Position numbers and translations under genes: made by a program
Part shown: piece by piece, positions 1-64,000 of the stretch
Layout: every line of letters begins with the position of its first letter
Position numbering within the stretch: position 1 is the stretch's first letter
Assembly: GCF_003633775.1 (NCBI RefSeq)
Contig: NZ_RBIN01000001.1
Span: 248,001-312,000 of the forward strand
Length of the DNA: 64,000 nt
Direction: 5' to 3'
Source: Kushneria sinocarnis
Lineage (GTDB): Bacteria; Pseudomonadota; Gammaproteobacteria; Pseudomonadales; Halomonadaceae
The notes under the pieces: generated by a model
What the model saw: only the letters and a program-made list of their open reading frames with translations
What the model was told of the DNA's origin: nothing
The model's database searches: none

Positions 1-55
1 CGGCGAGCCAGCAGGGCAGCAGCAGGACCACAAGTTGACGGAACAGGGCGCTCAT
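1..55 (-). CDS. N-terminus of an exported or membrane protein, cut by window edge
   Basis: Only the first 18 codons lie inside the window. They read MSALFRQLVVLLLPCWLA, a short basic start followed by a hydrophobic stretch, as in a signal peptide or membrane anchor. The ATG overlaps the stop codon of the upstream hydrolase gene in an ATGA arrangement, so the two are probably translationally coupled. No family can be assigned from this fragment. Confidence 0.5.
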   Translation of the reverse strand, partial: MSALFRQLVVLLLPCWLA

Positions 56-1047
56 GGCGAGATCTCGCAATGGACGGAGGCGACATTGTCGTTACGCTGC
101 GCCTCGACGAAGTCGAGCAGCACCGTGAACAGTGGCTGCCGGAGCGTCTCGTGTTCATTGACCAGGTGATGCCTGGCCCGGGTATTACGCTCGATGCGGG
201 CCATGGGGAATTGTGCGGCCAGCACCTGCAGGTTCCAGCGCCAGTCGACGGTGGCATCCTGCTCGCCCTGCAGGATCAGGACCGGCAGCGCGCGGGGCGA
301 CAGCATGCAAAACCGCGCCATCCAGCGGCGCATGGCGCGTACCCAGACCAGCGGCAGCCGCTCGGCCTGCAGCGGGTCGCCATGGCGCAGGAAGGCCACG
401 AAGTCGGCATCGGTCGAGTTGGGGTGATGAGTGCGCGGGATCGAGCGCACGAAGGGGCCGGCGATATCGTGCAGCCAGCGCGCCCGTTTCCAGCCGCGCG
501 GGCGGACCAGCGGCGCCAGCAGCACCAGGGCCTGCCAGGGTGAGTGCTCGCGGCGGGAGAGGGCATCGGTGGCAAGGATGGCGCCGCCGGTGCTCTGGCC
601 GATGCCGATCCAGGGGCCCTGCATCAGTGCGCGCTCGTCGAGCTGATCCGTCAGCGCCTGCAGACAGTGGATATAGTCGGCAAAGTCGTCGATGGCCGCG
701 CGCTCGCCGCTGGAGAGGCCATGGCCGGGCAGGTCCCAGAGGATGACCTGCCAGCCGGCAGCGAGCAGGGTCTTCAGCAGATGCCGGTAAAGGCCGAGAT
801 GATCGAAGTAGCCGTGGACCACCACCACGGTACCGTGCGGCGGCTGCGCGGGGCGCCAGCGCTGTACCCAGAGCCGATAGCCGGCGCAGTCGATCTGACC
901 GGCGTCCAGGCCTGCCGCCATCGGTAGCGCCTCGTCGAGGCGGTAGTGGCGCAGATAGGGCGCCAGTACCCCGCCGAGCGGCTCGGGGACAGGGGCCAGC
1001 TCGCCGTAGTCGAGCAGGTTGGCAAAGGGGGCGTTGTGACCGGTCAT
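52..1047 (-). CDS. alpha/beta hydrolase, lysophospholipase-like
   Basis: This 331-residue protein has the layout of serine alpha/beta hydrolases of the monoacylglycerol lipase/lysophospholipase (PldB-like) group. An oxyanion-side VHGY motif lies near residue 77, and the nucleophile elbow GQSTG puts the serine at residue 152. The acid is probably D264 (GEQDATVDW) and the base H293 or H294. There is no signal peptide, so it is probably cytoplasmic or peripheral to the inner membrane. It overlaps by 4 bp a downstream gene that leaves the window and encodes a hydrophobic N-terminus, suggesting a two-gene unit. The fold is clear but the substrate is not; an acyl ester or lysolipid is the usual choice. 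Confidence 0.82.
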   Translation of the reverse strand: MTGHNAPFANLLDYGELAPVPEPLGGVLAPYLRHYRLDEALPMAAGLDAGQIDCAGYRLWVQRWRPAQPPHGTVVVVHGYFDHLGLYRHLLKTLLAAGWQVILWDLPGHGLSSGERAAIDDFADYIHCLQALTDQLDERALMQGPWIGIGQSTGGAILATDALSRREHSPWQALVLLAPLVRPRGWKRARWLHDIAGPFVRSIPRTHHPNSTDADFVAFLRHGDPLQAERLPLVWVRAMRRWMARFCMLSPRALPVLILQGEQDATVDWRWNLQVLAAQFPMARIERNTRARHHLVNEHETLRQPLFTVLLDFVEAQRNDNVASVHCEISP

Positions 1048-1086
1048 GATCGGCCATGCTAGCGCTGCACCGCGGTCAGCGCCAGT

Positions 1087-1458
1087 TCAGCCGCTGCGCG
1101 CGCGCCAGCCGGCGATGGCCACGGCCGCCCAGCCGAGCATCAGCGCCAGACCTCCGAATGGCGTGATCGGCCCTAGCCAGCCGGGCGCGCCCAGTGCAAG
1201 GGCGTAGAGCGAGAGGCAGAACAGCACGATGCCGACTCCCCACAGCCGCAGTGCCAGCCGCTGCCCCCTGAGGGGCTTTTGATGGCGCCAGACCAGTACC
1301 GCCATGGCGGCCAGGGTGTGCCAGGCCTGATAGCGCACCCCGGTGGTGAAGGCGTTCAGCTGCCCGGCATCCAGCCGGTCGGCCAGGCCATGCGCGCCCA
1401 GGGCCACGGTGACCAGTCCCGAGACTCCGACCAGTGCCCAGGCGTGACGTTGGCTCAT
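1087..1458 (-). CDS. DUF423 family small membrane protein (YgdD-like)
   Basis: The product is 123 residues and almost entirely hydrophobic, with about four membrane segments. It carries the family's features: an early GAHGL near residue 21, YQAWHTLA near residue 42, and a C-terminal TPFGGLALMLGW. These identify the DUF423 inner-membrane family, whose function is unknown. I chose the ATG at 1458, which gives the usual family length; an in-frame GTG lies four codons upstream. The reading frame stays open far upstream through antisense of the symporter genes, but that part is not coding. The gene lies 40 bp ahead of the hydrolase gene on the same strand. Confidence 0.85.
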   Translation of the reverse strand: MSQRHAWALVGVSGLVTVALGAHGLADRLDAGQLNAFTTGVRYQAWHTLAAMAVLVWRHQKPLRGQRLALRLWGVGIVLFCLSLYALALGAPGWLGPITPFGGLALMLGWAAVAIAGWRARSG

Positions 1459-1632
1459 GATGATGTACACTCCCCGCCCGGCAGCATATCCGAACGGTCT
1501 GCCCCGGGTCCTGCCATACTGAAGATCTACCGGCCCTGCCGGCCTCGAGCACCTGTGGTGCAGCCGTCCGACAACAACTGACATGGCTTCGCTTCCGCCC
1601 GCGGAAGGAAACCAGCCCGCCGGAGTGCCGCG

Positions 1633-3111
<1,479 letters not shown>

Positions 3112-3161
3112 GCCGCGGCCGATCGCCGATACCCTTTCAACCGCCACATCAGAGTGCCGTC

Positions 3162-4637
3162 ATGGAATTCATTCATACCCTCGAAAATGCGATTCGCGTC
3201 GTGATGGAGCCGGTCAGCGGTTTCATCTGGGGCTATGTCCTGCTCTACCTGCTGCTGGGGGCCGGCGTGCTGTTCACCCTCATGACGAAATTCATGCAGT
3301 TTCGTCTGCTGGGGCACATGGCCCGGGTCACCTTCGGCGGCCGTGGTGCCGGCGAGGGCATCAGCGCCTTTCAGGCCTTTGCCACCTCGCTGGCCTCGCG
3401 GGTGGGCACCGGCAACCTGGCCGGGGTGGCGATTGCCCTCTGGGTCGGCGGCCCCGGGGCCATCTTCTGGATGTGGATGACCGCGCTGGTGGGGCTGGCG
3501 ACCGCCTTCGTCGAATCCACCCTCGCCCAGGTCTACAAGGTGAAGCACGAGGATGGTGTCTTCCGCGGCGGGCCGGCGTACTACATCGAGCGCGGTCTCG
3601 GCCAGCGCTGGATGAGTGTGCTGTTTGCGGTCTTTCTGCTGCTCGCCTATGGCCTGGCTTTCAACGGCGCCCAGGCCAATACCATTGCCCAGGCGATGAG
3701 CGGCGCCTTCAGCGTGCCCCACTGGCTGACCGGACTGGTGCTGGTGGCAGTGACCGCGCTGGTCATCTATGGCGGTATCCGCTCGGTGGCGCGCACCGCC
3801 GAGAAGATCGTGCCGGTCATGGCGGTGGCCTACCTGCTGGTGGCGCTCTACATCCTGGCGGTCAACATCGGCGAGGTACCGGCGATGCTGGCACTGATCG
3901 TCAAGAGTGCGTTCGGCCTGGGTCCGGCCGCCGGCGGGGCGGCCGGGTTTGCGATCAAGGTAGCGATGGAGAATGGCGTCAAGCGCGGGCTGTTCTCCAA
4001 CGAGGCGGGCATGGGCTCGGCGCCCAACGCCGCGGCCACGGCTTCGGTCCGGCATCCGGCGGCCCAGGGGCTGGTGCAGTCCTTCGGGGTGGTCTGCGAT
4101 ACCCTGATCATCTGCAGCTGTACCGCCGTGGTGATCCTGCTGTCCGGGGTGTACGACACCCTGATGGCGAATTCGCCGGGCCAGCAGATCGAGGGCATCC
4201 GGCTGACCCAGGATGCGATGAGCGATCATCTCGGCAGCTTCGGCACCTGGTTCATCGCCATTGCGATCCTGCTGTTCGCCTTCACCTCGATCATCGGCAA
4301 CTACGCCTATGGTGAGATCAACATGGGCTACCTGTTCGGCAAGCGCAGCCGGCCGGCCATTCAGCTGCTGCGGCTGGCAGTGCTGGCGATGGTGATGATC
4401 GGTGCGGTGGCGAAGCTGACCTTCGTCTGGGATTTCGCCGATTTCGCCATGGGGCTGATGGCGACCACCAACCTGGTCGCGATCCTGCTGCTCTCGCCGA
4501 TCGCCCTGCGGGTGTTGAAGGACTATGAGCGCCAGCGCCGCAACGGCGTGCGCGAGCCGGTGTTCGATCCCTCGGTGCTCAGGCGTCCCGATCGGCTCGA
4601 GCCCGGTGTCTGGCCGGAGCGATCTGCCGCCGACTGA
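3162..4637 (+). CDS. sodium:alanine/glycine symporter, AGCS family (copy 2)
   Basis: This 491-residue AGCS carrier aligns with the preceding gene end to end without gaps of note. It keeps the VGTGNLAGVA, GGPGAIFWMW, RGGPAYYIE and SNEAGMGSAPN motifs and even the cytoplasmic tail YERQRRNGVREP. Differences concentrate in the N-terminal segment, in membrane segments around residues 140-160, and at the very end, which would allow different substrate preference or affinity. It starts 50 bp after copy 1 and is probably co-transcribed with it. In salt-adapted bacteria sodium-coupled amino-acid uptake is common, but the sequence does not show whether alanine, glycine or another amino acid is carried. 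Confidence 0.93.
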   Translation: MEFIHTLENAIRVVMEPVSGFIWGYVLLYLLLGAGVLFTLMTKFMQFRLLGHMARVTFGGRGAGEGISAFQAFATSLASRVGTGNLAGVAIALWVGGPGAIFWMWMTALVGLATAFVESTLAQVYKVKHEDGVFRGGPAYYIERGLGQRWMSVLFAVFLLLAYGLAFNGAQANTIAQAMSGAFSVPHWLTGLVLVAVTALVIYGGIRSVARTAEKIVPVMAVAYLLVALYILAVNIGEVPAMLALIVKSAFGLGPAAGGAAGFAIKVAMENGVKRGLFSNEAGMGSAPNAAATASVRHPAAQGLVQSFGVVCDTLIICSCTAVVILLSGVYDTLMANSPGQQIEGIRLTQDAMSDHLGSFGTWFIAIAILLFAFTSIIGNYAYGEINMGYLFGKRSRPAIQLLRLAVLAMVMIGAVAKLTFVWDFADFAMGLMATTNLVAILLLSPIALRVLKDYERQRRNGVREPVFDPSVLRRPDRLEPGVWPERSAAD

Positions 4638-4669
4638 CAGGGGGATCGGCGCAGCCCCCGGGGCGGCGT

Positions 4670-4675
4670 TATAAT
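4670..4675 (+). promoter_or_regulatory. -10 box of thiS promoter
   Basis: TATAAT, a perfect -10 hexamer in otherwise GC-rich DNA, lies 35 bp before the thiS ATG. I see no good -35 hexamer at the right distance. The remaining leader is too short for a TPP riboswitch. Confidence 0.55.
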
Positions 4676-4709
4676 GCGGTCGAAATCGATGTCATGTGGA
4701 GGACGGCTC

Positions 4710-4910
4710 ATGCAGCTCACGATCAACGGTGAAAGCCGCGCGGTGGACCAGGCGGCCACGGTGGCCGAGCTGATCGACCGGCTCGGGCTCGCCAACCGCC
4801 GGCTGGCCGTCGAACTCAACGAGATGATCGTGCCCCGCTCGCGCCACGCCGAAACGGCGCTCAGCGAGGGAGATCACATCGAGATCGTACACGCCATCGG
4901 CGGGGGCTGA
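4710..4910 (+). CDS. thiS: sulfur carrier protein ThiS
   Basis: A 66-residue ubiquitin-fold protein ending in the diagnostic Gly-Gly tail (HAIGGG). In thiamine synthesis ThiF adenylates this C-terminus, a persulfide converts it to a thiocarboxylate, and ThiS hands the sulfur to the thiazole synthase ThiG. The start is ATG 4710, preceded by a strong TGGAGGA at 4697; the longer frame upstream is not needed. thiG follows after 95 bp, and the thiS-thiG-trmB order matches other gammaproteobacteria such as Pseudomonas. A perfect TATAAT stands upstream. Confidence 0.93.
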
Positions 4911-5005
4911 GGCGCTGCTCGCCATGCTGCTGCCGGCGGGACGTCAGTGGACGTGACTGCCGGCGGTCCATGCCCTTCACGGGCCCGTTTTTTCAGGAGA
5001 ATGTC

Positions 5006-5809
5006 ATGAGTGCTGACACGCGCCTCGACAGACCGCTGACGATCGCCGGGCAGACCTTCGGCTCGCGGCTGCTGGTGGGCACCGGCAAGTATCGCGATTT
5101 CGACGAGGCCGGCCGGGCGGTCGAGGCCAGCGGCGCCGAGATCGTGACCGTAGCGGTGCGCCGCTCCAACATCGGCCAGTCGCCCGATGAACCCAGCCTG
5201 CTCGATGTCATTTCGCCCGAGCGCTATACCCTGCTGCCCAACACTGCCGGCTGCTTCAATGCCCGCGATGCGGTGCGCACCTGTCAGCTGGCACGCGAGC
5301 TGCTCGACGGGCATTCGCTGGTCAAGCTGGAAGTGCTGGGAGACGAGCAGACGCTCTATCCCAATGTCATTGAAACCGTCAACGCGGCCCGCACCCTGAT
5401 CGACGACGGCTTCAGCGTGATGGTCTATACCAGCGATGACCCCATCGTGGCCGCCGAGCTGGAGTCGATGGGCTGCAGCGCGGTGATGCCGCTGGGCTCG
5501 CTGATCGGCTCCGGCCATGGCCTGCTCAATCCGCACAGCCTGTCGCTGATCATCGAGGCCGCGAATGTGCCGATCCTGGTGGATGCCGGCATCGGCACCC
5601 CCTCGGATGCGTCGCTGGCGATGGAGATGGGCTGTGACGGCGTACTGGTCAATTCGGCCATCGCCCACGCCCGTCAGCCGGTGATGATGGCGGGTGCGAT
5701 GAGAAAGGCGGTCGAGGCCGGTCGCGAGGCCTGGCTGGCCGAGCGCATGCCGCGCAAGACCTATGCCGCCGAGCCCTCCTCCCCGATGGCAGGGCGCATC
5801 AGCAGCTGA
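5006..5809 (+). CDS. thiG: thiazole synthase ThiG
   Basis: A 267-residue TIM-barrel enzyme that builds the thiazole phosphate of thiamine from deoxyxylulose 5-phosphate, dehydroglycine and ThiS thiocarboxylate. Family signatures include [10 protein letters not shown] near residue 20, RRSNIGQ near 52, LPNTAGC at about 77-83, and VKLEVLGDE, where K108 is the expected Schiff-base lysine. Phosphate-binding loops PLGSLIGSG and [10 protein letters not shown] follow. ATG 5006 has CAGGAGA 6 bp upstream; an in-frame ATG at 4970 would add an unconserved extension. The spacer after thiS contains a weak GCCC/GGGC hairpin followed by six Ts just before the ribosome-binding site, which could modulate expression. 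Confidence 0.95.
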
Positions 5810-5884
5810 CCCCCTTGTACCCACCCGGACCGGCTTGTCGCTCGTGCGTGATGGCCGGTCTGCATTCGACGATACGATCCAGCC

Positions 5885-6631
5885 ATGTCCCGTGACGAGT
5901 ACCATCAGCCGTTTTCAGCCACACCTGCCGAAGAGCAGTCGAGTGACGCCTCTCGTTCGCCGAAGCGCGAAGTCCGCAGCTATGTCCTGCGCGGCGGCCG
6001 CATGACCCGTGCCCAGCAGCGTGGTCTGGATGAGGTCTTCCCGCGCCTGGGCCTGACCCTGGCCCGGGGGATGATCGACCCCGAGCGCGTGTTCGGCCGG
6101 CGTGCGCCGCTGGTGGTCGAGATCGGCTTCGGCATGGGCGGCTCGCTGCTCGAGCAGGCCCGCACCCATCCGCAGACCGATTTCATCGGTATCGAGGTGC
6201 ATCCGCCCGGGGTGGGCAAGCTGCTCGACGAGGCCGACAAGGCCGGGCTGGATAATCTGCGGGTCTATCGCGAGGATGCCCTGGCCGTGCTCGACGAGGC
6301 GCTGCCGGCCGGCTCGGTCGATACCCTGCAGCTGTTCTTCCCCGATCCCTGGCCGAAAAAGAAGCATCACAAGCGGCGTATCGTCCAGCCGGCCTTTCTC
6401 GAGCGGGTACACCGGGTATTGCAGCCGAACGGGCGTCTGCACATGGCCACCGACTGGGAGAACTACGCCGAACACATGGTGGAAGTCATGAGCACGACGC
6501 CGGGGTTCGTGAATACCGCCGTGGCCGGGGATTACGTGCCGCGTCCCGACTTCCGCCCGCTGACCAAGTTCGAAACCCGGGGCGAACGGCTGGGGCATGG
6601 TGTTTGGGATCTGATCTACCGGCGGACGTGA
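5885..6631 (+). CDS. trmB: tRNA (guanine-N7-)-methyltransferase TrmB
   Basis: A 248-residue SAM-dependent methyltransferase that makes m7G46 in the tRNA variable loop. The SAM-binding motif EIGFGMGGSL lies near residue 75, and the hallmark FPDPWPKKKHHKRR, which contacts the tRNA, near 155. The C-terminal TKFETRGERLGH is also typical of the family. The first 40 residues are polar and variable, as is common. It follows thiG at 75 bp in the same direction, though the functional link is only conserved neighbourhood. Downstream lies gene-poor DNA with inverted repeats. Confidence 0.94.
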   Translation: MSRDEYHQPFSATPAEEQSSDASRSPKREVRSYVLRGGRMTRAQQRGLDEVFPRLGLTLARGMIDPERVFGRRAPLVVEIGFGMGGSLLEQARTHPQTDFIGIEVHPPGVGKLLDEADKAGLDNLRVYREDALAVLDEALPAGSVDTLQLFFPDPWPKKKHHKRRIVQPAFLERVHRVLQPNGRLHMATDWENYAEHMVEVMSTTPGFVNTAVAGDYVPRPDFRPLTKFETRGERLGHGVWDLIYRRT

Positions 6632-6697
6632 GTGCGATACTGCCCACTTCGCCTGCGGTGTGGCGCTGCATCATCACGCCGGCAGCGACAGGGCACT

Positions 6698-6841
6698 AAA
6701 AAGCCGCCCCTGGCGGGGCGGCGAAAGGACCGTGACTAGCTTGATGAGGAGATGACCACTGGGAGGCCTGACCTCCTCCCGGCTGTGGTCATGTGGTGCA
6801 TGGCAAGCACCACACCCTCGAGTCTGGGGAAAGGCTCTGCG
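6698..6841 (-). ncRNA. candidate Fur-regulated small RNA
   Basis: No credible protein gene occupies this stretch. Read on the minus strand, an AT-rich promoter-like block with a Fur-box-like sequence (6848-6869) comes first. Two perfect-arm hairpins follow: TGTGGTGC/GCACCACA (6792-6799 with 6807-6814) and ATGACCAC/GTGGTCAT (6752-6759 with 6785-6792), the second enclosing a GGGAGG/CCTCCC stem. The transcript would end in a GC-rich hairpin plus T-run at 6722-6698. Promoter, structured body of about 140 nt and intrinsic terminator in order is the layout of a RyhB/PrrF-type sRNA. I recognise no known RNA family, and transcription is inferred. Confidence 0.38.
6703..6722 (-). terminator. intrinsic terminator (minus strand)
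   Basis: The 8-bp stem GCCGCCCC/GGGGCGGC has a four-base loop. On the minus strand it is followed directly by five Ts (the A-run at 6698-6702). On the plus strand there is no T-run after it, so it is a poor terminator for trmB and points to a minus-strand transcript. Confidence 0.6.
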
Positions 6842-6850
6842 GCTGTCAAT

Positions 6851-6869
6851 ATGAATGATAATAATTTTT
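6851..6869. promoter_or_regulatory. Fur-box-like AT-rich site
   Basis: ATGAATGATAATAATTTTT stands out sharply in GC-rich DNA. Read on the minus strand it matches about 12 of 19 positions of the Fur consensus GATAATGATAATCATTATC, with the core ATNATNATCATT best conserved. It could serve the putative minus-strand RNA, the plus-strand gene at 6974, or both. Confidence 0.4.
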
Positions 6870-6973
6870 ATTCAGTATTGGGCGCCTTCGACGCCATCGG
6901 CCTCACTTTCGTACCGTCTGACAGGTATGCTGACGGGCGACCCACCAGTCATTACATCCGGACTTGACCAAGC

Positions 6974-7477
6974 ATGTGTGCTGTTCGAATCGATCGTCAC
7001 CACGAGGACCAGCCCCGCCCACCGGTACTGAACGCCCTGATTCTGGTCACGCTGGTGACCATCGTCGTGGCGTGCTGGTATCTCGGCGACTACTACCTGG
7101 GCAGTGCCGGCGAGAGAACCCGCTGGTTTGCGCCGTCGCCCTTCTGCGATGTGCTTGCCGGGTCGTGTCATACCCGGCTGGGGCAGCAGGGGAGTCTGGT
7201 GACCCGGCTGGAGTCGGCGCCGCAACGGGTTCGCGTCAGTGTGACGATCGACGGGCTGGACACCCGGGCAGTAGAGGCCCAGCTCGAGGGGCGCAGCGTG
7301 TACACCGGAGAGCAGGAAATCCGGCTGCAGCAGGTCGCGCCGCATCGCTATGCGGGCACCCTGCCGATGGCGTCCTGTGAGCGCGACTCACACAGCTGGC
7401 GGCTGCGTATTCGAGTCGAGGATCGGGCGGGTGTACGACTGGGCAGCTGGTACGACTTCGACTCGCCCTGTCAATAG
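6974..7477 (+). CDS. unknown membrane-anchored protein
   Basis: This 167-residue protein has one clear membrane segment near residues 19-38 (LNALILVTLVTIVVACWYLG). A soluble C-terminal part of about 125 residues follows, with four cysteines (two in an FCDVLAGSC pair, one in ASCERD, one in the terminal SPCQ) and beta-rich alternation. That suggests a periplasmic beta-sandwich with disulfides. I do not recognise the family; a resemblance to FixH/YtkA-like small periplasmic domains is only an impression. No strong ribosome-binding site precedes ATG 6974. Codon use looks like its neighbours, and the frame is free of stops with a sensible topology, so I take it as real. Confidence 0.6.
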   Translation: MCAVRIDRHHEDQPRPPVLNALILVTLVTIVVACWYLGDYYLGSAGERTRWFAPSPFCDVLAGSCHTRLGQQGSLVTRLESAPQRVRVSVTIDGLDTRAVEAQLEGRSVYTGEQEIRLQQVAPHRYAGTLPMASCERDSHSWRLRIRVEDRAGVRLGSWYDFDSPCQ

Positions 7478-7499
7478 CACGGCGCAAGCTCCGGATGAA

Positions 7500-7508
7500 T
7501 TATCCACA
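7500..7508 (+). promoter_or_regulatory. DnaA box (perfect TTATCCACA)
   Basis: TTATCCACA is an exact match to the high-affinity DnaA box, directly after the stop of the preceding gene. Confidence 0.5.
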
Positions 7509-7534
7509 AAGGCCGCGAGCCGCGAGATGCCGCC

Positions 7535-7543
7535 TGTGGGTAA
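7535..7543 (-). promoter_or_regulatory. DnaA-box-like site, one mismatch
   Basis: On the minus strand this reads TTACCCACA, one change from TTATCCACA. It lies 27 bp from the first box in inverted orientation. Confidence 0.35.
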
Positions 7544-7734
7544 TTGACAGGATGACGAAAATTCGTTATCGGCAATTGCGGGGATGAAATATTTTTCCTT
7601 TCAGATCATTGAGTTGATTGAGCTCAATGTCTGCGGCCGGGCCATTCGGTGCTACCCTGTCAAGCTGCTGCGACCCGAGTCGAAGGCCGCCAGCAGGTGG
7701 AAAATTCATGACTCGCCACACTTGTTCCACATAA

Positions 7735-7743
7735 TTATCCACA
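7735..7743 (+). promoter_or_regulatory. DnaA box (perfect TTATCCACA)
   Basis: A second exact TTATCCACA, in the same orientation as the first. It is preceded at 7723-7731 by a degenerate TGTTCCACA, so two box-like elements sit 12 bp apart. Confidence 0.5.
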
Positions 7744-7817
7744 CCCTCGTCCACCGGCATGACGGGCTGAACGCCGGAACGGCGGGGTAGCACCGCAGGC
7801 ACAACGCAACAACGCAA

Positions 7818-7846
7818 CAACGCCCGGGTGGCGTGCCCGGGCGTTG
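7818..7846 (-). terminator. probable terminator of FKBP gene
   Basis: Perfect 11-bp arms CAACGCCCGGG/CCCGGGCGTTG flank a 7-nt loop, 25 bp after the FKBP stop on the minus strand. The following minus-strand sequence is T-rich (TTGCGTTGTTGCGTTG) but lacks a clean T-run. Confidence 0.6.
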
Positions 7847-7870
7847 CGGAGACAGCGTAACAGTGGCTGC

Positions 7871-8803
7871 TCAGTTGGCTGTCGTCGGCTCGGAAGCCGT
7901 GCTGCCACCGGTAGCGGAAGCCGCGCTGCTCGACTGGCCGGCGCCGCCCTGAGCGTTACCGGCACCTTCCACCGAGCTTTCGACATCATCCCCGACCGCG
8001 ATCAGATGCACCTTGAAGATGAGCGTCTGATTGGGGCCGATCGGACCGGTACCGCCCTGGCCGTAGGCCAGCTCGGCCGGCACATAGATCATCCAGGTGG
8101 CGCCTTCGGGCATCATCTGGAGTGCCTGCTGCCAGCCCTCGATGACCTGATTGACCTGGAAGGTAACCGGCTGACCGCGCTCGTAGGAGCTGTCGAAGAC
8201 CTCACCGTCGATGGTCTTGCCTTCGTAATCGACCTTGACCTGTTCTTCGGCGGCCGGCTTCGGGCCATTGCCTTCCTCAACGACCTTGTACTGCAGGCCG
8301 GAGTCGGTGGTCTGGACCCCATCCTTCTGAGCGTTCTGCTTGAGGAACTTCTCGCCGGCGGCCTTGTTCTCCTTGGCCGCCTGCTGCTGCTGCTGCTGCT
8401 GCTGGGCAATCATCTTCTGCTGATACTGCTTCAGGGCCTGACTGATCTGGTCCTGGCTCAGCTTGAGATCATTGCCGTTATAGCCGTCGCGGATACCCTG
8501 AGTGAAGGTGTCGAGATCCAGATCACTCATGTCCTGGCTCATGTTCTGGGCCATGGTGGCGCCGATGGCGTAGCTCAGCCGGGCCTGATCGGACTCGAAC
8601 GGGCCGTTGTCGCTGCCGTTCCCGGCACCCTGCTGCTCGCTGCTGCCATCACCGCCCTGAGCCTGTGCGTTGCCGGCCTGCTGGCTGCTCTGCTGCTGGC
8701 TGTTGTTCGCTTGATCGGTCTGCTCGCTGTCATCCGAGCCGCCGGAGCAACCGCTCAGGATCAGCAGGGCACTGAGCGTGGCGACGCTCGCCAGTTTATT
8801 CAT
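7871..8803 (-). CDS. FKBP-type peptidyl-prolyl isomerase, lipoprotein
   Basis: A 310-residue envelope foldase of the FkpA/Mip type. The N-terminus is a lipoprotein signal with lipobox LSGC and C19 as the lipidated cysteine. A Ser/Gln/Asn/Gly-rich linker (about 20-75) follows, then the helical FKBP_N dimerisation region (LSYAIGATMAQNMSQDMSDL), a run of eight glutamines encoded by eight CAG codons, and the FKBP catalytic domain. That domain includes VDYEGKTIDGEVFDSS, a conserved GWQQALQMMPEGA, and LAYGQGG. A Ser/Ala-rich tail of about 45 residues is unusual. ATG 8803 has AGGAG upstream. It is monocistronic, with a terminator hairpin downstream and an inverted repeat in the leader. Confidence 0.93.
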   Translation of the reverse strand: MNKLASVATLSALLILSGCSGGSDDSEQTDQANNSQQQSSQQAGNAQAQGGDGSSEQQGAGNGSDNGPFESDQARLSYAIGATMAQNMSQDMSDLDLDTFTQGIRDGYNGNDLKLSQDQISQALKQYQQKMIAQQQQQQQQAAKENKAAGEKFLKQNAQKDGVQTTDSGLQYKVVEEGNGPKPAAEEQVKVDYEGKTIDGEVFDSSYERGQPVTFQVNQVIEGWQQALQMMPEGATWMIYVPAELAYGQGGTGPIGPNQTLIFKVHLIAVGDDVESSVEGAGNAQGGAGQSSSAASATGGSTASEPTTAN

Positions 8804-8831
8804 GAAAACTCCTGGGACTGGGGACTTTGAA

Positions 8832-8868
8832 CGAGTGGTGGCGCAGGCGCTGCGGTTGTCACCACTCG
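8832..8868. repeat. inverted repeat in FKBP leader
   Basis: CGAGTGGTG at 8832-8840 and CACCACTCG at 8860-8868 are perfect 9-bp arms around a 19-bp spacer. They start about 28 bp upstream of the FKBP ATG, so they could form an mRNA hairpin or an operator. Confidence 0.5.
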
Positions 8869-8960
8869 CCTGTGGTGGATTAAGACTTTATCAGGGGGCG
8901 TCGAGTTCCGCATCCGTTGTGCATTGACGAGCATGACGGGGCGCCATGGTCGGGCCGCGG

Positions 8961-9299
8961 CTACATCAGCCGTGTGCCGAGCGGCACCGCGTGATCCGGC
9001 ACGCACAGGGCCACCTCGCCCTGCTCGTTGTGAAAGCCGGTGACCAGGCATTCGGACATCAGCGGGCCGACCTGCTTTTTCGGCAGATTGGTCACGGCCA
9101 CCACCAGCCGACCGCTCAGCTCATCCGGCGTATAGAGAGCGGTGAGCTGGGCGCTGGACTTCTTCACGCCGAGCGTCTCGCCGAAGTCGACATGCAGGAT
9201 ATAGGCCGGCCGCCGGGCCTCTGGAAAGGGCTCGGCACTGATGATGCGGCCGATGCGCAGTTCGACCCGGGTGAAGTCGTCCCAGCCAATGGTGCTCAT
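8961..9299 (-). CDS. CsaA-like tRNA-binding/chaperone protein
   Basis: A 112-residue single OB-fold protein of the tRNA-binding domain family, similar to Bacillus CsaA and the C-terminal domain of methionyl-tRNA synthetase. Diagnostic pieces are FTRVELRIGRI near residue 9, the HVDFGE and KKSSAQLT segments, and the central GRLVVAVTNLPKKQVG motif. CsaA proteins bind RNA and have been linked to protein export; the role in this organism is not shown. ATG 9299 has AAGGGA about 7 bp upstream. It is divergent from the small unknown gene at 9481. Confidence 0.88.
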   Translation of the reverse strand: MSTIGWDDFTRVELRIGRIISAEPFPEARRPAYILHVDFGETLGVKKSSAQLTALYTPDELSGRLVVAVTNLPKKQVGPLMSECLVTGFHNEQGEVALCVPDHAVPLGTRLM

Positions 9300-9480
9300 G
9301 TGTATCCCTTCTGCAGAAACCGGCTGTCGAGTCTAGCCCGTGCGAGGGCACCAGGTCATTACCGCCTGCCCCGGCGCGATCGGGCCGGCAGGGCGCTGCG
9401 GAGCTGAAGAAGCCGGCACGAGCACCTATGCTGGGAAGACCGGACTTCAACCGGCCTGTATTCATGAACGGAGGCCGACC

Positions 9481-9804
9481 ATGGTCGAATACGGCAATGT
9501 CAGCATCGAGCTGGATCAGTACGGCAGCAGGGGCCGCCATCAGTCCCACACCTTCACCGGGCAGACGGTCGATATCACCTTTCACAAGCCACGCGATCAC
9601 CACAACGAGGATGGCCGGATCGAGCGTGAAACCGAACCCTGCGAGGTGATCTGGCGTGAGGGTGCGGCGCACGGCAAGGCCCTGAAGAACGCCGAAGTGC
9701 ATATTCACGATCGCGACGGACAGTATCTGCTGGGCGGCGATGTCATCGTCGAACAGGAGACCGAGGCCGAGCGTCGGGAGGATATCGGCTTCGGAGTGCT
9801 CTGA
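9481..9804 (+). CDS. unknown small charged protein
   Basis: A 107-residue soluble protein rich in Glu, Asp, His and Arg, with no membrane segment or signal. The sequence alternates like a beta-strand protein (VSIELDQYG, QTVDITFH, CEVIWREG, AEVHIHDRDGQYLLGGDVIVEQ) and has a His/Asp-rich patch near residue 40 (PRDHHNEDG) that could bind metal. The ribosome-binding site GGAGG lies 8 bp before ATG 9481, and a TATGCT box at about 9428 could be its promoter. I do not recognise a family. It converges on norR with 12 bp between stops. Confidence 0.7.
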   Translation: MVEYGNVSIELDQYGSRGRHQSHTFTGQTVDITFHKPRDHHNEDGRIERETEPCEVIWREGAAHGKALKNAEVHIHDRDGQYLLGGDVIVEQETEAERREDIGFGVL

Positions 9805-9816
9805 CCCCGGGTATGC

Positions 9817-11403
9817 TCACTTCAGCCCCAGCCGATGGGCCAGTCGATGCAGGTTGCCACTGTCCAGCTGCAGCGCGCGTGCCGTAGCCGCCCAGTTGTG
9901 GTCATGGGCGGCCAGTGCCCGGGCGATGTGCGAGCGCTGAAATGCATCGACCGCCTCGCGCAGCGAGCGCCAGGACGCCTCGGTGGCGGCGCCGGGGCGG
10001 GGGACGGCCTCGGCGGCTGAAGCGGTGGTGGCAGCCGGCTCTGTCGCGTCCCGGACGGGCAGTTCCAGATGTTCGGCACGGATGCGCACGATGCTCTGGC
10101 GGCGGGCCTCGGCCTCCTGTGGTCCCTGTTCGCCCAGCGCCCGCAGCGCGGCGCGGGCAAGGGTGTGCTCGAGTTCGCGCACGTTGCCCGGCCAGTGCCA
10201 GGCCAGCAGGGCACCTTCGGCGGCCTCGTCGAGGCGCAGGTTGGCCACCCCCAGCCGGACCCGGTTGTCCTCCAGGAAGCTGCCTGCCAGCAGGATGATG
10301 TCCTCGCGGCGCTCGCGCAGGGCCGGAATCTCCAGCGGAAAGACGCCGAGGCGATGGTAGAGATCCTCGCGGAACCGCCCGGCAGCCACTTCGGCGTGCA
10401 GCTCGCGGTTGGTGACCGCCACCACCCGCACATCGACCTGCACGCTCTTCTCGCTGCCCAGCGGCTGGATCTCGCCCTCCTGCAGTACCCGTAGCAGCTT
10501 GGGCTGCAGCGCCAGCTGCAGCTCGCCGATCTCGTCGAGCATCAGGGTGCCGCCATCGGCCATGGCAAAGTGACCGCGATGGTCGCGCACCGCGCCGGAG
10601 AAGGCGCCCCGGCGATGGCCGAACAGCTCGCTCTCCACCAGCGCCTCGGGCAGGGTGGCGCAGTTGACCCGCACCAGCGGCGCATGACTGCGGGTGGAGA
10701 GCTCGTGCAGCCGGCGGGTAATCAACTCCTTGCCGACCCCGGTTTCACCATGCAGCAGCACGCTCATGTCGGTGGGTGCCACCAGCGCCAGACTCTCCTC
10801 GAGCCGGCGCATGGCGGGGCTGTGCCACTGCGGGGTGCGACCCGGCAGCGGGGTTTCCGGCGCCAGCGCCTCGTTGAGCCGCGAGCGGGTGTCACTGAGC
10901 TGCCAGGCCAGCCGCAGGCAGGTGCCCAGCAGTCCGGCGGCGGCCAGCAGTTCATCATCATCGATGGCGGCAAGCCGGCCGGGCTCGAGCGCATCGAGAG
11001 TGAGCATGCCGATCAGCCGATCGCCATCGCGCAGGGCGACGCCGAGGCAGTCGTGGACATGGGTCAGCGCCTCGTCGAGCAGCCCGTCGAAGGGGTCCGG
11101 CAGCTCACAGTCCTGCGGGAAGCGGCAGACATCGGGATGGGCGGCAATCGCGGCCAGCCGGGGGTGCGCCTGCAGCGCAAAGTGGCGCCCGCGCACCTCA
11201 TCGTCCAGCCCCAGCACGGCGACCGGCTGCAGGCCCTCGTCGGTGGCCATCATCAGGGTGCTGGCATCGGCCGGGTAGCTGCCGACCAGCGCCTCCAGCA
11301 GCTGCGACCACTGTGCCGGCAGGCTCTCGGCGGCCTGGCCGGCACTCAGACGGGCCAGCAGGTCACGCAGGGTGGAGAGAAAGCGTGTCATCGTGACAGT
11401 CAT
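9817..11403 (-). CDS. norR: NO-responsive sigma-54 activator NorR/FhpR
   Basis: A 528-residue enhancer-binding protein. The N-terminal GAF domain (about 15-170) keeps the residues expected around the non-haem iron that senses nitric oxide: R73, R82, D103, D106, H117, C119 and D137. The AAA+ domain has Walker A GETGVGKE (219-226), the sigma-54 contact loop as GAFSGA (266-271, serine replacing the usual threonine) and Walker B TLMLDEIGE (D290, E291). A Fis-type helix-turn-helix ends the protein. It is divergent from hmp, with three NorR-type sites between them, one overlapping its own start region. That implies autoregulation and suggests that M5 is an alternative start. The pairing matches FhpR-fhp in Pseudomonas. 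Confidence 0.95.
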   Translation of the reverse strand: MTVTMTRFLSTLRDLLARLSAGQAAESLPAQWSQLLEALVGSYPADASTLMMATDEGLQPVAVLGLDDEVRGRHFALQAHPRLAAIAAHPDVCRFPQDCELPDPFDGLLDEALTHVHDCLGVALRDGDRLIGMLTLDALEPGRLAAIDDDELLAAAGLLGTCLRLAWQLSDTRSRLNEALAPETPLPGRTPQWHSPAMRRLEESLALVAPTDMSVLLHGETGVGKELITRRLHELSTRSHAPLVRVNCATLPEALVESELFGHRRGAFSGAVRDHRGHFAMADGGTLMLDEIGELQLALQPKLLRVLQEGEIQPLGSEKSVQVDVRVVAVTNRELHAEVAAGRFREDLYHRLGVFPLEIPALRERREDIILLAGSFLEDNRVRLGVANLRLDEAAEGALLAWHWPGNVRELEHTLARAALRALGEQGPQEAEARRQSIVRIRAEHLELPVRDATEPAATTASAAEAVPRPGAATEASWRSLREAVDAFQRSHIARALAAHDHNWAATARALQLDSGNLHRLAHRLGLK

Positions 11404-11449
11404 CCGCAGGCAGTGTCGTATTGACAGTATTTGGGTAGGTCATTGTGAC
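11387..11449. promoter_or_regulatory. three NorR enhancer sites
   Basis: Three GT(N7)AC inverted elements occur in 63 bp: GTCATCGTGAC (11387-11397), GTCGTATTGAC (11415-11425) and GTCATTGTGAC (11439-11449). Centres are 28 and 24 bp apart. NorR in E. coli also uses three such sites. The first overlaps the 5' end of norR. Confidence 0.85.
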
Positions 11450-11582
11450 ACTCTCCGACCGGTGGCGGCCATTGCCAGGGGCCGCGATGCCCTCCCGGCA
11501 GCGACGTGCAGGGCCCGTCCTGACGAGGCGGGCGGCAGGGCGTGGGGCGGAGTGTCGCAGATGCTGCGCTGGCGTGAGGCCC

Positions 11583-11598
11583 TGGCACGGCGCTTGCT
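11583..11598 (+). promoter_or_regulatory. sigma-54 promoter of hmp
   Basis: TGGCACGGCGCTTGCT matches the -24/-12 consensus TGGCACG-N4-TTGCW at every defined position. It lies 38 bp before the hmp ATG and about 135 bp from the nearest NorR site, a normal enhancer distance. Confidence 0.9.
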
Positions 11599-11636
11599 CG
11601 GACAGGGGGTGATCGTCACGTTTTCGAGGACACCGC

Positions 11637-12824
11637 ATGCTGACCGAATCCCAGGAAGCCATCATTGCCGATACCACGCCGGTGGTGGCCGACCACATCG
11701 ACGCCATTGCCCGACGCTTCTATCCGCTGCTGTTCGAGCGCTACCCCGAGGTACGCTCGCTGTTCAACGTCACCCACCAGCAGTCGGGCGCCCAGCCACG
11801 CGCGCTGGCCGGTGCCGTGGTGGCCTATGTTCAGCTGCGTCACGACCCGCAGCGGGTGCGCCGGGCACTGACAACCATCGTCGACAAGCATGTCTCGCTG
11901 AACATCCGTCCCGAACACTACCCCATGGTGGGGGAGTGTCTGATGGCCGCGATCGGCGAGGTGCTGGGTGACGCCGTGACGCCGGCGATCGCCGATGCCT
12001 GGCAGGCGCTCTACGGTGAGCTCGCCGAGCTGCTGATCAGCCTGGAGCACGAGCGTTACGACGAGTTTGCCCGCCGTCCGGGCGGCTGGCAGGGCGCGCG
12101 TCGATTCCGTATTGCCGAGCGCCGGCCCGAGAGTGCGGTCATCACCTCCTTTGTGCTGGCCCCCGAGGATGGCGGGCCGGTCGCCGATTTCGCGCCGGGG
12201 CAGTTCATCGGCGTGCGATTGCGGATCGAGGGCGAAATCGTCCATCGGCAATACAGCCTGTCGGCTTCGCCCGATGGCCGGCACTACCGCATCTCCATCA
12301 AGCGGGAGGAGGAGGGGCGGGTCAGCCGCCATTTCCACGACCGGATGCAGCCCGGCGATACGCTCGAACTGCTGCCGCCGGCGGGGGAGCTGACGCTGGT
12401 GCCGGGGCGCGAGCCGGTGATGCTGCTCAGCGGCGGAGTCGGCCAGACACCGATGCTGTCGCTGGCCCGCCAGGCCCTGCAGGCAGGGCGTCGGGTGATC
12501 TATCTGCACGCGGCGCGCGATGCCGAGTCCCATGCCTTTGCCCGCGAAGTCGCGGCGCTGGCGGCGGCGTATCCGCACCAGCTCGAACGGGTGACGCTCT
12601 ACGAGCAGGGCGAGGCAAGCGACGCCACCATCCGGATCGGCCGTGTGGATCGCGCGCTGCTCGCCGAGCATCTGCCGGATGAACCCACCCGGTGCTACTT
12701 CATCGGTCCCCCGGGGTTCATGAACGCCGTCGAGCAGCACCTGGCGGCGCTGGGGGTGCCCGCGGCGCGGCGGCACCACGAGCACTTCGGGCCGTCCCGA
12801 CGCCTGGAAGAAACGGTGGCCTGA
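11637..12824 (+). CDS. hmp: flavohemoglobin, nitric oxide dioxygenase
   Basis: A 395-residue cytoplasmic enzyme that oxidises NO to nitrate with O2 and NAD(P)H. The globin domain (1-140) keeps distal Y29 and Q53 and proximal H85 in VDKHVSLNI. The FAD domain has HRQYSLSA followed by RISIKREE, and the NAD domain has GGVGQTPMLS and IGPPGFMN, ending in HHEHFGPS. ATG 11637 has GAGGA 6 bp upstream and a consensus sigma-54 promoter before it. It lies divergent from norR, so induction by NO is the clear expectation. It converges on the next gene with only 2 bp between stops. Confidence 0.97.
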   Translation: MLTESQEAIIADTTPVVADHIDAIARRFYPLLFERYPEVRSLFNVTHQQSGAQPRALAGAVVAYVQLRHDPQRVRRALTTIVDKHVSLNIRPEHYPMVGECLMAAIGEVLGDAVTPAIADAWQALYGELAELLISLEHERYDEFARRPGGWQGARRFRIAERRPESAVITSFVLAPEDGGPVADFAPGQFIGVRLRIEGEIVHRQYSLSASPDGRHYRISIKREEEGRVSRHFHDRMQPGDTLELLPPAGELTLVPGREPVMLLSGGVGQTPMLSLARQALQAGRRVIYLHAARDAESHAFAREVAALAAAYPHQLERVTLYEQGEASDATIRIGRVDRALLAEHLPDEPTRCYFIGPPGFMNAVEQHLAALGVPAARRHHEHFGPSRRLEETVA

Positions 12825-12826
12825 GG

Positions 12827-13363
12827 TCACTCCTCGGTTGACGTGTGCTGCCCAGGCCAGGGCGAGAGCGCCTCGGCCTGCTGCGCCAGGGTGGTCAGCG
12901 CCGCGGTAAGCGCGGCCCCGACCGGGCGGTAGCGTGTGGTCAGTTCGACCACGAGCGACTGACCGGACGCAGCCATGACGCTGTCCTCGCTTTCGGCCAG
13001 CGCCTGCAGCCGGGCCAGCGCTTCCAGTTCGCTGGCCAGCTCGGCGCGCTTGAGGTGGGTGCGCAGTGTCTCCAGTTGCGGCTGCTCGAGCGTCAGCGGC
13101 TTGAGCCGGCGCCGCCGCTCGCGCAGCGGTACGGTCATCTCGCCCTGCCAGCGGCGGATCTCCGCCAGCCCGGGGTCGGCCGCCGGGCCGGGGGCCAGGC
13201 CGTGATGGGCCAGCCAGCAGCGCCACAGCAGTTCGCAGACATCCAGCCCGCCCTCGTCCTGCAGGGTCAGGCAGGCGGCCTCGACGCCGGGGCGGTCATA
13301 AAGCGTCAGCGCAAAGCTCCGAAGATCGGGGGTGAATCGGTTAGACTGGGCGGTTTCAGGCAT
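12827..13363 (-). CDS. TIGR02444/DUF2390 family protein
   Basis: A 178-residue soluble, helical, Leu/Arg/Glu-rich protein. The N-terminal core PDLRSFALTLYDRPGVEAACLTLQ, split here as about 14-37, with LDVCELLWRCWLAHHG after it, is the signature of the TIGR02444 family, which has no known function. The family is commonly found beside a YheS-type ABC-F gene, as here, where the two are divergent with 52 bp between starts. I chose ATG 13363; the frame stays open upstream only as antisense of the ABC-F gene. Co-expression with the ABC-F factor is possible because the promoters overlap. Confidence 0.78.
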   Translation of the reverse strand: MPETAQSNRFTPDLRSFALTLYDRPGVEAACLTLQDEGGLDVCELLWRCWLAHHGLAPGPAADPGLAEIRRWQGEMTVPLRERRRRLKPLTLEQPQLETLRTHLKRAELASELEALARLQALAESEDSVMAASGQSLVVELTTRYRPVGAALTAALTTLAQQAEALSPWPGQHTSTEE

Positions 13364-13415
13364 GCTCAATATCACGCCGCGACCAGGCGGCGTCCTGCCA
13401 TCAATGGAGAGAGGC

Positions 13416-15353
13416 ATGATTGCATTCCGCCAGCTCGCGCTGCAACGCGGCGGGACACCGCTGATCGAGTCCGCCGACTTCACCCTCTCCGGACCGCAGA
13501 AGGTGGGGATCGTGGGGGCCAACGGCGCCGGCAAGTCGAGCCTGTTTTCGCTGCTGCTGGGTGAACTCTCGCCCGACCAGGGGGAAGTGGGGATCGACCC
13601 CGGCACCCGGATCGCCCACATGGCGCAGGAGATCGAGGCGCTCGACCAGGGCGTGACCGACTACGTGCTGGACGGCGATGGCGAACTGCGCCGTACCGAA
13701 GCCGCTCTCGCCCGCGCCCGGGCCGCCGAGGAGCATGAGCGCGAGGCGCAACTGCATGGCGAGATCGAGGCACTGGATGGCTATACCGCGCGCCCGCGGG
13801 CCGAACAGCTGCTGGTCGGGCTGGGGTTTGCCCAGGCCGATCTCGACCGGCCGCTGGCGGACTTCTCCGGTGGCTGGCGGATGCGCGCCAATCTCGCCCG
13901 TACGCTGTTCATGCCGTCGGACCTGATGCTGCTCGATGAGCCCACCAACCACCTCGATCTCGATGCCCTGCTGTGGCTCGAGCAGTGGCTGGTGCGCTAT
14001 GACGGCACCCTGATGCTGATCTCCCACGATCGTGACTTCCTCGATGCCGTCTGCGATCACGTCGCTCATTTCGAGTCCCGCCGGGTCACGCTCTATCGCG
14101 GCAACTACACCACCTTCGAGCGCACCCGCGCCGAGCGGCTCGCCCAGCAGCAGGCCGAGCACGAGAAGCAGCAGGCACGGCGCGCCGAGATCGAGCGCTT
14201 CGTCGAACGCTTCCGCGCCAAGGCCACCAAGGCGCGGCAGGCGCAGAGCCGGCTGAAGATGCTCGAGCGGATGGAGGAGACGGCACCGGTACGCGCCAGC
14301 TCGCAGTTCCAGTTTACCCTGCCGGCGGCCGAGAAGGTCTCCAACCCGCTGCTGGCGCTGGATCGCGCCGTCATCGGCTACGCTGACGCGCCGCTGCTCG
14401 AGGGCGTGCGGCTGTCGCTGGAGCCGGGCAGCCGGATCGGCCTGCTGGGGCCCAACGGGGCCGGCAAGTCGACCCTGATCAAGGCGTTGACCGGGGCGCT
14501 GCCGCTGCTGGCCGGCAGTCGGGTCGAGGGCGAGCACCTGGCGATCGGCTACTTCGCCCAGCACCAGCTCGACAGCCTCGACATGCAGGCCACGCCCTAT
14601 GCCCATGTGCAGCGCCGTTCGCCGCAGGCCAGCGAGCAGGTGATCTGCAACTTCCTGGGGGGCTTCGGCTTTCGCGGCGACGATGTCTTCGCCACGGTCG
14701 AGCGCTTCTCCGGCGGCGAGAAGGCGCGGCTGGCGCTGGCGCTGATCGCCTGGCACCGCCCCAACCTGCTGCTGCTCGATGAGCCCACCAACCACCTCGA
14801 TCTGGAGATGCGCGAGGCGCTGGTTGATGCCCTGACGACCTTCGAGGGCGCGGTGGTCATAGTCTCCCACGATCGCCACCTGCTGCGGGCCAGTGTCGAT
14901 GACTTCTGGTGTGTCGCCGATGGGACGGTGACGCACTTCGATGGTGATCTCGACGACTATCGCGCCTGGCTGAAGGCCCGGGTCGAACGGGCGCGGCGCC
15001 AGCCCGAGGAGACTGCAGCGGACAGCGACAACGCCGGTAATGCCCGCGAGGGGCGGGGCGATCGCAGGGCCGCGCGCCAGGCCGCGGCCGAGCGGCGCGA
15101 GCAGCTCAAGCCGCTGCGCAAGCGCCGGGATCAGGCCGAAAAGGCGGTCAACCGCATCCAGCAGCAGCTGGATGAACTCGAGCAGCAGCTGGCCGATCCG
15201 GGGCTCTACGAGGCCGAGCGCAAGGAGGAGATGACCCGGCTGCTGCGCGAGCAGGGTGAACTCAGAGCACAGCTGGATGAGCAGGAGCAGGCCTGGCTGG
15301 ATGCCGAAGAGGCGCTGGAAAACCTGGAGGCCGAGCTGGCCGCCTCCCAGTGA
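13416..15353 (+). CDS. ABC-F ATPase, YheS type
   Basis: A 645-residue cytoplasmic protein with two ABC ATPase cassettes and no membrane segments, the layout of ribosome-associated ABC-F translation factors. Cassette 1 has Walker A GANGAGKSS, signature FSGGW and Walker B LMLLDEPTNHLD. Cassette 2 has GPNGAGKST, FSGGEKARLAL and LLLLDEPTNHLD. Between them is the charged linker (about 245-300) that reaches the P-site tRNA in this family. The C-terminal 90 residues form a Glu/Gln/Arg-rich coiled coil. The start MIAFRQLAL resembles the YheS N-terminus, and ATG 13416 is preceded by GGAGAGAGG. Upstream in-frame ATGs fall in the divergent promoter region. Confidence 0.93.
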   Translation: MIAFRQLALQRGGTPLIESADFTLSGPQKVGIVGANGAGKSSLFSLLLGELSPDQGEVGIDPGTRIAHMAQEIEALDQGVTDYVLDGDGELRRTEAALARARAAEEHEREAQLHGEIEALDGYTARPRAEQLLVGLGFAQADLDRPLADFSGGWRMRANLARTLFMPSDLMLLDEPTNHLDLDALLWLEQWLVRYDGTLMLISHDRDFLDAVCDHVAHFESRRVTLYRGNYTTFERTRAERLAQQQAEHEKQQARRAEIERFVERFRAKATKARQAQSRLKMLERMEETAPVRASSQFQFTLPAAEKVSNPLLALDRAVIGYADAPLLEGVRLSLEPGSRIGLLGPNGAGKSTLIKALTGALPLLAGSRVEGEHLAIGYFAQHQLDSLDMQATPYAHVQRRSPQASEQVICNFLGGFGFRGDDVFATVERFSGGEKARLALALIAWHRPNLLLLDEPTNHLDLEMREALVDALTTFEGAVVIVSHDRHLLRASVDDFWCVADGTVTHFDGDLDDYRAWLKARVERARRQPEETAADSDNAGNAREGRGDRRAARQAAAERREQLKPLRKRRDQAEKAVNRIQQQLDELEQQLADPGLYEAERKEEMTRLLREQGELRAQLDEQEQAWLDAEEALENLEAELAASQ

Positions 15354-15372
15354 AGGCAGCCCGGTCGGCTTC

Positions 15373-15378
15373 TATAAT
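15373..15378 (+). promoter_or_regulatory. -10 box of chaB promoter
   Basis: TATAAT occurs 45 bp before the chaB start in the short gap after the ABC-F gene, with no obvious -35 hexamer. It suggests that chaB has its own promoter. Confidence 0.45.
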
Positions 15379-15423
15379 GACAATGGTCGATGATCGGCAC
15401 TACGGATCGAAAGGAGTCGAGTC

Positions 15424-15654
15424 ATGCCCTACGACAGTCGTGACGATATTCCCGACAGTGCTCGCAAGGTGCTGCCGCCACACGCGCGCACCATCTACAA
15501 GGAAGCCTTCAACGACGCCTGGCAGGAGTACAGGAACCCTTCCGATCGCAGGGGCAACAGCTCCCGTGAAGAGACTGCTCACGCCGTGGCCTGGAAGGCG
15601 GTCGAGGCGAAGTACAGAAAGGGGGATGACGGCCACTGGCATCCCAAACACTGA
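15424..15654 (+). CDS. chaB: ChaB family protein
   Basis: A 76-residue soluble protein with the ChaB fold signature: PDSARKVLPPHARTIYKEAFNDAW, split here as about 10-33, then the conserved AHAVAWKAVEAKY (about 52-64) and a basic tail. In E. coli chaB lies beside the chaA cation antiporter gene and was proposed to regulate it. Here no chaA is nearby, so that role cannot be assumed. AAGGAG lies 9 bp before ATG 15424, and a TATAAT box precedes it. It converges on the SDR gene. Confidence 0.9.
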   Translation: MPYDSRDDIPDSARKVLPPHARTIYKEAFNDAWQEYRNPSDRRGNSSREETAHAVAWKAVEAKYRKGDDGHWHPKH

Positions 15655-15681
15655 TACGGCCGCCCTCGTGATGCCAGGGGA

Positions 15682-15708
15682 GGCCGTGCCGGGTCGCCCT
15701 GCACGGCC
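15682..15708. terminator. hairpin between convergent genes
   Basis: Perfect 8-bp arms GGCCGTGC/GCACGGCC with an 11-nt loop lie between the stops of chaB and the SDR gene. There is no T-run on either side, so it could be a weak bidirectional terminator or an mRNA 3' end stabiliser. Confidence 0.4.
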
Positions 15709-15714
15709 ATGCGC

Positions 15715-16488
15715 TCAATCGGCGTAGATCATCCTGCGGGTCATGCCGCCATCGACCGGGAAGTGCTGACCGGTAATGAAACCGGCTTCGGGCGAGGCGA
15801 GAAAGGCCACCAGCGCGGCGATGTCCGCCGGTTCACCGATCCGCCCGGCAGGGTGCTGATGGTGGTCGATTGCGCGGTGTTCGGGGGGCTGACGGTGGGC
15901 CGCCTGCTGATGTTCGCCCACCTCGATCCAGCCCGGACAGATGGCATTGACCCGGATCTCGGGGCCGAGGCTGACCGACATGGCATGCGTCAGGGCCAGC
16001 AGGCCGCCCTTGCTGGCGGCGTAGGCCTCGCTGTCGGGTTCGGACTGCAGGGCGCGGGTGGAGGCGATGTTGACGATCGACCCGTGCCACTCGCGCAGCA
16101 GCGGCACGGCGCTGCGCGAACAGAGAAAGGCGCCTGTCAGATGGGTATCGAGCCAGCTGTGCCAGCCCTCGAGCGAGAGCGCTTCCAGCGGCCCGCTGTC
16201 AGGATCGGCCGGACCGGCATTGTTGACCAGCAGGTCGAGCCGGGCGTGCCACGCCGTCACTCGCTCGAAGGCCAGACGAACCGCCTGTTCATCGCCGATG
16301 CTGCCACTCAGCGGCAGCAGTCGCGCCGCCTCGAAGCGCTGCGCCAGCTCATCGAGCGCCTCGGCGTCGATGTCCAGCACCGCCACGCACCAGTCGCGGG
16401 CAAGGAGGTATTCGGCAATGCCGCGGCCGATGCCCCGGGCACCGCCGGTAATCAGCGCGACCCGGGCAGTGCAGGAAGAATCGGTCAT
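15715..16488 (-). CDS. short-chain dehydrogenase/reductase (SDR)
   Basis: A 257-residue classical SDR with a Rossmann fold. TGGARGIG (14-21) binds the cofactor, with an aspartate at the end of beta-2 (VLDID) that favours NAD(H) over NADP(H). NNAG is at 89-92, and the catalytic S143, Y156 and K160 are present (YAASK). The stretch after PGWIEVG is unusually rich in His, Gln and Pro. The C-terminal FPVDGGMTRRMIYAD is typical. The substrate is not predictable. It follows dtd by 18 bp on the minus strand, so thiD-usp-dtd-SDR may be one transcript. Confidence 0.9.
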   Translation of the reverse strand: MTDSSCTARVALITGGARGIGRGIAEYLLARDWCVAVLDIDAEALDELAQRFEAARLLPLSGSIGDEQAVRLAFERVTAWHARLDLLVNNAGPADPDSGPLEALSLEGWHSWLDTHLTGAFLCSRSAVPLLREWHGSIVNIASTRALQSEPDSEAYAASKGGLLALTHAMSVSLGPEIRVNAICPGWIEVGEHQQAAHRQPPEHRAIDHHQHPAGRIGEPADIAALVAFLASPEAGFITGQHFPVDGGMTRRMIYAD

Positions 16489-16506
16489 GATGGCTCCGGG
16501 GATGAC

Positions 16507-16944
16507 TCAGGTTTCCAGCAGAAAGGTCACCGGTCCGTCGTTGGTCAGCGAGATCTGCATCTCGGCACCGAAGCGGCCGGTGGCCACATGGGCCCAGCGG
16601 GCACGGGCCTGCTCGACCAGATGGTTGAACCAGTGCTCACCGACCTCCGGCGGCGCGGCGCGGGAGAAGCCGGGGCGCATGCCGCGTGAGGTATCCGCCA
16701 CCAGGGTGAACTGTGATACCAGCAGCAGGCCGCCCTCGACATCACACACGCTGCGGTTCATGCGACCGTCATCGTCGCCGAAAATGCGGTAATTGAGCAG
16801 TTTGTGCAGCAGCCTGTCGCTGCGCTCGGCGGTATCATCGGGCTCGACCCCGATCAGGGCGAGCAGGCCGTGGTCGATGGCGCCGACCGTCTCTTCGGCC
16901 ACCCGGACCTCGGCATGGGTCACGCGCTGAATCAGGGCGCGCAT
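16507..16944 (-). CDS. dtd: D-aminoacyl-tRNA deacylase
   Basis: A 145-residue enzyme that removes D-amino acids (and glycine from tRNA-Ala) mischarged on tRNA. Both family motifs are present: SQFTL near residue 77 and the C-terminal TNDGPVTF, whose Gly-Pro makes the chiral filter of the partner subunit in the dimer. The start MRALIQRVTHAEV at ATG 16944 has GGAG about 8 bp upstream; an in-frame TTG two codons earlier is less likely. It lies between the Usp and SDR genes with gaps of 29 and 18 bp, consistent with an operon. Confidence 0.95.
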   Translation of the reverse strand: MRALIQRVTHAEVRVAEETVGAIDHGLLALIGVEPDDTAERSDRLLHKLLNYRIFGDDDGRMNRSVCDVEGGLLLVSQFTLVADTSRGMRPGFSRAAPPEVGEHWFNHLVEQARARWAHVATGRFGAEMQISLTNDGPVTFLLET

Positions 16945-16973
16945 GGGCAACTCCGCTATGGCTTGAGTGAGTG

Positions 16974-17831
16974 TTACCAGGTGCGGCAGAGCATGAGGTC
17001 GCAGCGGGCCTCGCTCAGCAGCCGCTCCATCAGGCTGCTGGGAGCGCGCTGGCCGATGCCCAGCCGACCGTGGCTGCCCAGTGCCAGCAGATCGGGGGGC
17101 TGCTGGACCAGGCGGTTGAGCAGCACCTCGGTGGGGTCGCCCTGTTCAACCACCAGCTCGATATCGGGCTCGGTATCCAGCTCCCCCATCAGGCGTTCGA
17201 GCTCCCGCTCGAGCTGCTGGCGCAGTCGCGCCCGCTCCTGTTCGCGCCAGCGCCGATAGCCGCTGTCCGCCGACAGCTCGCGGGAGACCGGCATGTCCCA
17301 GGCGTGCAGCAGGGTCAGTCGGACACCGGGCAGCCGGGTCAGGACTTCCTTGAGGATATAGCGTGAAGCGAGCGAGAAATCGATCGGCACCAGCACGTCG
17401 TGCCAGCGGAAATCGGCGGTATGGGTAATGCTGAGCACCGGACAGGGGGCGCGCCGCAGCACCCGCGACAGGGTGGTGCCATTGACCAGATCGGCCTGGC
17501 CGTGCTTGCGATGGGTGCCGAGGATGGCCAGCTGGGTGCCGCGCTCGTAGGCTTCACGGACGATCTCGGCATAGGCATCACCGGGCACGATCTGGATCTG
17601 CAACTCCGGGCGGGCGACGCCGTGGGTGGCACACAGGCCTTCGACGGTGCGTTCGATTTCGGCCTCGATGGCCTCGTCGACGCCGGGTCTGGCGGTACCC
17701 GGCAGCCAGGGGTCGATGACATGCAGGATATCGAGGCGAGCGCCGCTGTCGGCAGCCAGACGGATGGCGCGGGAAAAGGCGGCGTGACACTCGCGGGACA
17801 GGTCGGTCGCCAGCAGCAGTGTCGGAGTCAT
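16974..17831 (-). CDS. tandem-domain universal stress protein (UspE-like)
   Basis: A 285-residue cytoplasmic protein made of two Usp domains (about 1-140 and 145-285). Domain 1 starts TLLLATDLSRE and ends with GTHRKHGQADLVNGTTLSRVLRRAPCPVL, split here; domain 2 starts DVLVPIDFS and ends with LALGSHGRLG. Both G-rich loops resemble the ATP-binding G-2x-G-9x-G/S pattern of nucleotide-binding Usps. The family helps cells survive stasis and oxidative or metal stress, but the exact role is not visible. I chose the ATG at 17831 with GAGGA upstream; a longer frame adds unconserved residues. It is probably co-transcribed with dtd. Confidence 0.88.
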   Translation of the reverse strand: MTPTLLLATDLSRECHAAFSRAIRLAADSGARLDILHVIDPWLPGTARPGVDEAIEAEIERTVEGLCATHGVARPELQIQIVPGDAYAEIVREAYERGTQLAILGTHRKHGQADLVNGTTLSRVLRRAPCPVLSITHTADFRWHDVLVPIDFSLASRYILKEVLTRLPGVRLTLLHAWDMPVSRELSADSGYRRWREQERARLRQQLERELERLMGELDTEPDIELVVEQGDPTEVLLNRLVQQPPDLLALGSHGRLGIGQRAPSSLMERLLSEARCDLMLCRTW

Positions 17832-17926
17832 GGCGGAGTCCTCATTGCAGCATCGCGGGTAATGACCCTGCCAGCATAGCCTGTACACGGGGCATTTCGC
17901 CGCTTTGATCGCGAGGTTTCACCACT

Positions 17927-18742
17927 CTACCACCATGCATGGAAGTGATGCAGCGGCCCCTGGCCGTGCCCGACGCCGAGACGATCGGCCTGCTCCAGTG
18001 CCTGGGTCATGTACTGGCGCGCCTCGCGCACCGTGGCCAGCCAGCCGTCATGCCGGGGGCGCAGCGCGGCAATAGCCGAAGCCAGGGTGCAGCCGGCGCC
18101 GTGCAGGGACCGGGTGGGAATGCGGCGGGCCGGCAGCTGATGCTCGCCATCGCCATCATGGAAGAGATCGTCGCAGCGTTCTCCCTGCAGATGGCCGCCC
18201 TTGAGCAGCACGTTGGGTGCCCCCAGCGCCGCCAGCCGGGGCAGCAGCGCACTCATCGCTGCGGGCGTGTCCGGTACCGGTTCATCGAGCAGCACCGCGG
18301 CCTCGGGCAGATTGGGCGTGATCACGTCGCTGATCGGTACCAGCAGTTCGCGGACGGCCCGGATGCCGTCGTCATCGACCAGCACATCGCCGCTCTTGGC
18401 GACCATGACCGGGTCGAGGACCACGAACGGCGGGCGGTAGTGCTCGATGGCTTCACGAATGATCCGGGCGGTGATGGTATCGGCGACCATGCCGATCTTG
18501 ACGCCGTCGAGGGCAATGTCCTCGAACACGGCATCCAGCTGGGCCCGGATCATCGGCTGCGGCATCGGCAGCACATCGCGCACGCCCCGGGTGTTCTGCG
18601 CCACCACGGCAGTGATCACGCTGGTGGCATAGGCGCCGAGGGCGGAGAAGGTCTTCATGTCGGCCGACTGGCCGGCACCGCCGCTGGGGTCCGTGCCGGC
18701 GATGGTCAGCAGACGGGGGATGTGAGCAGTTGCTGTCGGCAA
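17927..18742 (-). CDS. thiD: hydroxymethylpyrimidine/phosphomethylpyrimidine kinase
   Basis: A ribokinase-fold enzyme of about 271 residues that phosphorylates HMP and HMP-P in thiamine synthesis. It shows AGTDPSGGAG near the N-terminus for pyrimidine binding, KIGMV, LDPVMVAKSG, TPNLPEA and the anion-hole GAGCTLASAI. I place the start at TTG 18742 because GGAGG (complement of 18751-18755) sits 8 bp before it and the length then matches the family. ATGs at 18787 and 18874 would add unconserved residues and have poor ribosome-binding sites. It complements thiS/thiG in this window. No TPP riboswitch is visible upstream. Confidence 0.93.
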   Translation of the reverse strand: MPTATAHIPRLLTIAGTDPSGGAGQSADMKTFSALGAYATSVITAVVAQNTRGVRDVLPMPQPMIRAQLDAVFEDIALDGVKIGMVADTITARIIREAIEHYRPPFVVLDPVMVAKSGDVLVDDDGIRAVRELLVPISDVITPNLPEAAVLLDEPVPDTPAAMSALLPRLAALGAPNVLLKGGHLQGERCDDLFHDGDGEHQLPARRIPTRSLHGAGCTLASAIAALRPRHDGWLATVREARQYMTQALEQADRLGVGHGQGPLHHFHAWW

Positions 18743-19296
18743 GGCGATACCCTCCGGTTGACCGGCCGGATGAATGGCTGCTGCCATTCTGACATCCGGT
18801 GGGCGGTTATTAAATTTCATTTCAGCAAGCCCCGGTGCTTGAAAAAAATCGCCAGCAGCGCGATCCTTGGGCAAGTAATACTACAGAAAAACAACGCTGT
18901 TCTAACGTGACTGGTGGTCAGTAGCATCCTGTCCGGGTGCTGCATTCAGGGTAACAGGCCATGAATGAAACATTCATTGGTGCATCCGCATGCGCCCTGG
19001 GCTCCCGGATTCGTCATCGGAAGGCATCTCCGCAATCGGATCGGCAGTGGCATGATTCCGGTTGCAGATGCTGGTGGCTGCCGGCACGAATCGACTACTC
19101 TGAACCGGAAGGCATTGATCGAACAGGGGCATGGGTGCCGGATCGGATCCGCGCTGTCCTGAACACGGGCCGATCAGTGCAGGCATTCCGCCAGCCGGTA
19201 CGAGCGCCACGCAGATGGCTGGCACGTGCAGGGCACGACGGCGGAAGCAGGAGTAGTCAAGTCTAGCCCGTGATCCGACTGTCACCCGATGAGTGA
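18743..19296. other. 554-bp intergenic region upstream of nuo operon
   Basis: This is the divergent control region of thiD and nuoA and the longest non-coding stretch here. It has an AT-rich part (about 18807-18905), TGAC-N5-GTCA at 18908-18920, and a 17-bp palindrome at 18961. An open frame of 101 codons from 18961 has Trp/Arg/Ser-rich composition with no recognisable fold, and I do not accept it. The nuo promoter must lie here, but no convincing -35/-10 pair stands out. Confidence 0.6.
18961..18977. repeat. 17-bp palindrome, possible operator
   Basis: ATGAATGAAACATTCAT has perfect 7-bp arms around AAA. It is AT-rich in GC-rich surroundings and lies about 320 bp before nuoA, a shape expected of a dimeric repressor or activator site. 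Confidence 0.4.
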
Positions 19297-19707
19297 ATGG
19301 CGATGGACCTGACACAGCAGCTCGCCCAGCACTGGGCAACCGGCGTTTTCATCGTGGCCGCATTCGGCCTCTGTGCCCTCATGGTCGGTCTTTCCGGCCT
19401 GCTGGGCGGCAAGGCCTGGGGCCATCGCAAGGATACCCCCTACGAGTCCGGCATCCTGCCGGCCGGCAGCGCGCACCAGCGGCTGTCGATCCAGTTCTAT
19501 CTGGTCGCGATGCTGTTCGTGATCTTCGATGTGGAAGCCCTGTACCTGTTTGCCTGGGCCACGGCCATCCGCCAGAGCGGCTGGGCCGGCTTTGTCGAGG
19601 TCTTCATCTTCATCGCCGTGCTGCTGGTGGGGCTGATCTACATCTGTCGCATCGGTGCGCTGGACTGGGCGCCGACCGGCCGCAAGCCGAACCGACCTCG
19701 CACCTGA
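19297..19707 (+). CDS. nuoA: NADH-quinone oxidoreductase subunit A
   Basis: A 136-residue membrane subunit of complex I with three membrane helices. The conserved loop [18 protein letters not shown], followed by [22 protein letters not shown], split here, lies at about 42-84; it contacts the quinone-site region, and the helix-2 aspartate/glutamate pair is intact. It is the first gene of a complete nuoA-N operon. nuoB starts 22 bp downstream. The start ATG 19297 lacks a strong Shine-Dalgarno sequence, and a second in-frame ATG lies two codons later. Confidence 0.97.
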
Positions 19708-19729
19708 CACATTCGAGAGGGTGTCATCG

Positions 19730-20407
19730 ATGCAATACAAGCTGACGCGTATCGACCCCAACACGCCGGAGCAGACCCGCTACCCCCTCGGGCGCGAGCG
19801 TGGTGTCGAAGATCCCATGGACAAGCACGTGCACCGCAACGTGTTCACGGGCAAGCTGGCCGACATCATGAACTCCGCGGTGAACTGGGGCCGCAAGAAC
19901 TCGATCTGGCCCTACAACTTCGGCCTGTCCTGCTGCTACGTGGAAATGACCACGGCCTTCACCGCACCTCACGATATTGCCCGCTTCGGCTCCGAGGTGC
20001 TGCGTGCCTCGCCGCGTCAGGCCGACCTGATGGTGATCAGCGGCACCTGCTTCATCAAGATGGCGCCGATCATTCAGCAGCTCTATGACCAGATGCTCGA
20101 GCCCAAGTGGGTGATCTCGATGGGGTCCTGCTCCAACTCCGGCGGCATGTACGATATCTATTCGGTGGTGCAGGGTGTCGACAAGTTCCTGCCGGTCGAT
20201 GTCTATATTCCCGGTTGCCCGCCGCGTCCGGAGGCCTTCCTGCAGGGACTGCAGCTCTTGCAGGATTCGATCCAGCAGGAGCGTCGTCCGCTCTCCTGGG
20301 TAGTGGGTGATCAGGGTGTCTACCAGGCGGAAATGCCTTCGCAGCGTGAGCGGCATCGCGATGACCGGATCGCCGTGAAAGAGCTGCGAACTCCCGACCA
20401 AGTCTAG
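19730..20407 (+). CDS. nuoB: NADH-quinone oxidoreductase subunit B
   Basis: A 225-residue peripheral-arm subunit that carries iron-sulfur cluster N2, the last electron donor to quinone. The ligands are visible: adjacent C68 and C69 (GLSCCYVE), C134 (GSCSNSGG) and C163 (PGCPPRPE). ATG 19730 follows GAGAGGG; the frame is open further upstream only inside nuoA. The C-terminal extension after GDQGVYQ is polar and poorly conserved, as in E. coli. It lies between nuoA and the fused nuoCD. Confidence 0.98.
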
Positions 20408-20476
20408 AATCAGCAGGCGGCAGGGCCTGAATGATCGGGCCCCATGCCAATCAAGTTAGGGGCCGGATCGAATTTC

Positions 20477-22261
20477 ATGACCACTGATACCGCATTGTCG
20501 AATACCAGCCGGGCAGCCGGTGAGCACGACCCCGTCGTTGACGAGTTGCGCTCCCGGTTCGGTGCCGAAGCCTTCACCCTGCAGCCTACGCTGACCGGCA
20601 TGCCGGTGGTCTGGGTGGCGCGCGAGCAGCTCCTCGAGGTGCTGCAGTTCCTGCGCTCGCTGGCCCGACCCTACGTCATGCTCTACGACCTGCATGGCAT
20701 TGATGAACGGCTGCGGGTGCATCGGGAAGAGCAGCCGCCGGCCGACTTCACGGTGTTCTACCAGCTGATGTCGTTTGACCGGAACAGTGATCTGATGCTC
20801 AAGGTGGCGCTGCACGAGGCCGACCTGCGGCTGCCGACCATCACCGGTATCTTCCCCAATGCCAACTGGTACGAACGTGAAGTGTTCGACATGTTCGGCA
20901 TCGACTTTGCCGGTCATCCGCATCTGACCCGGGTGCTGATGCCGCCGACCTGGAACGGTCATCCGCTGCGCAAGGACTATCCCGCCCGCGCAACCGAGTT
21001 CGACCCCTATACGCTGACCATGGAGGGGCAGGACAAGGAACAGGAAGCCCTGCGCTTCGATCCCGAGTCCTGGGGCATGCAGCGCCACTCCGAGGAGACG
21101 GACTTCATGTTCCTCAACCTCGGCCCCAACCACCCCTCGGCGCACGGGGTGTTCCGTGTCGTGCTGCAGCTCGACGGCGAGGAGGTCGTCGACTGCGTAC
21201 CGGATATCGGCTATCACCATCGCGGCGCCGAGAAGATGGCCGAACGCCAGTCCTGGCACAGCTACATCCCCTATACCGACCGGATTGACTACACCGGCGG
21301 GGTGATGAACAACTTCCCCTACGTGATGGCGGTCGAGAAGCTGGCCGGGATTACCGTTACGCCGCGCGCCCAGATGATCCGGGTGATGATGGCGGAGATG
21401 TTCCGCATCAACTCCCACCTGCTGTTTCTGGGCACCTACCTGCAGGATCTGGGGGCGATGACGCCGGTGTTCTACACCTTCAGCGATCGCCAGAAGGCAT
21501 ACAACGTCATCGAGGCGGTCACCGGCTTTCGCATGCATCCGGCGTGGTTCCGTATTGGCGGTGTAGCGCATGATCTGCCCCAGGGCTGGGATCGACTGGT
21601 ACGCGAATTCATCGACTGGATGAATCCGCGGCTGGATGAGTACGAGCGCGCCATGATGGACAACTCCCTGGTGCGCGAGCGGACCGTCGACGTGGCGGCA
21701 TTCAGTACGCAGAACGCCTTCGACTGGGGCGTGACCGGGCCCAACCTGCGGGCCACCGGCTATCAGTACGACCTGCGCAAGGCGCGCCCCTATTCCGGCT
21801 ACGAGCAGTTCGACTTCGATGTGCCGGTGGGGACCAACGGCGATGCCTTCGATCGCGGCATGATGCGGCTCGAGGAGATGCGCCAGAGCGTACGCATCAT
21901 CAAGCAGTGTCTGGAGAACATGCCCGGCGGTGACTACAAGGCGGACCATCCGCTGACCACGCCGCCGCCGCGCGAGAAGATGCTCAAGCACATCGAGACG
22001 CTGATCACGCACTTCCTGCAGGTCTCCTGGGGGCCGGTGCTCAAGCCCAACGAGTCGTTCCAGATGATCGAGGCGACCAAGGGGCTCAACAGCTACTACC
22101 TGACCAGCGATGGCAATACCATGAGCTATCGCACCCGTATCCGCACGCCCAGCTATCCGCATCTGCAGCACATTCCGTCGGTGATGAACGGCGGCTTCGT
22201 GCCCGACCTGATCGCGCATCTGGGCAGCATCGATTTCGTCATGGCCGACGTGGACCGTTAA
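20477..22261 (+). CDS. nuoC: NADH-quinone oxidoreductase fused subunit C/D
   Basis: A 594-residue fusion of NuoC (about 1-180) and NuoD (about 205-594), the arrangement of E. coli and relatives. The C part has [14 protein letters not shown] and [17 protein letters not shown]. The D part has the start [15 protein letters not shown], the quinone-site [11 protein letters not shown] and the terminal [13 protein letters not shown]. Both parts of the quinone pocket formed with NuoB are intact. ATG 20477 fits the family N-terminus better than the in-frame ATG 20444, and neither has a strong ribosome-binding site. Fusion is the main point of interest, since many gammaproteobacteria keep the two genes separate. 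Confidence 0.97.
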
Positions 22262-22263
22262 GC

Positions 22264-22806
22264 ATGGAACCATCAACCCGTGACGCGTCAGCGTCGTCAT
22301 CCTACAGCCTGATCGCCTCCGACCAGTATCCCGATGACTTCGTGCTCTCCGATGAGGAGCGCGAGGCCATCGAGCAGGAGAAGGGGCACTTCGAGAACCC
22401 CCGGGCGGCGTCGATCGAGGCGCTCAAGATCGTGCAGAAGCGCCGCGGCTGGGTGCCGGACGGCGCCATCTATGCGATCAGCAACGTGCTGGGCATTCCC
22501 TCGAGTGATGTCGAGGGCGTGGCCACCTTCTACAGTCTGATCTTTCGCCAGCCGGTCGGACGCCACGTGATCCTGATCTGCGACAGCAGCTCGTGTTTCC
22601 TGACCGACTACGAACAATTGCGCGACGCCTTCACCCGTGAGCTGGGAATCGGCTTCGGCCAGACCACCGAAGACAACCGTTTCACCCTGCTGCCGGTCTG
22701 CTGCCTGGGCGCCTGCGATCGTGGCCCGGCCCTGATGATCGACGAGGATCTTCACGGCCCGGTGGATCCGGGTGACGTCGCTTCACTGCTGGAGCAATAC
22801 GCATGA
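22264..22806 (+). CDS. nuoE: NADH-quinone oxidoreductase subunit E
   Basis: A 180-residue thioredoxin-fold subunit of the NADH-dehydrogenase module carrying the [2Fe-2S] cluster N1a. Ligands are the C-x4-C pair in ICDSSSCF and the C-x3-C pair in CCLGACDRG. The motif [17 protein letters not shown] is typical. It begins 2 bp after nuoCD and overlaps nuoF by ATGA, so these genes are translationally coupled. The acidic N-terminal 25 residues are variable in the family. Confidence 0.97.
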
Positions 22807-24140
22807 GCAGTCGACTGTTTCACACCAGCCGCAATCCCGAGACCCATCCGCTGACCTTCCGGGTGCGCGACGACCGGGCACCGGTGGGACTCGAGGAGTA
22901 TCAGGACACCCGGGGCTACGAGGCCGTACGCAACATGCTGCGCGATCTCTCGCCGGATGAGCTGATCGAGCGGATGAAGGCTGCCAACGTGCGCGGTCGC
23001 GGCGGCGGCGGGTTCTCCGCCGGCATGAAGTGGAGCCTGACCATGAAGGGCGAGGGCGTGCCGCGCGGCTATATCGTCTGCAACGCCGATGAGATGGAGC
23101 CCGGCACCTTCAAGGACCGGCTGCTGATGGAGGAGCTGCCCCATCTGCTGATCGAGGGCATGATCATTGCCGGTTATGCCAACAATGCCCGGCTGGGCTA
23201 TATCTTCCTGCGCGGCGAGTACGTCGAGGCCGCCCACCGGATCGAGCAGGCCCTGCAGGAGGCGCGGGCAGCCGGCATTCTCGGCCCGAAGGTGTGCGGA
23301 TATGATTTCGATTTCGATATCTATCTGCACACCGGCGCCGGGCGCTACATCTGCGGCGAGGAGACCGCGCTGATCAACTCGCTGGAAGGCCGGCGTGCCA
23401 ATCCGCGCTCCAAGCCGCCCTTCCCGGGACAGAGCGGGGCCTGGGGCAAGCCGACGGTGGTCAACAACGTCGAGACGCTGTGCAACGGCCCGGCCATCGT
23501 GCTGCGCGGCGCCGACTGGTACCAGTCGCTCTCCGGCGAGCGCAGCAATGACGGGGGCACCAAGCTCTACGGCGTCTCCGGCAAGGTGAAGGAGCCCGGA
23601 CTGGTCGAGCTGCCGATGGGGGCCTCCGCCCGCGAGATCATCGACATGGCCGGCGGCATGCGTGACGGGCTGGAGCTCAAGGCCTGGCTGCCGGGCGGTG
23701 GCAGTACCGGTTTCCTGCTGCCCGAGCACCTCGACCTGACGATGGACTTCGACACCATCGGCAAGGCGGGCAGCCGCCTGGGCACCGGTCTGCTGGCGGT
23801 GATCGCGGACAATCAGAGCATTGTCTCGCTGACCCGCAATCTCGAGGACTTCTTCGCCCGTGAATCCTGTGGCTGGTGCACACCCTGTCGCGACGGCCTG
23901 CCGTGGACGGCGCGTATCCTGCACTCGCTGGAGAAGGGTGAGGGCGAGAACGGCGATATCGAAATGCTCGAATCGCTGGCTTCCGATCTCGGGCCCGGCA
24001 AGACCTTCTGCGCCCACGCACCGGGGGCGGCAATGCCGCTGCAGACGGCACTGAAGCACTTTCGCGCCGAGTTCGAGGCGGGAATTTCGCATCCGCAGCG
24101 CGAGGCGCATGCCGAGCCCATTCCGGTGGGGTCGGTCTGA
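22803..24140 (+). CDS. nuoF: NADH-quinone oxidoreductase subunit F
   Basis: A 445-residue catalytic subunit that binds NADH and FMN and holds cluster N3. The Gly-rich loop [13 protein letters not shown] lies near residue 64, the FMN region [13 protein letters not shown] near 94, and [19 protein letters not shown] near 179 is split here. The [4Fe-4S] ligands are in [12 protein letters not shown], with the fourth cysteine in [10 protein letters not shown]. It overlaps nuoE by 4 bp and is followed by a 105-bp gap before nuoG, the longest gap in the operon. Confidence 0.98.
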
Positions 24141-24245
24141 TCGACGGAGCCAGACTCCGGGGCTTTCGGCGTGATCGATGCGTCGAAGAGGATTTTCAAC
24201 GACCCGTTGCGGTTCGGGTCGTGAGTGAATGAAAGGCGACGCCGC

Positions 24246-26978
24246 ATGGCCACGATTCATGTAGACGGCAAGGATTACGAAGTCGACGGCAGTGACAACC
24301 TGCTGCACGCCTGCCTGTCACTGGGGCTCGACATTCCCTATTTCTGCTGGCACCCGGCGATGGGCAGCGTGGGCGCCTGCCGTCAGTGTGCAGTGAAGCA
24401 GTACAAGGACGCCGATGACACCCGCGGTACGCTGGTGATGTCCTGCATGGCGCCTGTCAAGGATGATGCCTATATCTCGATCGAGGACGATGAGGCAAAG
24501 GATTTCCGGGCCAGCGTCATCGAGTGGCTGATGACCAACCACCCGCACGACTGCCCGGTCTGCGAGGAAGGGGGGCACTGTCACCTGCAGGACATGACGG
24601 TGATGACCGGGCACGATCGGCGCCGCTATCGCTTCGCCAAGCGTACCCATCGCAACCAGAATCTCGGGCCGTTCATCGGCCACGAAATGAACCGCTGCAT
24701 TACCTGCTACCGCTGCGTGCGGTTCTACAAGGACTATGCCGGCGGCGAGGATCTGGGCGCATTCGGGGCGCACGAGAACATCTATTTCGGCCGCACCACC
24801 GACGGCACCCTGGAGAACGAGTTCTCCGGCAACCTGACCGAAGTCTGCCCGACCGGGGTGTTCACCGACCAGACCCACTCCGAGCACTATACCCGCAAGT
24901 GGGACATGCAGTTTGCCCCGAGCATCTGTCACGGCTGCTCCAGCGGCTGCAACATCAGCCCCGGAGAGCGCTACGGTGATGTGCGCCGGATCGAGAACCG
25001 CTACAACGGTGAAGTGAATCATTACTTCCTGTGTGACCGCGGCCGGTTCGGCTACGGCTACGTCAACCGGGCCGATCGCCCGCGCCAGCCGGTGATGCGG
25101 GTCGATTCCGACGATGAGCGCCGGGATGAGCTGCTCGATGTCGGCGGGGCGCTGGATCACAGCGCCGAGCGGCTGAAGAAGGCGCAGCGCGTGATCGGTA
25201 TCGGCTCGCCGCGCGCCAGTCTCGAAAGCAACCATGTGCTGCGCGAGCTGGTGGGGGCGGAGCACTTCTCCACCGGAATTGCCCAGCAGGAGTACGAGAA
25301 CCTGCAGCTGATGCTGGAGATCCAGCGCGAAGGGGCGCTGCCGACACCCAGCATGCGCGAGATCGAGGATCACGATGCGGTGATCGTGCTTGGCGAGGAT
25401 CTGATGCAGACCGCGGCACGTGTGGCACTGGCGGTACGTCAGGCCGCCAATGGCCGCGCCCAGGATCTGGCCGCCGAGATCGGCATTCCGGCGTGGAACG
25501 CCAATGCGGTCAACACCCTGGCCCAGGGTCGCCAGTATCCGGTATTCCTCGCCACGCTGACCGAAACGCGCATGGATGACCTGGCGCGTGAACGCTTTCA
25601 CGGCAGCGCCGAGGAGATTGCCCGGCTGGGCTTTGCCGTGGCGCATGCGCTCGATGACAGCGCGCCCGCCGTGGAAGGCCTCGATGAGGCCACGCAGACG
25701 CTGGTGAGTACCATCGCCGAGGCGCTGATGACCGCCGAGCGGCCGCTGATCATCTCCGGCGGATCGATGGGCTCGCGCGAAGTCATCCAGGCGGCAGCCA
25801 ATCTGGCCCGGGCGCTGCGTCAGCGCGACCGTCGGGGCTCGCTCACGCTGGTCAGTGGCGAAGCCAACAGCACCGGGCTGGCGATGCTCGGCGGGCACTC
25901 GCTGGACTGGGCGCTCGATTCGCTCGGCGAAGGTGACGCCGTGGTGGTGCTGGAGAACGATCTCTACGCGCGGGCCGATGCCGAGCGCGTCGACCGGGCG
26001 CTGGGGGCCGCGGAGTGCGTGGTCTGCGCCGATCACCAGAGCACGCCGACCTGGCTTCGGGCGGATATCGGCCTGCCGGTGGCCACCTTTGCCGAAGGCG
26101 ACGGTACCCTGGTCAGTCACGAGGGCCGTGCGCAGCGCTTCTTCCAGGTCTATGACCCGAGCTACTACCGGCCCAACGATCTTACCCACGAGAGCTGGCG
26201 CTGGCTGCATGCGCTGCATACCACCATGGAAGCGCGCCGGGTGGACTGGACCCAGCTCGACGAGGTGACCGAGGACTGCGCCGAGCATCATCCGCAGCTG
26301 GCCGGTATCCGTGATGCCGCGCCGAGCGCGTCGTTCCGGATCAAGGGGCAGAAGCTGGCGCGCGAGCCGCACCGTTACAGCGGGCGCACCGCGATGCGGG
26401 CCAACATCAGCGTCAGCGAGCCGCGGGCGCCGCAGGATGCCGACAGTGCCTTCACCTTCTCGATGGAAGGCTACAACGGCTATGCCGAACCCCGCTCGCA
26501 GGTGGCCTTTGCCTGGGCGCCGGGCTGGAACTCGCCGCAGGCCTGGAACAAGTTCCAGGATGAAGTGGGCGGCCATCTGACCGGCAGCGATCCCGGCAAT
26601 CGCCTGTTCGAGCCCGAGCCGGACAATCGGCTGGAGTACTTCACCGCCGTGCCCGGGCGCTTCGAGCAGCGTGACGATGCCTGGCGGGTGGCGCGGCTGC
26701 CGCACCTGTTCGGCAGCGACGAGATGAGCGCCCGTGCCGAGCCGATCCAGCAGCGCATGAGTGCTCCCTACGTGGCGCTCTCCGAGGGCGATGCCCGGCG
26801 GCTTGGGGTGGATGTCGGTACCGAGCTGACCTTTACCATCGGCAGTCATCGCCTGACCCTGCCGCTGCGCATCAGCAGCGAGCTGCGCGACGGCGTGCTG
26901 GGCGTGCCGGCACTGCCGACCATGCCGGCTGCGGTCAATCACGAGTGGGCCCACCTGGGTGAGGAGACCAAGGCATGA
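24246..26978 (+). CDS. nuoG: NADH-quinone oxidoreductase subunit G
   Basis: A 910-residue iron-sulfur subunit related to molybdopterin oxidoreductases. The N-terminal ferredoxin-like domain holds N1b ([14 protein letters not shown]), the His/Cys cluster lies in [14 protein letters not shown], and ITCYRCVRF and the VCPTGVF region supply the following clusters. The extra cluster N7 site is present as CHGCSSGC, with the distal cysteine in FLCDRGRFG, as in E. coli. The remaining 650 residues are the cofactor-less molybdoenzyme-like part. I place the start at ATG 24246 (MATIHVDGK), because the upstream in-frame ATG adds only MNERRRR. It overlaps nuoH by ATGA. Confidence 0.97.
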
Positions 26979-27964
26979 GCTGGCTGACACCGGACGTTCT
27001 GGTCCCGATCGTTCTGGCGATTCTCAAGGCACTCGTGATCCTGCTCTGTGCGGTGCTCGGTGGCGCCATCCTGACCGTGGTCGAGCGTCGCCTGCTCGGC
27101 CTCTGGCAGGATCGCTACGGCCCCAACCGGGTCGGTCCCTTCGGCTCGATGCAGCTGATCGCGGACATGCTCAAGATCTTCTTCAAGGAGGACTGGGTCC
27201 CCCACTTCGCCGATCGCAAGCTGTTCTCGCTGGCGCCGGTGATCGCCTTCAGCTCGCTGCTGCTGTCGTTCATGATCATTCCGGTCACGCCGAACTGGGG
27301 CGTGGCAGACATGAACATCGGCATCCTGTTCTTCTTCGCCATGGCCGGTGTCAACGTCTATGCGGTGCTGTTCGCCGGCTACGCCAGTGCCAACAAGTAC
27401 GCCCTGCTCGGTGCCATGCGCGCCTCGGCCCAGACCCTCTCCTACGAGGTCTTCATGGGGCTGTCGGTGATGGGCTGCGTGGCGCTGGCCGGCTCGTTCG
27501 AGATGCGCGACATCGTCAACGCCCAGGAAGGCTTCTGGTTCGTGATTCCGCAGTTCTTCGGCTTCTGTACCTTCCTGGTGGCCGGGGTCGCCGTGACCCA
27601 CCGTCATCCGTTCGACCAGCCCGAGGCCGAGCAGGAGCTGGCCGACGGCTACCACATCGAATACTCCAGCATGAAGTTCGGCCTGTTCTTCATCGGTGAA
27701 TATGTCGGCGTGGTGCTGATCTCGGCGCTGATCGCGACCCTGTTCTTCGGCGGCTGGCACGGCCCCTGGCTGCCCGGCATCGTCTGGTTCCTGCTCAAGA
27801 CCGGGCTGTTCGTGATGCTGTTCGTGCTGCTCCGGGCCTCGATTCCACGGCCGCGCTATGACCGCGTGATGCAGTTCGGCTGGAAGTTCTGCCTGCCGCT
27901 GACCCTGATCAATCTGCTGGTGACCGGTGCGCTGATCCTGCTCAACGCCCCGGCCTCATCCTGA
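26975..27964 (+). CDS. nuoH: NADH-quinone oxidoreductase subunit H
   Basis: A 329-residue membrane subunit with about eight helices that links the quinone chamber to the proton channels. Recognisable are [19 protein letters not shown] (about 35-53), the acidic loop [20 protein letters not shown] near 217-236 and the [11 protein letters not shown] loop near 287. The sequence is close to E. coli NuoH in length. Its ATG overlaps the nuoG stop (ATGA), and nuoI follows after 15 bp. Confidence 0.98.
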
Positions 27965-27979
27965 ACGAGGTAAGCCGAT

Positions 27980-28552
27980 ATGTCCGATACGTTTCTCGGC
28001 GAGGTATTCAAGGGAGTGCGCAAGGTGGTGGTCGGTACCGGCACCAACGTGCGCACCATCGGCATGGTCTTCATGCACTCGTTTCACAAGCGCGAGACCA
28101 TCAACTATCCCGAAGAGAAACCCTATCTGCCGCCGCGCTACCGGGGTCGCATCGTGCTGACCCGCGATCCCGACGGGGAGGAGCGTTGTGTCGCCTGCAA
28201 CCTCTGCGCGGTCGCCTGCCCGGTGGCCTGCATCTCGCTGCAGAAGGGTGAGAAGGAGGACGGGCGCTGGTATCCGGAGTTCTTCCGCATCAACTTCTCG
28301 CGCTGCATCTTCTGCGGCATGTGCGAGGAGGCCTGCCCGACCTCGGCGATCCAGCTTACGCCCGATTACGAGATGTGCGAGTACGACCGCCAGGAGCTGG
28401 TCTACGAAAAGCGTGATCTGCTGATCTCCGGACCGGGCAAGGATCACAACTACAATTTCTATCGGGTCGCGGGCATGTCGATTTCCGGCAAGCCCAAGGG
28501 GGCGGCGCAGAACGAAGCGCAGCCCGTCGACGTCAAGACACTGTTGCCCTGA
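27980..28552 (+). CDS. nuoI: NADH-quinone oxidoreductase subunit I
   Basis: A 190-residue ferredoxin-type subunit with two [4Fe-4S] motifs, [12 protein letters not shown] near 70 and [12 protein letters not shown] near 109. These form clusters N6a and N6b that pass electrons to N2 in NuoB. The N-terminal amphipathic segment anchors it to the membrane arm. nuoJ begins 21 bp downstream. The tail after ISGKPKG is slightly longer than in E. coli and not conserved. Confidence 0.98.
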
Positions 28553-28573
28553 CCGGCCGGACAAGGAGTTTCC

Positions 28574-29128
28574 GTGGAAATCGCGTTCTATCTGTCCGCC
28601 CTGGTGGCCATACTGTCGACCTTTCGCGTCATCACCCATACCGATGCGGTGCATGCGCTGCTCTATCTGATCGTTTCGCTGCTGGCAATCGCCATGGTGT
28701 TCTTTGCCCTGGGGGCACCCTTCGCCGCGGCGCTGGAGATCATCGTCTATGCCGGTGCGATCATGGTGCTGTTCGTCTTCGTGATCATGATGCTCAACGT
28801 CGGCCAGGAGTCGATCGAGCGCGAGCGGCGCTGGCTGAGACCCGGCATCTGGACCGGCCCCGCGATCCTCGCGGCCATCCTGCTGGTGGTCCTTGCCATC
28901 GCGCTGTGGGGTGGCGGTTCGCTGGGCGGCATCAGCGGTGACACGCTGCAGGCGACCGAGGTCGGTATCCGGCTGTTCGGCCCCTATCTGCTGATGGTCG
29001 AACTGGCTTCCTTCCTGCTGCTGGCGGCGCTGGTTGCAGCGGTTCACGTCGGTCGTGACGAAGAGCGTCAGATCGAGCCGGATCGCACCATGAACGAGCC
29101 GGCCCAGCGCGGCCCGGATAACGACTGA
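28574..29128 (+). CDS. nuoJ: NADH-quinone oxidoreductase subunit J
   Basis: A 184-residue membrane subunit with five helices. The helix-3 stretch [22 protein letters not shown], split here as about 56-77, is the family signature, including the glutamate used in coupling. The start codon is GTG 28574, chosen because AAGGAG lies 6 bp upstream and the protein begins [13 protein letters not shown] as expected. The polar C-terminus is loosely conserved. It is the usual neighbour of nuoI and nuoK. Confidence 0.96.
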
Positions 29129-29142
29129 ATAAGGGGGCAACC

Positions 29143-29451
29143 ATGAACGGACTACCGGTCGAGCACGGTATGGCGCTGGCCGCCATCCTGTTCGTGCTCG
29201 GGCTTGTGGGGATGCTGGTGCGGCGTAACACCCTGTTCATCCTGATGAGTCTGGAGATCATGATGAACGCTGCCGGGCTGGCCTTCATCGTCGCCGGCCA
29301 GCACTGGGAGCAGCCCGATGGCCAGATCATGTTCATCATGATCATTACCCTGGCAGCGGCCGAGGCCAGTATCGGGCTGGGCCTGCTGATCCAGCTCCAG
29401 CGGCGTTTCCGGACGCTCGATGTCGATGCAGCCAGTGAGATGAACGGATGA
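29143..29451 (+). CDS. nuoK: NADH-quinone oxidoreductase subunit K
   Basis: A 102-residue, three-helix antiporter-related subunit (MrpC-like). The two membrane glutamates important for proton transfer are present, in SLEIMMNA (about 35-42) and in [12 protein letters not shown] (about 67-78). AAGGGGG lies just before ATG 29143. The stop overlaps the nuoL start by ATGA, giving coupled translation. Confidence 0.97.
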
Positions 29452-31298
29452 ACCTGCTACCCCTTGTTGCCCTGTTTCCGCTGATCGGCGCCGTGGTGCT
29501 CTCGTTCAGGCCACGCATGCCCGATCGTCTCGCGGCGGTGTTCGGTGTCGGCTCGGTGGGCCTGGCCGCGCTGGTGACTGCCATTCTCGACCTGATCTGG
29601 CTGTCCGGTGCCCGCGAGGGCGTGGTGCAGCAGCTCTGGCAGTGGGTGTCGGTCAATGACTTCCGGATGGGCTTCACGCTCTATCTCGACGGCCTGTCAC
29701 TGACCATGCTCAATGTCATTACCGGCGTCGGCTTTCTGATTCACCTGTTTGCCTCCTGGTACATGCGCGAGGATCTCGAGGGCGGCCCCGGCTATGCCCG
29801 CTTCTTCGCCTACATGAACCTGTTCGTGTTCAGCATGATACTGCTGGTACTGGGCAACAACCTGCTGCTGCTCTATCTCGGCTGGGAAGGTGTCGGCCTG
29901 TGCAGCTACCTGCTGATCGGCTACTACTACAAGACCGAGGCCAACGCCTGGGCGGCCTTCAAGGCGTTCATCGTGACCCGGGTGGGGGACGTCTTTCTCG
30001 CCATCGGCATGTTCATCCTGTTCGTCACCTTTCATACCCTGGATATCCAGACGCTGCTCGAGCGGGCACCCCAGGTATGGGCAGAAGGTGATCTGATGGT
30101 CGAGCTGGCGGCGCTGATGCTGCTCGGCGGTGCGGTCGGCAAGTCCGCCCAGCTGCCGCTGCAGACCTGGCTTGCCGACGCCATGGCGGGTCCGACGCCG
30201 GTGTCGGCGCTGATCCACGCCGCCACCATGGTGACCGCCGGGGTCTATCTGATCGCCCGCACCCATACCATCTTCGAGCTGGCTCCCTTCGTGCTCGAGC
30301 TGGTGGGCGTGATCGGCATGCTGACGCTGCTGCTGGCCGGGGTGACCGCGCTGGCCCAGACCGACATCAAGCGGGTGCTGGCGTACTCCACCATGAGCCA
30401 GATCGGCTACATGTTCCTGGCGCTGGGGGTACAGGCCTGGGATGCAGCGATCTTCCACCTGATGATCCACGCCTTCTTCAAGGCGCTGCTGTTCCTCGCT
30501 TCCGGTTCGGTGATCATTGCCTGCCACCATGAGCAGAACATCTTCAGGATGGGCGGCCTGTGGCGCACCCTGAAGCTGCCCTACGCCTGCTTCCTGGTAG
30601 GCGGCGCGGCGCTCTCGGCGCTGCCGCTGGTCACCGCCGGCTTCTATTCCAAGGACGAGATCCTGTGGCTGGCCTTCGACCACGGTCACATCTGGCTCTG
30701 GCTGGGCGGGCTGATCGGCGCCTTCCTGACCTCGGTCTATACCTTCCGGATGATCTTCATCGCCTTTCATGGCGAGGAGAAGACCCATCCGCACGCCGGT
30801 CACGGCATCGCGCATCACCTGCCGCTGATCGTGCTGCTGGTACTGTCGACCTTTGTCGGGGCCATGATCTCGCAGCCGCTGGGGAATGTGCTGCCCGAAG
30901 TGGAAGGCAACTTCGGGCACGGTGTCCAGCTGACCCTCGAGGTGCTCTCCAGCATCGTTGCCATAGTGGGCATCGGTGTGGCTGCTGCCTTCTTCCTCGG
31001 CCAGCGACGTGCGATCACGGCGCTGGCCGAATCGCCCAAGGGGCGCCAGACCTGGCACTTCCTCTACAGTGCCTGCGGTTTCGACTGGCTCTACGACAGG
31101 CTGTTCGTCCGCCCCTGGCTGTTCATCGCCCGGCTGCACCGGCGTGACTGGATCAATGCGCTGGTGGACCTCTGGCCCGGTCTGGCGCTGGCCTGCAATG
31201 GCCTGCTGTCGACCACCCAGAGCGGTCGGTTGCGCTGGTACGCCGGTGTCTTCATTGCCGGCGGGACACTCATGCTCGCGACCCTGATGTTGGGCTAA
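29448..31298 (+). CDS. nuoL: NADH-quinone oxidoreductase subunit L
   Basis: A 616-residue antiporter-like proton-pumping subunit with about 14 core helices plus the long lateral helix near the C-terminus. Conserved elements are [19 protein letters not shown] near 143-161, which carries the helix-5 glutamate, the [20 protein letters not shown] region (about 231-250, the lysine just before it) and [18 protein letters not shown]. The end of the protein ([15 protein letters not shown] and beyond) is typical. It is coupled to nuoK by a 4-bp overlap. Confidence 0.98.
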
Positions 31299-31318
31299 CG
31301 AAAGGAACCGTGAACGTC

Positions 31319-32848
31319 ATGATCCTGCCCTGGTTACTCTTTCTACCATTCATCGGCGGCCTGCTGTGCTGGCAGGCCGAGCGTGCCGGTGTTGCGCCGC
31401 GACCCATTCGCTGGATCGCACTGCTGACCATGGTCGCCGTGCTGGTGCTCTCGCTCTGGCTGTGGGTGACCGGCGATTATCAGCTGGGAACGACAGTGGG
31501 CAGCGAGCCCGACTGGCAGCTGCAGTTCCGTCTGCCGTGGATCGACCGCTTCGGCATTACCTTCCACCTGGCCCTCGATGGCCTGTCGCTGATCATGGTG
31601 GCGCTGACCGGGTTTCTCGGTGTACTGGCGGTACTCTGCTCATGGCAGGAGATCGACACCCGCATCGGTTTCTTCCACCTCAACCTGCTGTGGATCATTG
31701 GTGGCGTGGTCGGGGTCTTCCTCGCCATCGACCTGTTCCTGTTCTTCTTCTTCTGGGAGATGATGCTGGTGCCGATGTACTTCCTGATCGCGCTGTGGGG
31801 CCACAGCTCGCAAGGGAAGTCGCCGGTCCATGCGGCCATCAAGTTCTTCATCTATACCCAGGCCTCGGGCCTTTTGATGCTGGTGTCGATTCTCGGGCTG
31901 GTGTTCGTGCACTACAGTCAGACCGGCACCTTTACCTTCGACTATTCGGTCCTGCGTGAAGCGCCCATTTCCGGCGTCTTCTCGTGGGTGCTGATGCTCG
32001 GCTTCTTCATCGCCTTCGCGGTCAAGCTGCCGGTGGTGCCGCTGCACGGCTGGCTGCCGGATGCCCATGCCCAGGCGCCCACCGCGGGCAGTGTCGACCT
32101 GGCCGGCATCCTCTTGAAGACGGCGGCCTACGGCATGCTGCGCTTTGCGCTGCCGCTGTTTCCCGAGACCTCGCAGGCCTTTGCACCGTTTGCCATGGCG
32201 CTGGGTCTGATCGGCATCTTCTATGGCGCGGTGCTGGCCTTTGCGCAGAGCGACATGAAGCGACTGATTGCCTGTTCCAGCATTTCCCACATGGGTTTCG
32301 TGCTGATCGGCATCTATTCCGGCACGGTGCTGGCGCTGCAGGGCGTGATCGTGCAGATGGTGGCCCACGCGTTCTCTGCCGCCGGGCTCTTCATTCTCAG
32401 CGGCCAGATCTACGAGCGTCTCAAGACTCGCGACATGCGTGAGCTGGGCGGGCTGTTCGGCCGCATGGGCGCGCTGCCCGGCTTTGCGCTGGCCTTTGTG
32501 GTGGCCTCGCTGGGTATGCCCGGGACCGGCAATTTCATCGGCGAATTCCTGATCCTGTTCGGTGCCTTCAGTGTGGTGCCGTGGGTGGTGGTGATTGCCA
32601 GCATCGGGCTGGTGCTCGCCGCGGTCTACTCGCTCTATCTGATGCACCGGGTCTACTGGGGGCCGCCGGCTTCCGAAACCTCGCTGGGTGGGCTGGATAC
32701 CCGCGAGTATCTGATGATGCTGCTGGTGCTGGGCCTCTCCCTGCTGCTGGGCTTCTATCCGCAGCTGGTGCTCGATGTGTCGCATGCCGCGATGAGCGAG
32801 GTTAACCACTGGTTCGTCGCGTCTACCTCTTCGCCGCTATCTTCGTAA
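31319..32848 (+). CDS. nuoM: NADH-quinone oxidoreductase subunit M
   Basis: A 509-residue proton-pumping antiporter-like subunit. Signatures include FFFFWEMMLVPMYFLIALWG with its helix-5 glutamate, the VKLPVVPLHGWLPDAHAQAP stretch and SDMKRLIACSSISHMGFV. I take ATG 31319 as the start because MILPWLLFLPFIGGLLCW is the family N-terminus and the length then equals the E. coli protein. A GTG three codons earlier (31310) is closer to AAAGGA and is the alternative. It lies between nuoL and nuoN. Confidence 0.97.
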   Translation: MILPWLLFLPFIGGLLCWQAERAGVAPRPIRWIALLTMVAVLVLSLWLWVTGDYQLGTTVGSEPDWQLQFRLPWIDRFGITFHLALDGLSLIMVALTGFLGVLAVLCSWQEIDTRIGFFHLNLLWIIGGVVGVFLAIDLFLFFFFWEMMLVPMYFLIALWGHSSQGKSPVHAAIKFFIYTQASGLLMLVSILGLVFVHYSQTGTFTFDYSVLREAPISGVFSWVLMLGFFIAFAVKLPVVPLHGWLPDAHAQAPTAGSVDLAGILLKTAAYGMLRFALPLFPETSQAFAPFAMALGLIGIFYGAVLAFAQSDMKRLIACSSISHMGFVLIGIYSGTVLALQGVIVQMVAHAFSAAGLFILSGQIYERLKTRDMRELGGLFGRMGALPGFALAFVVASLGMPGTGNFIGEFLILFGAFSVVPWVVVIASIGLVLAAVYSLYLMHRVYWGPPASETSLGGLDTREYLMMLLVLGLSLLLGFYPQLVLDVSHAAMSEVNHWFVASTSSPLSS

Positions 32849-32859
32849 GCTGAGCTGCC

Positions 32860-34311
32860 ATGAATCTGACTACGTCACATCTGATCGCGCTGTTGCCGCT
32901 GCTGATCGTCTCCGCCACGGTCATCGTCGTCATGCTCGGCGTCGCCTGGCAGCGGCATCACTTTCTCAGCGCCACCCTGACGGTCATCGGGCTCAATGCG
33001 GCGCTGGTGTCCCTGCTGGCCACGCTGACGGTGACACCGATCCAGGTGACCCCGCTGCTGGCCTTCGACAACTATTCGGTACTGTTCATGGCGCTGGCGC
33101 TGATAGCGGCGCTGGCCTGTACCACCCTGGCGCACGCCTATCTGGAAGGCTTCGACGATCGCCGCGAAGAGTACTACATGCTGCTGCTGTGCTCGGTGCT
33201 GGGTGCGATGACGCTGGTTGCCAGCCGTCACATGACCGCGCTGTTCATCGGGCTCGAGCTGATGTCGGTACCGCTCTACGGCATGGCGGCCTATGCCTAT
33301 CGCAATCGGGTGTCGCTGGAAGCCGGTCTCAAGTACATGGTGCTTTCCGCGGCCGCCTCGGCCTTTCTGCTGTTCGGCATGGCGCTGCTGTATGCCGAAT
33401 CCGGCACGCTCGAGTTTGCCGGCATCGGCGCATCGATGAATCAGGGTGGGCATGATCTCTGGCTGCTGGCAGGGATCGGCATGATGGTGATCGCGCTCGG
33501 CTTCAAGCTGTCGCTGGTGCCGTTTCATCTGTGGACGCCGGATGTCTATGAAGGGGCCCCGGCGCCGATGTCGGCCTTTCTCGCCACGGTCAGCAAGCTG
33601 GCGGTGTTCGCCCTGCTGATCCGGCTGTTCGAAACCGCGCCGGTCACCGGCAACGATGTACTGCACACCGTGATCGCGGTGATCGCCTTTGCCTCGATGA
33701 TCGTCGGCAACCTGCTGGCCCTGCGCCAGAACAACATCAAGCGGCTGCTGGGCTACTCCTCGATTGCCCACCTGGGCTATCTGCTGACGGCGCTGGTGGC
33801 CAGCAACAGCCTGGCGGTCGAGACCGTCGGTGTTTACATGGTGACTTATGTGCTGACCACCCTGGGCACCTTCGGTGTCGTGGCGCTTGTGTCCAGTCCC
33901 TATAGTGGGGTCGATGCCGCTGACATGTCGCACTACCGCGGCCTGTTCTGGCGCCGGCCCTACCTGGCGGCGGTCATGACGGTGATGATGCTGTCGCTGG
34001 CCGGGATTCCGATGACTGCCGGCTTCATCGGCAAGTTCTATGCCCTGGCCGTGGGCGTGCAGTCCGGCCTCTGGTGGCTGGTGGCCGGTATCGTGGTGGG
34101 CAGTGCGATCGGCCTCTACTACTACCTGCGGGTCATGGTCGGGCTCTATCTTCACGAGGGCGAGCAGAGCCGCCGGGATGCCACCGATGACTGGGGACAG
34201 CGCTCCGGCGGGGTCATGGTCCTGCTGCTGGCCATTGCGGTACTGGTGCTCGGGGTCTATCCGCAGCCGATGATCGCGCTGATCGATGCGGCCACCATGG
34301 CGACCGGCTGA
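32860..34311 (+). CDS. nuoN: NADH-quinone oxidoreductase subunit N
   Basis: A 483-residue proton-pumping antiporter-like subunit, the last of the operon. Conserved features are [17 protein letters not shown] near 128-144, [20 protein letters not shown] (about 212-231), [19 protein letters not shown] and [16 protein letters not shown]. It starts 11 bp after nuoM without a strong ribosome-binding site, probably relying on coupling. A textbook terminator follows 22 bp after its stop. Confidence 0.98.
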
Positions 34312-34333
34312 CGGCAGTCGCCATCGGCCCTGC

Positions 34334-34370
34334 AGGCCGCTCCGTCGGAGACGACGGGGCGGCCTTTTTC
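34334..34370 (+). terminator. intrinsic terminator of nuo operon
   Basis: A 14-bp stem (34334-34347 with 34352-34365, one G-T wobble) closes on a GAGA tetraloop and runs straight into TTTTT. It ends the nuo transcript and is the strongest terminator in the window. Confidence 0.93.
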
Positions 34371-34417
34371 ATGCCGGTGCGGGCCCCGGGTGCTGAAGAA
34401 CGCCGGCAGGCGGGTGC

Positions 34418-35239
34418 TCAGGCACCGGTCCTGCGCTGGGTATGTCCCTGTGAGGTGATGTTGATGGTGCGGGTACAGGAGAGTGGCAGCTGGATATCCA
34501 CCGCCAGCGGTAGATGATCGGAAAACAGCGGTGACAGTGCCTGCAGGTTGTGGGGCGTCAGTGAGGAGGAGAGCAGGATGTGGTCGAGCGCCCGGCTGGG
34601 CTGCCAGGCCGGGTAGCTCGGAATGGCATGGGCCTGGCGCATGTCCAGGGCCCGACAGAAACGCCGGTGGGCGTGCAGCTGCTCGGGGGTGCAGTTGAGA
34701 TCCCCCATGACCACCACATGGTGCAGCGGGCTGATCAGTTCCCCGAGATAGTCGAGCTGCTGATTGCGGGTCCGGACCCCGAGGGCGAGATGCACCACAA
34801 AGACGTGCAGTGCTTCCGGTCCTTCACCGAAGCGGGCATGAATGGCCCCGCGGCCGGGTGGCCCCGGCAGCCGGTGGTTGGTGATGTGACCCGGTGGCAG
34901 GCGGCTCAGCAGCCCGTTGCTGTGCTGCGCGAGCCGCCCGAGATTGCGATTGATCTGCTGATAGTGGGTCGGGAAACCGGCCTGTTCGGCCAGATATTCG
35001 ACCTGATTGACATTACCCGACCGAAAGCTGCCGCCGTCGACCTCCTGAAGGGCCACCAGATCGAACGCCTTCAGCGTGTCGCTGATCATGGCCAGCCGCG
35101 TGTCGCGGCGGCGGTTGGGCAGCAGATGCTGCCAGCTGCGGGTCAGATAGTGGTGATAGGCCTGGGTATGGATGCCTACCTGCAGATTGAAGGTCAGCAG
35201 GCGGATCATGCCCGGATTGTCGCTGCTCTGGCCGGTCAT
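34418..35239 (-). CDS. endonuclease/exonuclease/phosphatase-family hydrolase
   Basis: A 273-residue protein of the EEP superfamily (DNase I/Mg-dependent phosphohydrolase fold). Motifs are LTFNLQVG at the start, the metal-binding glutamate in VALQEVDGG, VVHLALG, VVMGDLNCTP and the catalytic SDHLPLAVDI near the end. Without a signal or membrane segment it is probably cytoplasmic. The family covers nucleases, phosphodiesterases and lipid phosphatases, and the E. coli YafD-like group is the closest impression. I chose ATG 35239 because GGGAGA precedes it. A GTG at 35266 would overlap the dsbA stop by GTGA, an equally interesting coupling option. Confidence 0.82.
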   Translation of the reverse strand: MTGQSSDNPGMIRLLTFNLQVGIHTQAYHHYLTRSWQHLLPNRRRDTRLAMISDTLKAFDLVALQEVDGGSFRSGNVNQVEYLAEQAGFPTHYQQINRNLGRLAQHSNGLLSRLPPGHITNHRLPGPPGRGAIHARFGEGPEALHVFVVHLALGVRTRNQQLDYLGELISPLHHVVVMGDLNCTPEQLHAHRRFCRALDMRQAHAIPSYPAWQPSRALDHILLSSSLTPHNLQALSPLFSDHLPLAVDIQLPLSCTRTINITSQGHTQRRTGA

Positions 35240-35262
35240 CCGGTCTCCCGTGTCGTGCGATC

Positions 35263-35925
35263 TCACTCGGCGGACTGGGCGCTCTGGCTGCTGCGCTGCT
35301 CGCGGACCCTCTCGATCAGGCGATCGGTCACGTCGAGCATGTTGTCGATCCCCTGGGCGCTCTGCGGCGATACCTTGTACTTGCCGGCCACCACGATGGT
35401 GGGGGTGCCCATGACCTGCCAGGACTTGACCTTCGACATGGCCTGGTTGAGCTCGCTCTTGACGCCGAACGAGTTCAGGGTGTCGAGTACCTTCTGCCGC
35501 TCGACGCCGTAGTTCGAATAGAAGTCGGCAATGGCTTCATCACCGGTCATCCGCTTGCCCTGCTTGTGAATGGCATCGAAGAAGGCCAGATGGGTCCTGT
35601 CGAGGATGCCCAGCTCCTCGGCAGTATAGTAGGCCGCGGCATGCTTGGCCCAGGTCTTGCCCAGCGGTGCCGGCACCCGGTTGAACACCACGTCGTCGGA
35701 CAGCTGGCCGACCCAGTTTTCCAGCGGGCGCTCGAGGTCGTAGCAGTGCGGGCAGCCATACCAGAACACCTCGGTCACGGCGATCTTGCCATCGGGCGCG
35801 CTGGTCTGGACCGGCTCGTCGAGGGTGGTGTAGCCCTTGTCACCTGAATCGGCGGCCATGGCCAGGCCTGAAAACAGCAGTCCGGCCAGCAGGGCCAGCG
35901 GTTGCCAGCGGGTAACTTTCAGCAT
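35263..35925 (-). CDS. dsbA: thiol:disulfide interchange protein DsbA
   Basis: A 220-residue periplasmic oxidase that introduces disulfides into exported proteins. The signal peptide (about 1-24) ends with LAMA before ADSG. The thioredoxin-like active site is C58-P-H-C61 in FWYGCPHC, with the cis-proline loop in GTPTIVVAGKY. ATG 35925 has AAGGAG 9 bp upstream; the frame's upstream GTG would break the signal peptide. The next gene downstream is the EEP hydrolase, and engB is divergent. The C-terminal 20 residues are Arg/Gln/Ser-rich and variable. Confidence 0.96.
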   Translation of the reverse strand: MLKVTRWQPLALLAGLLFSGLAMAADSGDKGYTTLDEPVQTSAPDGKIAVTEVFWYGCPHCYDLERPLENWVGQLSDDVVFNRVPAPLGKTWAKHAAAYYTAEELGILDRTHLAFFDAIHKQGKRMTGDEAIADFYSNYGVERQKVLDTLNSFGVKSELNQAMSKVKSWQVMGTPTIVVAGKYKVSPQSAQGIDNMLDVTDRLIERVREQRSSQSAQSAE

Positions 35926-36076
35926 TGCAGGGTGCTCCTTGAGCCATTGGAAATGCAGGAAAAAGTGCTCGTTTTGATCACTGTAACCGGTTTTCGGTTC
36001 CACCAGGGGGAGGACTTTCCGATCCTACCGGTCGCGGGCCGCGCTGACGAGCCTGCACCGCTGTGACCGGCAGGCG

Positions 36077-36085
36077 TGTTAGGAT
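36077..36085 (+). promoter_or_regulatory. possible extended -10 promoter of engB
   Basis: TGTTAGGAT is an extended -10 element (TGn plus TAGGAT) 46 bp before the engB ATG. There is no clear -35, which fits extended -10 promoters. Confidence 0.35.
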
Positions 36086-36130
36086 AGCGCGCTGAATCCT
36101 TTTCCTGCCCATGCCGCCTGCGGAGCCGTC

Positions 36131-36754
36131 ATGTCCGATGCCCCTCGCCTCAATTTTCATGTGACGCGTTTTCTGACCAGCGCGCCCACGCTGGCCGACT
36201 GTCCGGCCGATGAGGGGCGTGAAGTTGCCTTTGCCGGGCGCTCCAATGCCGGCAAGTCGAGTGCCCTGAACACCCTGACCGGTCAGAACTCGCTCGCCCG
36301 CACCTCGCGTACGCCCGGGCGCACCCAGCTGATCAACTTCTTCGCCGTGGGCAGTGACAGTGCGCAGCGGCTGGTCGATCTGCCGGGCTACGGCTATGCG
36401 AAGGTGCCCGAAGCGGTACGCCGTGAATGGCAGGCGCACCTGGCGGACTATCTGCGTCGCCGTCATTCGCTGGCCGGTACCGTGCTGGTGATGGATGTGC
36501 GCCATCCGCTGACCGAATTCGACCAGATGATGCTGGGGTGGGCGGATGACAACGACATGCCGGTACACATCCTGCTGACCAAGGCCGACAAGCTGGGCCG
36601 CGGTGCTGCCGCTTCGGCCATGACCCGGGTGCGCAATGCGCTCGTCGAGTGGGAGGATCTGGTCTCGGTGCAGCTCTTCTCGGCGCACAAGCGCCAGGGC
36701 ATCGACACCCTGAACGATACGCTTGCCCGGTGGCTGACCCTGCCGGAAGCGTAG
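36131..36754 (+). CDS. engB: ribosome-biogenesis GTPase EngB/YsxC (YihA)
   Basis: A 207-residue GTPase needed for large-subunit ribosome assembly. G1 is GRSNAGKSS (36-44), G2 lies in [10 protein letters not shown]3 is DLPGYGYAK (83-91) and G4 is TKADK near residue 154, all in EngB form. The single-domain length is normal. It is divergent from dsbA, with 205 bp between starts, and converges on the small unknown gene at 36792. Confidence 0.96.
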
Positions 36755-36791
36755 CCCGCCCGGCGAGCCGTGGGATGAGGTCCGCGCGCCG

Positions 36792-37187
36792 CTAGAAGCT
36801 GTAGGTCCGGGTATACTTCGGATAGTTCAGCAGTGCCGGCTGACTCTGCTCGGGGAAGTGCCAGCGCTGCGCGGCGGCCGCATCGTCCTCGAGCGTGCCG
36901 CCGTGCCCCTGTCCCTGCCGGGAAAGCGCGCCGGGAATATCGCTGTTGAGCTGGTGCGCGGGATCATGCCGGGTGAGATAGTCGGCCGATTCCTGGCGGG
37001 GGGCCTGGCTGTCGGCGCCATAATGCAGGGGCATCAGCGGCCGCTGATCGGTGGCGCTCGGATAGCGCAGCGTGATGTCGGTCATGACATCGGATACGAT
37101 GCCGCCGCCCTCGGGGCCCGGGCGGGCGATCACGATGGCAAGCGCGCACAGCACGATGGTCAGTGTCAAAAGATCGAAGGGGCGCAT
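36792..37187 (-). CDS. unknown small exported or anchored protein
   Basis: A 131-residue product with one hydrophobic segment at about 5-22 (LLTLTIVLCALAIVIARPG), then a polar, Gln/His/Asp-rich region of about 105 residues with low predicted order. That fits a protein anchored in the inner membrane with its tail in the periplasm. ATG 37187 is preceded by GGAAGAG at 5 bp, and a GTG just before it is the alternative. I recognise no family. Codon use is normal and the start signal is good, so it is probably real, though short and poorly structured. Confidence 0.55.
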   Translation of the reverse strand: MRPFDLLTLTIVLCALAIVIARPGPEGGGIVSDVMTDITLRYPSATDQRPLMPLHYGADSQAPRQESADYLTRHDPAHQLNSDIPGALSRQGQGHGGTLEDDAAAAQRWHFPEQSQPALLNYPKYTRTYSF

Positions 37188-37355
37188 CACGACTCTTCCG
37201 GCGTTTCGGCGGCAATGGAATGATTCCCATCCCTGATTGTAACAACGCCGGCAGAATTCGGCGAAACTTTACTGTGGCCGTTGGCTCACTGTCTTCAGTT
37301 TCGTGCAATCGGTGCCGTTCAGGCGGCGAGCCGCCGGGGGCCGCGCTGCATGCGC

Positions 37356-38057
37356 CTACTGCCGATCGAGACGTGCCAGCAGGGCCGGCAGCTCGCGCAC
37401 ATGGTCGAGGCGATGGACGTGTGGCGGGCAGTCATGGCGCTCGTTTCTGGCATCGATCCAGGCCACCGGCATGCCGAGATGATGCGCCGGCAGCACGTCC
37501 TCGCGCCACGAGTCGCCGACATGCATGGCCCGATGCGGGGCGCCGACGCCGAGATACGCCAGCGCGGCCAGAAAGCAGCGCGCATCGGGCTTGGGTGCCA
37601 GCCACTCGCCGGCGGGGATGATGATGTCGAAGTGCTCGGCCAGTCCCAGCCGGTGGATATCGGCATTGCCATTGGTGATGGCGGCCAGCCCCAGCCCCTG
37701 CTCGCGCAATGCTTCGAGCAGCCCCGGTACTTCATGGTAGATCTCGACCTCGTGACGCAGGCGCAGCATCTCCTCGATGGTGCTGTCGGTCCAGTGGCGG
37801 GCACGCTCGGCGCCGAGACCGAAATCGAGCAGCATGGTGTACAGGGATTCACGGCGCAGCCAGGTGAAATCGCCGCGCCGCAGCGGATAGCGTCGGGCCA
37901 GCTCGGCCCGGCGGCGCTGGTACTCCTCGAGCGGGAAGTCTCCGGCATGGCCGATGCGCGCATCCAGCCACTCGTAGTGGCGCTGCTCGACCCGGGCCAT
38001 GACCGGGCGGTTGTCCCAGAAGGTGTCATCCAGATCGAAGGTGAGCGCCTCAATCAT
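37356..38057 (-). CDS. HAD-superfamily phosphatase (YigB-like)
   Basis: A 233-residue haloacid-dehalogenase hydrolase. Motif I is FDLDDTFWDN (7-16) with nucleophile D8 and acid D10, motif II is AITNGN, the lysine lies in APKPDARCF and motif IV in HVGDSWREDVL. The cap between motifs I and II is helical (C1 type). The order xerC-yigB and the DLDDT-W signature fit E. coli YigB, an FMN phosphatase, but substrates vary in this family. Its ATG lies 8 bp inside the end of xerC, so it is translated as part of that operon. Confidence 0.88.
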   Translation of the reverse strand: MIEALTFDLDDTFWDNRPVMARVEQRHYEWLDARIGHAGDFPLEEYQRRRAELARRYPLRRGDFTWLRRESLYTMLLDFGLGAERARHWTDSTIEEMLRLRHEVEIYHEVPGLLEALREQGLGLAAITNGNADIHRLGLAEHFDIIIPAGEWLAPKPDARCFLAALAYLGVGAPHRAMHVGDSWREDVLPAHHLGMPVAWIDARNERHDCPPHVHRLDHVRELPALLARLDRQ

Positions 38058-38979
38058 GTTCGCTCTCCTCGCGGCGCCGGCGCGCCCGGGGATGGGCGCT
38101 GTCGTAGCTGGTGGCCAGATGCTGCCAGTCGAGTCGGGTATAGACCTGGGTGGTGGACAGGTGGGCGTGACCAAGCAACTCCTGCACGGCGCGCAGATCC
38201 TGGCTGGATTCCAGCAGGTGACTGGCAAAGCTGTGACGCAGGCGGTGCGGGTGCAGATGCTCGGGCAGGCCGCGCTGGCGCGCCAGCTGCACCAGGCGTA
38301 GCTGGATCGCCCGATGGCCGGGGCGGCTGCCGCGCCGGGTGACGAACAGTGCCGGTTCGCCGGGTGCGGCCAGGCTTGCGCGCACCGTCAGCCACTCATC
38401 GAGCGCCTGCCGGGCGCGCTGCCCCACCGGCAGCTGGCGCGGCTTGTCGCCCTTGCCGCGGACCCGCAGCCGGCTGCCGTTGAGATCGGCAAGGTCGATG
38501 CCGGCAAGCTCGGCCAGTCGCAGGCCACAGGAGTAGCAGAGCTCCAGCATTGCCTGGTCGCGACGGGCCAGCGGTGAGTCGTCATGCGGAGTATCGAGAA
38601 ACTGCCCCAGCAGATCGACATCCACCGGGCGCGGCAGGTGGCGCGGTGTCCTGGGCGTCTCCAGCAGTCGGGCGGGATTGTTGGCGAGATGACCGAGGTG
38701 TACCAGTTCGTCGCAGAAGCGCCGCAGGGCTGCCTGGCGCCGGGCCAGCGAACGGGCGCTCAGCCCGCGTGAGCGTTCGCTGCCCATGAAGCGGCGCAGC
38801 AGGGCCGGGGTCACTGCCGCCCAGCACGTCGGCGGCTCCTGCTGACGCTCGAGAAAGGTGGCAAAGCTCTCGAGATCGCGGCGATAGGCGTCCACGGTGG
38901 CCGGGCTGTGCGAGCGTGCCAGACGGGTGGTGAAGGCCGCAGCGAGCGTGCGCCACGCCTGGGTCGGGTCATGACTCAT
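38050..38979 (-). CDS. xerC: tyrosine recombinase XerC
   Basis: A 309-residue recombinase that, with XerD, resolves chromosome dimers at dif. The N-terminal SAM-like domain (about 1-105) is followed by the catalytic domain. R154 (CGLRLAEL), the beta-hairpin lysine in RGKGDK, H245 and R248 (HRLRHSFA), H271 (LLGHAHLST) and nucleophile Y280 (TQVYTRLD) are all present. The operon setting after dapF and DUF484 is the usual XerC neighbourhood. It overlaps DUF484 by ATGA at its start and the HAD gene by 8 bp at its end. Confidence 0.96.
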   Translation of the reverse strand: MSHDPTQAWRTLAAAFTTRLARSHSPATVDAYRRDLESFATFLERQQEPPTCWAAVTPALLRRFMGSERSRGLSARSLARRQAALRRFCDELVHLGHLANNPARLLETPRTPRHLPRPVDVDLLGQFLDTPHDDSPLARRDQAMLELCYSCGLRLAELAGIDLADLNGSRLRVRGKGDKPRQLPVGQRARQALDEWLTVRASLAAPGEPALFVTRRGSRPGHRAIQLRLVQLARQRGLPEHLHPHRLRHSFASHLLESSQDLRAVQELLGHAHLSTTQVYTRLDWQHLATSYDSAHPRARRRREESEHD

Positions 38980-39665
38980 GCGCTCCGCCTCGGCAGCAGC
39001 CGGGTCATGATCTCACCGAGGTGCCCGGTCAGCTGGCGCAGCGGGCCGCGCCGCAGACGTTCGGGATCGGCATCGGCAATGATCAGGTAACCGTAGTGCT
39101 CGCCCAGCGCCAGCCGCACCGGCAGGGCCGCGCCTCCCTGTCCGGACCTGCGGGCATCGGGCAGCCACAGGTGCCATGCGGCTTCACTCAGCTGGACGGG
39201 GGCATCGTCGTGGCGGGCCAGAGCGCTCTCCAGCTGATCGCGGCGCATGTCGTCGAGCGGATAGAGCGGCGGATGCAGCGGTGCCGTGATCGTGGCAGGC
39301 AGCCAGAGGGCAATGGCATCGATGGCGAAGCGCTCCCCGAGCTGGATCGCCAGGGTCTGGGCGAGCGCATCGAGGCCATCGGCTTCCAGCAGGGCCAGCA
39401 TCAGCGCGTGCCAGTCGCGCTCACGGCGCTGCAGCTGCTGGTGGTCGCGCTGCAGGTGGGTCAGGCGCTGTTCGTTGCGTTCGCAGCGGTGGCGCAGGGC
39501 GAGCACCTGTCGCTCGATCAGTGAAACCGTCCCCGGCGCATGCGGGTGCGGCAGGCGCAGCTGTTCCAGCAGGGCCTCCCGACCCATGAAGAAATCGGGA
39601 TGGGCCGTCAGCCAGTGCGCAACCTGCGCGGCATCCAGTGATTCGAATTCGGCCTCGTCACTCAT
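38976..39665 (-). CDS. DUF484 family protein
   Basis: A 229-residue cytoplasmic protein of the DUF484 family, always found between dapF and xerC in gammaproteobacteria. The N-terminal AAQVAHWLTAHPDFF motif (about 12-26) and a GAF-like C-terminal half (LGEHYGYLIIADADPERL near 187-204) separated by a coiled coil (about 55-85) are visible. Its function is unknown. The GAF-like fold suggests ligand binding, but no ligand residues can be named. The stop overlaps the xerC start by 4 bp. Confidence 0.88.
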   Translation of the reverse strand: MSDEAEFESLDAAQVAHWLTAHPDFFMGREALLEQLRLPHPHAPGTVSLIERQVLALRHRCERNEQRLTHLQRDHQQLQRRERDWHALMLALLEADGLDALAQTLAIQLGERFAIDAIALWLPATITAPLHPPLYPLDDMRRDQLESALARHDDAPVQLSEAAWHLWLPDARRSGQGGAALPVRLALGEHYGYLIIADADPERLRRGPLRQLTGHLGEIMTRLLPRRSA

Positions 39666-39698
39666 GGCTACTCCCGTTGGGCCCTGTCTGAAAAGCGC

Positions 39699-40541
39699 CT
39701 AGAGTTCGATCCGGCCCTCGAAGACCCGTTCGGCCGGGCCGGTCATGATGACCGGCGCCGTCCGGTGGGCGTCCGCGCCGGCCCACTCGATGGTCAGCAC
39801 CCCGCCCGGCAGTGCGATATCCACCGGACTTGCAAGCAGCCCGCGCCGGATGCCGCTGACGGCTGCCGCGCAGGCGCCGGTGCCACAGGCCAGGGTCTCC
39901 CCGACGCCGCGCTCGAACACGCGCAGCCGGGCCCGGTGGCGATCGGTGACCTGCAAAAAGCCGACATTGACCCGGTTGGGAAAGCGGGGATGGGCTTCAA
40001 TGGCCGGCCCGAGGGTCGCCACCGGAGCGGTCTCGACGTCCTCGACATCGAGCACGGCGTGGGGATTGCCCAGCGACAGGGCATCCAGGCTGGCCGATTG
40101 TCCGTCGAGCTCGAGTGTGTAGGCCGTAGCGGAACGTTCGGCCGTCAGCGGAATGGCGGCGGGCTCGAAGCGGGGCTGACCCATGTCGACCCGGACCCGG
40201 CCGTCGTCGGCCAGCGTCAGGGTGAGCGGGCCGGCGGCGGTCTCCACCCGGATCTCGCGCTTGCGGGTCAGCTGCTGGTCGATCACGAAGCGGGCAAAGC
40301 AGCGTGCGCCGTTGCCGCAGTTCTCCACCTCGCCGCCATCGGCGTTGTAGATGCGATAGCGGAAGTCCATCTCCGGGCCGCGGGGCGGTTCGACCGTCAG
40401 CAGCTGATCGAAGCCGATGCCGAAGCGACGATCCGCCCAGCGGCGGATCAGTTCGGGCGCAGGGCGGGCACGCTGGGTCACCAGATCGACCACCATGAAG
40501 TCGTTGCCCAGCCCGTGCATCTTGACGAAGCGCAGCATCAT
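39699..40541 (-). CDS. dapF: diaminopimelate epimerase
   Basis: A 280-residue cofactor-independent racemase converting LL- to meso-diaminopimelate for lysine and peptidoglycan. Both catalytic cysteines are present: C75 in [10 protein letters not shown] and C219 in [10 protein letters not shown]. The N-terminal [10 protein letters not shown] and GFDQLL motifs are also intact. ATG 40541 overlaps the lysA stop by ATGA. A longer frame upstream is antisense-free but lies inside lysA and is not conserved. It works one step before LysA, whose gene precedes it. Confidence 0.97.
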
Positions 40542-41806
40542 GAAGGTGCGGCTCCCGGCAGCAGCGACTCCCCGGCCCACAGCGCATCGAGGGGCTCGCG
40601 CTGGCGCACCACGTGAATGTCGCTGCCATCGACCATGACCTCCGGCGGCCGTGGCCGGGTGTTGTAGTTCGAGGCCATCACGAAGCCGTAGGCGCCGGCC
40701 GAGTGCACCGCCAGCAGATCGCCGGCGGCAATCGCCAGTTCCCGGTCATGACCGAGGTAGTCGCCCGATTCGCAGACCGGTCCGACGATCTCCCAGCGGT
40801 GGGGGTCGACATCATGGCGCTGCTGCACGGCCGTGATGCGCTGCCAGGCCTGGTAGAGCGAGGGCCGGATGAGATCGTTCATGGCGCCATCGACGATCGC
40901 GAAGCTGCGATGCTCGCCGGGCTTGAGATACGCCACCCGGGTCAGCATCACGCCGGCATTGGCGGCAATCGAACGGCCCGGTTCGAGGATCAGCTCGAGG
41001 GGGCGATCACCGATCCGCTGGCGCAGTGCCGCGATGTAGTCACCCGGCGAGGGCGGCGTTTCGCCCTGGTAGTCGACGCCCAGACCGCCACCGAGATCGA
41101 GATGGCGAATGGTGATGCCGTCAGTCGTCAGCCGGTCGTACAGTGCAAGCAGCCGATCGAGGGCGTCGATGAAGGGGGCGAGCTCGGTCAGCTGCGAGCC
41201 GATGTGACAGTCGATGCCGACCGGCTCGACGCCGGCCAGCTCGCGGGCATGGTGGTAGACCCGCTCGGCCTCGGCGATGGCAATGCCGAACTTGTTCTCC
41301 TTGAGCCCGGTGGAGATGTAGGGGTGCGTGCCGGCGTCGACATCGGGATTGACCCGGATCGAGACCCGGGCGACGCGGCCCATGGCGCGGGCGGTGCGGG
41401 CGAGCTGTTCGAGCTCGGCCTCGGATTCGACGTTGAAGCACTTGATATCGACGGCCAGCGCGCGGCGCATCTCGTCCTCGCGCTTGCCGACGCCGGAGAA
41501 GACCACCTGCGCAGGGTCGCCGCCGGCAGCGAGCACGCGCTCGAGTTCGCCAACGGAGACGATGTCGAAGCCGGCCCCGAGCGAGGCCAGCAGTCCCAGC
41601 ACGGCAAGGTTGGAGTTCGCCTTGAGGGCGTAGCAGACCAGGTGAGGGCCGTCTGCCAGCGCCTCGGCATAGGCCTGGTAGTGTGCGGTGAATGCGGCCT
41701 TCGAATAGACATAGCAGGGCGTATCGACCTGTTCGGCGATACGGCTCAGCGCCACGTCTTCGGCGTGCAGCTCATCCCGACGATAGCTGAAATGCGATGA
41801 CGCCAT
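40538..41806 (-). CDS. lysA: diaminopimelate decarboxylase
   Basis: A 422-residue PLP enzyme that decarboxylates meso-diaminopimelate to L-lysine. K62 in CYALKANSN binds [13 protein letters not shown] and [11 protein letters not shown] bind its phosphate, and the [11 protein letters not shown] motif supplies the partner-subunit cysteine. The C-terminal [15 protein letters not shown] is typical. Its ATG shares a base with the lptM stop (TGATG) and its stop overlaps dapF, so the whole operon is tightly coupled. Confidence 0.98.
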
Positions 41807-42174
41807 CAGTTCGCGCCTCCCGGTCCGCCGACCGGATTGGTGGTGGTGCCGGTGCCGCTGCCGATGTTGGGGACGCTCGACTGTTCGCCGGTATCGCGGG
41901 CACCCGGAGCGTTGCCCTCGGGCATGGTGTCACCCTCCTGCGCACGCCGGCTCCCGGAAGTGTCGGCATCGCTTGGCGGGGCCTCCTGCGGCGTTGCGGC
42001 GCCGCTGCTGCGCGGCTGTCCGCTGTCGCTATCCGACCCCTCATCATAGGCATCCTGCGGGTCGTACCTCTCCTGCGCCTGCTGATCGGAGGGCATGTAG
42101 AGCGGGCCCTTCTGACCGCAGCCGGCCAGCACCAGGGGCAGGGCGAGGGCGCACAGGGCGAGACGGTAGTACAT
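41806..42174 (-). CDS. lptM: LptM-type outer-membrane lipoprotein (YifL family)
   Basis: A 122-residue lipoprotein. The signal ends in lipobox LAGC (about 16-19), and the mature protein starts CGQKGPLYMP, the conserved CGxKGPLY motif of the YifL/LptM family. In E. coli this short lipoprotein helps assembly and correct disulfide formation of the LPS translocon LptD. The remaining 95 residues are disordered, rich in Ser, Asp, Gln and Gly, and longer than in E. coli. Overlaps of one base with argH and lysA make it part of that operon. DsbA, which also acts on LptD, is encoded 6 kb away. Confidence 0.9.
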   Translation of the reverse strand: MYYRLALCALALPLVLAGCGQKGPLYMPSDQQAQERYDPQDAYDEGSDSDSGQPRSSGAATPQEAPPSDADTSGSRRAQEGDTMPEGNAPGARDTGEQSSVPNIGSGTGTTTNPVGGPGGAN

Positions 42175-43607
42175 CAGGGAGCGTCCTCTGCGGTGGGGTT
42201 CCAGTGAGCATGGGCCGGCAGTGCGGCCAGGCTGTCGCGCGCGCGCTGGGCCGCGGCGCGGACCTGATCGGGCGCCGTGCCGCCGATGTGATTGCGCGCG
42301 GCCACCGAGCCCTCCAGGGTCAGCACCTCGAAGACATCCTCGTCGATCGCCGCGGAGAACCTGCCGAGCTCCTCGAGGCTCATCTCCGCAAGATCGCGAC
42401 CCTGCTCGATGCCGAAGGCCACCGCCTGGCCGACCACTTCGTGGGCATCACGAAAGGCCAGCCCGCGCCGCACCAGGTAGTCCGCCAGATCGGTGGCGGT
42501 GGCAAAGCCGCGGCGGGCGGCCTCGCGCATGTGATCGCGCCGGGCCTCGATCGCCGGCACCATGTCGGCAAAGGCGCGCAGGCAGCCGCATACCGTCTCG
42601 ACGGTGTCGAACAGCGGCTCCTTGTCCTCCTGGTTGTCCTTGTTGTAGGCCAGCGGCTGCGACTTCATCAGCGTCAGCAGGCTCATCAGATGACCATAGA
42701 CCCGGCCGCTCTTGCCGCGCACCAGCTCGGGAACGTCGGGGTTCTTCTTCTGCGGCATGATCGACGAGCCGGTACAGAAGCGATCGGGCAGCTCGATGAA
42801 GTCGAACTGGGCGCTGGTCCACAGCACCAGCTCCTCGCTCATGCGCGACAGGTGCATCAGCAGCAGGCTGGCAAAGGCGGTGAACTCGATGGCGAAGTCG
42901 CGATCGCTGACCGCATCCAGCGAGTTCTCCGCCGGCCGGTCAAAGCCCAGCAGCTCGGCAGTGACATGGCGGTCGATGGGGTAGCTGGTGCCGGCCAGCG
43001 CGGCGGCGCCGAGCGGCAGCACGTTGACCCGGCTGCGGCAGTCCAGCAGCCGTTGCTGATCGCGGGCGATCATCTCCTGCCAGGCGAGCAGGTGATGGCC
43101 GAAGGTGACCGGCTGGGCGCTCTGCAGGTGGGTGAAGCCGGGCATGATGGTATCGGCTTCACGATCGGCCAGCTCGATCAGGCCCTCGCGCAGCCGGGTC
43201 AGCTCGGCGGCGATGGTGTCGATGGCATCGCGCAGGTAGAGCCGGATATCGGTGGCAATCTGATCGTTGCGCGAGCGGCCGGTGTGCAGCTTCTTGCCGA
43301 CCGGGCCGATGCGCTCGGTCAGGCGCGCCTCGATATTCATGTGAATGTCTTCCAGCGCCACCGACCACTCGATGTCACCGCGCTCGATGTCGGCCTCGAT
43401 GGCGCGCAGACCGTCGATGATGGCATCGCGCTCGTGGGTCTCGAGCACGCCTACCCGGGCCAGCATGGTGGCGTGGGCGATCGAGCCACGAATGTCGTGG
43501 TGATAGAGCCGGTGATCAAAGCCGATCGAGGCCGTGAACTCGGCGACGAAGGCGTCGGTGGGCTCGCTGAAGCGTCCGCCCCAGGATTGGTTGGTCTGCT
43601 GCGTCAT
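42174..43607 (-). CDS. argH: argininosuccinate lyase
   Basis: A 477-residue fumarase/aspartase-superfamily enzyme that splits argininosuccinate into arginine and fumarate. The signature [12 protein letters not shown] with catalytic serine lies near residue 280, and the family start [12 protein letters not shown] and the HTGRSRNDQ and [10 protein letters not shown] motifs are present. ATG 43607 gives the normal N-terminus; the frame's ATG at 43628 adds seven residues. It opens the operon argH-lptM-lysA-dapF-DUF484-xerC-HAD and is divergent from hemC. Confidence 0.97.
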
Positions 43608-43719
43608 CGGGCCTGGTCGTCCTGACATCGGATCGGAGCGGGCATGGCAGTCGCGTCATGCCTGTCGGGAGTTCGAGTGTATCAGACTCCGGTGGCGGAA
43701 GGTCGAGGCCGGCAGCGGT

Positions 43720-43747
43720 TTTGCCGGGCGCGGCACTGCTTTATCAT
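43720..43747 (+). promoter_or_regulatory. candidate hemC promoter
   Basis: TTTGCC at 43720-43725 and TATCAT at 43742-43747 with a 16-bp spacer make a plausible sigma-70 promoter. It would place the transcription start just before the leader hairpin at 43766. Confidence 0.45.
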
Positions 43748-43765
43748 GCTGCACAGACCGAATAT

Positions 43766-43807
43766 GCGTGCAGCGCCCGGCAGCGGGCGGCTGCACGCCC
43801 CCGTTTT
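43766..43807 (+). terminator. attenuator-like hairpin in hemC leader
   Basis: The arms GCGTGCAGCGCCCG (43766-43779) and CGGGCGgCTGCACGC (43784-43798, one bulged G) pair over 14 bp around a GCAG loop. CCCCCG and TTTT follow, ending 18 bp before the hemC GTG. The position between promoter and gene suggests premature termination or an RNA switch rather than an operon end. Confidence 0.55.
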
Positions 43808-43825
43808 GATCCGGCTGGAGCCCCC

Positions 43826-44779
43826 GTGAGCCAACGTACCCGGTTGAGAATCGCTACCCGCAAGAGTCCGCTGGCGCTGTGGCAGGCGGAGCATGTCAGG
43901 GCGCGTCTGGCAGCGCTCTATCCCGAGCTGACCGTTGAGCTGGTGGGACTCTCCACCCGTGGCGACAGGATCCTCGATACGCCGCTGGCCAAGGTCGGCG
44001 GCAAGGGCCTGTTCGTCAAGGAACTGGAAGAGGCGATGCTGGCCGATATCGCCGACATTGCCGTGCATTCGATGAAGGATGTGCCGATGGGCTTCCCCGA
44101 GGGTCTGGGGCTGGAGGTCATCCTCGATCGCGGCGCACCCACCGATGCGTTCGTCTCCAATCATCACGCAGGGGTCGATGCGCTGCCCGAGGGGGCCACC
44201 GTGGGCACCTCGAGCCTGCGCCGGGCGCTGCAACTGCGGGCGCATCGGCCCGATCTGGTGGTGGTCAACCTGCGCGGCAGTGTGCAGACCCGGCTGGGCA
44301 AGCTCGATGACGGCCAGTTCGATGCCATCATTCTGGCAACCTCCGGACTCGAGCGGCTCGACATGAGCGAGCGCATCACCCAGCGCATTCCGGTGGAGAT
44401 CATGCTGCCGGCCTGCGGCCAGGGGGCACTGGGCATCGAGTGCCGGGTCGAGGACGATGAGGTGCGCGCACTGATGGCGCCGCTGGCCGATCACGAGACC
44501 ACGCTGCGGGTACTGGCCGAGCGGGCCATGAACACCCGTCTCGAGGGCGGCTGTCAGGTGCCGATCGGCGGCCATGCGGTACTCGAGAACAACAATCAGA
44601 CACTGTGGCTGCGGGGGCTGGTTGGCGAACCGGATGGCTCGGAGGTGCTGCGTGCCGAAGCGCGTGGCCCTGCCGAGGACCCGCAGGCACTGGGGGTACG
44701 GGTCGCCGAGGACCTGCTCTCCCGCGGTGCCGGTCGCATTCTCGAGGCGGTCTATGGCGACGAGCGACCCCCGCGCTGA
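43826..44779 (+). CDS. hemC: hydroxymethylbilane synthase (porphobilinogen deaminase)
   Basis: A 317-residue enzyme that joins four porphobilinogens into hydroxymethylbilane. C243 in [12 protein letters not shown] carries the dipyrromethane cofactor, and D85 in HSMKDVP is the catalytic aspartate. [16 protein letters not shown]-type [13 protein letters not shown] and the LRGSVQTRL arginine-rich motif are intact. The start is GTG 43826 with GGAG 6 bp upstream; the longer frame runs through the leader hairpin and is not coding. hemD overlaps its end by 26 bp. Confidence 0.97.
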
Positions 44780-45578
44780 GCCGCAGGTGAGCGATGCCCC
44801 GGTGCTGATCGCCCGTCCCGGAGCGCGGGCGCAGGCACTGGTCGAGGCGCTCGAGCAGCGCGCCTGCCGGGTGCGCTCGCTGGATATCATGCAGCTCGAA
44901 CCCTGTACGCCGACCCCTGCCGAACGCACCCTGCTGTATGATCTCGATCAGTTTGCGGTGGTCATCTGCACCAGCCCGTTTGCGGCCGATTGTCTGAGCG
45001 AGGCGATCGAGGCCCGCTGGCCACAGCTGCCAACGGGCGTACGCTTTCTGGCGACAGGGGCGAGTACCGCCGAGGTGCTGGGCGAGCGGCTCGGGGTGGA
45101 TGTGGCCGCACCGTCACGCGGCAGTGGCAGTGCCAGCGAAGCACTGCTGGCCATGCCCGAGCTTGAGGAGCTGACCCATCAGCGGGTGCTGATCGCGGCC
45201 GGCGAGGGCGGCCGCGAGCTGCTCGAGCGGACGCTCGGTGAACGCGGTGGCCGGGTGGCCCGGCTGGCGCTCTATCGCCGCACCCTGCACCCACCACGGG
45301 ATGAGGATCGCCGCTGTCTGGCAGCTGGCGCCTATCGGGCGCTGCTGGTCACCAGTGCCGAGCAGCTCGAGCATCTGCAGCAGTGGTGCAGTGATGCCAG
45401 CCGCGCCCGACCGCTGGTCGTTTCCAGTGCGCGTTTGGCTACACTGGCGCATACATACCGATTCAGCTGTGTCAGCATTGCCGGTGATGCGACACCGGCG
45501 AGCCTCGCTGCCACGGTGGCCGGCGCCCAGGGCGGGACGCCCGCTTCTCATCATGACAAAAGGGCTAGCGATACATGA
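44754..45578 (+). CDS. hemD: uroporphyrinogen-III synthase
   Basis: A two-domain protein of about 274 residues that cyclises hydroxymethylbilane with ring-D inversion. Conservation in this family is low. The start motif [20 protein letters not shown] (about 15-34), [11 protein letters not shown] (V-TS-AV type), [27 protein letters not shown] and the [12 protein letters not shown] element support it, along with the position after hemC. ATG 44754 has GAGGCGG upstream and overlaps hemC; a GTG at 44787 just after hemC is the alternative. The stop overlaps hemX by 4 bp. Confidence 0.92.
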
Positions 45579-46873
45579 GCAGTCAGGAACACGACAACGA
45601 CGGGAACAGGGCCCCGAACGGCGGGCATGATGCGCAGGGCGGCGGCACGTCGGGCAGCAGCGGTGCGACCGGCAGTGCGGCTTCCCGCCATCCCGGTGCC
45701 GCACCGGAGAGTAACGCCACGCAGGCTGCCGCGGGCACTTCCGGTACCGACAGCAGCAGTACGGAGCGCGCCGGTGCCGCCGCGGACCGGGGAGCCGGAG
45801 CGAAGCAGGGCGCGGGCACGCAGCGTACCGCTGCCGGTGGCGGCGGCTCGGGTGGCTCCGGCTCGGGTCGCCAGCGCCCGAACGGCGGCCGGCCGGTGAT
45901 GATCGGACTGCTGGTGGTGATCCTGATCGTGCTGATCGGCGCGATCGTCTGGGGCGTGTCGGCGATGAACAGCCAGCGCAAGACCGTCAGTCAGCTGCAG
46001 GATCGGGTGGCAACGCTGGCACAGACCGCCCAGCAGGCGCAGCAGCAGGTGGACAGCCGTCAGCAGCGCATCGGTCAGCTGCAGAGTCGGCTGTCGGAGA
46101 CCGATGACACCCTGCAGCGGGTGCTCAGGGAGCTCTCCAGCCGACAGCAACAGCAGCAGGACAGTCGCCAGTGGGTCTATGCCGAGATCGAATATCTGCT
46201 GCGCATGGCCAATCAGCGGCTGCAGCTGGAGCGTGACGTGGCCGGGGCGACCTCGCTGCTGTCGACCGCCGACGAGCGCCTGCGCGAGATCGACAACCCG
46301 GCCCTGACCCCGGTGCGGCGCGCCCTCAGCAGCGAGCTCTCGGCGCTCGACGGGGTGCCCGATATCGACCGCACCGGCCTCTTTCTGCGCTTCGGTGCGC
46401 TGCAGGAGCGGCTGGCCGGAATGCCACTGTCGCAGGAAGTGCAGGCGCTCTCGGCCGAGCCTGCCGACGAGTCCACCTTCAGCGGCGACTGGCGCAGTCA
46501 GCTGGCGCGGCTGGGCAGTCAGCTCAAGGATCTGGTAACGGTACGCCGCCACGACGAGCCGCTGCAGGCGCTGATCACGCCTGATCAGGAAGGCTATCTG
46601 CGCGAAAACATCCGGCTGCTGCTGGAGCAGGCCCAGCTCGGGTTGCTCAAGCAGAACGAGGAGGTCTACCGGCAGAGCATCGCACGCGCCGAGGAGCTGA
46701 TCCGCGGCTACTTCAAGACCGATGACAGCACGACCCGCAGCGTGCTGGATCAGCTTGACCGGTTCAGTGAGCGCAATATCCGCCCGCAGCTGCCGGACAT
46801 CAGCGGCTCGCTCAATGCCCTGCGTCAGTTCCGTCAGCAGCGCGGGGGCGGTGAACAGGGGGATTCGGCATGA
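45575..46873 (+). CDS. hemX: HemX-like membrane protein (uroporphyrinogen-III C-methyltransferase family label)
   Basis: A 432-residue protein with an N-terminal cytoplasmic region of about 105 residues almost entirely of Gly, Ser, Ala, Thr and charged residues. One membrane helix follows at about 107-130 (VMIGLLVVILIVLIGAIVWG), then a periplasmic coiled coil (131-185) and a helical domain. Databases name this family as a methyltransferase, but nothing here resembles a SAM-binding site, so an organising role is more likely. The conserved YAEIEYLLRMANQRL stretch marks the family. It overlaps both hemD and hemY by ATGA. Confidence 0.88.
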   Translation: MSSQEHDNDGNRAPNGGHDAQGGGTSGSSGATGSAASRHPGAAPESNATQAAAGTSGTDSSSTERAGAAADRGAGAKQGAGTQRTAAGGGGSGGSGSGRQRPNGGRPVMIGLLVVILIVLIGAIVWGVSAMNSQRKTVSQLQDRVATLAQTAQQAQQQVDSRQQRIGQLQSRLSETDDTLQRVLRELSSRQQQQQDSRQWVYAEIEYLLRMANQRLQLERDVAGATSLLSTADERLREIDNPALTPVRRALSSELSALDGVPDIDRTGLFLRFGALQERLAGMPLSQEVQALSAEPADESTFSGDWRSQLARLGSQLKDLVTVRRHDEPLQALITPDQEGYLRENIRLLLEQAQLGLLKQNEEVYRQSIARAEELIRGYFKTDDSTTRSVLDQLDRFSERNIRPQLPDISGSLNALRQFRQQRGGGEQGDSA

Positions 46874-48093
46874 GAAAGCTGATCCTGTTCATCATCATCG
46901 GGCTGGCGCTCGGCGCCCTGATGGGGCAGCTGATGCTGTCGGTGCCGGGGTACTGGCTGATCCGGGTGGGGGATACCTCGGTACAGACCTCGTTCTGGTT
47001 CGGCCTGCTGCTGCTGCTGGCGATGTTCCTGGTGTTTCATTTCGTGCTGCGGGCCGTCTGGCGGTTGCGTCGGCCGATCACCCGGATGCGGCGCTGGAAT
47101 GCCCAGACGCGCAACAGCCAGGCCATGCGGCGTACCGTGCAGGGGCTGGTGGCGCTGGCCGAGGGTCGCTGGAAGCGTGCCGAACGCTCGCTGACCCGCT
47201 CCGCCAGGGACTCCTCGACGCCGCTGGTGAACTACCTCTCCGCTGCGCTGGCGGCCCACTACCAGGGCCGCTTCGAACAGTCCGAGGCGCTGCTGCGCCA
47301 GGCGCACGGCAGTACCGAGAACGCCGACAGCGCCGTGAGCCTGGTACAGGCCCAGCTGATGCTCGATCGCCAGCAGTACGAGCAGGCGCTGGCGACCCTG
47401 ACCCGGCTCGAGCAGCAGATGCCCGAACACCCCCAGCTGCTCAAGCTGCTCAAGCAGGCCTATCTGGGCGTGGGTGACTGGGAGGGCATCCGCCGGCTGC
47501 TGCCGCGGCTCGAACGCCACCGGCTGATCGGTGAGGATGAGCGTGCCGATCTCGAGCGGCGCACCTACCGCACCCTGATGCGTCAGGCCAGCCAGAGCGA
47601 CAATGAGCTCGAACGGGTGCGTTCGCTGTGGAGCGACATGCCCGATCACCTGAGCAGTGACGTCGAGCTGATCCTGCTCCATGTGGGGGCGCTGCAGCGC
47701 GCCGGCGACAGTGCCCAGGCCGAACGCCAGCTGCGCCAGGCGCTGAAATCGCACTGGGATACCCGGCTGATTCGTCACTACGGCACTCTCGAAGTCGATC
47801 CCAACCGGCAGCTGGTGACGGCCGAGAAGTGGCTGCAGGAGCGGCCCAACGACCCCGAGCTGCTGATGACGCTGGGTCGGCTGTCGCTGCGCAACGCTTA
47901 CTGGGGCAAGGCTCAGGAGTACTTCGAGGCGAGCCACCGGCAGCGTCCCAGCGGCGAGGTCTGTGCCGAGCTGGCGCGCCTTTACGCCAATCTCGGCGAG
48001 CACAGCAAGAGCCAGTTCTACTATCGCAAGAGCGTGGAACTGCTCGACCGTTCGCTGCCGACCCTGCCGCAGCCCAGCGAACACACCCGCTGA
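46870..48093 (+). CDS. hemY: HemY N-terminal/TPR membrane protein
   Basis: A 407-residue inner-membrane protein with two N-terminal helices (about 5-25 and 43-63) and a long tetratricopeptide-repeat region (about 95-400). Family elements GYWLIRVGDTSVQTSFWFGL near 30-49 and the repeats (LAEGRWKRAERSL, YLSAALAAHYQGRFEQSEALL, split here) are clear. This is the proteobacterial HemY of the hemCDXY operon, not the protoporphyrinogen oxidase of Gram-positives. Its exact role in haem synthesis is unknown. The start overlaps the hemX stop by 4 bp. Confidence 0.92.
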   Translation: MRKLILFIIIGLALGALMGQLMLSVPGYWLIRVGDTSVQTSFWFGLLLLLAMFLVFHFVLRAVWRLRRPITRMRRWNAQTRNSQAMRRTVQGLVALAEGRWKRAERSLTRSARDSSTPLVNYLSAALAAHYQGRFEQSEALLRQAHGSTENADSAVSLVQAQLMLDRQQYEQALATLTRLEQQMPEHPQLLKLLKQAYLGVGDWEGIRRLLPRLERHRLIGEDERADLERRTYRTLMRQASQSDNELERVRSLWSDMPDHLSSDVELILLHVGALQRAGDSAQAERQLRQALKSHWDTRLIRHYGTLEVDPNRQLVTAEKWLQERPNDPELLMTLGRLSLRNAYWGKAQEYFEASHRQRPSGEVCAELARLYANLGEHSKSQFYYRKSVELLDRSLPTLPQPSEHTR

Positions 48094-48097
48094 TGAC

Positions 48098-48120
48098 GGC
48101 GCCGGCCCCGCGCCGGCGTC
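48098..48120 (+). terminator. weak hairpin after hemY
   Basis: CGCCGG/CCGGCG (48100-48105 with 48113-48118), extended by two weaker pairs, lies 5 bp after the hemY stop. A second hairpin GCGCC/GGCGC occurs at 48141-48154. Neither is followed by a good T-run, so some read-through into the protease gene is likely. Confidence 0.3.
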
Positions 48121-48175
48121 CGCCTTTACGCATGATTCTTGCGCCTGCGGGCGCTTCGGTTAACGGAAGAGTGGC

Positions 48176-50845
48176 ATGACACGTTCGGGACGCGCCGTGT
48201 TCGGCGCCTGGCTGGTGGGCCTGGGTCTGACGCTGGCGGTGCCGGCGATGGCCGGCGACAGCCGTGATGTAGTGCGCGATACGCTGGACAACGGACTGCA
48301 GGTAGTGGTGGTCCACAGCGATCTGGCGCCGGTGGTGACCACCCAGATGAACTACCGGGTCGGCTCCAGCGAGGCGCCGGAGGGCTTTCCCGGCATGGCG
48401 CACGCCACCGAGCACATGATGTTCCGGGGCAGCCCGGGCCTGTCGAAGGATCAGCTGTCGGCCATCTCGGCCAGCATGGGTGGCGACATGAACGCCTTCA
48501 CCGCCCAGGACCTGACCCAGTACCACTTCACCGTGCCGCGCAATGACCTGGATGTCGCCCTGCATATCGAGGCCGCCCGCATGAAGGGGCTGGATCTGGA
48601 TGCCGACGACTGGCAGCAGGAGCGCGGCGCGATCGAGCAGGAAGTCTCCGGTGATCTCTCCAATCCGGCGTTCCGGTTCTACACTCAGCTGGTCGATGAA
48701 CTCTTCCGGGGGACGCCCTACGCCCATACCCCGCTGGGTACCCGCGATTCGTTCGACAGGACCACGGTGGCGCAGCTGCGGGAGTTCTACAGCAGCTGGT
48801 ATGTACCCAACAACGCCGTGCTGGTGATTGCCGGCGATGTCGATCCCGGGCAGACACTGTCGAAAGTGCGGTCACTGTTCGGCGATATTCCGCGCCAGCC
48901 GCTGCCCGAGCGCCCCGAATTCGAGTTCTCGCCGGTCAGGGGGCAGTCGCTCGAGCTCTCCACCAACAATCCCTATGGCTCGATCTACATGGCCTGGCGG
49001 CTGCCGGGGCTGCGTGATGACGATTTTGCCACGGCGAAGATCATGCTGGATGCGCTCGGCTCGCAGCGCGGTGAGCTGGCGGCCATGGGCTTCAACGGTA
49101 CGGCGCTGGCCGGTGGCATGGGGGGCCGGCTGATGCCGCATGCCGGGCTGGCGATGGCCTACGGGGCTTTCCCGGCCGACGGCGATCCGGCCCCGATCCG
49201 GGCGCGCATGCGCGAGATCATCCGCCATGTGGCTCACGAGGGCGTCGATCCCGCGCTGGTGGAAGCCGCCAAGCGACGGGCGATCGCGGCCATCGAATCG
49301 CGGCGCAATTCGATCTCCGGGCTGGCCGGGGCGTGGTCGGAGGCGCTGGTCGAACAGGGGGTCGACTCGCCCGACAGGCTGGTGGCGCGCATCGAGGCCG
49401 TGACACCCGAGCAGGTCAATGCGCTCGCCGAACGCGTACTCGACCCCGATCAGGCGATCATGGCGACGCTGACCCCCAAACAGTCCGGGGAGCCGGTGTC
49501 GAAGGAGGGCTATGGTCAGCCGGAAGAGTTCGGCACTACCCCGGAGAGCTCGGTGGAGCTGCCGCAGTGGGCGCAGCAGGCCTTTGCAAAGCTGGATATT
49601 CCGGTCTCCTCGCTCGAGCCGGCCGACATGCAGCTGGCCAACGGCATCCGCCTGATCGTGCAGCCCGAGCAGGCCAGCCAGCGGCTGACCCTGATCGGCG
49701 GCATCGACACCAATCCCGATCTGCAGGTGCCGGCAGAGCACACGGGTGTCGCCGAGCTGCTCGAGGGGCTCTATCAGTACGGCAGCGCGCAGCATGACCG
49801 ACTTGAACTGCAGCGCCGGCTGGATGCCATCGGCGCCGACGAGAGTGCCGGTTCGCGCTTCTCGCTGTCGGTGGCAAAGGAACACTTCGAGCAGGGCGTA
49901 CAGCTGCTCGCCGAACACGAGCAGCATCCGAACTTCTCGAAGCGGGCGTTCTCGATCCTCAAGCGCCAGCACGCCTCGTCGCTGCCGGGCTATCTCAACA
50001 GCCCCGACTTTCTCGATCAGCAGGCGATGCAGCAGGCCCTGCTGCCCGACGGGGACCCGGCGCTGCGGCACATGACGCCCGAGTCGGTGCAGGGACTGAC
50101 GCTGGATGACGTGCGAAACTACTTCCAGCAGGCGTATCGGCCCGACATGACCACCATCGTGGTGGTGGGCGATATCACGCCCGAGCGGGCCCGCCGGGTG
50201 GTCGAGCAGGCCTTCGGCGACTGGCAGGCCAGCGGACCGAAACCCGAGACCCGCTATCCCTCGGTGCCGCTCAACGAGGCATCGCGCTTTCACACGCCGG
50301 ACAGCTCGGCCCAACAGGCCAGCGTGAGTCTGGCGGAGATGGTGGATGTCGATCGTGACAGCCCCGATCGCTTTGCGCTCTATCTGGGCAACCAGATCCT
50401 CAGCGGCGACTTCTCCTCGCGGCTGCACCGGGCGCTGCGCGAGGATCGCGGGCTGGTCTATGGCGTCGGCTCGAACTTCTCCCTGCAGGCCCGGCGCGGC
50501 CGTTTCGAGGTGAGTTACGGCAGCGATCCGGAGAAGATCGAAACGGCTCGTTCGCTGATCCTGCAGAACCTGCAGCGCATGCGAAACGAACCGGTGTCGG
50601 GGGAGGAGCTGCACCGTGCCAAGGGCACCCTGCTGCGCCAGATGCCGCTGAACGAGTCGAGCTATGGGGCGATCGGCGGCCAGCTTTTGTCGCTGTCGCT
50701 CAACGGCAAGCCGCTCGATGCCAGTACCCGCGCCGCGCAGCACTATCTCGAGCTGACGCCGCAGGCGGTGCAGGCGGCCTGGCAGGCGCATGTGCGCCCG
50801 GATGACCTGGTGACCGGCGTGCGCGGCCCGGATTCCGGGCAGTAG
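48176..50845 (+). CDS. periplasmic M16 zinc metalloprotease (PqqL/pitrilysin type)
   Basis: An 889-residue exported protease with two M16 halves (about 35-450 and 460-889). The signal peptide (1-26) ends in PAMA. The inverted zinc motif HATEH (76-80) is in the first half, with the downstream glutamate in RGAIEQEVSGD. The second half keeps the fold but lacks HxxEH and has the R/Y-type element (EDRGLVYGVGSNFS), so it is the usual inactive partner domain. Such proteases degrade peptides up to a few kDa. It follows hemY at 82 bp and precedes a dipeptidase, which fits a peptide-degrading pair. Confidence 0.92.
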   Translation: MTRSGRAVFGAWLVGLGLTLAVPAMAGDSRDVVRDTLDNGLQVVVVHSDLAPVVTTQMNYRVGSSEAPEGFPGMAHATEHMMFRGSPGLSKDQLSAISASMGGDMNAFTAQDLTQYHFTVPRNDLDVALHIEAARMKGLDLDADDWQQERGAIEQEVSGDLSNPAFRFYTQLVDELFRGTPYAHTPLGTRDSFDRTTVAQLREFYSSWYVPNNAVLVIAGDVDPGQTLSKVRSLFGDIPRQPLPERPEFEFSPVRGQSLELSTNNPYGSIYMAWRLPGLRDDDFATAKIMLDALGSQRGELAAMGFNGTALAGGMGGRLMPHAGLAMAYGAFPADGDPAPIRARMREIIRHVAHEGVDPALVEAAKRRAIAAIESRRNSISGLAGAWSEALVEQGVDSPDRLVARIEAVTPEQVNALAERVLDPDQAIMATLTPKQSGEPVSKEGYGQPEEFGTTPESSVELPQWAQQAFAKLDIPVSSLEPADMQLANGIRLIVQPEQASQRLTLIGGIDTNPDLQVPAEHTGVAELLEGLYQYGSAQHDRLELQRRLDAIGADESAGSRFSLSVAKEHFEQGVQLLAEHEQHPNFSKRAFSILKRQHASSLPGYLNSPDFLDQQAMQQALLPDGDPALRHMTPESVQGLTLDDVRNYFQQAYRPDMTTIVVVGDITPERARRVVEQAFGDWQASGPKPETRYPSVPLNEASRFHTPDSSAQQASVSLAEMVDVDRDSPDRFALYLGNQILSGDFSSRLHRALREDRGLVYGVGSNFSLQARRGRFEVSYGSDPEKIETARSLILQNLQRMRNEPVSGEELHRAKGTLLRQMPLNESSYGAIGGQLLSLSLNGKPLDASTRAAQHYLELTPQAVQAAWQAHVRPDDLVTGVRGPDSGQ

Positions 50846-50875
50846 CCTCGGCCCGCGCGCACTTCAGGAGGTGGC

Positions 50876-51934
50876 ATGAACCCGAGCGTCCTGCCCGTTT
50901 TCGACGGTCACAACGATCTGCTGCTGCGACTCTACCAGGGCACGGTCGATGCCGAGGCGATCCGTGATGGCTGTCCCGGGGGCCACATCGACCTGCCGCG
51001 CGCCCGCCGCGGCGGCTGGGGCGGCGGGCTGTTCGCGATCTTCGCACCCCCGGTGGGCGAATCCGGTGTCGCGGGCATGGGAGCGTTCGACGGGACGGGC
51101 TACGATCTGCCGCTGCCGCCGGCACTGCCTGCCGACCAGGCACTGCCGATGGCACTGGCGCAGGTCGAACAGTTCGAGCGGCTGGCGGCACTGGGGGTCA
51201 TCACGCCCTGCACCACGGCAGGCGGGATTCGCGCGGCCCTGGGCAGTGAACGGCTGGCGGCGGTGTTGCACATGGAGGGCGCCGAGGCGATCGATGCCGA
51301 CTGCGAGGCGCTGGAACGCTTTCACGGCCTGGGGCTGCGCTCGCTGGGGCCGGTGTGGAGCCGTCCCACCGTGTTCGGCCATGGTGTGCCGTTTCGCTTT
51401 CCTGCCACCGGCGATACCGGTCCGGGGCTGACCGACGCCGGCCGGCGGCTGGTGCGCGAGTGCAACCGGCTCGGCATCATGCTGGATCTCTCCCATCTCA
51501 ACGAAGCCGGCTTCAATGACGTGGCGGCCCTCTCCGAGGCCCCGCTGGTGGCCAGCCACTCCAACGCCCACGCCCTCTGCCCCCATGCGCGCAACCTGAC
51601 CGACTACCAGCTTGACCGGATCGCCGAGCGCGGCGGACTGGTAGGCCTCAACTTCGCCGCGGCCTTCCTGCGCCCCGACGGCCGCATGAACGGCGACTTC
51701 GGGGTGGACCTCATGCTGCGCCATCTCGACCACCTGCTGGCGCATCTGGGGGAGCAGGGCGTGGGCCTGGGCTCCGACTTCGATGGCGCCACGGTCTCCC
51801 GCGAGATCGGTGACTGCAGCGGACTGCCGGTGCTGCGCGAGGCGCTGCAGCGTCACGGCGTCGATGCGCCGCTCATGACCCGGCTCTGTCACGCCAACTG
51901 GCTGCGCGTGCTGGAGCAGACCTGGGGCGAGTGA
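50876..51934 (+). CDS. M19 membrane-type dipeptidase
   Basis: A 352-residue amidohydrolase-fold enzyme of family M19 (renal dipeptidase). Zinc ligands are in FDGHND (H12, D14), LHMEGAEA (bridging glutamate), and the two histidines in LDLSHLNEAGF and VASHSNAHAL. GLGSDFDGA is the C-terminal metal/base motif. There is no signal peptide, so despite the family name it is probably cytoplasmic. CAGGAGGTGG lies just before ATG 50876. It follows the M16 protease gene by 30 bp, probably in one transcript. Substrates in the family include L-D dipeptides and other small amides. Confidence 0.92.
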   Translation: MNPSVLPVFDGHNDLLLRLYQGTVDAEAIRDGCPGGHIDLPRARRGGWGGGLFAIFAPPVGESGVAGMGAFDGTGYDLPLPPALPADQALPMALAQVEQFERLAALGVITPCTTAGGIRAALGSERLAAVLHMEGAEAIDADCEALERFHGLGLRSLGPVWSRPTVFGHGVPFRFPATGDTGPGLTDAGRRLVRECNRLGIMLDLSHLNEAGFNDVAALSEAPLVASHSNAHALCPHARNLTDYQLDRIAERGGLVGLNFAAAFLRPDGRMNGDFGVDLMLRHLDHLLAHLGEQGVGLGSDFDGATVSREIGDCSGLPVLREALQRHGVDAPLMTRLCHANWLRVLEQTWGE

Positions 51935-51941
51935 GCCTGCA

Positions 51942-53741
51942 CTAGCTCTTCAACAGCGCAGTCAGCACCCGACCATCGAGTGAGCCGCGCTCGGCCAGCC
52001 CGAGCCAGTGCGCAAGTGTTGCGCCGAGATCACTCATGCGTGGCAGTCCTTCACTGATCGCCAGGCCGGAGCGTTCGTCGGTGCGCACTCCCGGGCCGTG
52101 TAGCACGGCCAGCCCGTGATTGGAGGCAAAATCGGTGCGCGCGCTGGGGATCTGCGGGCCATGATTGGCCCCCGGGCTCTGCACCGGGGCAAGGGTATCG
52201 CCGTGCTGGTTGGTCCCCCAGACGAATCCCGGGCTGTAGGCAAAGAGGACATCGCCGGCATGTTCACCCCAGTAGCCCAGTACCTGGGCATCGCATTTTT
52301 TCAGCGCCACGGCGATCACGTTCTGCTCACCGTCGGGGGTGACGCAGTACCAGCTGGTGAGGGCGCGCAGAATACGGGTCTGCACTTGATCGAAATCGGC
52401 CGGCGCGACCACGCCTTCGGGGTCGCGTCCGGCCAGGTTGACGAAGATCTCCAGTCCGCCGCGCTCATCCTTGAGCAACGCTCGGCTTTGATGGCGGATT
52501 GGCTGTCCGTAGTCATCGAGCGTGCAGAGATCGAATGTTGCCAGCCGACGGTAAATATCGCAGAGATAGCGGTTGGGCACGTCGCCATGATCGGACGCCA
52601 GCACGATCAGGGTATCGTCACGGCGCTGCTGCAATAGGCGTCCTACGCCCTCGTCGAGCACCCGATAGGCACGGCGGATCACGTCCAGATAGCGTTCGCG
52701 CTGCTCGGGGCGGTAAAACGGCGAGGCGGGATCGCACTGGGCGAGACAGGTATGGTGAGTTTCGTCGTTGAGCCGGAATACCGTGGCGAACAGGTTGAAG
52801 TCGTGCTCGTTGAGCAGGGTCATGGCCGCATTGGTGAGCCAGTCGAGCTGATAGCGTCCCTCCTCGAAGCTGGTCTCGAACCAGCGCTCGTCGGGCGAAG
52901 CCGTGACCGTCCACTTCGAGATGAAGGGGCCATGCCGATCGATCAGGACACGTGCCAGCTCGGGCTGGCTGCTGTGCTCGGCCGGTACGGTAATCTGGGA
53001 CTGCAGCAGCTCGACATGGTGATGGATCGGGTCGAAGGCCAGCAGTTTGAAACGTACTCGTCCCGAGTATTCATCGTCACCGATCGGCAACCACTCGCTC
53101 CACTCGCCACTGCTCAGAGTGATGGGTCGATCGTGGCAATGCAGGGTCAGGCGCTCATCATCGGCTTGCATACGCAGTGACCGGGTGGTGCCATCGTTGA
53201 GCTGAAGGGTGGCGGTGAAGCCTTCGTCATGCACTTCGATCGCCCGACGATTGTGCTTCTGGTGATGGGCGAGCGTGGCACCGGCAGGCGGCCAACCCAG
53301 CGACTCCGAGGGCTGCGCTGTCACCGGTAGATCGTCCGTGGTGTGCAGGGCGGCAGCCGCCATTTCCATGGGGGCCGGGCCGGCACCGCTCCAGAAGGGC
53401 GCCAGGCAGAAATCCTGCGCGCCACTCGGCTGGAGACTTTCGGGAAAGTGCACCAGGGCACTCCTGTATCCCTGCTCGCTCATCAGCTCCAGCAGATGCC
53501 GAGTACCGACAGGCGGCATGCGCTGGCCGATCCAGCTGGTACCCGGTGCCTGGCCGGTCAGCATGGTCACGAAGTTGGTGTCACCCCAGGTCGAGATCCA
53601 GGGCATCAGTCGGGTCGCACCGCCCTCGTCGAGCAGGCGCCGGATGTTGGGCAGCACGCCTTCATCGCAGAAGCGCTCGAGTAGTTCCGGGATCAGCCCG
53701 TCCACGCCCAGTACCACGACCTTTCTCTGTGAATCCTGCAT
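51942..53741 (-). CDS. alkaline-phosphatase-superfamily phosphodiesterase/phosphatase, cytoplasmic
   Basis: A 599-residue protein with the alkaline-phosphatase-superfamily core. VVVLGVDGL supplies the first metal aspartate (D14), TWGDTNFVTML carries the candidate threonine nucleophile (T51 or T55), and NDETHH and the LASDHGD pair (D384, H385) supply the second site. SNHGLAVLHGPGVR holds the last metal histidine. About 200 extra residues between the nucleophile and the second site form a beta-rich insert. There is no signal peptide, which is unusual for scavenging phosphatases and implies an intracellular substrate. I chose the ATG with AGGA 8 bp upstream; one at 53750 is the alternative. It is the last gene of the LacI-controlled sugar-acid operon, and its substrate is unknown. 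Confidence 0.8.
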   Translation of the reverse strand: MQDSQRKVVVLGVDGLIPELLERFCDEGVLPNIRRLLDEGGATRLMPWISTWGDTNFVTMLTGQAPGTSWIGQRMPPVGTRHLLELMSEQGYRSALVHFPESLQPSGAQDFCLAPFWSGAGPAPMEMAAAALHTTDDLPVTAQPSESLGWPPAGATLAHHQKHNRRAIEVHDEGFTATLQLNDGTTRSLRMQADDERLTLHCHDRPITLSSGEWSEWLPIGDDEYSGRVRFKLLAFDPIHHHVELLQSQITVPAEHSSQPELARVLIDRHGPFISKWTVTASPDERWFETSFEEGRYQLDWLTNAAMTLLNEHDFNLFATVFRLNDETHHTCLAQCDPASPFYRPEQRERYLDVIRRAYRVLDEGVGRLLQQRRDDTLIVLASDHGDVPNRYLCDIYRRLATFDLCTLDDYGQPIRHQSRALLKDERGGLEIFVNLAGRDPEGVVAPADFDQVQTRILRALTSWYCVTPDGEQNVIAVALKKCDAQVLGYWGEHAGDVLFAYSPGFVWGTNQHGDTLAPVQSPGANHGPQIPSARTDFASNHGLAVLHGPGVRTDERSGLAISEGLPRMSDLGATLAHWLGLAERGSLDGRVLTALLKS

Positions 53742-53768
53742 GTTTGTCATCCTGATGAAGTGGTGCGA

Positions 53769-54920
53769 TCAGTCGTCGAGCCGGTAGTGGTCGATGACAC
53801 TGCGATCGATGTCGATTCCCAGCCCCGGGCGCTCAAGCACCTCAACACAGCCGTTGGCATTGAGTGCGAATTCGCCGCTGATCAGCTCGCGCCGGAAGGG
53901 GTGACTCGACTGGTCGTATTCGAGCATCGGCGCCTCCGGGGTCAGGGAGAGTGGCTGGGGCGGCAGAGTGGCGATGAACTGCACGGCGGCGGCCAGACCG
54001 ATGCCGGTGCCCCATACGTGTGGCATGACCGGGATGTGCCAGGCCTGCGCCAGTGCGGCGATGCGGCGACATTCGGTGATCCCGCCGGCGGCGCCGATAT
54101 CGGGCTGAATCACATCAAGCGCGCCCTCGCTGATGAAGTCGCGATAGCCGATGCGGGAGTATTCGTTCTCACCGGCAGCGATCCAGGTGCGTGACACGCC
54201 CTTGAGTTCGCGGTAACCGTGTCGGTTCTCCGGGCTCAACGGCTCCTCGAAGAGATGCACCCGGGTCTCTTCCAGCTCCATCAGGATTCGACGTGCGGCG
54301 GGCACGCTATAGGCGCAGTTGGCATCCATCATCAGGGCAATATCGTCCCCCACGGCTTCGCGTACGGCGCGCATGTCACGCAGGTCGGCCTCGATACCAA
54401 AGCCGGTCTTGAGTTTCATGGCCCGATAGCCATTGGCCTGGTGGCGCAGCGCCTCTTCCACCACTTCCTCGGGGTAACGACCCCCTTCACGGCGATAGAA
54501 CCCGGTGGCATAGGGTCTGATTTCGCGACGAAAGGCGCCGCCCAGCAGACGATGAATCGGCTGGCCGAGTGCCTTGCCGGCGAGGTCCCAGAGCGCGATA
54601 TCGATTGCCGCAATGCCGAACAGGGCGATGCCCTTCTGACCATAGGGGCGGGTATGGTTGTACATCTCTTCCCAGAGCACTTCGCGCTCGAAGATCGAGC
54701 GCCCGATGATCAGCGGTTTCAGGGCGTGCTCGACCATGGCGCGCGCCACTTGTGGTGGCTGCAGGCCGTGGTTGACGCACTCGCCCCAGCCGGTGAGACC
54801 TTCGTCGGTGACAATCTCGACCAGCATGGCGGTGCGGCGCTGTACCCAGCCCTGGGAGAAAGCGAACGGTTGCTCGAGTGGGGCGGCGAGCACATGGGTT
54901 TTCAGCTCGGTGATGATCAT
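53769..54920 (-). CDS. enolase-superfamily acid-sugar dehydratase/cycloisomerase (mandelate racemase subgroup)
   Basis: A 383-residue enzyme of the mandelate racemase subgroup. The base motif KxK is K169-L-K171, metal ligands are D199 (DAN), E225 (FEEP) and E251 (GENE), and the opposite-face base is the D274-H301 dyad (QPDIG, MPHVWG). From memory of the family, stretches such as IDIALWD-GK, GFGIEADLR and PHVWGTG are close to Agrobacterium D-galactarolactone cycloisomerase rather than to classical glucarate or galactonate dehydratases. ATG 54920 has AGGAG 7 bp upstream. It lies between the hexarate-type permease and the phosphatase-like gene. A hexaric or aldonic acid, or its lactone, is the likely substrate. 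Confidence 0.85.
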   Translation of the reverse strand: MIITELKTHVLAAPLEQPFAFSQGWVQRRTAMLVEIVTDEGLTGWGECVNHGLQPPQVARAMVEHALKPLIIGRSIFEREVLWEEMYNHTRPYGQKGIALFGIAAIDIALWDLAGKALGQPIHRLLGGAFRREIRPYATGFYRREGGRYPEEVVEEALRHQANGYRAMKLKTGFGIEADLRDMRAVREAVGDDIALMMDANCAYSVPAARRILMELEETRVHLFEEPLSPENRHGYRELKGVSRTWIAAGENEYSRIGYRDFISEGALDVIQPDIGAAGGITECRRIAALAQAWHIPVMPHVWGTGIGLAAAVQFIATLPPQPLSLTPEAPMLEYDQSSHPFRRELISGEFALNANGCVEVLERPGLGIDIDRSVIDHYRLDD

Positions 54921-54957
54921 TTCCGGCTCCTGGGTGATAGCGAAAGCGCGGGGTGGG

Positions 54958-56307
54958 TCAGTCGAAACGGATGCGTTCGATCCGGCCGACGATGAAGAGA
55001 TAACTGAAGACGGCTGTCAGGGCGTGGGCGATCACGAAAATCAGCGCACCATTGAAGGAGCCGGTGTCGTTGACGATGTAGCCGATCGCGATCGGCGTCA
55101 CGATGCCCGAACAGTTACCGAACATGTTGAACAGACCGCCGCTCAGGCCGCTGGCCTCTTTCGGCGCGACGTCGGACATGATTGCCCAGCCCAGGCCGCC
55201 AAAGCCCTTGCCGAAGAAGGCCAGTGCCATGATGGCCACGATCAGCCAGTCGATATCGATGTAGTTGCAGATCAGCATGCTGGTCGACAGCGTCATGCCC
55301 AGCACGATGGGGGTCTTTCGAGCCGCCGTCAGCGAATGCCCGCGGCGCAGCATCATGTCGGAAAAGACCCCGCTGAGAATGCCGCCGGCAAAGCCGCACA
55401 CGGCCGGGATCGAGGCCACGAAACCGGCCTCGAGGATATTCATGCCGCGGGCATCGACGAGATAGACCGGAAACCAGGTGAGGAAGAACCAGGTCAGCGC
55501 ATTGAAGCAGTACTGGCTGATATAGATGCCCACCAGCATGCGCGAGGAGAGCAGGCGCCGCAGGGTGCGCCCGGTATGACCACGCTGACTGGTCTGCGTC
55601 CGGCTGTCGTGATCCATGTCGACCAGCGCACCGCCCTCGGCGATATAGGCCACTTCGGCCTCGTTGGCGCGTTGATGATCGCGCGGGGCGTGCACCACGA
55701 CCAGCCAGATAAAGAAACACACCACGCCCAGCGCGCCCATGACGAAGAAGGTGGCCTCCCAGCCGAAATGGTAGGTCAGTGCCCCCATGATCGGTGCGAA
55801 CAGCACGGTGGCGAAATACTGTGCGGAATTGAAGATGGTGGCGGCCCGGCCGCGCTCCTGCAGCGGAAACCAGCTGGCGACAATGCGACTGTTGCCCGGA
55901 AAGGAGGGAGACTCCGCCAGCCCCACCAGAAAGCGCAGGACGAACAGCACGATCACGGCAGCCCCGGCGGTAAAGGCGCCCGCGGTGCCCTGAAAGAAGG
56001 TAAAGGTCGACCACAGCAGAATGCCGGCGGCATAAACCCGACGGGAGCCGAAGCGATCCAGCAGCCAGCCGCCGGGGAGCTGGGCAATGACATAGGCCCA
56101 TGAGAAAGCGGAGAAGATATACCCCATGGTGACGCTGTTGATCCCCAGGTCGTCGCGCAGTGCCGGTCCGACAATCGAAATCGCGGAGCGGTCGGCGTAA
56201 TTGATCAGGGTAATGCCGAACAGCATGGCAAGAATCAGATAGCGCACATGGGTCTGGCGTGGCTGGTCGGTCGTGGCGCTGGCACGGCTGCGGAACATCT
56301 CATTCAT
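54958..56307 (-). CDS. MFS permease, GudP/GarP-like hexarate transporter
   Basis: A 449-residue, 12-helix major-facilitator protein of the anion:cation symporter family. Matching elements to the E. coli glucarate/galactarate permeases are long: SAFSWAYVIAQLPGGWLLDR, GLAESPSFPGNSRIVASWFP, FNSAQYFATVLFAPIMGALT and FVASIPAVCGFAGGIL. Proton-coupled uptake of D-glucarate, galactarate or a close relative is therefore the best call. I chose the ATG at 56307 since upstream residues are not conserved. It is the first gene of the operon and is divergent from the LacI regulator, with an operator-like site 13 bp before its start. Confidence 0.9.
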   Translation of the reverse strand: MNEMFRSRASATTDQPRQTHVRYLILAMLFGITLINYADRSAISIVGPALRDDLGINSVTMGYIFSAFSWAYVIAQLPGGWLLDRFGSRRVYAAGILLWSTFTFFQGTAGAFTAGAAVIVLFVLRFLVGLAESPSFPGNSRIVASWFPLQERGRAATIFNSAQYFATVLFAPIMGALTYHFGWEATFFVMGALGVVCFFIWLVVVHAPRDHQRANEAEVAYIAEGGALVDMDHDSRTQTSQRGHTGRTLRRLLSSRMLVGIYISQYCFNALTWFFLTWFPVYLVDARGMNILEAGFVASIPAVCGFAGGILSGVFSDMMLRRGHSLTAARKTPIVLGMTLSTSMLICNYIDIDWLIVAIMALAFFGKGFGGLGWAIMSDVAPKEASGLSGGLFNMFGNCSGIVTPIAIGYIVNDTGSFNGALIFVIAHALTAVFSYLFIVGRIERIRFD

Positions 56308-56319
56308 GAGTCGTCTCTT

Positions 56320-56333
56320 TCGTAGCGCTGCAA
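56320..56333. promoter_or_regulatory. LacI-type operator, site 1
   Basis: TCGTAGCGCTGCAA matches 12 of 14 positions of the perfect palindrome at 56429, with the same CG-centred core. It lies directly upstream of the permease start, where bound repressor would block transcription or translation initiation. Confidence 0.6.
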
Positions 56334-56428
56334 AAAAGGTTGTGTGGCTCGAGACGAAAGGTGTTTCTCGGAATGCGTTTGATGAAACGCTGCACCCGTC
56401 GCCATGGGACACGATTTCGACATCTATT

Positions 56429-56442
56429 TCGTAGCGCTACGA
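56429..56442. promoter_or_regulatory. LacI-type operator, site 2 (perfect palindrome)
   Basis: TCGTAGCGCTACGA is a perfect 14-bp palindrome with the central CG typical of LacI-family operators, lying between the divergent permease and regulator genes. With site 1, about 109 bp away, it could support repression by looping. Confidence 0.75.
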
Positions 56443-56463
56443 TAGCGGTACGATTATTACGAT
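56438..56463 (+). repeat. three phased TACGAT direct repeats
   Basis: TACGAT occurs at 56438, 56449 and 56458, spaced 11 and 9 bp, that is about one helical turn each. The first copy is the right half of operator site 2. The others could extend cooperative binding or serve a second regulator. Confidence 0.5.
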
Positions 56464-56616
56464 CCCATCCCACCTTGGTCGCAGCTGACAGCCGGTCCGG
56501 CAGCCCCTCACGCGCCGGCAAGGTTGCGCTGTCTTCGGCCAGCAGAGAAGATGACTCGCCCGTCCGGAACTGCTTCGCAGCTCGGCATCATCGCTTGCAG
56601 AGGAAGTCGAACAGCC

Positions 56617-57642
56617 TTGGCCACATCCAGACAGCGACGAGGTTCCCAGCGTGTCACCATGGGTGATGTGGCACGTATTGCAGGTGTCTCCCCCAGTACC
56701 GTATCCCTCTATCTGCGCCGGCCCGATGAGGTCTCCGAACAGCGCGGCCAGCGTATTCGGGCGGCGGTGGATCGGCTGGGCTATCTGCCCAACACCATGG
56801 CCGGTGGGCTGGCGTCGTCCCGCTCCCGCATCATCGGCGTGCTGGTGCCCACCATCAGCAACTCCTTCTTTGCGGCGACGCTCGATACGCTGGAGAAACG
56901 GCTGCGGGAGGCGGGTTATCAACTGCTGATCGGCAACACCGAATTCGACGAGGCGCGCGAGGAAGAGCTGGTCCGCTCGATGATGAGCTGGTCACCCGCG
57001 GGGCTGGTAATGACAGGTTTCCGTCACGGCCGTCGCACGGTATCGATGCTGCTCGACAGTGATATTCCGCTGGTGGAGATGTGGGACTACGGGCAACCGG
57101 CGCTGGATATGGTGGCAGGCTTTTCGCACTATGCGACCGGTCAGCTGATCGCCCGCCATCTGCTCGAGCGCGGCTACCGTGATACCGCCTTCATCAGCCC
57201 TCGCTTCAGCCGGGATGTGCGAGCCGGTGAGCGTTATCGGGGGTTCCGGGAGGGCATCGAGCAGGGCCGTGGTCGGGTCACCATGCGTGAACTGAGCGGA
57301 GCAACCGATACCGCGGAAGCCGGGACGCTGCTGAGCGAACTGATGGCCGAGCGGCCATCGATCAGTGCCGTTTTCTGTGCCAACGACATGGTGGCGCTGG
57401 GCGTGATGTTCGAGTGCCAGCGTCGTGGCTGGGAGATTCCGGAGCGGCTGGCGGTGGCCGGGTTCGGCAATCTGGAATTCACCCCCAATACGGTGCCGCC
57501 GCTGACGACTGTCGAGCCGCCCAAATATGAGATCGGCCAGCAGGTCGCCGAACTGCTGCTCGCCCGACTCGGCAAGTCGGGGGAAGCAGAGGCTCATCAG
57601 GTAGATCTCGGCGTGCACCTGATCACCCGTGAGAGTACCTGA
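56617..57642 (+). CDS. LacI-family regulator, GntR-like
   Basis: A 341-residue repressor. The N-terminal helix-turn-helix MGDVARIAGVSPSTVSLYL (about 15-33) is followed by the hinge GYLPNTMAGGLASSRSRIIG and a periplasmic-binding-protein-like sensor domain. That domain resembles GntR of E. coli (FCANDMVALGVMFECQRRGWEIP), consistent with a sugar-acid effector. The start is placed at TTG 56617 because AGAGGAAG precedes it and the length is then normal. An in-frame ATG at 56524 would add 31 odd residues, and one at 56659 would leave a very short N-terminus. It is divergent from the permease operon that it presumably represses. Confidence 0.93.
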   Translation: MATSRQRRGSQRVTMGDVARIAGVSPSTVSLYLRRPDEVSEQRGQRIRAAVDRLGYLPNTMAGGLASSRSRIIGVLVPTISNSFFAATLDTLEKRLREAGYQLLIGNTEFDEAREEELVRSMMSWSPAGLVMTGFRHGRRTVSMLLDSDIPLVEMWDYGQPALDMVAGFSHYATGQLIARHLLERGYRDTAFISPRFSRDVRAGERYRGFREGIEQGRGRVTMRELSGATDTAEAGTLLSELMAERPSISAVFCANDMVALGVMFECQRRGWEIPERLAVAGFGNLEFTPNTVPPLTTVEPPKYEIGQQVAELLLARLGKSGEAEAHQVDLGVHLITREST

Positions 57643-57648
57643 GCAGAT

Positions 57649-58567
57649 TCAGCGCTGCCGCCACGGTTCGCGCGCCACGCAGTGCAGCCGGGCGTGGCGA
57701 TCGGCCAGTGCGGCCAGGTCACGGTCGTAGCCGCCGCCGATGACCGCGGCGGTCGGGATGCCCGCTGCCCGACACTGCCCGAGCACGAACGCATCGCGCC
57801 GGGTCAGGCCGTCATGGCTGAGCTCGAAGTGCCCCAGCCGGTCGCCGGCATGCACGTCGGCACCGGCGTCATACAGCACCAGTTCCGGCTGCAGTCGTTC
57901 GAGCAGCGCCGGCACGTGGCGCTCGAGCACCGCCAGATAGTCGTCATCAGCGGTGCCCCGCGGCAGTGCCACGTCAAGATCGCTCTCGCGCTTGGTAAAG
58001 GGGAAGTTGCGCTCGCCGTGGATGGAGAAGGTGAACACCCTGGGATCGTGGCGGAAGGTCCAGGCGGTGCCATCGCCCTGGTGGACATCGCAGTCGATGA
58101 TCAGGATCTTCCGCAGACCGTGGACCGCCATGGCCTCGCAGGCGGTCACCGCCAGATCGTTGAGCAGACAGTAGCCGCTGGCGGCATCGGGATAGGCGTG
58201 GTGGGTGCCGCCGGCGGTATTGCAGGCCAGCCCGGTGCGCAGCGCCGCCTCCAGCGTGGCGAGCGTGCCGCCGACTTCCAGCAGGGTGCGCCGTACCAGC
58301 GCGGGCGACCAGGGGAAGCCGCTGCGCTTGCGGGCGAGCGGATCGGCATCGCCGAGATGGAAGGTCTGCAGATAGGCCGGGGTATGCACCCGCAGCAGCT
58401 GGCGATCGCTGGCCGGTTGCGGCGTGAGCCACTCGATGGCGGGGTCGTCATCGAAGCCGAGCTCGCCCAGGCGCGCACGCAGGGCGCGGAACTTGGCCAT
58501 CGGGAAGGGATGGCGCGCCGGCCACTCGAAGCTGTAGCCGGGGTGATGAATCAGCGGCAGGCGGGGC

Positions 58568-58575
<8 letters not shown>
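57649..58575 (-). CDS. histone-deacetylase-fold zinc hydrolase
   Basis: A 308-residue arginase/deacetylase-fold enzyme. Catalytic H125 and H126 lie in GGTHHAYP, zinc ligands D163 and H165 in DCDVHQGDG and D240 in AGADVHAGD, with Y283 in GGGYDRD, the full active site of class II-like deacetylases. Bacterial relatives act on acetyl-lysine (AcuC), acetylpolyamines or other amides, so the substrate is open. The start MTEPRLPLIHHPGY at ATG 58575 lies 8 bp inside the end of recQ, so the two genes are co-transcribed and probably coupled. It converges on the LacI gene with 6 bp between stops. Confidence 0.9.
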
Positions 58576-60586
<2,011 letters not shown>

Positions 60587-60648
60587 GGTGGCGGTCCGAC
60601 AGGGTGGCAATGGTATCGCGCCAGCGTAATCCCTTGCCGGGTGTCCTG

Positions 60649-62379
60649 TCAGGCGCCGGGATCGTCCCGGTCGCGCTGCGGGGAGGCCTGGAGTACCGGA
60701 TCGCCCGGCGCCAGTGCCGGGGCCTCGGTGGCCTGGCGTGCCGAACGATAGCTGACGCCATGGCGCACCCGCGGAGGCTCGCCGCCGGCGTGCAGGGTCA
60801 TGACGCGCTCGATGATGGCGCGATCGGCGACCGTCAGCCGGTCGAGCATGCGCAGATGCTGCAGCCAGTTGGGCACCAGGAAGACCTCCTGCCAGAGCTC
60901 GCGATCCGCGATGTCGCGATAGAGCGACCAGCGCCGGGCGCCGTTGCGCAGCCGCAGCCGGCGCAGGGGCCGCACCGCGCGGGCGAATTCGCGGGTGGCC
61001 TCGCCGGGAATGCGGTACTCGATGGTCACCATCACCGAGCCGCGCCGGGGGTTGAAGGCAAACCCGGGGCGCGCGGTAAAGGGCGCCGGCGCCCCGGTCA
61101 GCTCATCGGCATTGAGCTCGGGCAGGCGCGAAGGCAGCGCCAGCAGCGCCGAGCCGGCCAGGGCCAGCCCGGCGATCAGCAGCGTGCCCGGGACGGTGAG
61201 GCCGTCCGCCAGCTGCCCCCACAGCAGGGAGCCCAGACTCAGGCCGGCGTAGAGCGCAGTCTGATAGAGCGCCAGGGCCCGCGCCTTGACCCAGTCCGGC
61301 ACCAGCACCTGCACCGAGGCGTTGTAGGAGGCCACCGCCGCGATCCAGCAGCTGCCGCCGACCACCAGCACCGGCAGCAGTACCCAGAGTGTCTCGACGC
61401 TGCCCAGGGTCACCATCACGCCGCCGAGCAGCAGGGCCGCGAGGCTGATCAGCCGGCTGCTGCCGAGGGCCCGGCGGGCACGGGTAACCAGGGTGCTGCC
61501 GGCGATGGCGCCCAGCCCCAGTGCGCCCAGCAGGTAGCCGTAGAGCAAGGCACTGCCGTTCGGATGCTGGTGCGCCAGCAGCGGCAGCAGCGCCCAGATG
61601 GCGCTGGCCGAGAGCCCGAAGATGAACGAGCGCAGCATGATCAGTCGGGTGACGCTGGAGTACTGGGTAAAGTGCAGCGCCGCCTTGATGCCCTCGACGA
61701 TCCGCTCCGGCGGCAGGCTTTTCTCCGGTACCGCCCGGTGCCAGCGCCACAGCGTCCACAGCAGGCCAGCGAAGCAGAGGCAGTTGAGCAGGAAGATCCA
61801 CGCCGGCTGTACCAGCGCCAGCAGCGCACCGCCCAGTGCCGGGCCGACGGCGCGCGCGGCGTTGAAGTTGACGCTGTTGAGCAGCACCGCGCTGCTGACC
61901 AGGTTGCGCGGCACCTGCTCGCTGACGGCCGCCTGCCACGCCGGCGAGGTGATCGCCGCACCGATCGACACGCAGAGGATGGCGACCAGCAGCAGGTTCG
62001 GGGCCAGCCAGCCGAGAAAGGCCAGTGCGGTCAGCCCCAGCCCGCCGAGGATCTCGATCGACATCCCGAACAGCATGATGCGCCGGCGATCGTAGTTGTC
62101 GGCCACCACGCCGGTGACGATCGCCAGCAGCACCAGCGGCAGGGCGGTGACGACCTGGATCATCGCCACCTGCAGCGCACTGCCGTGCGCAGCGGTGACC
62201 ACCCAGGCGGCGGCGACCGACTGCGCCCAGACGCCCAGATTGGCGAACAGGTTGGCGATCCAGATGGCGCGAAAGGCGGGAATGGTCAGCGGCGTGAAGG
62301 TTCCCACATCGGCCGGGCGGGGCGGTGGGGTAGCCGACTCGACGGTCAGATCGCTCTGGCGGGAAACAGGCTGCAGCAT
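60649..62379 (-). CDS. MFS exporter, EntS/MFS_3 type, with C-terminal soluble domain
   Basis: A 576-residue protein with about 12 membrane segments (residues 30-420), including the MFS loop GVVADNYDRRRIM near 85. It resembles the EntS/transmembrane secretion effector group that exports siderophores and other small molecules. A soluble C-terminal domain of about 130 residues follows (MVTIEYRIPGE, LRNGARRWSLYRDIADRELWQEVFLVPNW, split here), like the dimeric ferredoxin-like barrel attached to some members of this family. No siderophore or polyketide genes are nearby, so the cargo is unknown. I used ATG 62379 with GGATGG upstream. It is divergent from ldhA. Confidence 0.85.
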   Translation of the reverse strand: MLQPVSRQSDLTVESATPPPRPADVGTFTPLTIPAFRAIWIANLFANLGVWAQSVAAAWVVTAAHGSALQVAMIQVVTALPLVLLAIVTGVVADNYDRRRIMLFGMSIEILGGLGLTALAFLGWLAPNLLLVAILCVSIGAAITSPAWQAAVSEQVPRNLVSSAVLLNSVNFNAARAVGPALGGALLALVQPAWIFLLNCLCFAGLLWTLWRWHRAVPEKSLPPERIVEGIKAALHFTQYSSVTRLIMLRSFIFGLSASAIWALLPLLAHQHPNGSALLYGYLLGALGLGAIAGSTLVTRARRALGSSRLISLAALLLGGVMVTLGSVETLWVLLPVLVVGGSCWIAAVASYNASVQVLVPDWVKARALALYQTALYAGLSLGSLLWGQLADGLTVPGTLLIAGLALAGSALLALPSRLPELNADELTGAPAPFTARPGFAFNPRRGSVMVTIEYRIPGEATREFARAVRPLRRLRLRNGARRWSLYRDIADRELWQEVFLVPNWLQHLRMLDRLTVADRAIIERVMTLHAGGEPPRVRHGVSYRSARQATEAPALAPGDPVLQASPQRDRDDPGA

Positions 62380-62550
62380 GAGACCATCCGAAAACCATGA
62401 AAACCGGCAACCTGTACTACTACAGCGGCCGCGCCGGGAAAGCAAGACGGCGGGCACTGCCGCCCGGCGGCCGGGGCGGTGACAATCCGTCGCTTCCGGC
62501 GCCTCGTGCGTCATGGCAGGCTGAAGGCTACTTACCCGTTGGAGTCAGCC

Positions 62551-63555
62551 ATGCGTGTCACGGTCTTCAGTGCCCAGTCCTTCGATCAGCGCTTTCTGGA
62601 TGCGGCGCTGGCCGAGACGCCCTTCGAGCCGGTCTATCACCCGGTGGCGCTGTCGCTGCAGACCGTGGCGCTCGCCGAGCATGCCCGGGCGGTCTGCGTG
62701 TTCGTCAACGATGTGCTCGACGCGCCGGTGCTGGAAGCGCTGCATGGCTTCGGGGTGCAGATCGTGGTGCTGCGCTGTGCCGGCTACAACCAGGTCGATC
62801 TCGACGCCGCCCGCCGCCTCGGGCTGGCCGTGGCGCGGGTGCCGGGCTATTCGCCGCAGGCGGTGGCCGAGCACACCCTGGCGCTGGTGATGACCCTCAA
62901 CCGCCATACCCACCGCGCCTTCAACCGGGTGCGCGAAGGCAACTTCAACCTCGATGGCCTGCTGGGTGTCACCCTGCACGGGCGCACCGTGGGGGTGGTG
63001 GGCACCGGCCGGATCGGGCTGGCCACGGCGCGGATATTCGCCGGCATGGGCTGCCGGGTACTCGGCTACGATCCCGCTCCGGCACCGGCGTTCGAGGCGG
63101 TCGGCGAGCTGGTCGACTTCGATACCCTGCTGGCCCGCGCCGACATCGTCTCGCTGCACTGTCCGCTGGCGGATGCCACCCACCACCTGATCAATGCCGC
63201 CACGCTGGCCCGCATGAAGCCCGGCGCGATGCTGGTGAATACCTCACGCGGCGGGCTGATCGATACCCGCGCGGTGATCGAGGCGCTGCGCACCCACCGG
63301 CTGGGGGCGCTGGCGATCGATGTCTACGAGCAGGAGAGCGAGCTGTTCTTTCGCGACCACTCTCAGGAGATCATCAACGATGACATGTTCGCTCGGCTGG
63401 CGATGTTCCCCAACGTGCTGATGACCGGCCATCAGGGCTTTTTCACCGAGGAGGCGCTGGACGAGATCGCCCGCACCACCCGCGACAATCTGCTGGCGCT
63501 GAGCCAGGGCCATGACTGCGCCAATGCGCTGGTCCGGCCCGGCGACCGGGCGTGA
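62551..63555 (+). CDS. ldhA: D-lactate dehydrogenase, 2-hydroxyacid dehydrogenase family
   Basis: A 334-residue NAD-dependent enzyme reducing pyruvate to D-lactate. It shows LRCAGYNQVDLDAA near residue 75, RVPGYSPQAVAEHTLAL near 95 and the Rossmann loop VGTGRIGLATARIFAGMG near 146. The catalytic arginine is in VNTSRGGLIDT, the glutamate in DVYEQESELFF and the histidine in MTGHQGFFTEEAL, the last two matching fermentative LdhA closely. ATG 62551 has GGAG 7 bp upstream; the longer frame is not conserved. Other 2-hydroxyacid substrates remain possible, but the FFRD-S region favours LdhA. Confidence 0.92.
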   Translation: MRVTVFSAQSFDQRFLDAALAETPFEPVYHPVALSLQTVALAEHARAVCVFVNDVLDAPVLEALHGFGVQIVVLRCAGYNQVDLDAARRLGLAVARVPGYSPQAVAEHTLALVMTLNRHTHRAFNRVREGNFNLDGLLGVTLHGRTVGVVGTGRIGLATARIFAGMGCRVLGYDPAPAPAFEAVGELVDFDTLLARADIVSLHCPLADATHHLINAATLARMKPGAMLVNTSRGGLIDTRAVIEALRTHRLGALAIDVYEQESELFFRDHSQEIINDDMFARLAMFPNVLMTGHQGFFTEEALDEIARTTRDNLLALSQGHDCANALVRPGDRA

Positions 63556-63560
63556 CGGCA

Positions 63561-64000
63561 TCAGGCTTCATCGCGGCGCTGGCGCCGAATCAGCAGCCCC
63601 CGTGCGGTCAGCGCCAGTGCCGCGACGATGAGGGCGAAGGCGATGCCTGCGGCGGTCAGCCCGATCAGCGCCGAGGTGACGCCCAGCCCCACCACCGGCA
63701 GCGAGATGGCGATGTAGATGATCACGAAGTAGGTCGAGGTGACCTCGCTCCTGCGCTGCTGTGGTGAGTGGGCCACCACTTCTCCCAGCCCGGCCCGCAG
63801 CGTGATCCCCTGGCCCAGCCCGGAGACGGTGGCGCCCAGCAGCATCAGCCAGAGCGAGGCCAGGCCGATACTGCCGCCCACCAGCAGCACGCCCAGCGCC
63901 AGCACCAGACAGCCGCCGGTCAGTCGCATGGCTTCCGGAATCCGGCTCAGCAGCGCCTGGCCGATGGCCGAAGCGATGAAGAGCGTGATCACCACCACGC
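63561..64000 (-). CDS. MFS transporter, C-terminal part only (cut by window edge)
   Basis: About 146 codons of the end of a membrane protein with four to five hydrophobic segments, beyond which it leaves the window. Features are LLSRIPEAMRLTGGCLVLALG, split here, GLGQGITLRAGLGEVVAH and a basic end RRQRRDEA, typical of the last helices of a drug or metabolite MFS transporter. It converges on ldhA with 5 bp between stops. Substrate and full length cannot be judged. Confidence 0.75.
   Translation of the reverse strand, partial: VVVITLFIASAIGQALLSRIPEAMRLTGGCLVLALGVLLVGGSIGLASLWLMLLGATVSGLGQGITLRAGLGEVVAHSPQQRRSEVTSTYFVIIYIAISLPVVGLGVTSALIGLTAAGIAFALIVAALALTARGLLIRRQRRDEA

Follow-up and report, generated by a model that had tools for sequence, protein, structure and literature searches.

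An alkaline-phosphatase-superfamily protein that appears to lack its nucleophile, paired with an enolase-superfamily enzyme in a sugar-acid operon of Halomonadaceae and Bacillota

Described relatives and layout of the operon

The best-described relatives of the enolase-superfamily enzyme considered here are galactarolactone cycloisomerase (Gci) of Agrobacterium (4ggb/4hpn) and DauB of Zobellia (5olc), both treated in PMC5698469, from which the residue roles in Gci are also taken. In Zobellia, the DauB product is reported to be handled by a KDGal kinase and an aldolase, and the portion of that report drawn on here mentions no alkaline-phosphatase-superfamily gene in the DauB cluster (PMC5698469). 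A further point of comparison is the D-galactonate operon (DgoT, DgoK, DgoA). For the alkaline-phosphatase-superfamily protein (hereafter AP), the nearest described branch is that of the NPPs and phosphonoacetate hydrolases (PF01663), which carry a Ser/Thr nucleophile.

The locus lies within a 64,000-nucleotide stretch of the Kushneria sinocarnis genome, hereafter the window. Three genes are read from the minus strand: an MFS permease (positions 54958–56307, with the start picked by inspecting the sequence), a GCI/DauB-like enzyme of 383 aa that is probably a sugar-acid cycloisomerase or dehydratase (53769–54920), and AP itself (51942–53750), a protein of 602 aa that scores 60.8 bits against PF01663 in a profile search (cut-off 23). 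On the plus strand stands a divergent LacI-family regulator (56617–57642), whose frame spans 56524–57642 and whose likely start, judged by comparison with relatives, is the TTG at 56617. Open reading frames, strands and families all agree with the original prediction of a GntR-like LacI regulator opposite an operon of these three types. The best NCBIfam model for the regulator is Pseudomonas GntR (NF052440), but its 315.6 bits fall under the cut-off of 400, so the protein is better called GntR-like than GntR. The permease had been labeled GudP/GarP, and this holds for the broad subfamily, to which GudP and GarP belong together with TIGR00893 permeases. Nevertheless, the label is narrower than the evidence, since the protein matches the TIGR00893 "D-galactonate transporter" model at 458.1 bits (cut-off 395) and its best PDB relative is 6e9n, "D-galactonate transport". 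The permease thus belongs to the same subfamily as that of the D-galactonate operon, whereas the operon in the window differs from it in its LacI/GntR-like regulator, its AP gene and an enolase that reaches only 213 bits against a galactonate dehydratase cut-off of 311.

The divergent region contains a predicted operator, TCGTAGCGCTACGA, a 14-bp perfect palindrome at 56429–56442, and a second, degenerate copy with 2 mismatches at 56320–56333. These are the 2 matches in the window at up to two mismatches, where shuffled sequences give 0.16 expected. The palindrome is exact in 23 of 24 Halomonadaceae loci and carries one mismatch in the 24th, and whole-genome matches all fall at the AP-enolase locus. 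Hence, the LacI protein probably regulates the operon.

The enolase, with profile matches to PF13378/PF02746, has 4ggb (E = 5.7e-86) and 5olc (E = 1.3e-85) as its best PDB relatives, and is 38.8% identical to Agrobacterium Gci (AtGCI) and 38.9% identical to DauB. It retains the catalytic Lys166/His296 pair of Gci, the metal ligands Asp194, Glu220 and Glu246, and Trp298. However, Asp87, a pocket residue in both AtGCI and DauB, is Pro in 24/24 Halomonadaceae and 8/8 Bacillota enolases, and all 32 of these proteins carry an inserted HGxxPP segment, near residue 50, that is absent from AtGCI and DauB. The window operon also differs from the Gci system in having no KdgD gene and in pairing its enolase with AP.

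Pairing of the two genes across genomes

Among 201 Halomonadaceae genomes, AP and the enolase occur in the same 24, and the two genes are adjacent in every one. They are also either direct neighbors or separated by a single gene in 31/31 named loci, of which 8 are from Bacillota and the other 23 come largely from the same species as the 24 genomes; in all 31 the enolase is on the same strand as AP and no more than 1.4 kb away. Recurrence of the gene set in both collections rules out a chance neighborhood, and the AP-enolase pairing is real. That the third gene is part of the pathway, as originally proposed, is borne out by its presence beside the enolase in 24/24 Halomonadaceae genomes that have the enolase; absence of AP from the operon in most relatives had been named beforehand as the outcome that would speak against this, and the opposite was found. 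A further pair occurs in G596, a genome from another gammaproteobacterial family, where the enolase is nearer to AtGCI (50.8% identity) and retains Asp87. AP therefore flanks two rather different enolases, with tree support for the second group of 94/90 and 82/60. This tree includes 9 of the 24 Halomonadaceae enolases and all 8 from Bacillota; one row (L182) has residues in only 35% of columns, and the placement of the long branches (AtGCI and DauB) and of a Photobacterium enolase within its group is unsure.

Profile searches for AP matched 7 of 369 genomes in a class sample and 6 of 398 in a phylum sample, and beyond the window's own genome, one other member of the Halomonadaceae (G003) and G596, these matches are only weak ones to other PF01663 proteins. 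Of 299 genomes from the order of Paucisalibacillus, 18 match, 4 carrying the AP family and 14 only distant PF01663 proteins, and among 295 genomes from the order of G596, that genome is the only match. A search of viral contigs found no relatives, and in a plasmid collection the sole matches were three Mesorhizobium records with 22–24% identity; the two of these that were examined have a different gene context. A literature search covering titles and the beginnings of abstracts found no description of an AP-enolase pair. AP is under purifying selection (Ka/Ks of 0.13–0.16 in four pairs), and its identity to 22 relatives other than G090 is 60–65%, compared with 82–89% for the enolase.

Metal ligands and nucleophile position of AP

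We compared AP column by column with distant PF01663 proteins in an alignment of 21 family members (the window AP, those of 19 further loci and that of G596) and 23 distant proteins, 13 of which are similar Bacillales ones. Six rows (L113, L114, L117, L118, L119 and L131) were removed before counting as family duplicates, non-matching sequences or fragments, and two rows that read N-L (L093) and S-A (L120) at positions 53–54 were kept. The metal ligands D17, D329, H333, D387, H388 and H530 are present in 21/21 family members, including G596, and in 23/23 distant proteins. In contrast, the nucleophile column holds Gly in 21/21 family members and Ser or Thr in 23/23 distant proteins, and the next column holds Asp (D57) in 21/21 and 0/23, respectively. 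Thus AP shares the fold and all six ligands of the NPP/phosphonoacetate hydrolase branch, but has Gly followed by an invariant Asp where that branch has its nucleophile (G56-D57, codons at 53580–53585 on the minus strand). The surrounding WGDxN motif occurs in 24/24 Halomonadaceae genomes, which like G596 were found without a motif-containing pattern, and in 31/31 named loci, which were found with two peptide patterns, one of them containing the motif.

Structural comparison places AP in the same group of folds. The predicted model (pTM 0.77, with pLDDT below 50 in loop 52–54) matches ENPP6 and PhnA with a Foldseek probability of 1.00, at whole-chain TM-scores of 0.3–0.5 and rmsd of 12–15 Å; the HMMER alignment to Xanthomonas NPP around G56-D57 is very weak. 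Two specific assignments were rejected. The phosphonoacetate hydrolase model TIGR02335 covers only residues 7–71 and scores 23.4 bits, where 407.55 are required. Canonical sulfatases carry the C/S-x-P-x-R motif, the site of formylglycine, at the nucleophile position, where AP reads STWGDTNF.

Judged from these alignments, AP appears to have lost its covalent nucleophile. Since the Ser/Thr is replaced, AP is unlikely to be a classical covalent phosphatase, phosphodiesterase or sulfatase, although it may hydrolyze its substrate with metal-bound water. The phospho-, sulfo- or phosphodiester hydrolysis that the original prediction assigned to the third gene fares poorly on the same ground, because the nucleophile for such chemistry is missing in 21/21 family members.

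Possible substrate and roles of AP

Of the 8 Bacillota operons, 4 contain genes for a KDG/KDGal-type kinase and an aldolase, comparable to those of Zobellia; such genes are absent from the other 4, from the G596 locus and from 24/24 Halomonadaceae loci, including that of the window. Two of the Bacillota kinases were scanned and reach 238.8 and 229.3 bits, where the best model has a curated cut-off of 400. The Photobacterium enolase, which groups with those of Bacillota, neighbors a TRAP transporter and, as in the D-galactonate operon, a DGOK-family kinase and a KDPGal aldolase. Its sequence record contains no AP gene, which suggests that for some substrate this type of enolase does not need AP. 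Taken with the TIGR00893 permease, the kinase and aldolase genes of these relatives suggest, by analogy, a product of the aldonate type rather than a hexarate one, and the original reading of the locus as a hexarate operon is weakened accordingly.

We tentatively favor a self-contained aldonate operon in which AP would serve the enolase as a nucleophile-free lactonase or ester hydrolase, a reading to which we give somewhat less than even weight. The substrate, product and order of steps that we infer are as follows. The LacI repressor would sense a sugar acid of the aldonate type, similar to galactonate or a derivative of such a compound, and control the operon, which is probably substrate-inducible. 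The acid would be imported by the MFS permease in the window, or by TctCBA, which is encoded at 22/24 Halomonadaceae and 6/8 Bacillota loci. The enolase would then strip the alpha proton and beta oxygen, and the resulting 2-keto-3-deoxy aldonate, KDGal or KDG, would be processed further by general cell enzymes (KDG kinase with KDPG aldolase, or enzymes equivalent to them). KdgK and Eda score over cut-off in the window's own genome, outside the locus, although KdgK over cut-off is missing in 3 of 6 Halomonadaceae genomes tested. AP would belong to the same substrate line and would open or de-esterify the compound, most likely in the step directly preceding the enolase. Because it keeps a two-metal site and has no covalent nucleophile, it would probably use metal-bound water, or a base positioned by Asp57. 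We consider it fairly likely that AP performs a nucleophile-free dimetal step in a sugar-acid pathway, but assign it to lactonase or ester hydrolase chemistry with much less confidence. TctCBA presumably imports the free acid, so that a lactonase would be unneeded at most loci. At two loci the gene immediately after AP encodes an SDR closest to D-xylose 1-dehydrogenase, which could produce a lactone there.

Alternatively, the substrate of AP might be a sugar acid bearing a phosphate, phosphodiester or sulfate group, hydrolyzed by metal-bound hydroxide in place of Ser/Thr. The intact metal ligands of AP are consistent with this, as are the 50 fold matches listed, which are phosphodiesterases, autotaxin, phosphonoacetate hydrolase and sulfatases, and a gene for a TauE/SafE-type exporter lies upstream in three Bacillota. 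Moreover, it is possible that the imported compound is an esterified sugar acid, because one relative (L032) has a canonical sulfatase with the C/S-x-P-x-R motif inside its operon. However, that relative retains AP as well, and the nucleophile is lost in all 21 family members aligned. In E. coli alkaline phosphatase the nucleophile is reported to be necessary for measurable activity (PMC4438272), and its removal to tighten dianion binding by at least 100- to 1000-fold (PMC3699461). We therefore regard ester hydrolysis of this kind as unlikely.

Less probable still is that AP is a sugar-acid isomerase or epimerase, for example a Gli-like lactone isomerase or a C-epimerase, with the dimetal site holding the carboxylate and Asp57 acting as base. 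To our knowledge, the alkaline phosphatase superfamily includes no isomerase of non-phosphate substrates, which speaks against this role. The lost nucleophile, and the invariant D57 and N59 beside intact metal ligands, would nevertheless suit it. In Agrobacterium a separate lactone isomerase is reported to act before Gci (PMC6353982), and in G596 AP adjoins the closer Gci relative.

The enolase could instead be an ordinary galactarolactone cycloisomerase, in a hexarate pathway completed by a KdgD encoded outside the locus. Its identity to AtGCI and the retention of all five catalytic residues fit this possibility, and KdgD scores over cut-off in the window's own genome, in 4 of 5 other Halomonadaceae genomes tested and in 3 of 8 Bacillota. 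Nevertheless, KdgD over cut-off is missing from the remaining 5 Bacillota and from G596, the replacement of Asp87 and the HGxxPP insertion are common to all 32 enolases, and the kinase and aldolase of related operons fit an aldonate, making this explanation improbable. Finally, a catalytically dead AP, acting as enolase subunit, activator or substrate sensor, would accord with the lost nucleophile, the strict pairing and a divergence faster than that of the enolase, but is very improbable given that Halomonadaceae and Bacillota share, without exception, the six metal ligands (also present in G596) and many further residues, that AP accompanies two rather different enolases and that the enolase of Photobacterium occurs without AP.

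Studies of how a single active site can evolve new chemistry have used the alkaline phosphatase superfamily as a model, mostly for phosphoryl and sulfuryl transfer that proceeds via a covalent intermediate. The retention of the metal ligands alongside the apparent loss of the catalytic residue suggests that AP carries out a different reaction. Conceivably, the AP clade has dropped covalent catalysis, with two metals and an Asp performing non-phosphate sugar-acid chemistry (lactone opening, lactone isomerization or epimerization) in a committed partnership with an enolase of new specificity, a proposal we advance with considerable reserve. Gly has been engineered at the nucleophile position of E. 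coli alkaline phosphatase (S102G; PMC3699461). A natural clade that combines the metal ligands, Gly at this position, an invariant Asp and a single metabolic partner would make it possible to test cleanly which reactions the dimetal site supports once the nucleophile is gone, and its study would also reveal which compound is used by a sugar-acid operon conserved in Halomonadaceae and several Bacillota.

The operon and its probably nucleophile-free phosphatase-fold protein

Three minus-strand genes in the window encode an alkaline-phosphatase-superfamily protein (AP; 51942-53750), a GCI-like enolase (53769-54920) and an MFS permease (54958-56307), and the gene of a divergent LacI-family regulator occupies the frame 56524-57642, with a likely start at 56617. 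On inspection, the intergenic gaps are only 18 and 37 bp, which suggests that the three genes form a single transcript.

The predicted AP model (pLDDT 71.9, pTM 0.77) resembles ENPP6 and phosphonoacetate hydrolase in Foldseek searches (E about 4e-6 to 6e-6, probability 1.00), with fits reaching TM-scores of only 0.3-0.5 at an rmsd of 12-15 Å. Six metal ligands are kept in all 44 aligned proteins, of which 21 belong to the family and 23 are distant PF01663 proteins. The nucleophile column, however, is Ser or Thr in 23/23 of the distant proteins and Gly in 21/21 family members, and the next column is Asp in all 21 and in none of the 23, rows that are not independent because 13 of them are similar Bacillales proteins. 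Asn59 is invariant in the aligned family members (n = 21), and the motif WGDxN occurs in 24/24 family genomes and 31/31 named loci. HMMER aligns Gly56 of AP, with a very weak score, to the Thr that is the catalytic residue of Xanthomonas NPP. No invariant Ser or Thr was found in the nucleophile loop among the aligned relatives: positions 53-54 are Asn-Leu in Pullulanibacillus and Ser-Ala in G596, a genome from another gammaproteobacterial family, and position 58 is Thr or Val. Because E. coli alkaline phosphatase is reported to require its Ser102 nucleophile for measurable activity (PMC4438272) and to bind dianions at least 100- to 1000-fold more strongly without it (PMC3699461), the family AP is, judged by its sequence, unlikely to be a classical phosphatase. 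Ka/Ks values of 0.13-0.16 in four pairs show that AP is under purifying selection; constraint on the enolase is stronger, with a value of 0.028 in a single measured pair.

On Mesorhizobium plasmids (L002:9980-11851 and L003:9995-11863), distant relatives of AP have a Thr in the nucleophile position and adjoin DegT aminotransferase, transketolase and radical SAM genes in what looks like a biosynthetic cluster.

Linkage and regulation across genomes

A family-wide search found AP in 24/201 Halomonadaceae genomes and the enolase, at E 1e-120 or better, in the identical set of 24, with the two genes adjacent and a divergent LacI gene present in every case. TctCBA serves as the transporter at 22 of these loci; the MFS type is confined to the window and a close relative, G090. 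A scan of an 84,980-species collection returned 31 loci, of which 8 belong to Bacillota and 23 to Halomonadaceae genera, the latter mostly species already represented among the 24 genomes; since it queried two AP peptide patterns, one spanning WGDxN, relatives with neither would escape it. The enolase lies on the strand of AP in 31/31 loci, with a gap of 52 bp or less in 29; in the other two, L091 and L093, an MFS gene sits between them. In G596, whose family looks enterobacterial from the neighbouring genes, MFS, GntR/FCD regulator, AP and enolase genes are consecutive, and this genome alone carries AP among 295 of its order. In Halomonas olivaria (L095, AP019416.1) the frames of LacI, TctA, enolase and AP are all broken, probably because of errors in sequencing and not of decay. 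In one genome, a stretch of 44 residues that matches the C-terminal end of AP lies about 2.7 kb from the full AP gene (L118, G003:C25:25436-25567) and is perhaps the remnant of a second copy.

A 14-bp palindrome, TCGTAGCGCTACGA, separates regulator and operon in the window, and this exact operator lies between LacI and transporter genes in 23/24 family loci, the remaining one (L031) having a copy with one mismatch. Two copies, 82-143 bp apart, are present in 18/24 genomes. Because all whole-genome matches to the strong-site pattern TCGYAGCGCTRCGA, found in 23/24 genomes, fall at the AP-enolase locus, the regulator appears to govern this operon alone; the reversed control pattern gave 1-2 matches in 6/24 genomes.

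An altered enolase pocket and its likely product

The window enolase is 38.8% identical to AtGCI, the Agrobacterium D-galactarolactone cycloisomerase, and 38.9% to DauB of Zobellia, and it retains the catalytic residues named in PMC5698469. Asp87, which according to that paper is common to both enzymes, is replaced by Pro in 24/24 family and 8/8 Bacillota enolases, and all 32 carry an HGxxPP insertion. In contrast, AtGCI, DauB and the G596 enolase lack the insertion; the last retains Asp87 and shares 50.8% identity with AtGCI and 46.1% with the window enolase. Relatives in Pantoea At-9b and Caballeronia have a similar GLQPP insertion and still carry Asp at position 87, and their records hold no AP match.

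The enolase of Photobacterium sp. DA100 (55.8% identity) shows the Pro as well as the HGLQPP insertion, and clusters with Bacillota enolases (tree support 99/99), its exact place inside that group being unsettled. Its record holds no AP match, and its operon (L179:7088-12752) combines a TRAP transporter, the enolase, a kinase of the DGOK family and a KDPGal aldolase over cut-off. Four Bacillota loci (L092, L093, L094 and L099) carry a PfkB-type kinase and a KDPG aldolase, with families scanned in the first two, where the kinases fall short of the curated cut-off for the model they match best, and assigned by similarity in the others. These neighbours point to a 2-keto-3-deoxy aldonate as the enolase product. 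For the window this would hold by analogy, because no such kinase or aldolase was found within the stretches examined of the 24 family loci; the same was true of L091, L096-L098, L100 and L120. Elsewhere, the window genome encodes KdgK (409.8 bits, cut-off 400), Eda (243.1, cut-off 156.05) and KdgD (389.6, cut-off 373.95). Among six family genomes tested, KdgK exceeded its cut-off in three and Eda in all; KdgD did so in 8/15 genomes tested and thus cannot by itself tell the routes apart.

A possible route and its novel elements

Accessory genes, none of them present in more than a minority of loci, are consistent with a sugar open to both sulfation and oxidation to a lactone. A sodium/solute symporter of PRK10484 type lies between TctA and enolase in four family loci (L029, L037, L042 and L045, by similarity) and in L100 (scanned), and an SDR gene whose nearest match, below cut-off, is D-xylose 1-dehydrogenase lies directly 3′ of AP in L029 and L100. 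The Halomonas locus L032 has a sulfatase with a CVPAR motif (L032:6484-7914) between TctA and enolase and a KdgM-type porin gene 3′ of AP; this canonical in-operon sulfatase is a clue to a sulfated substrate. Three Bacillota have TauE/SafE-type exporter and LysR genes upstream of the operon and divergent from it (L092:2788-4545, scanned; L094:2853-4666 and L099:2651-4428, by similarity).

The order of steps that we infer, which has rivals, would be import, AP, enolase, kinase and aldolase. At the AP step, a metal-bound water would most likely open a lactone or cleave an ester, Asp57 perhaps serving as base or orienting group. The AP-less Photobacterium operon would be explained if that strain takes up the free acid, AP having been lost or never gained there. 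The fold, metal site and pathway type of this system are already known. In the literature searched, which had most subscription journals outside it, we found no description of the nucleophile-free AP clade, of the altered enolase pocket or of the constant association between AP and enolase; as far as our searches show, these are the new elements.
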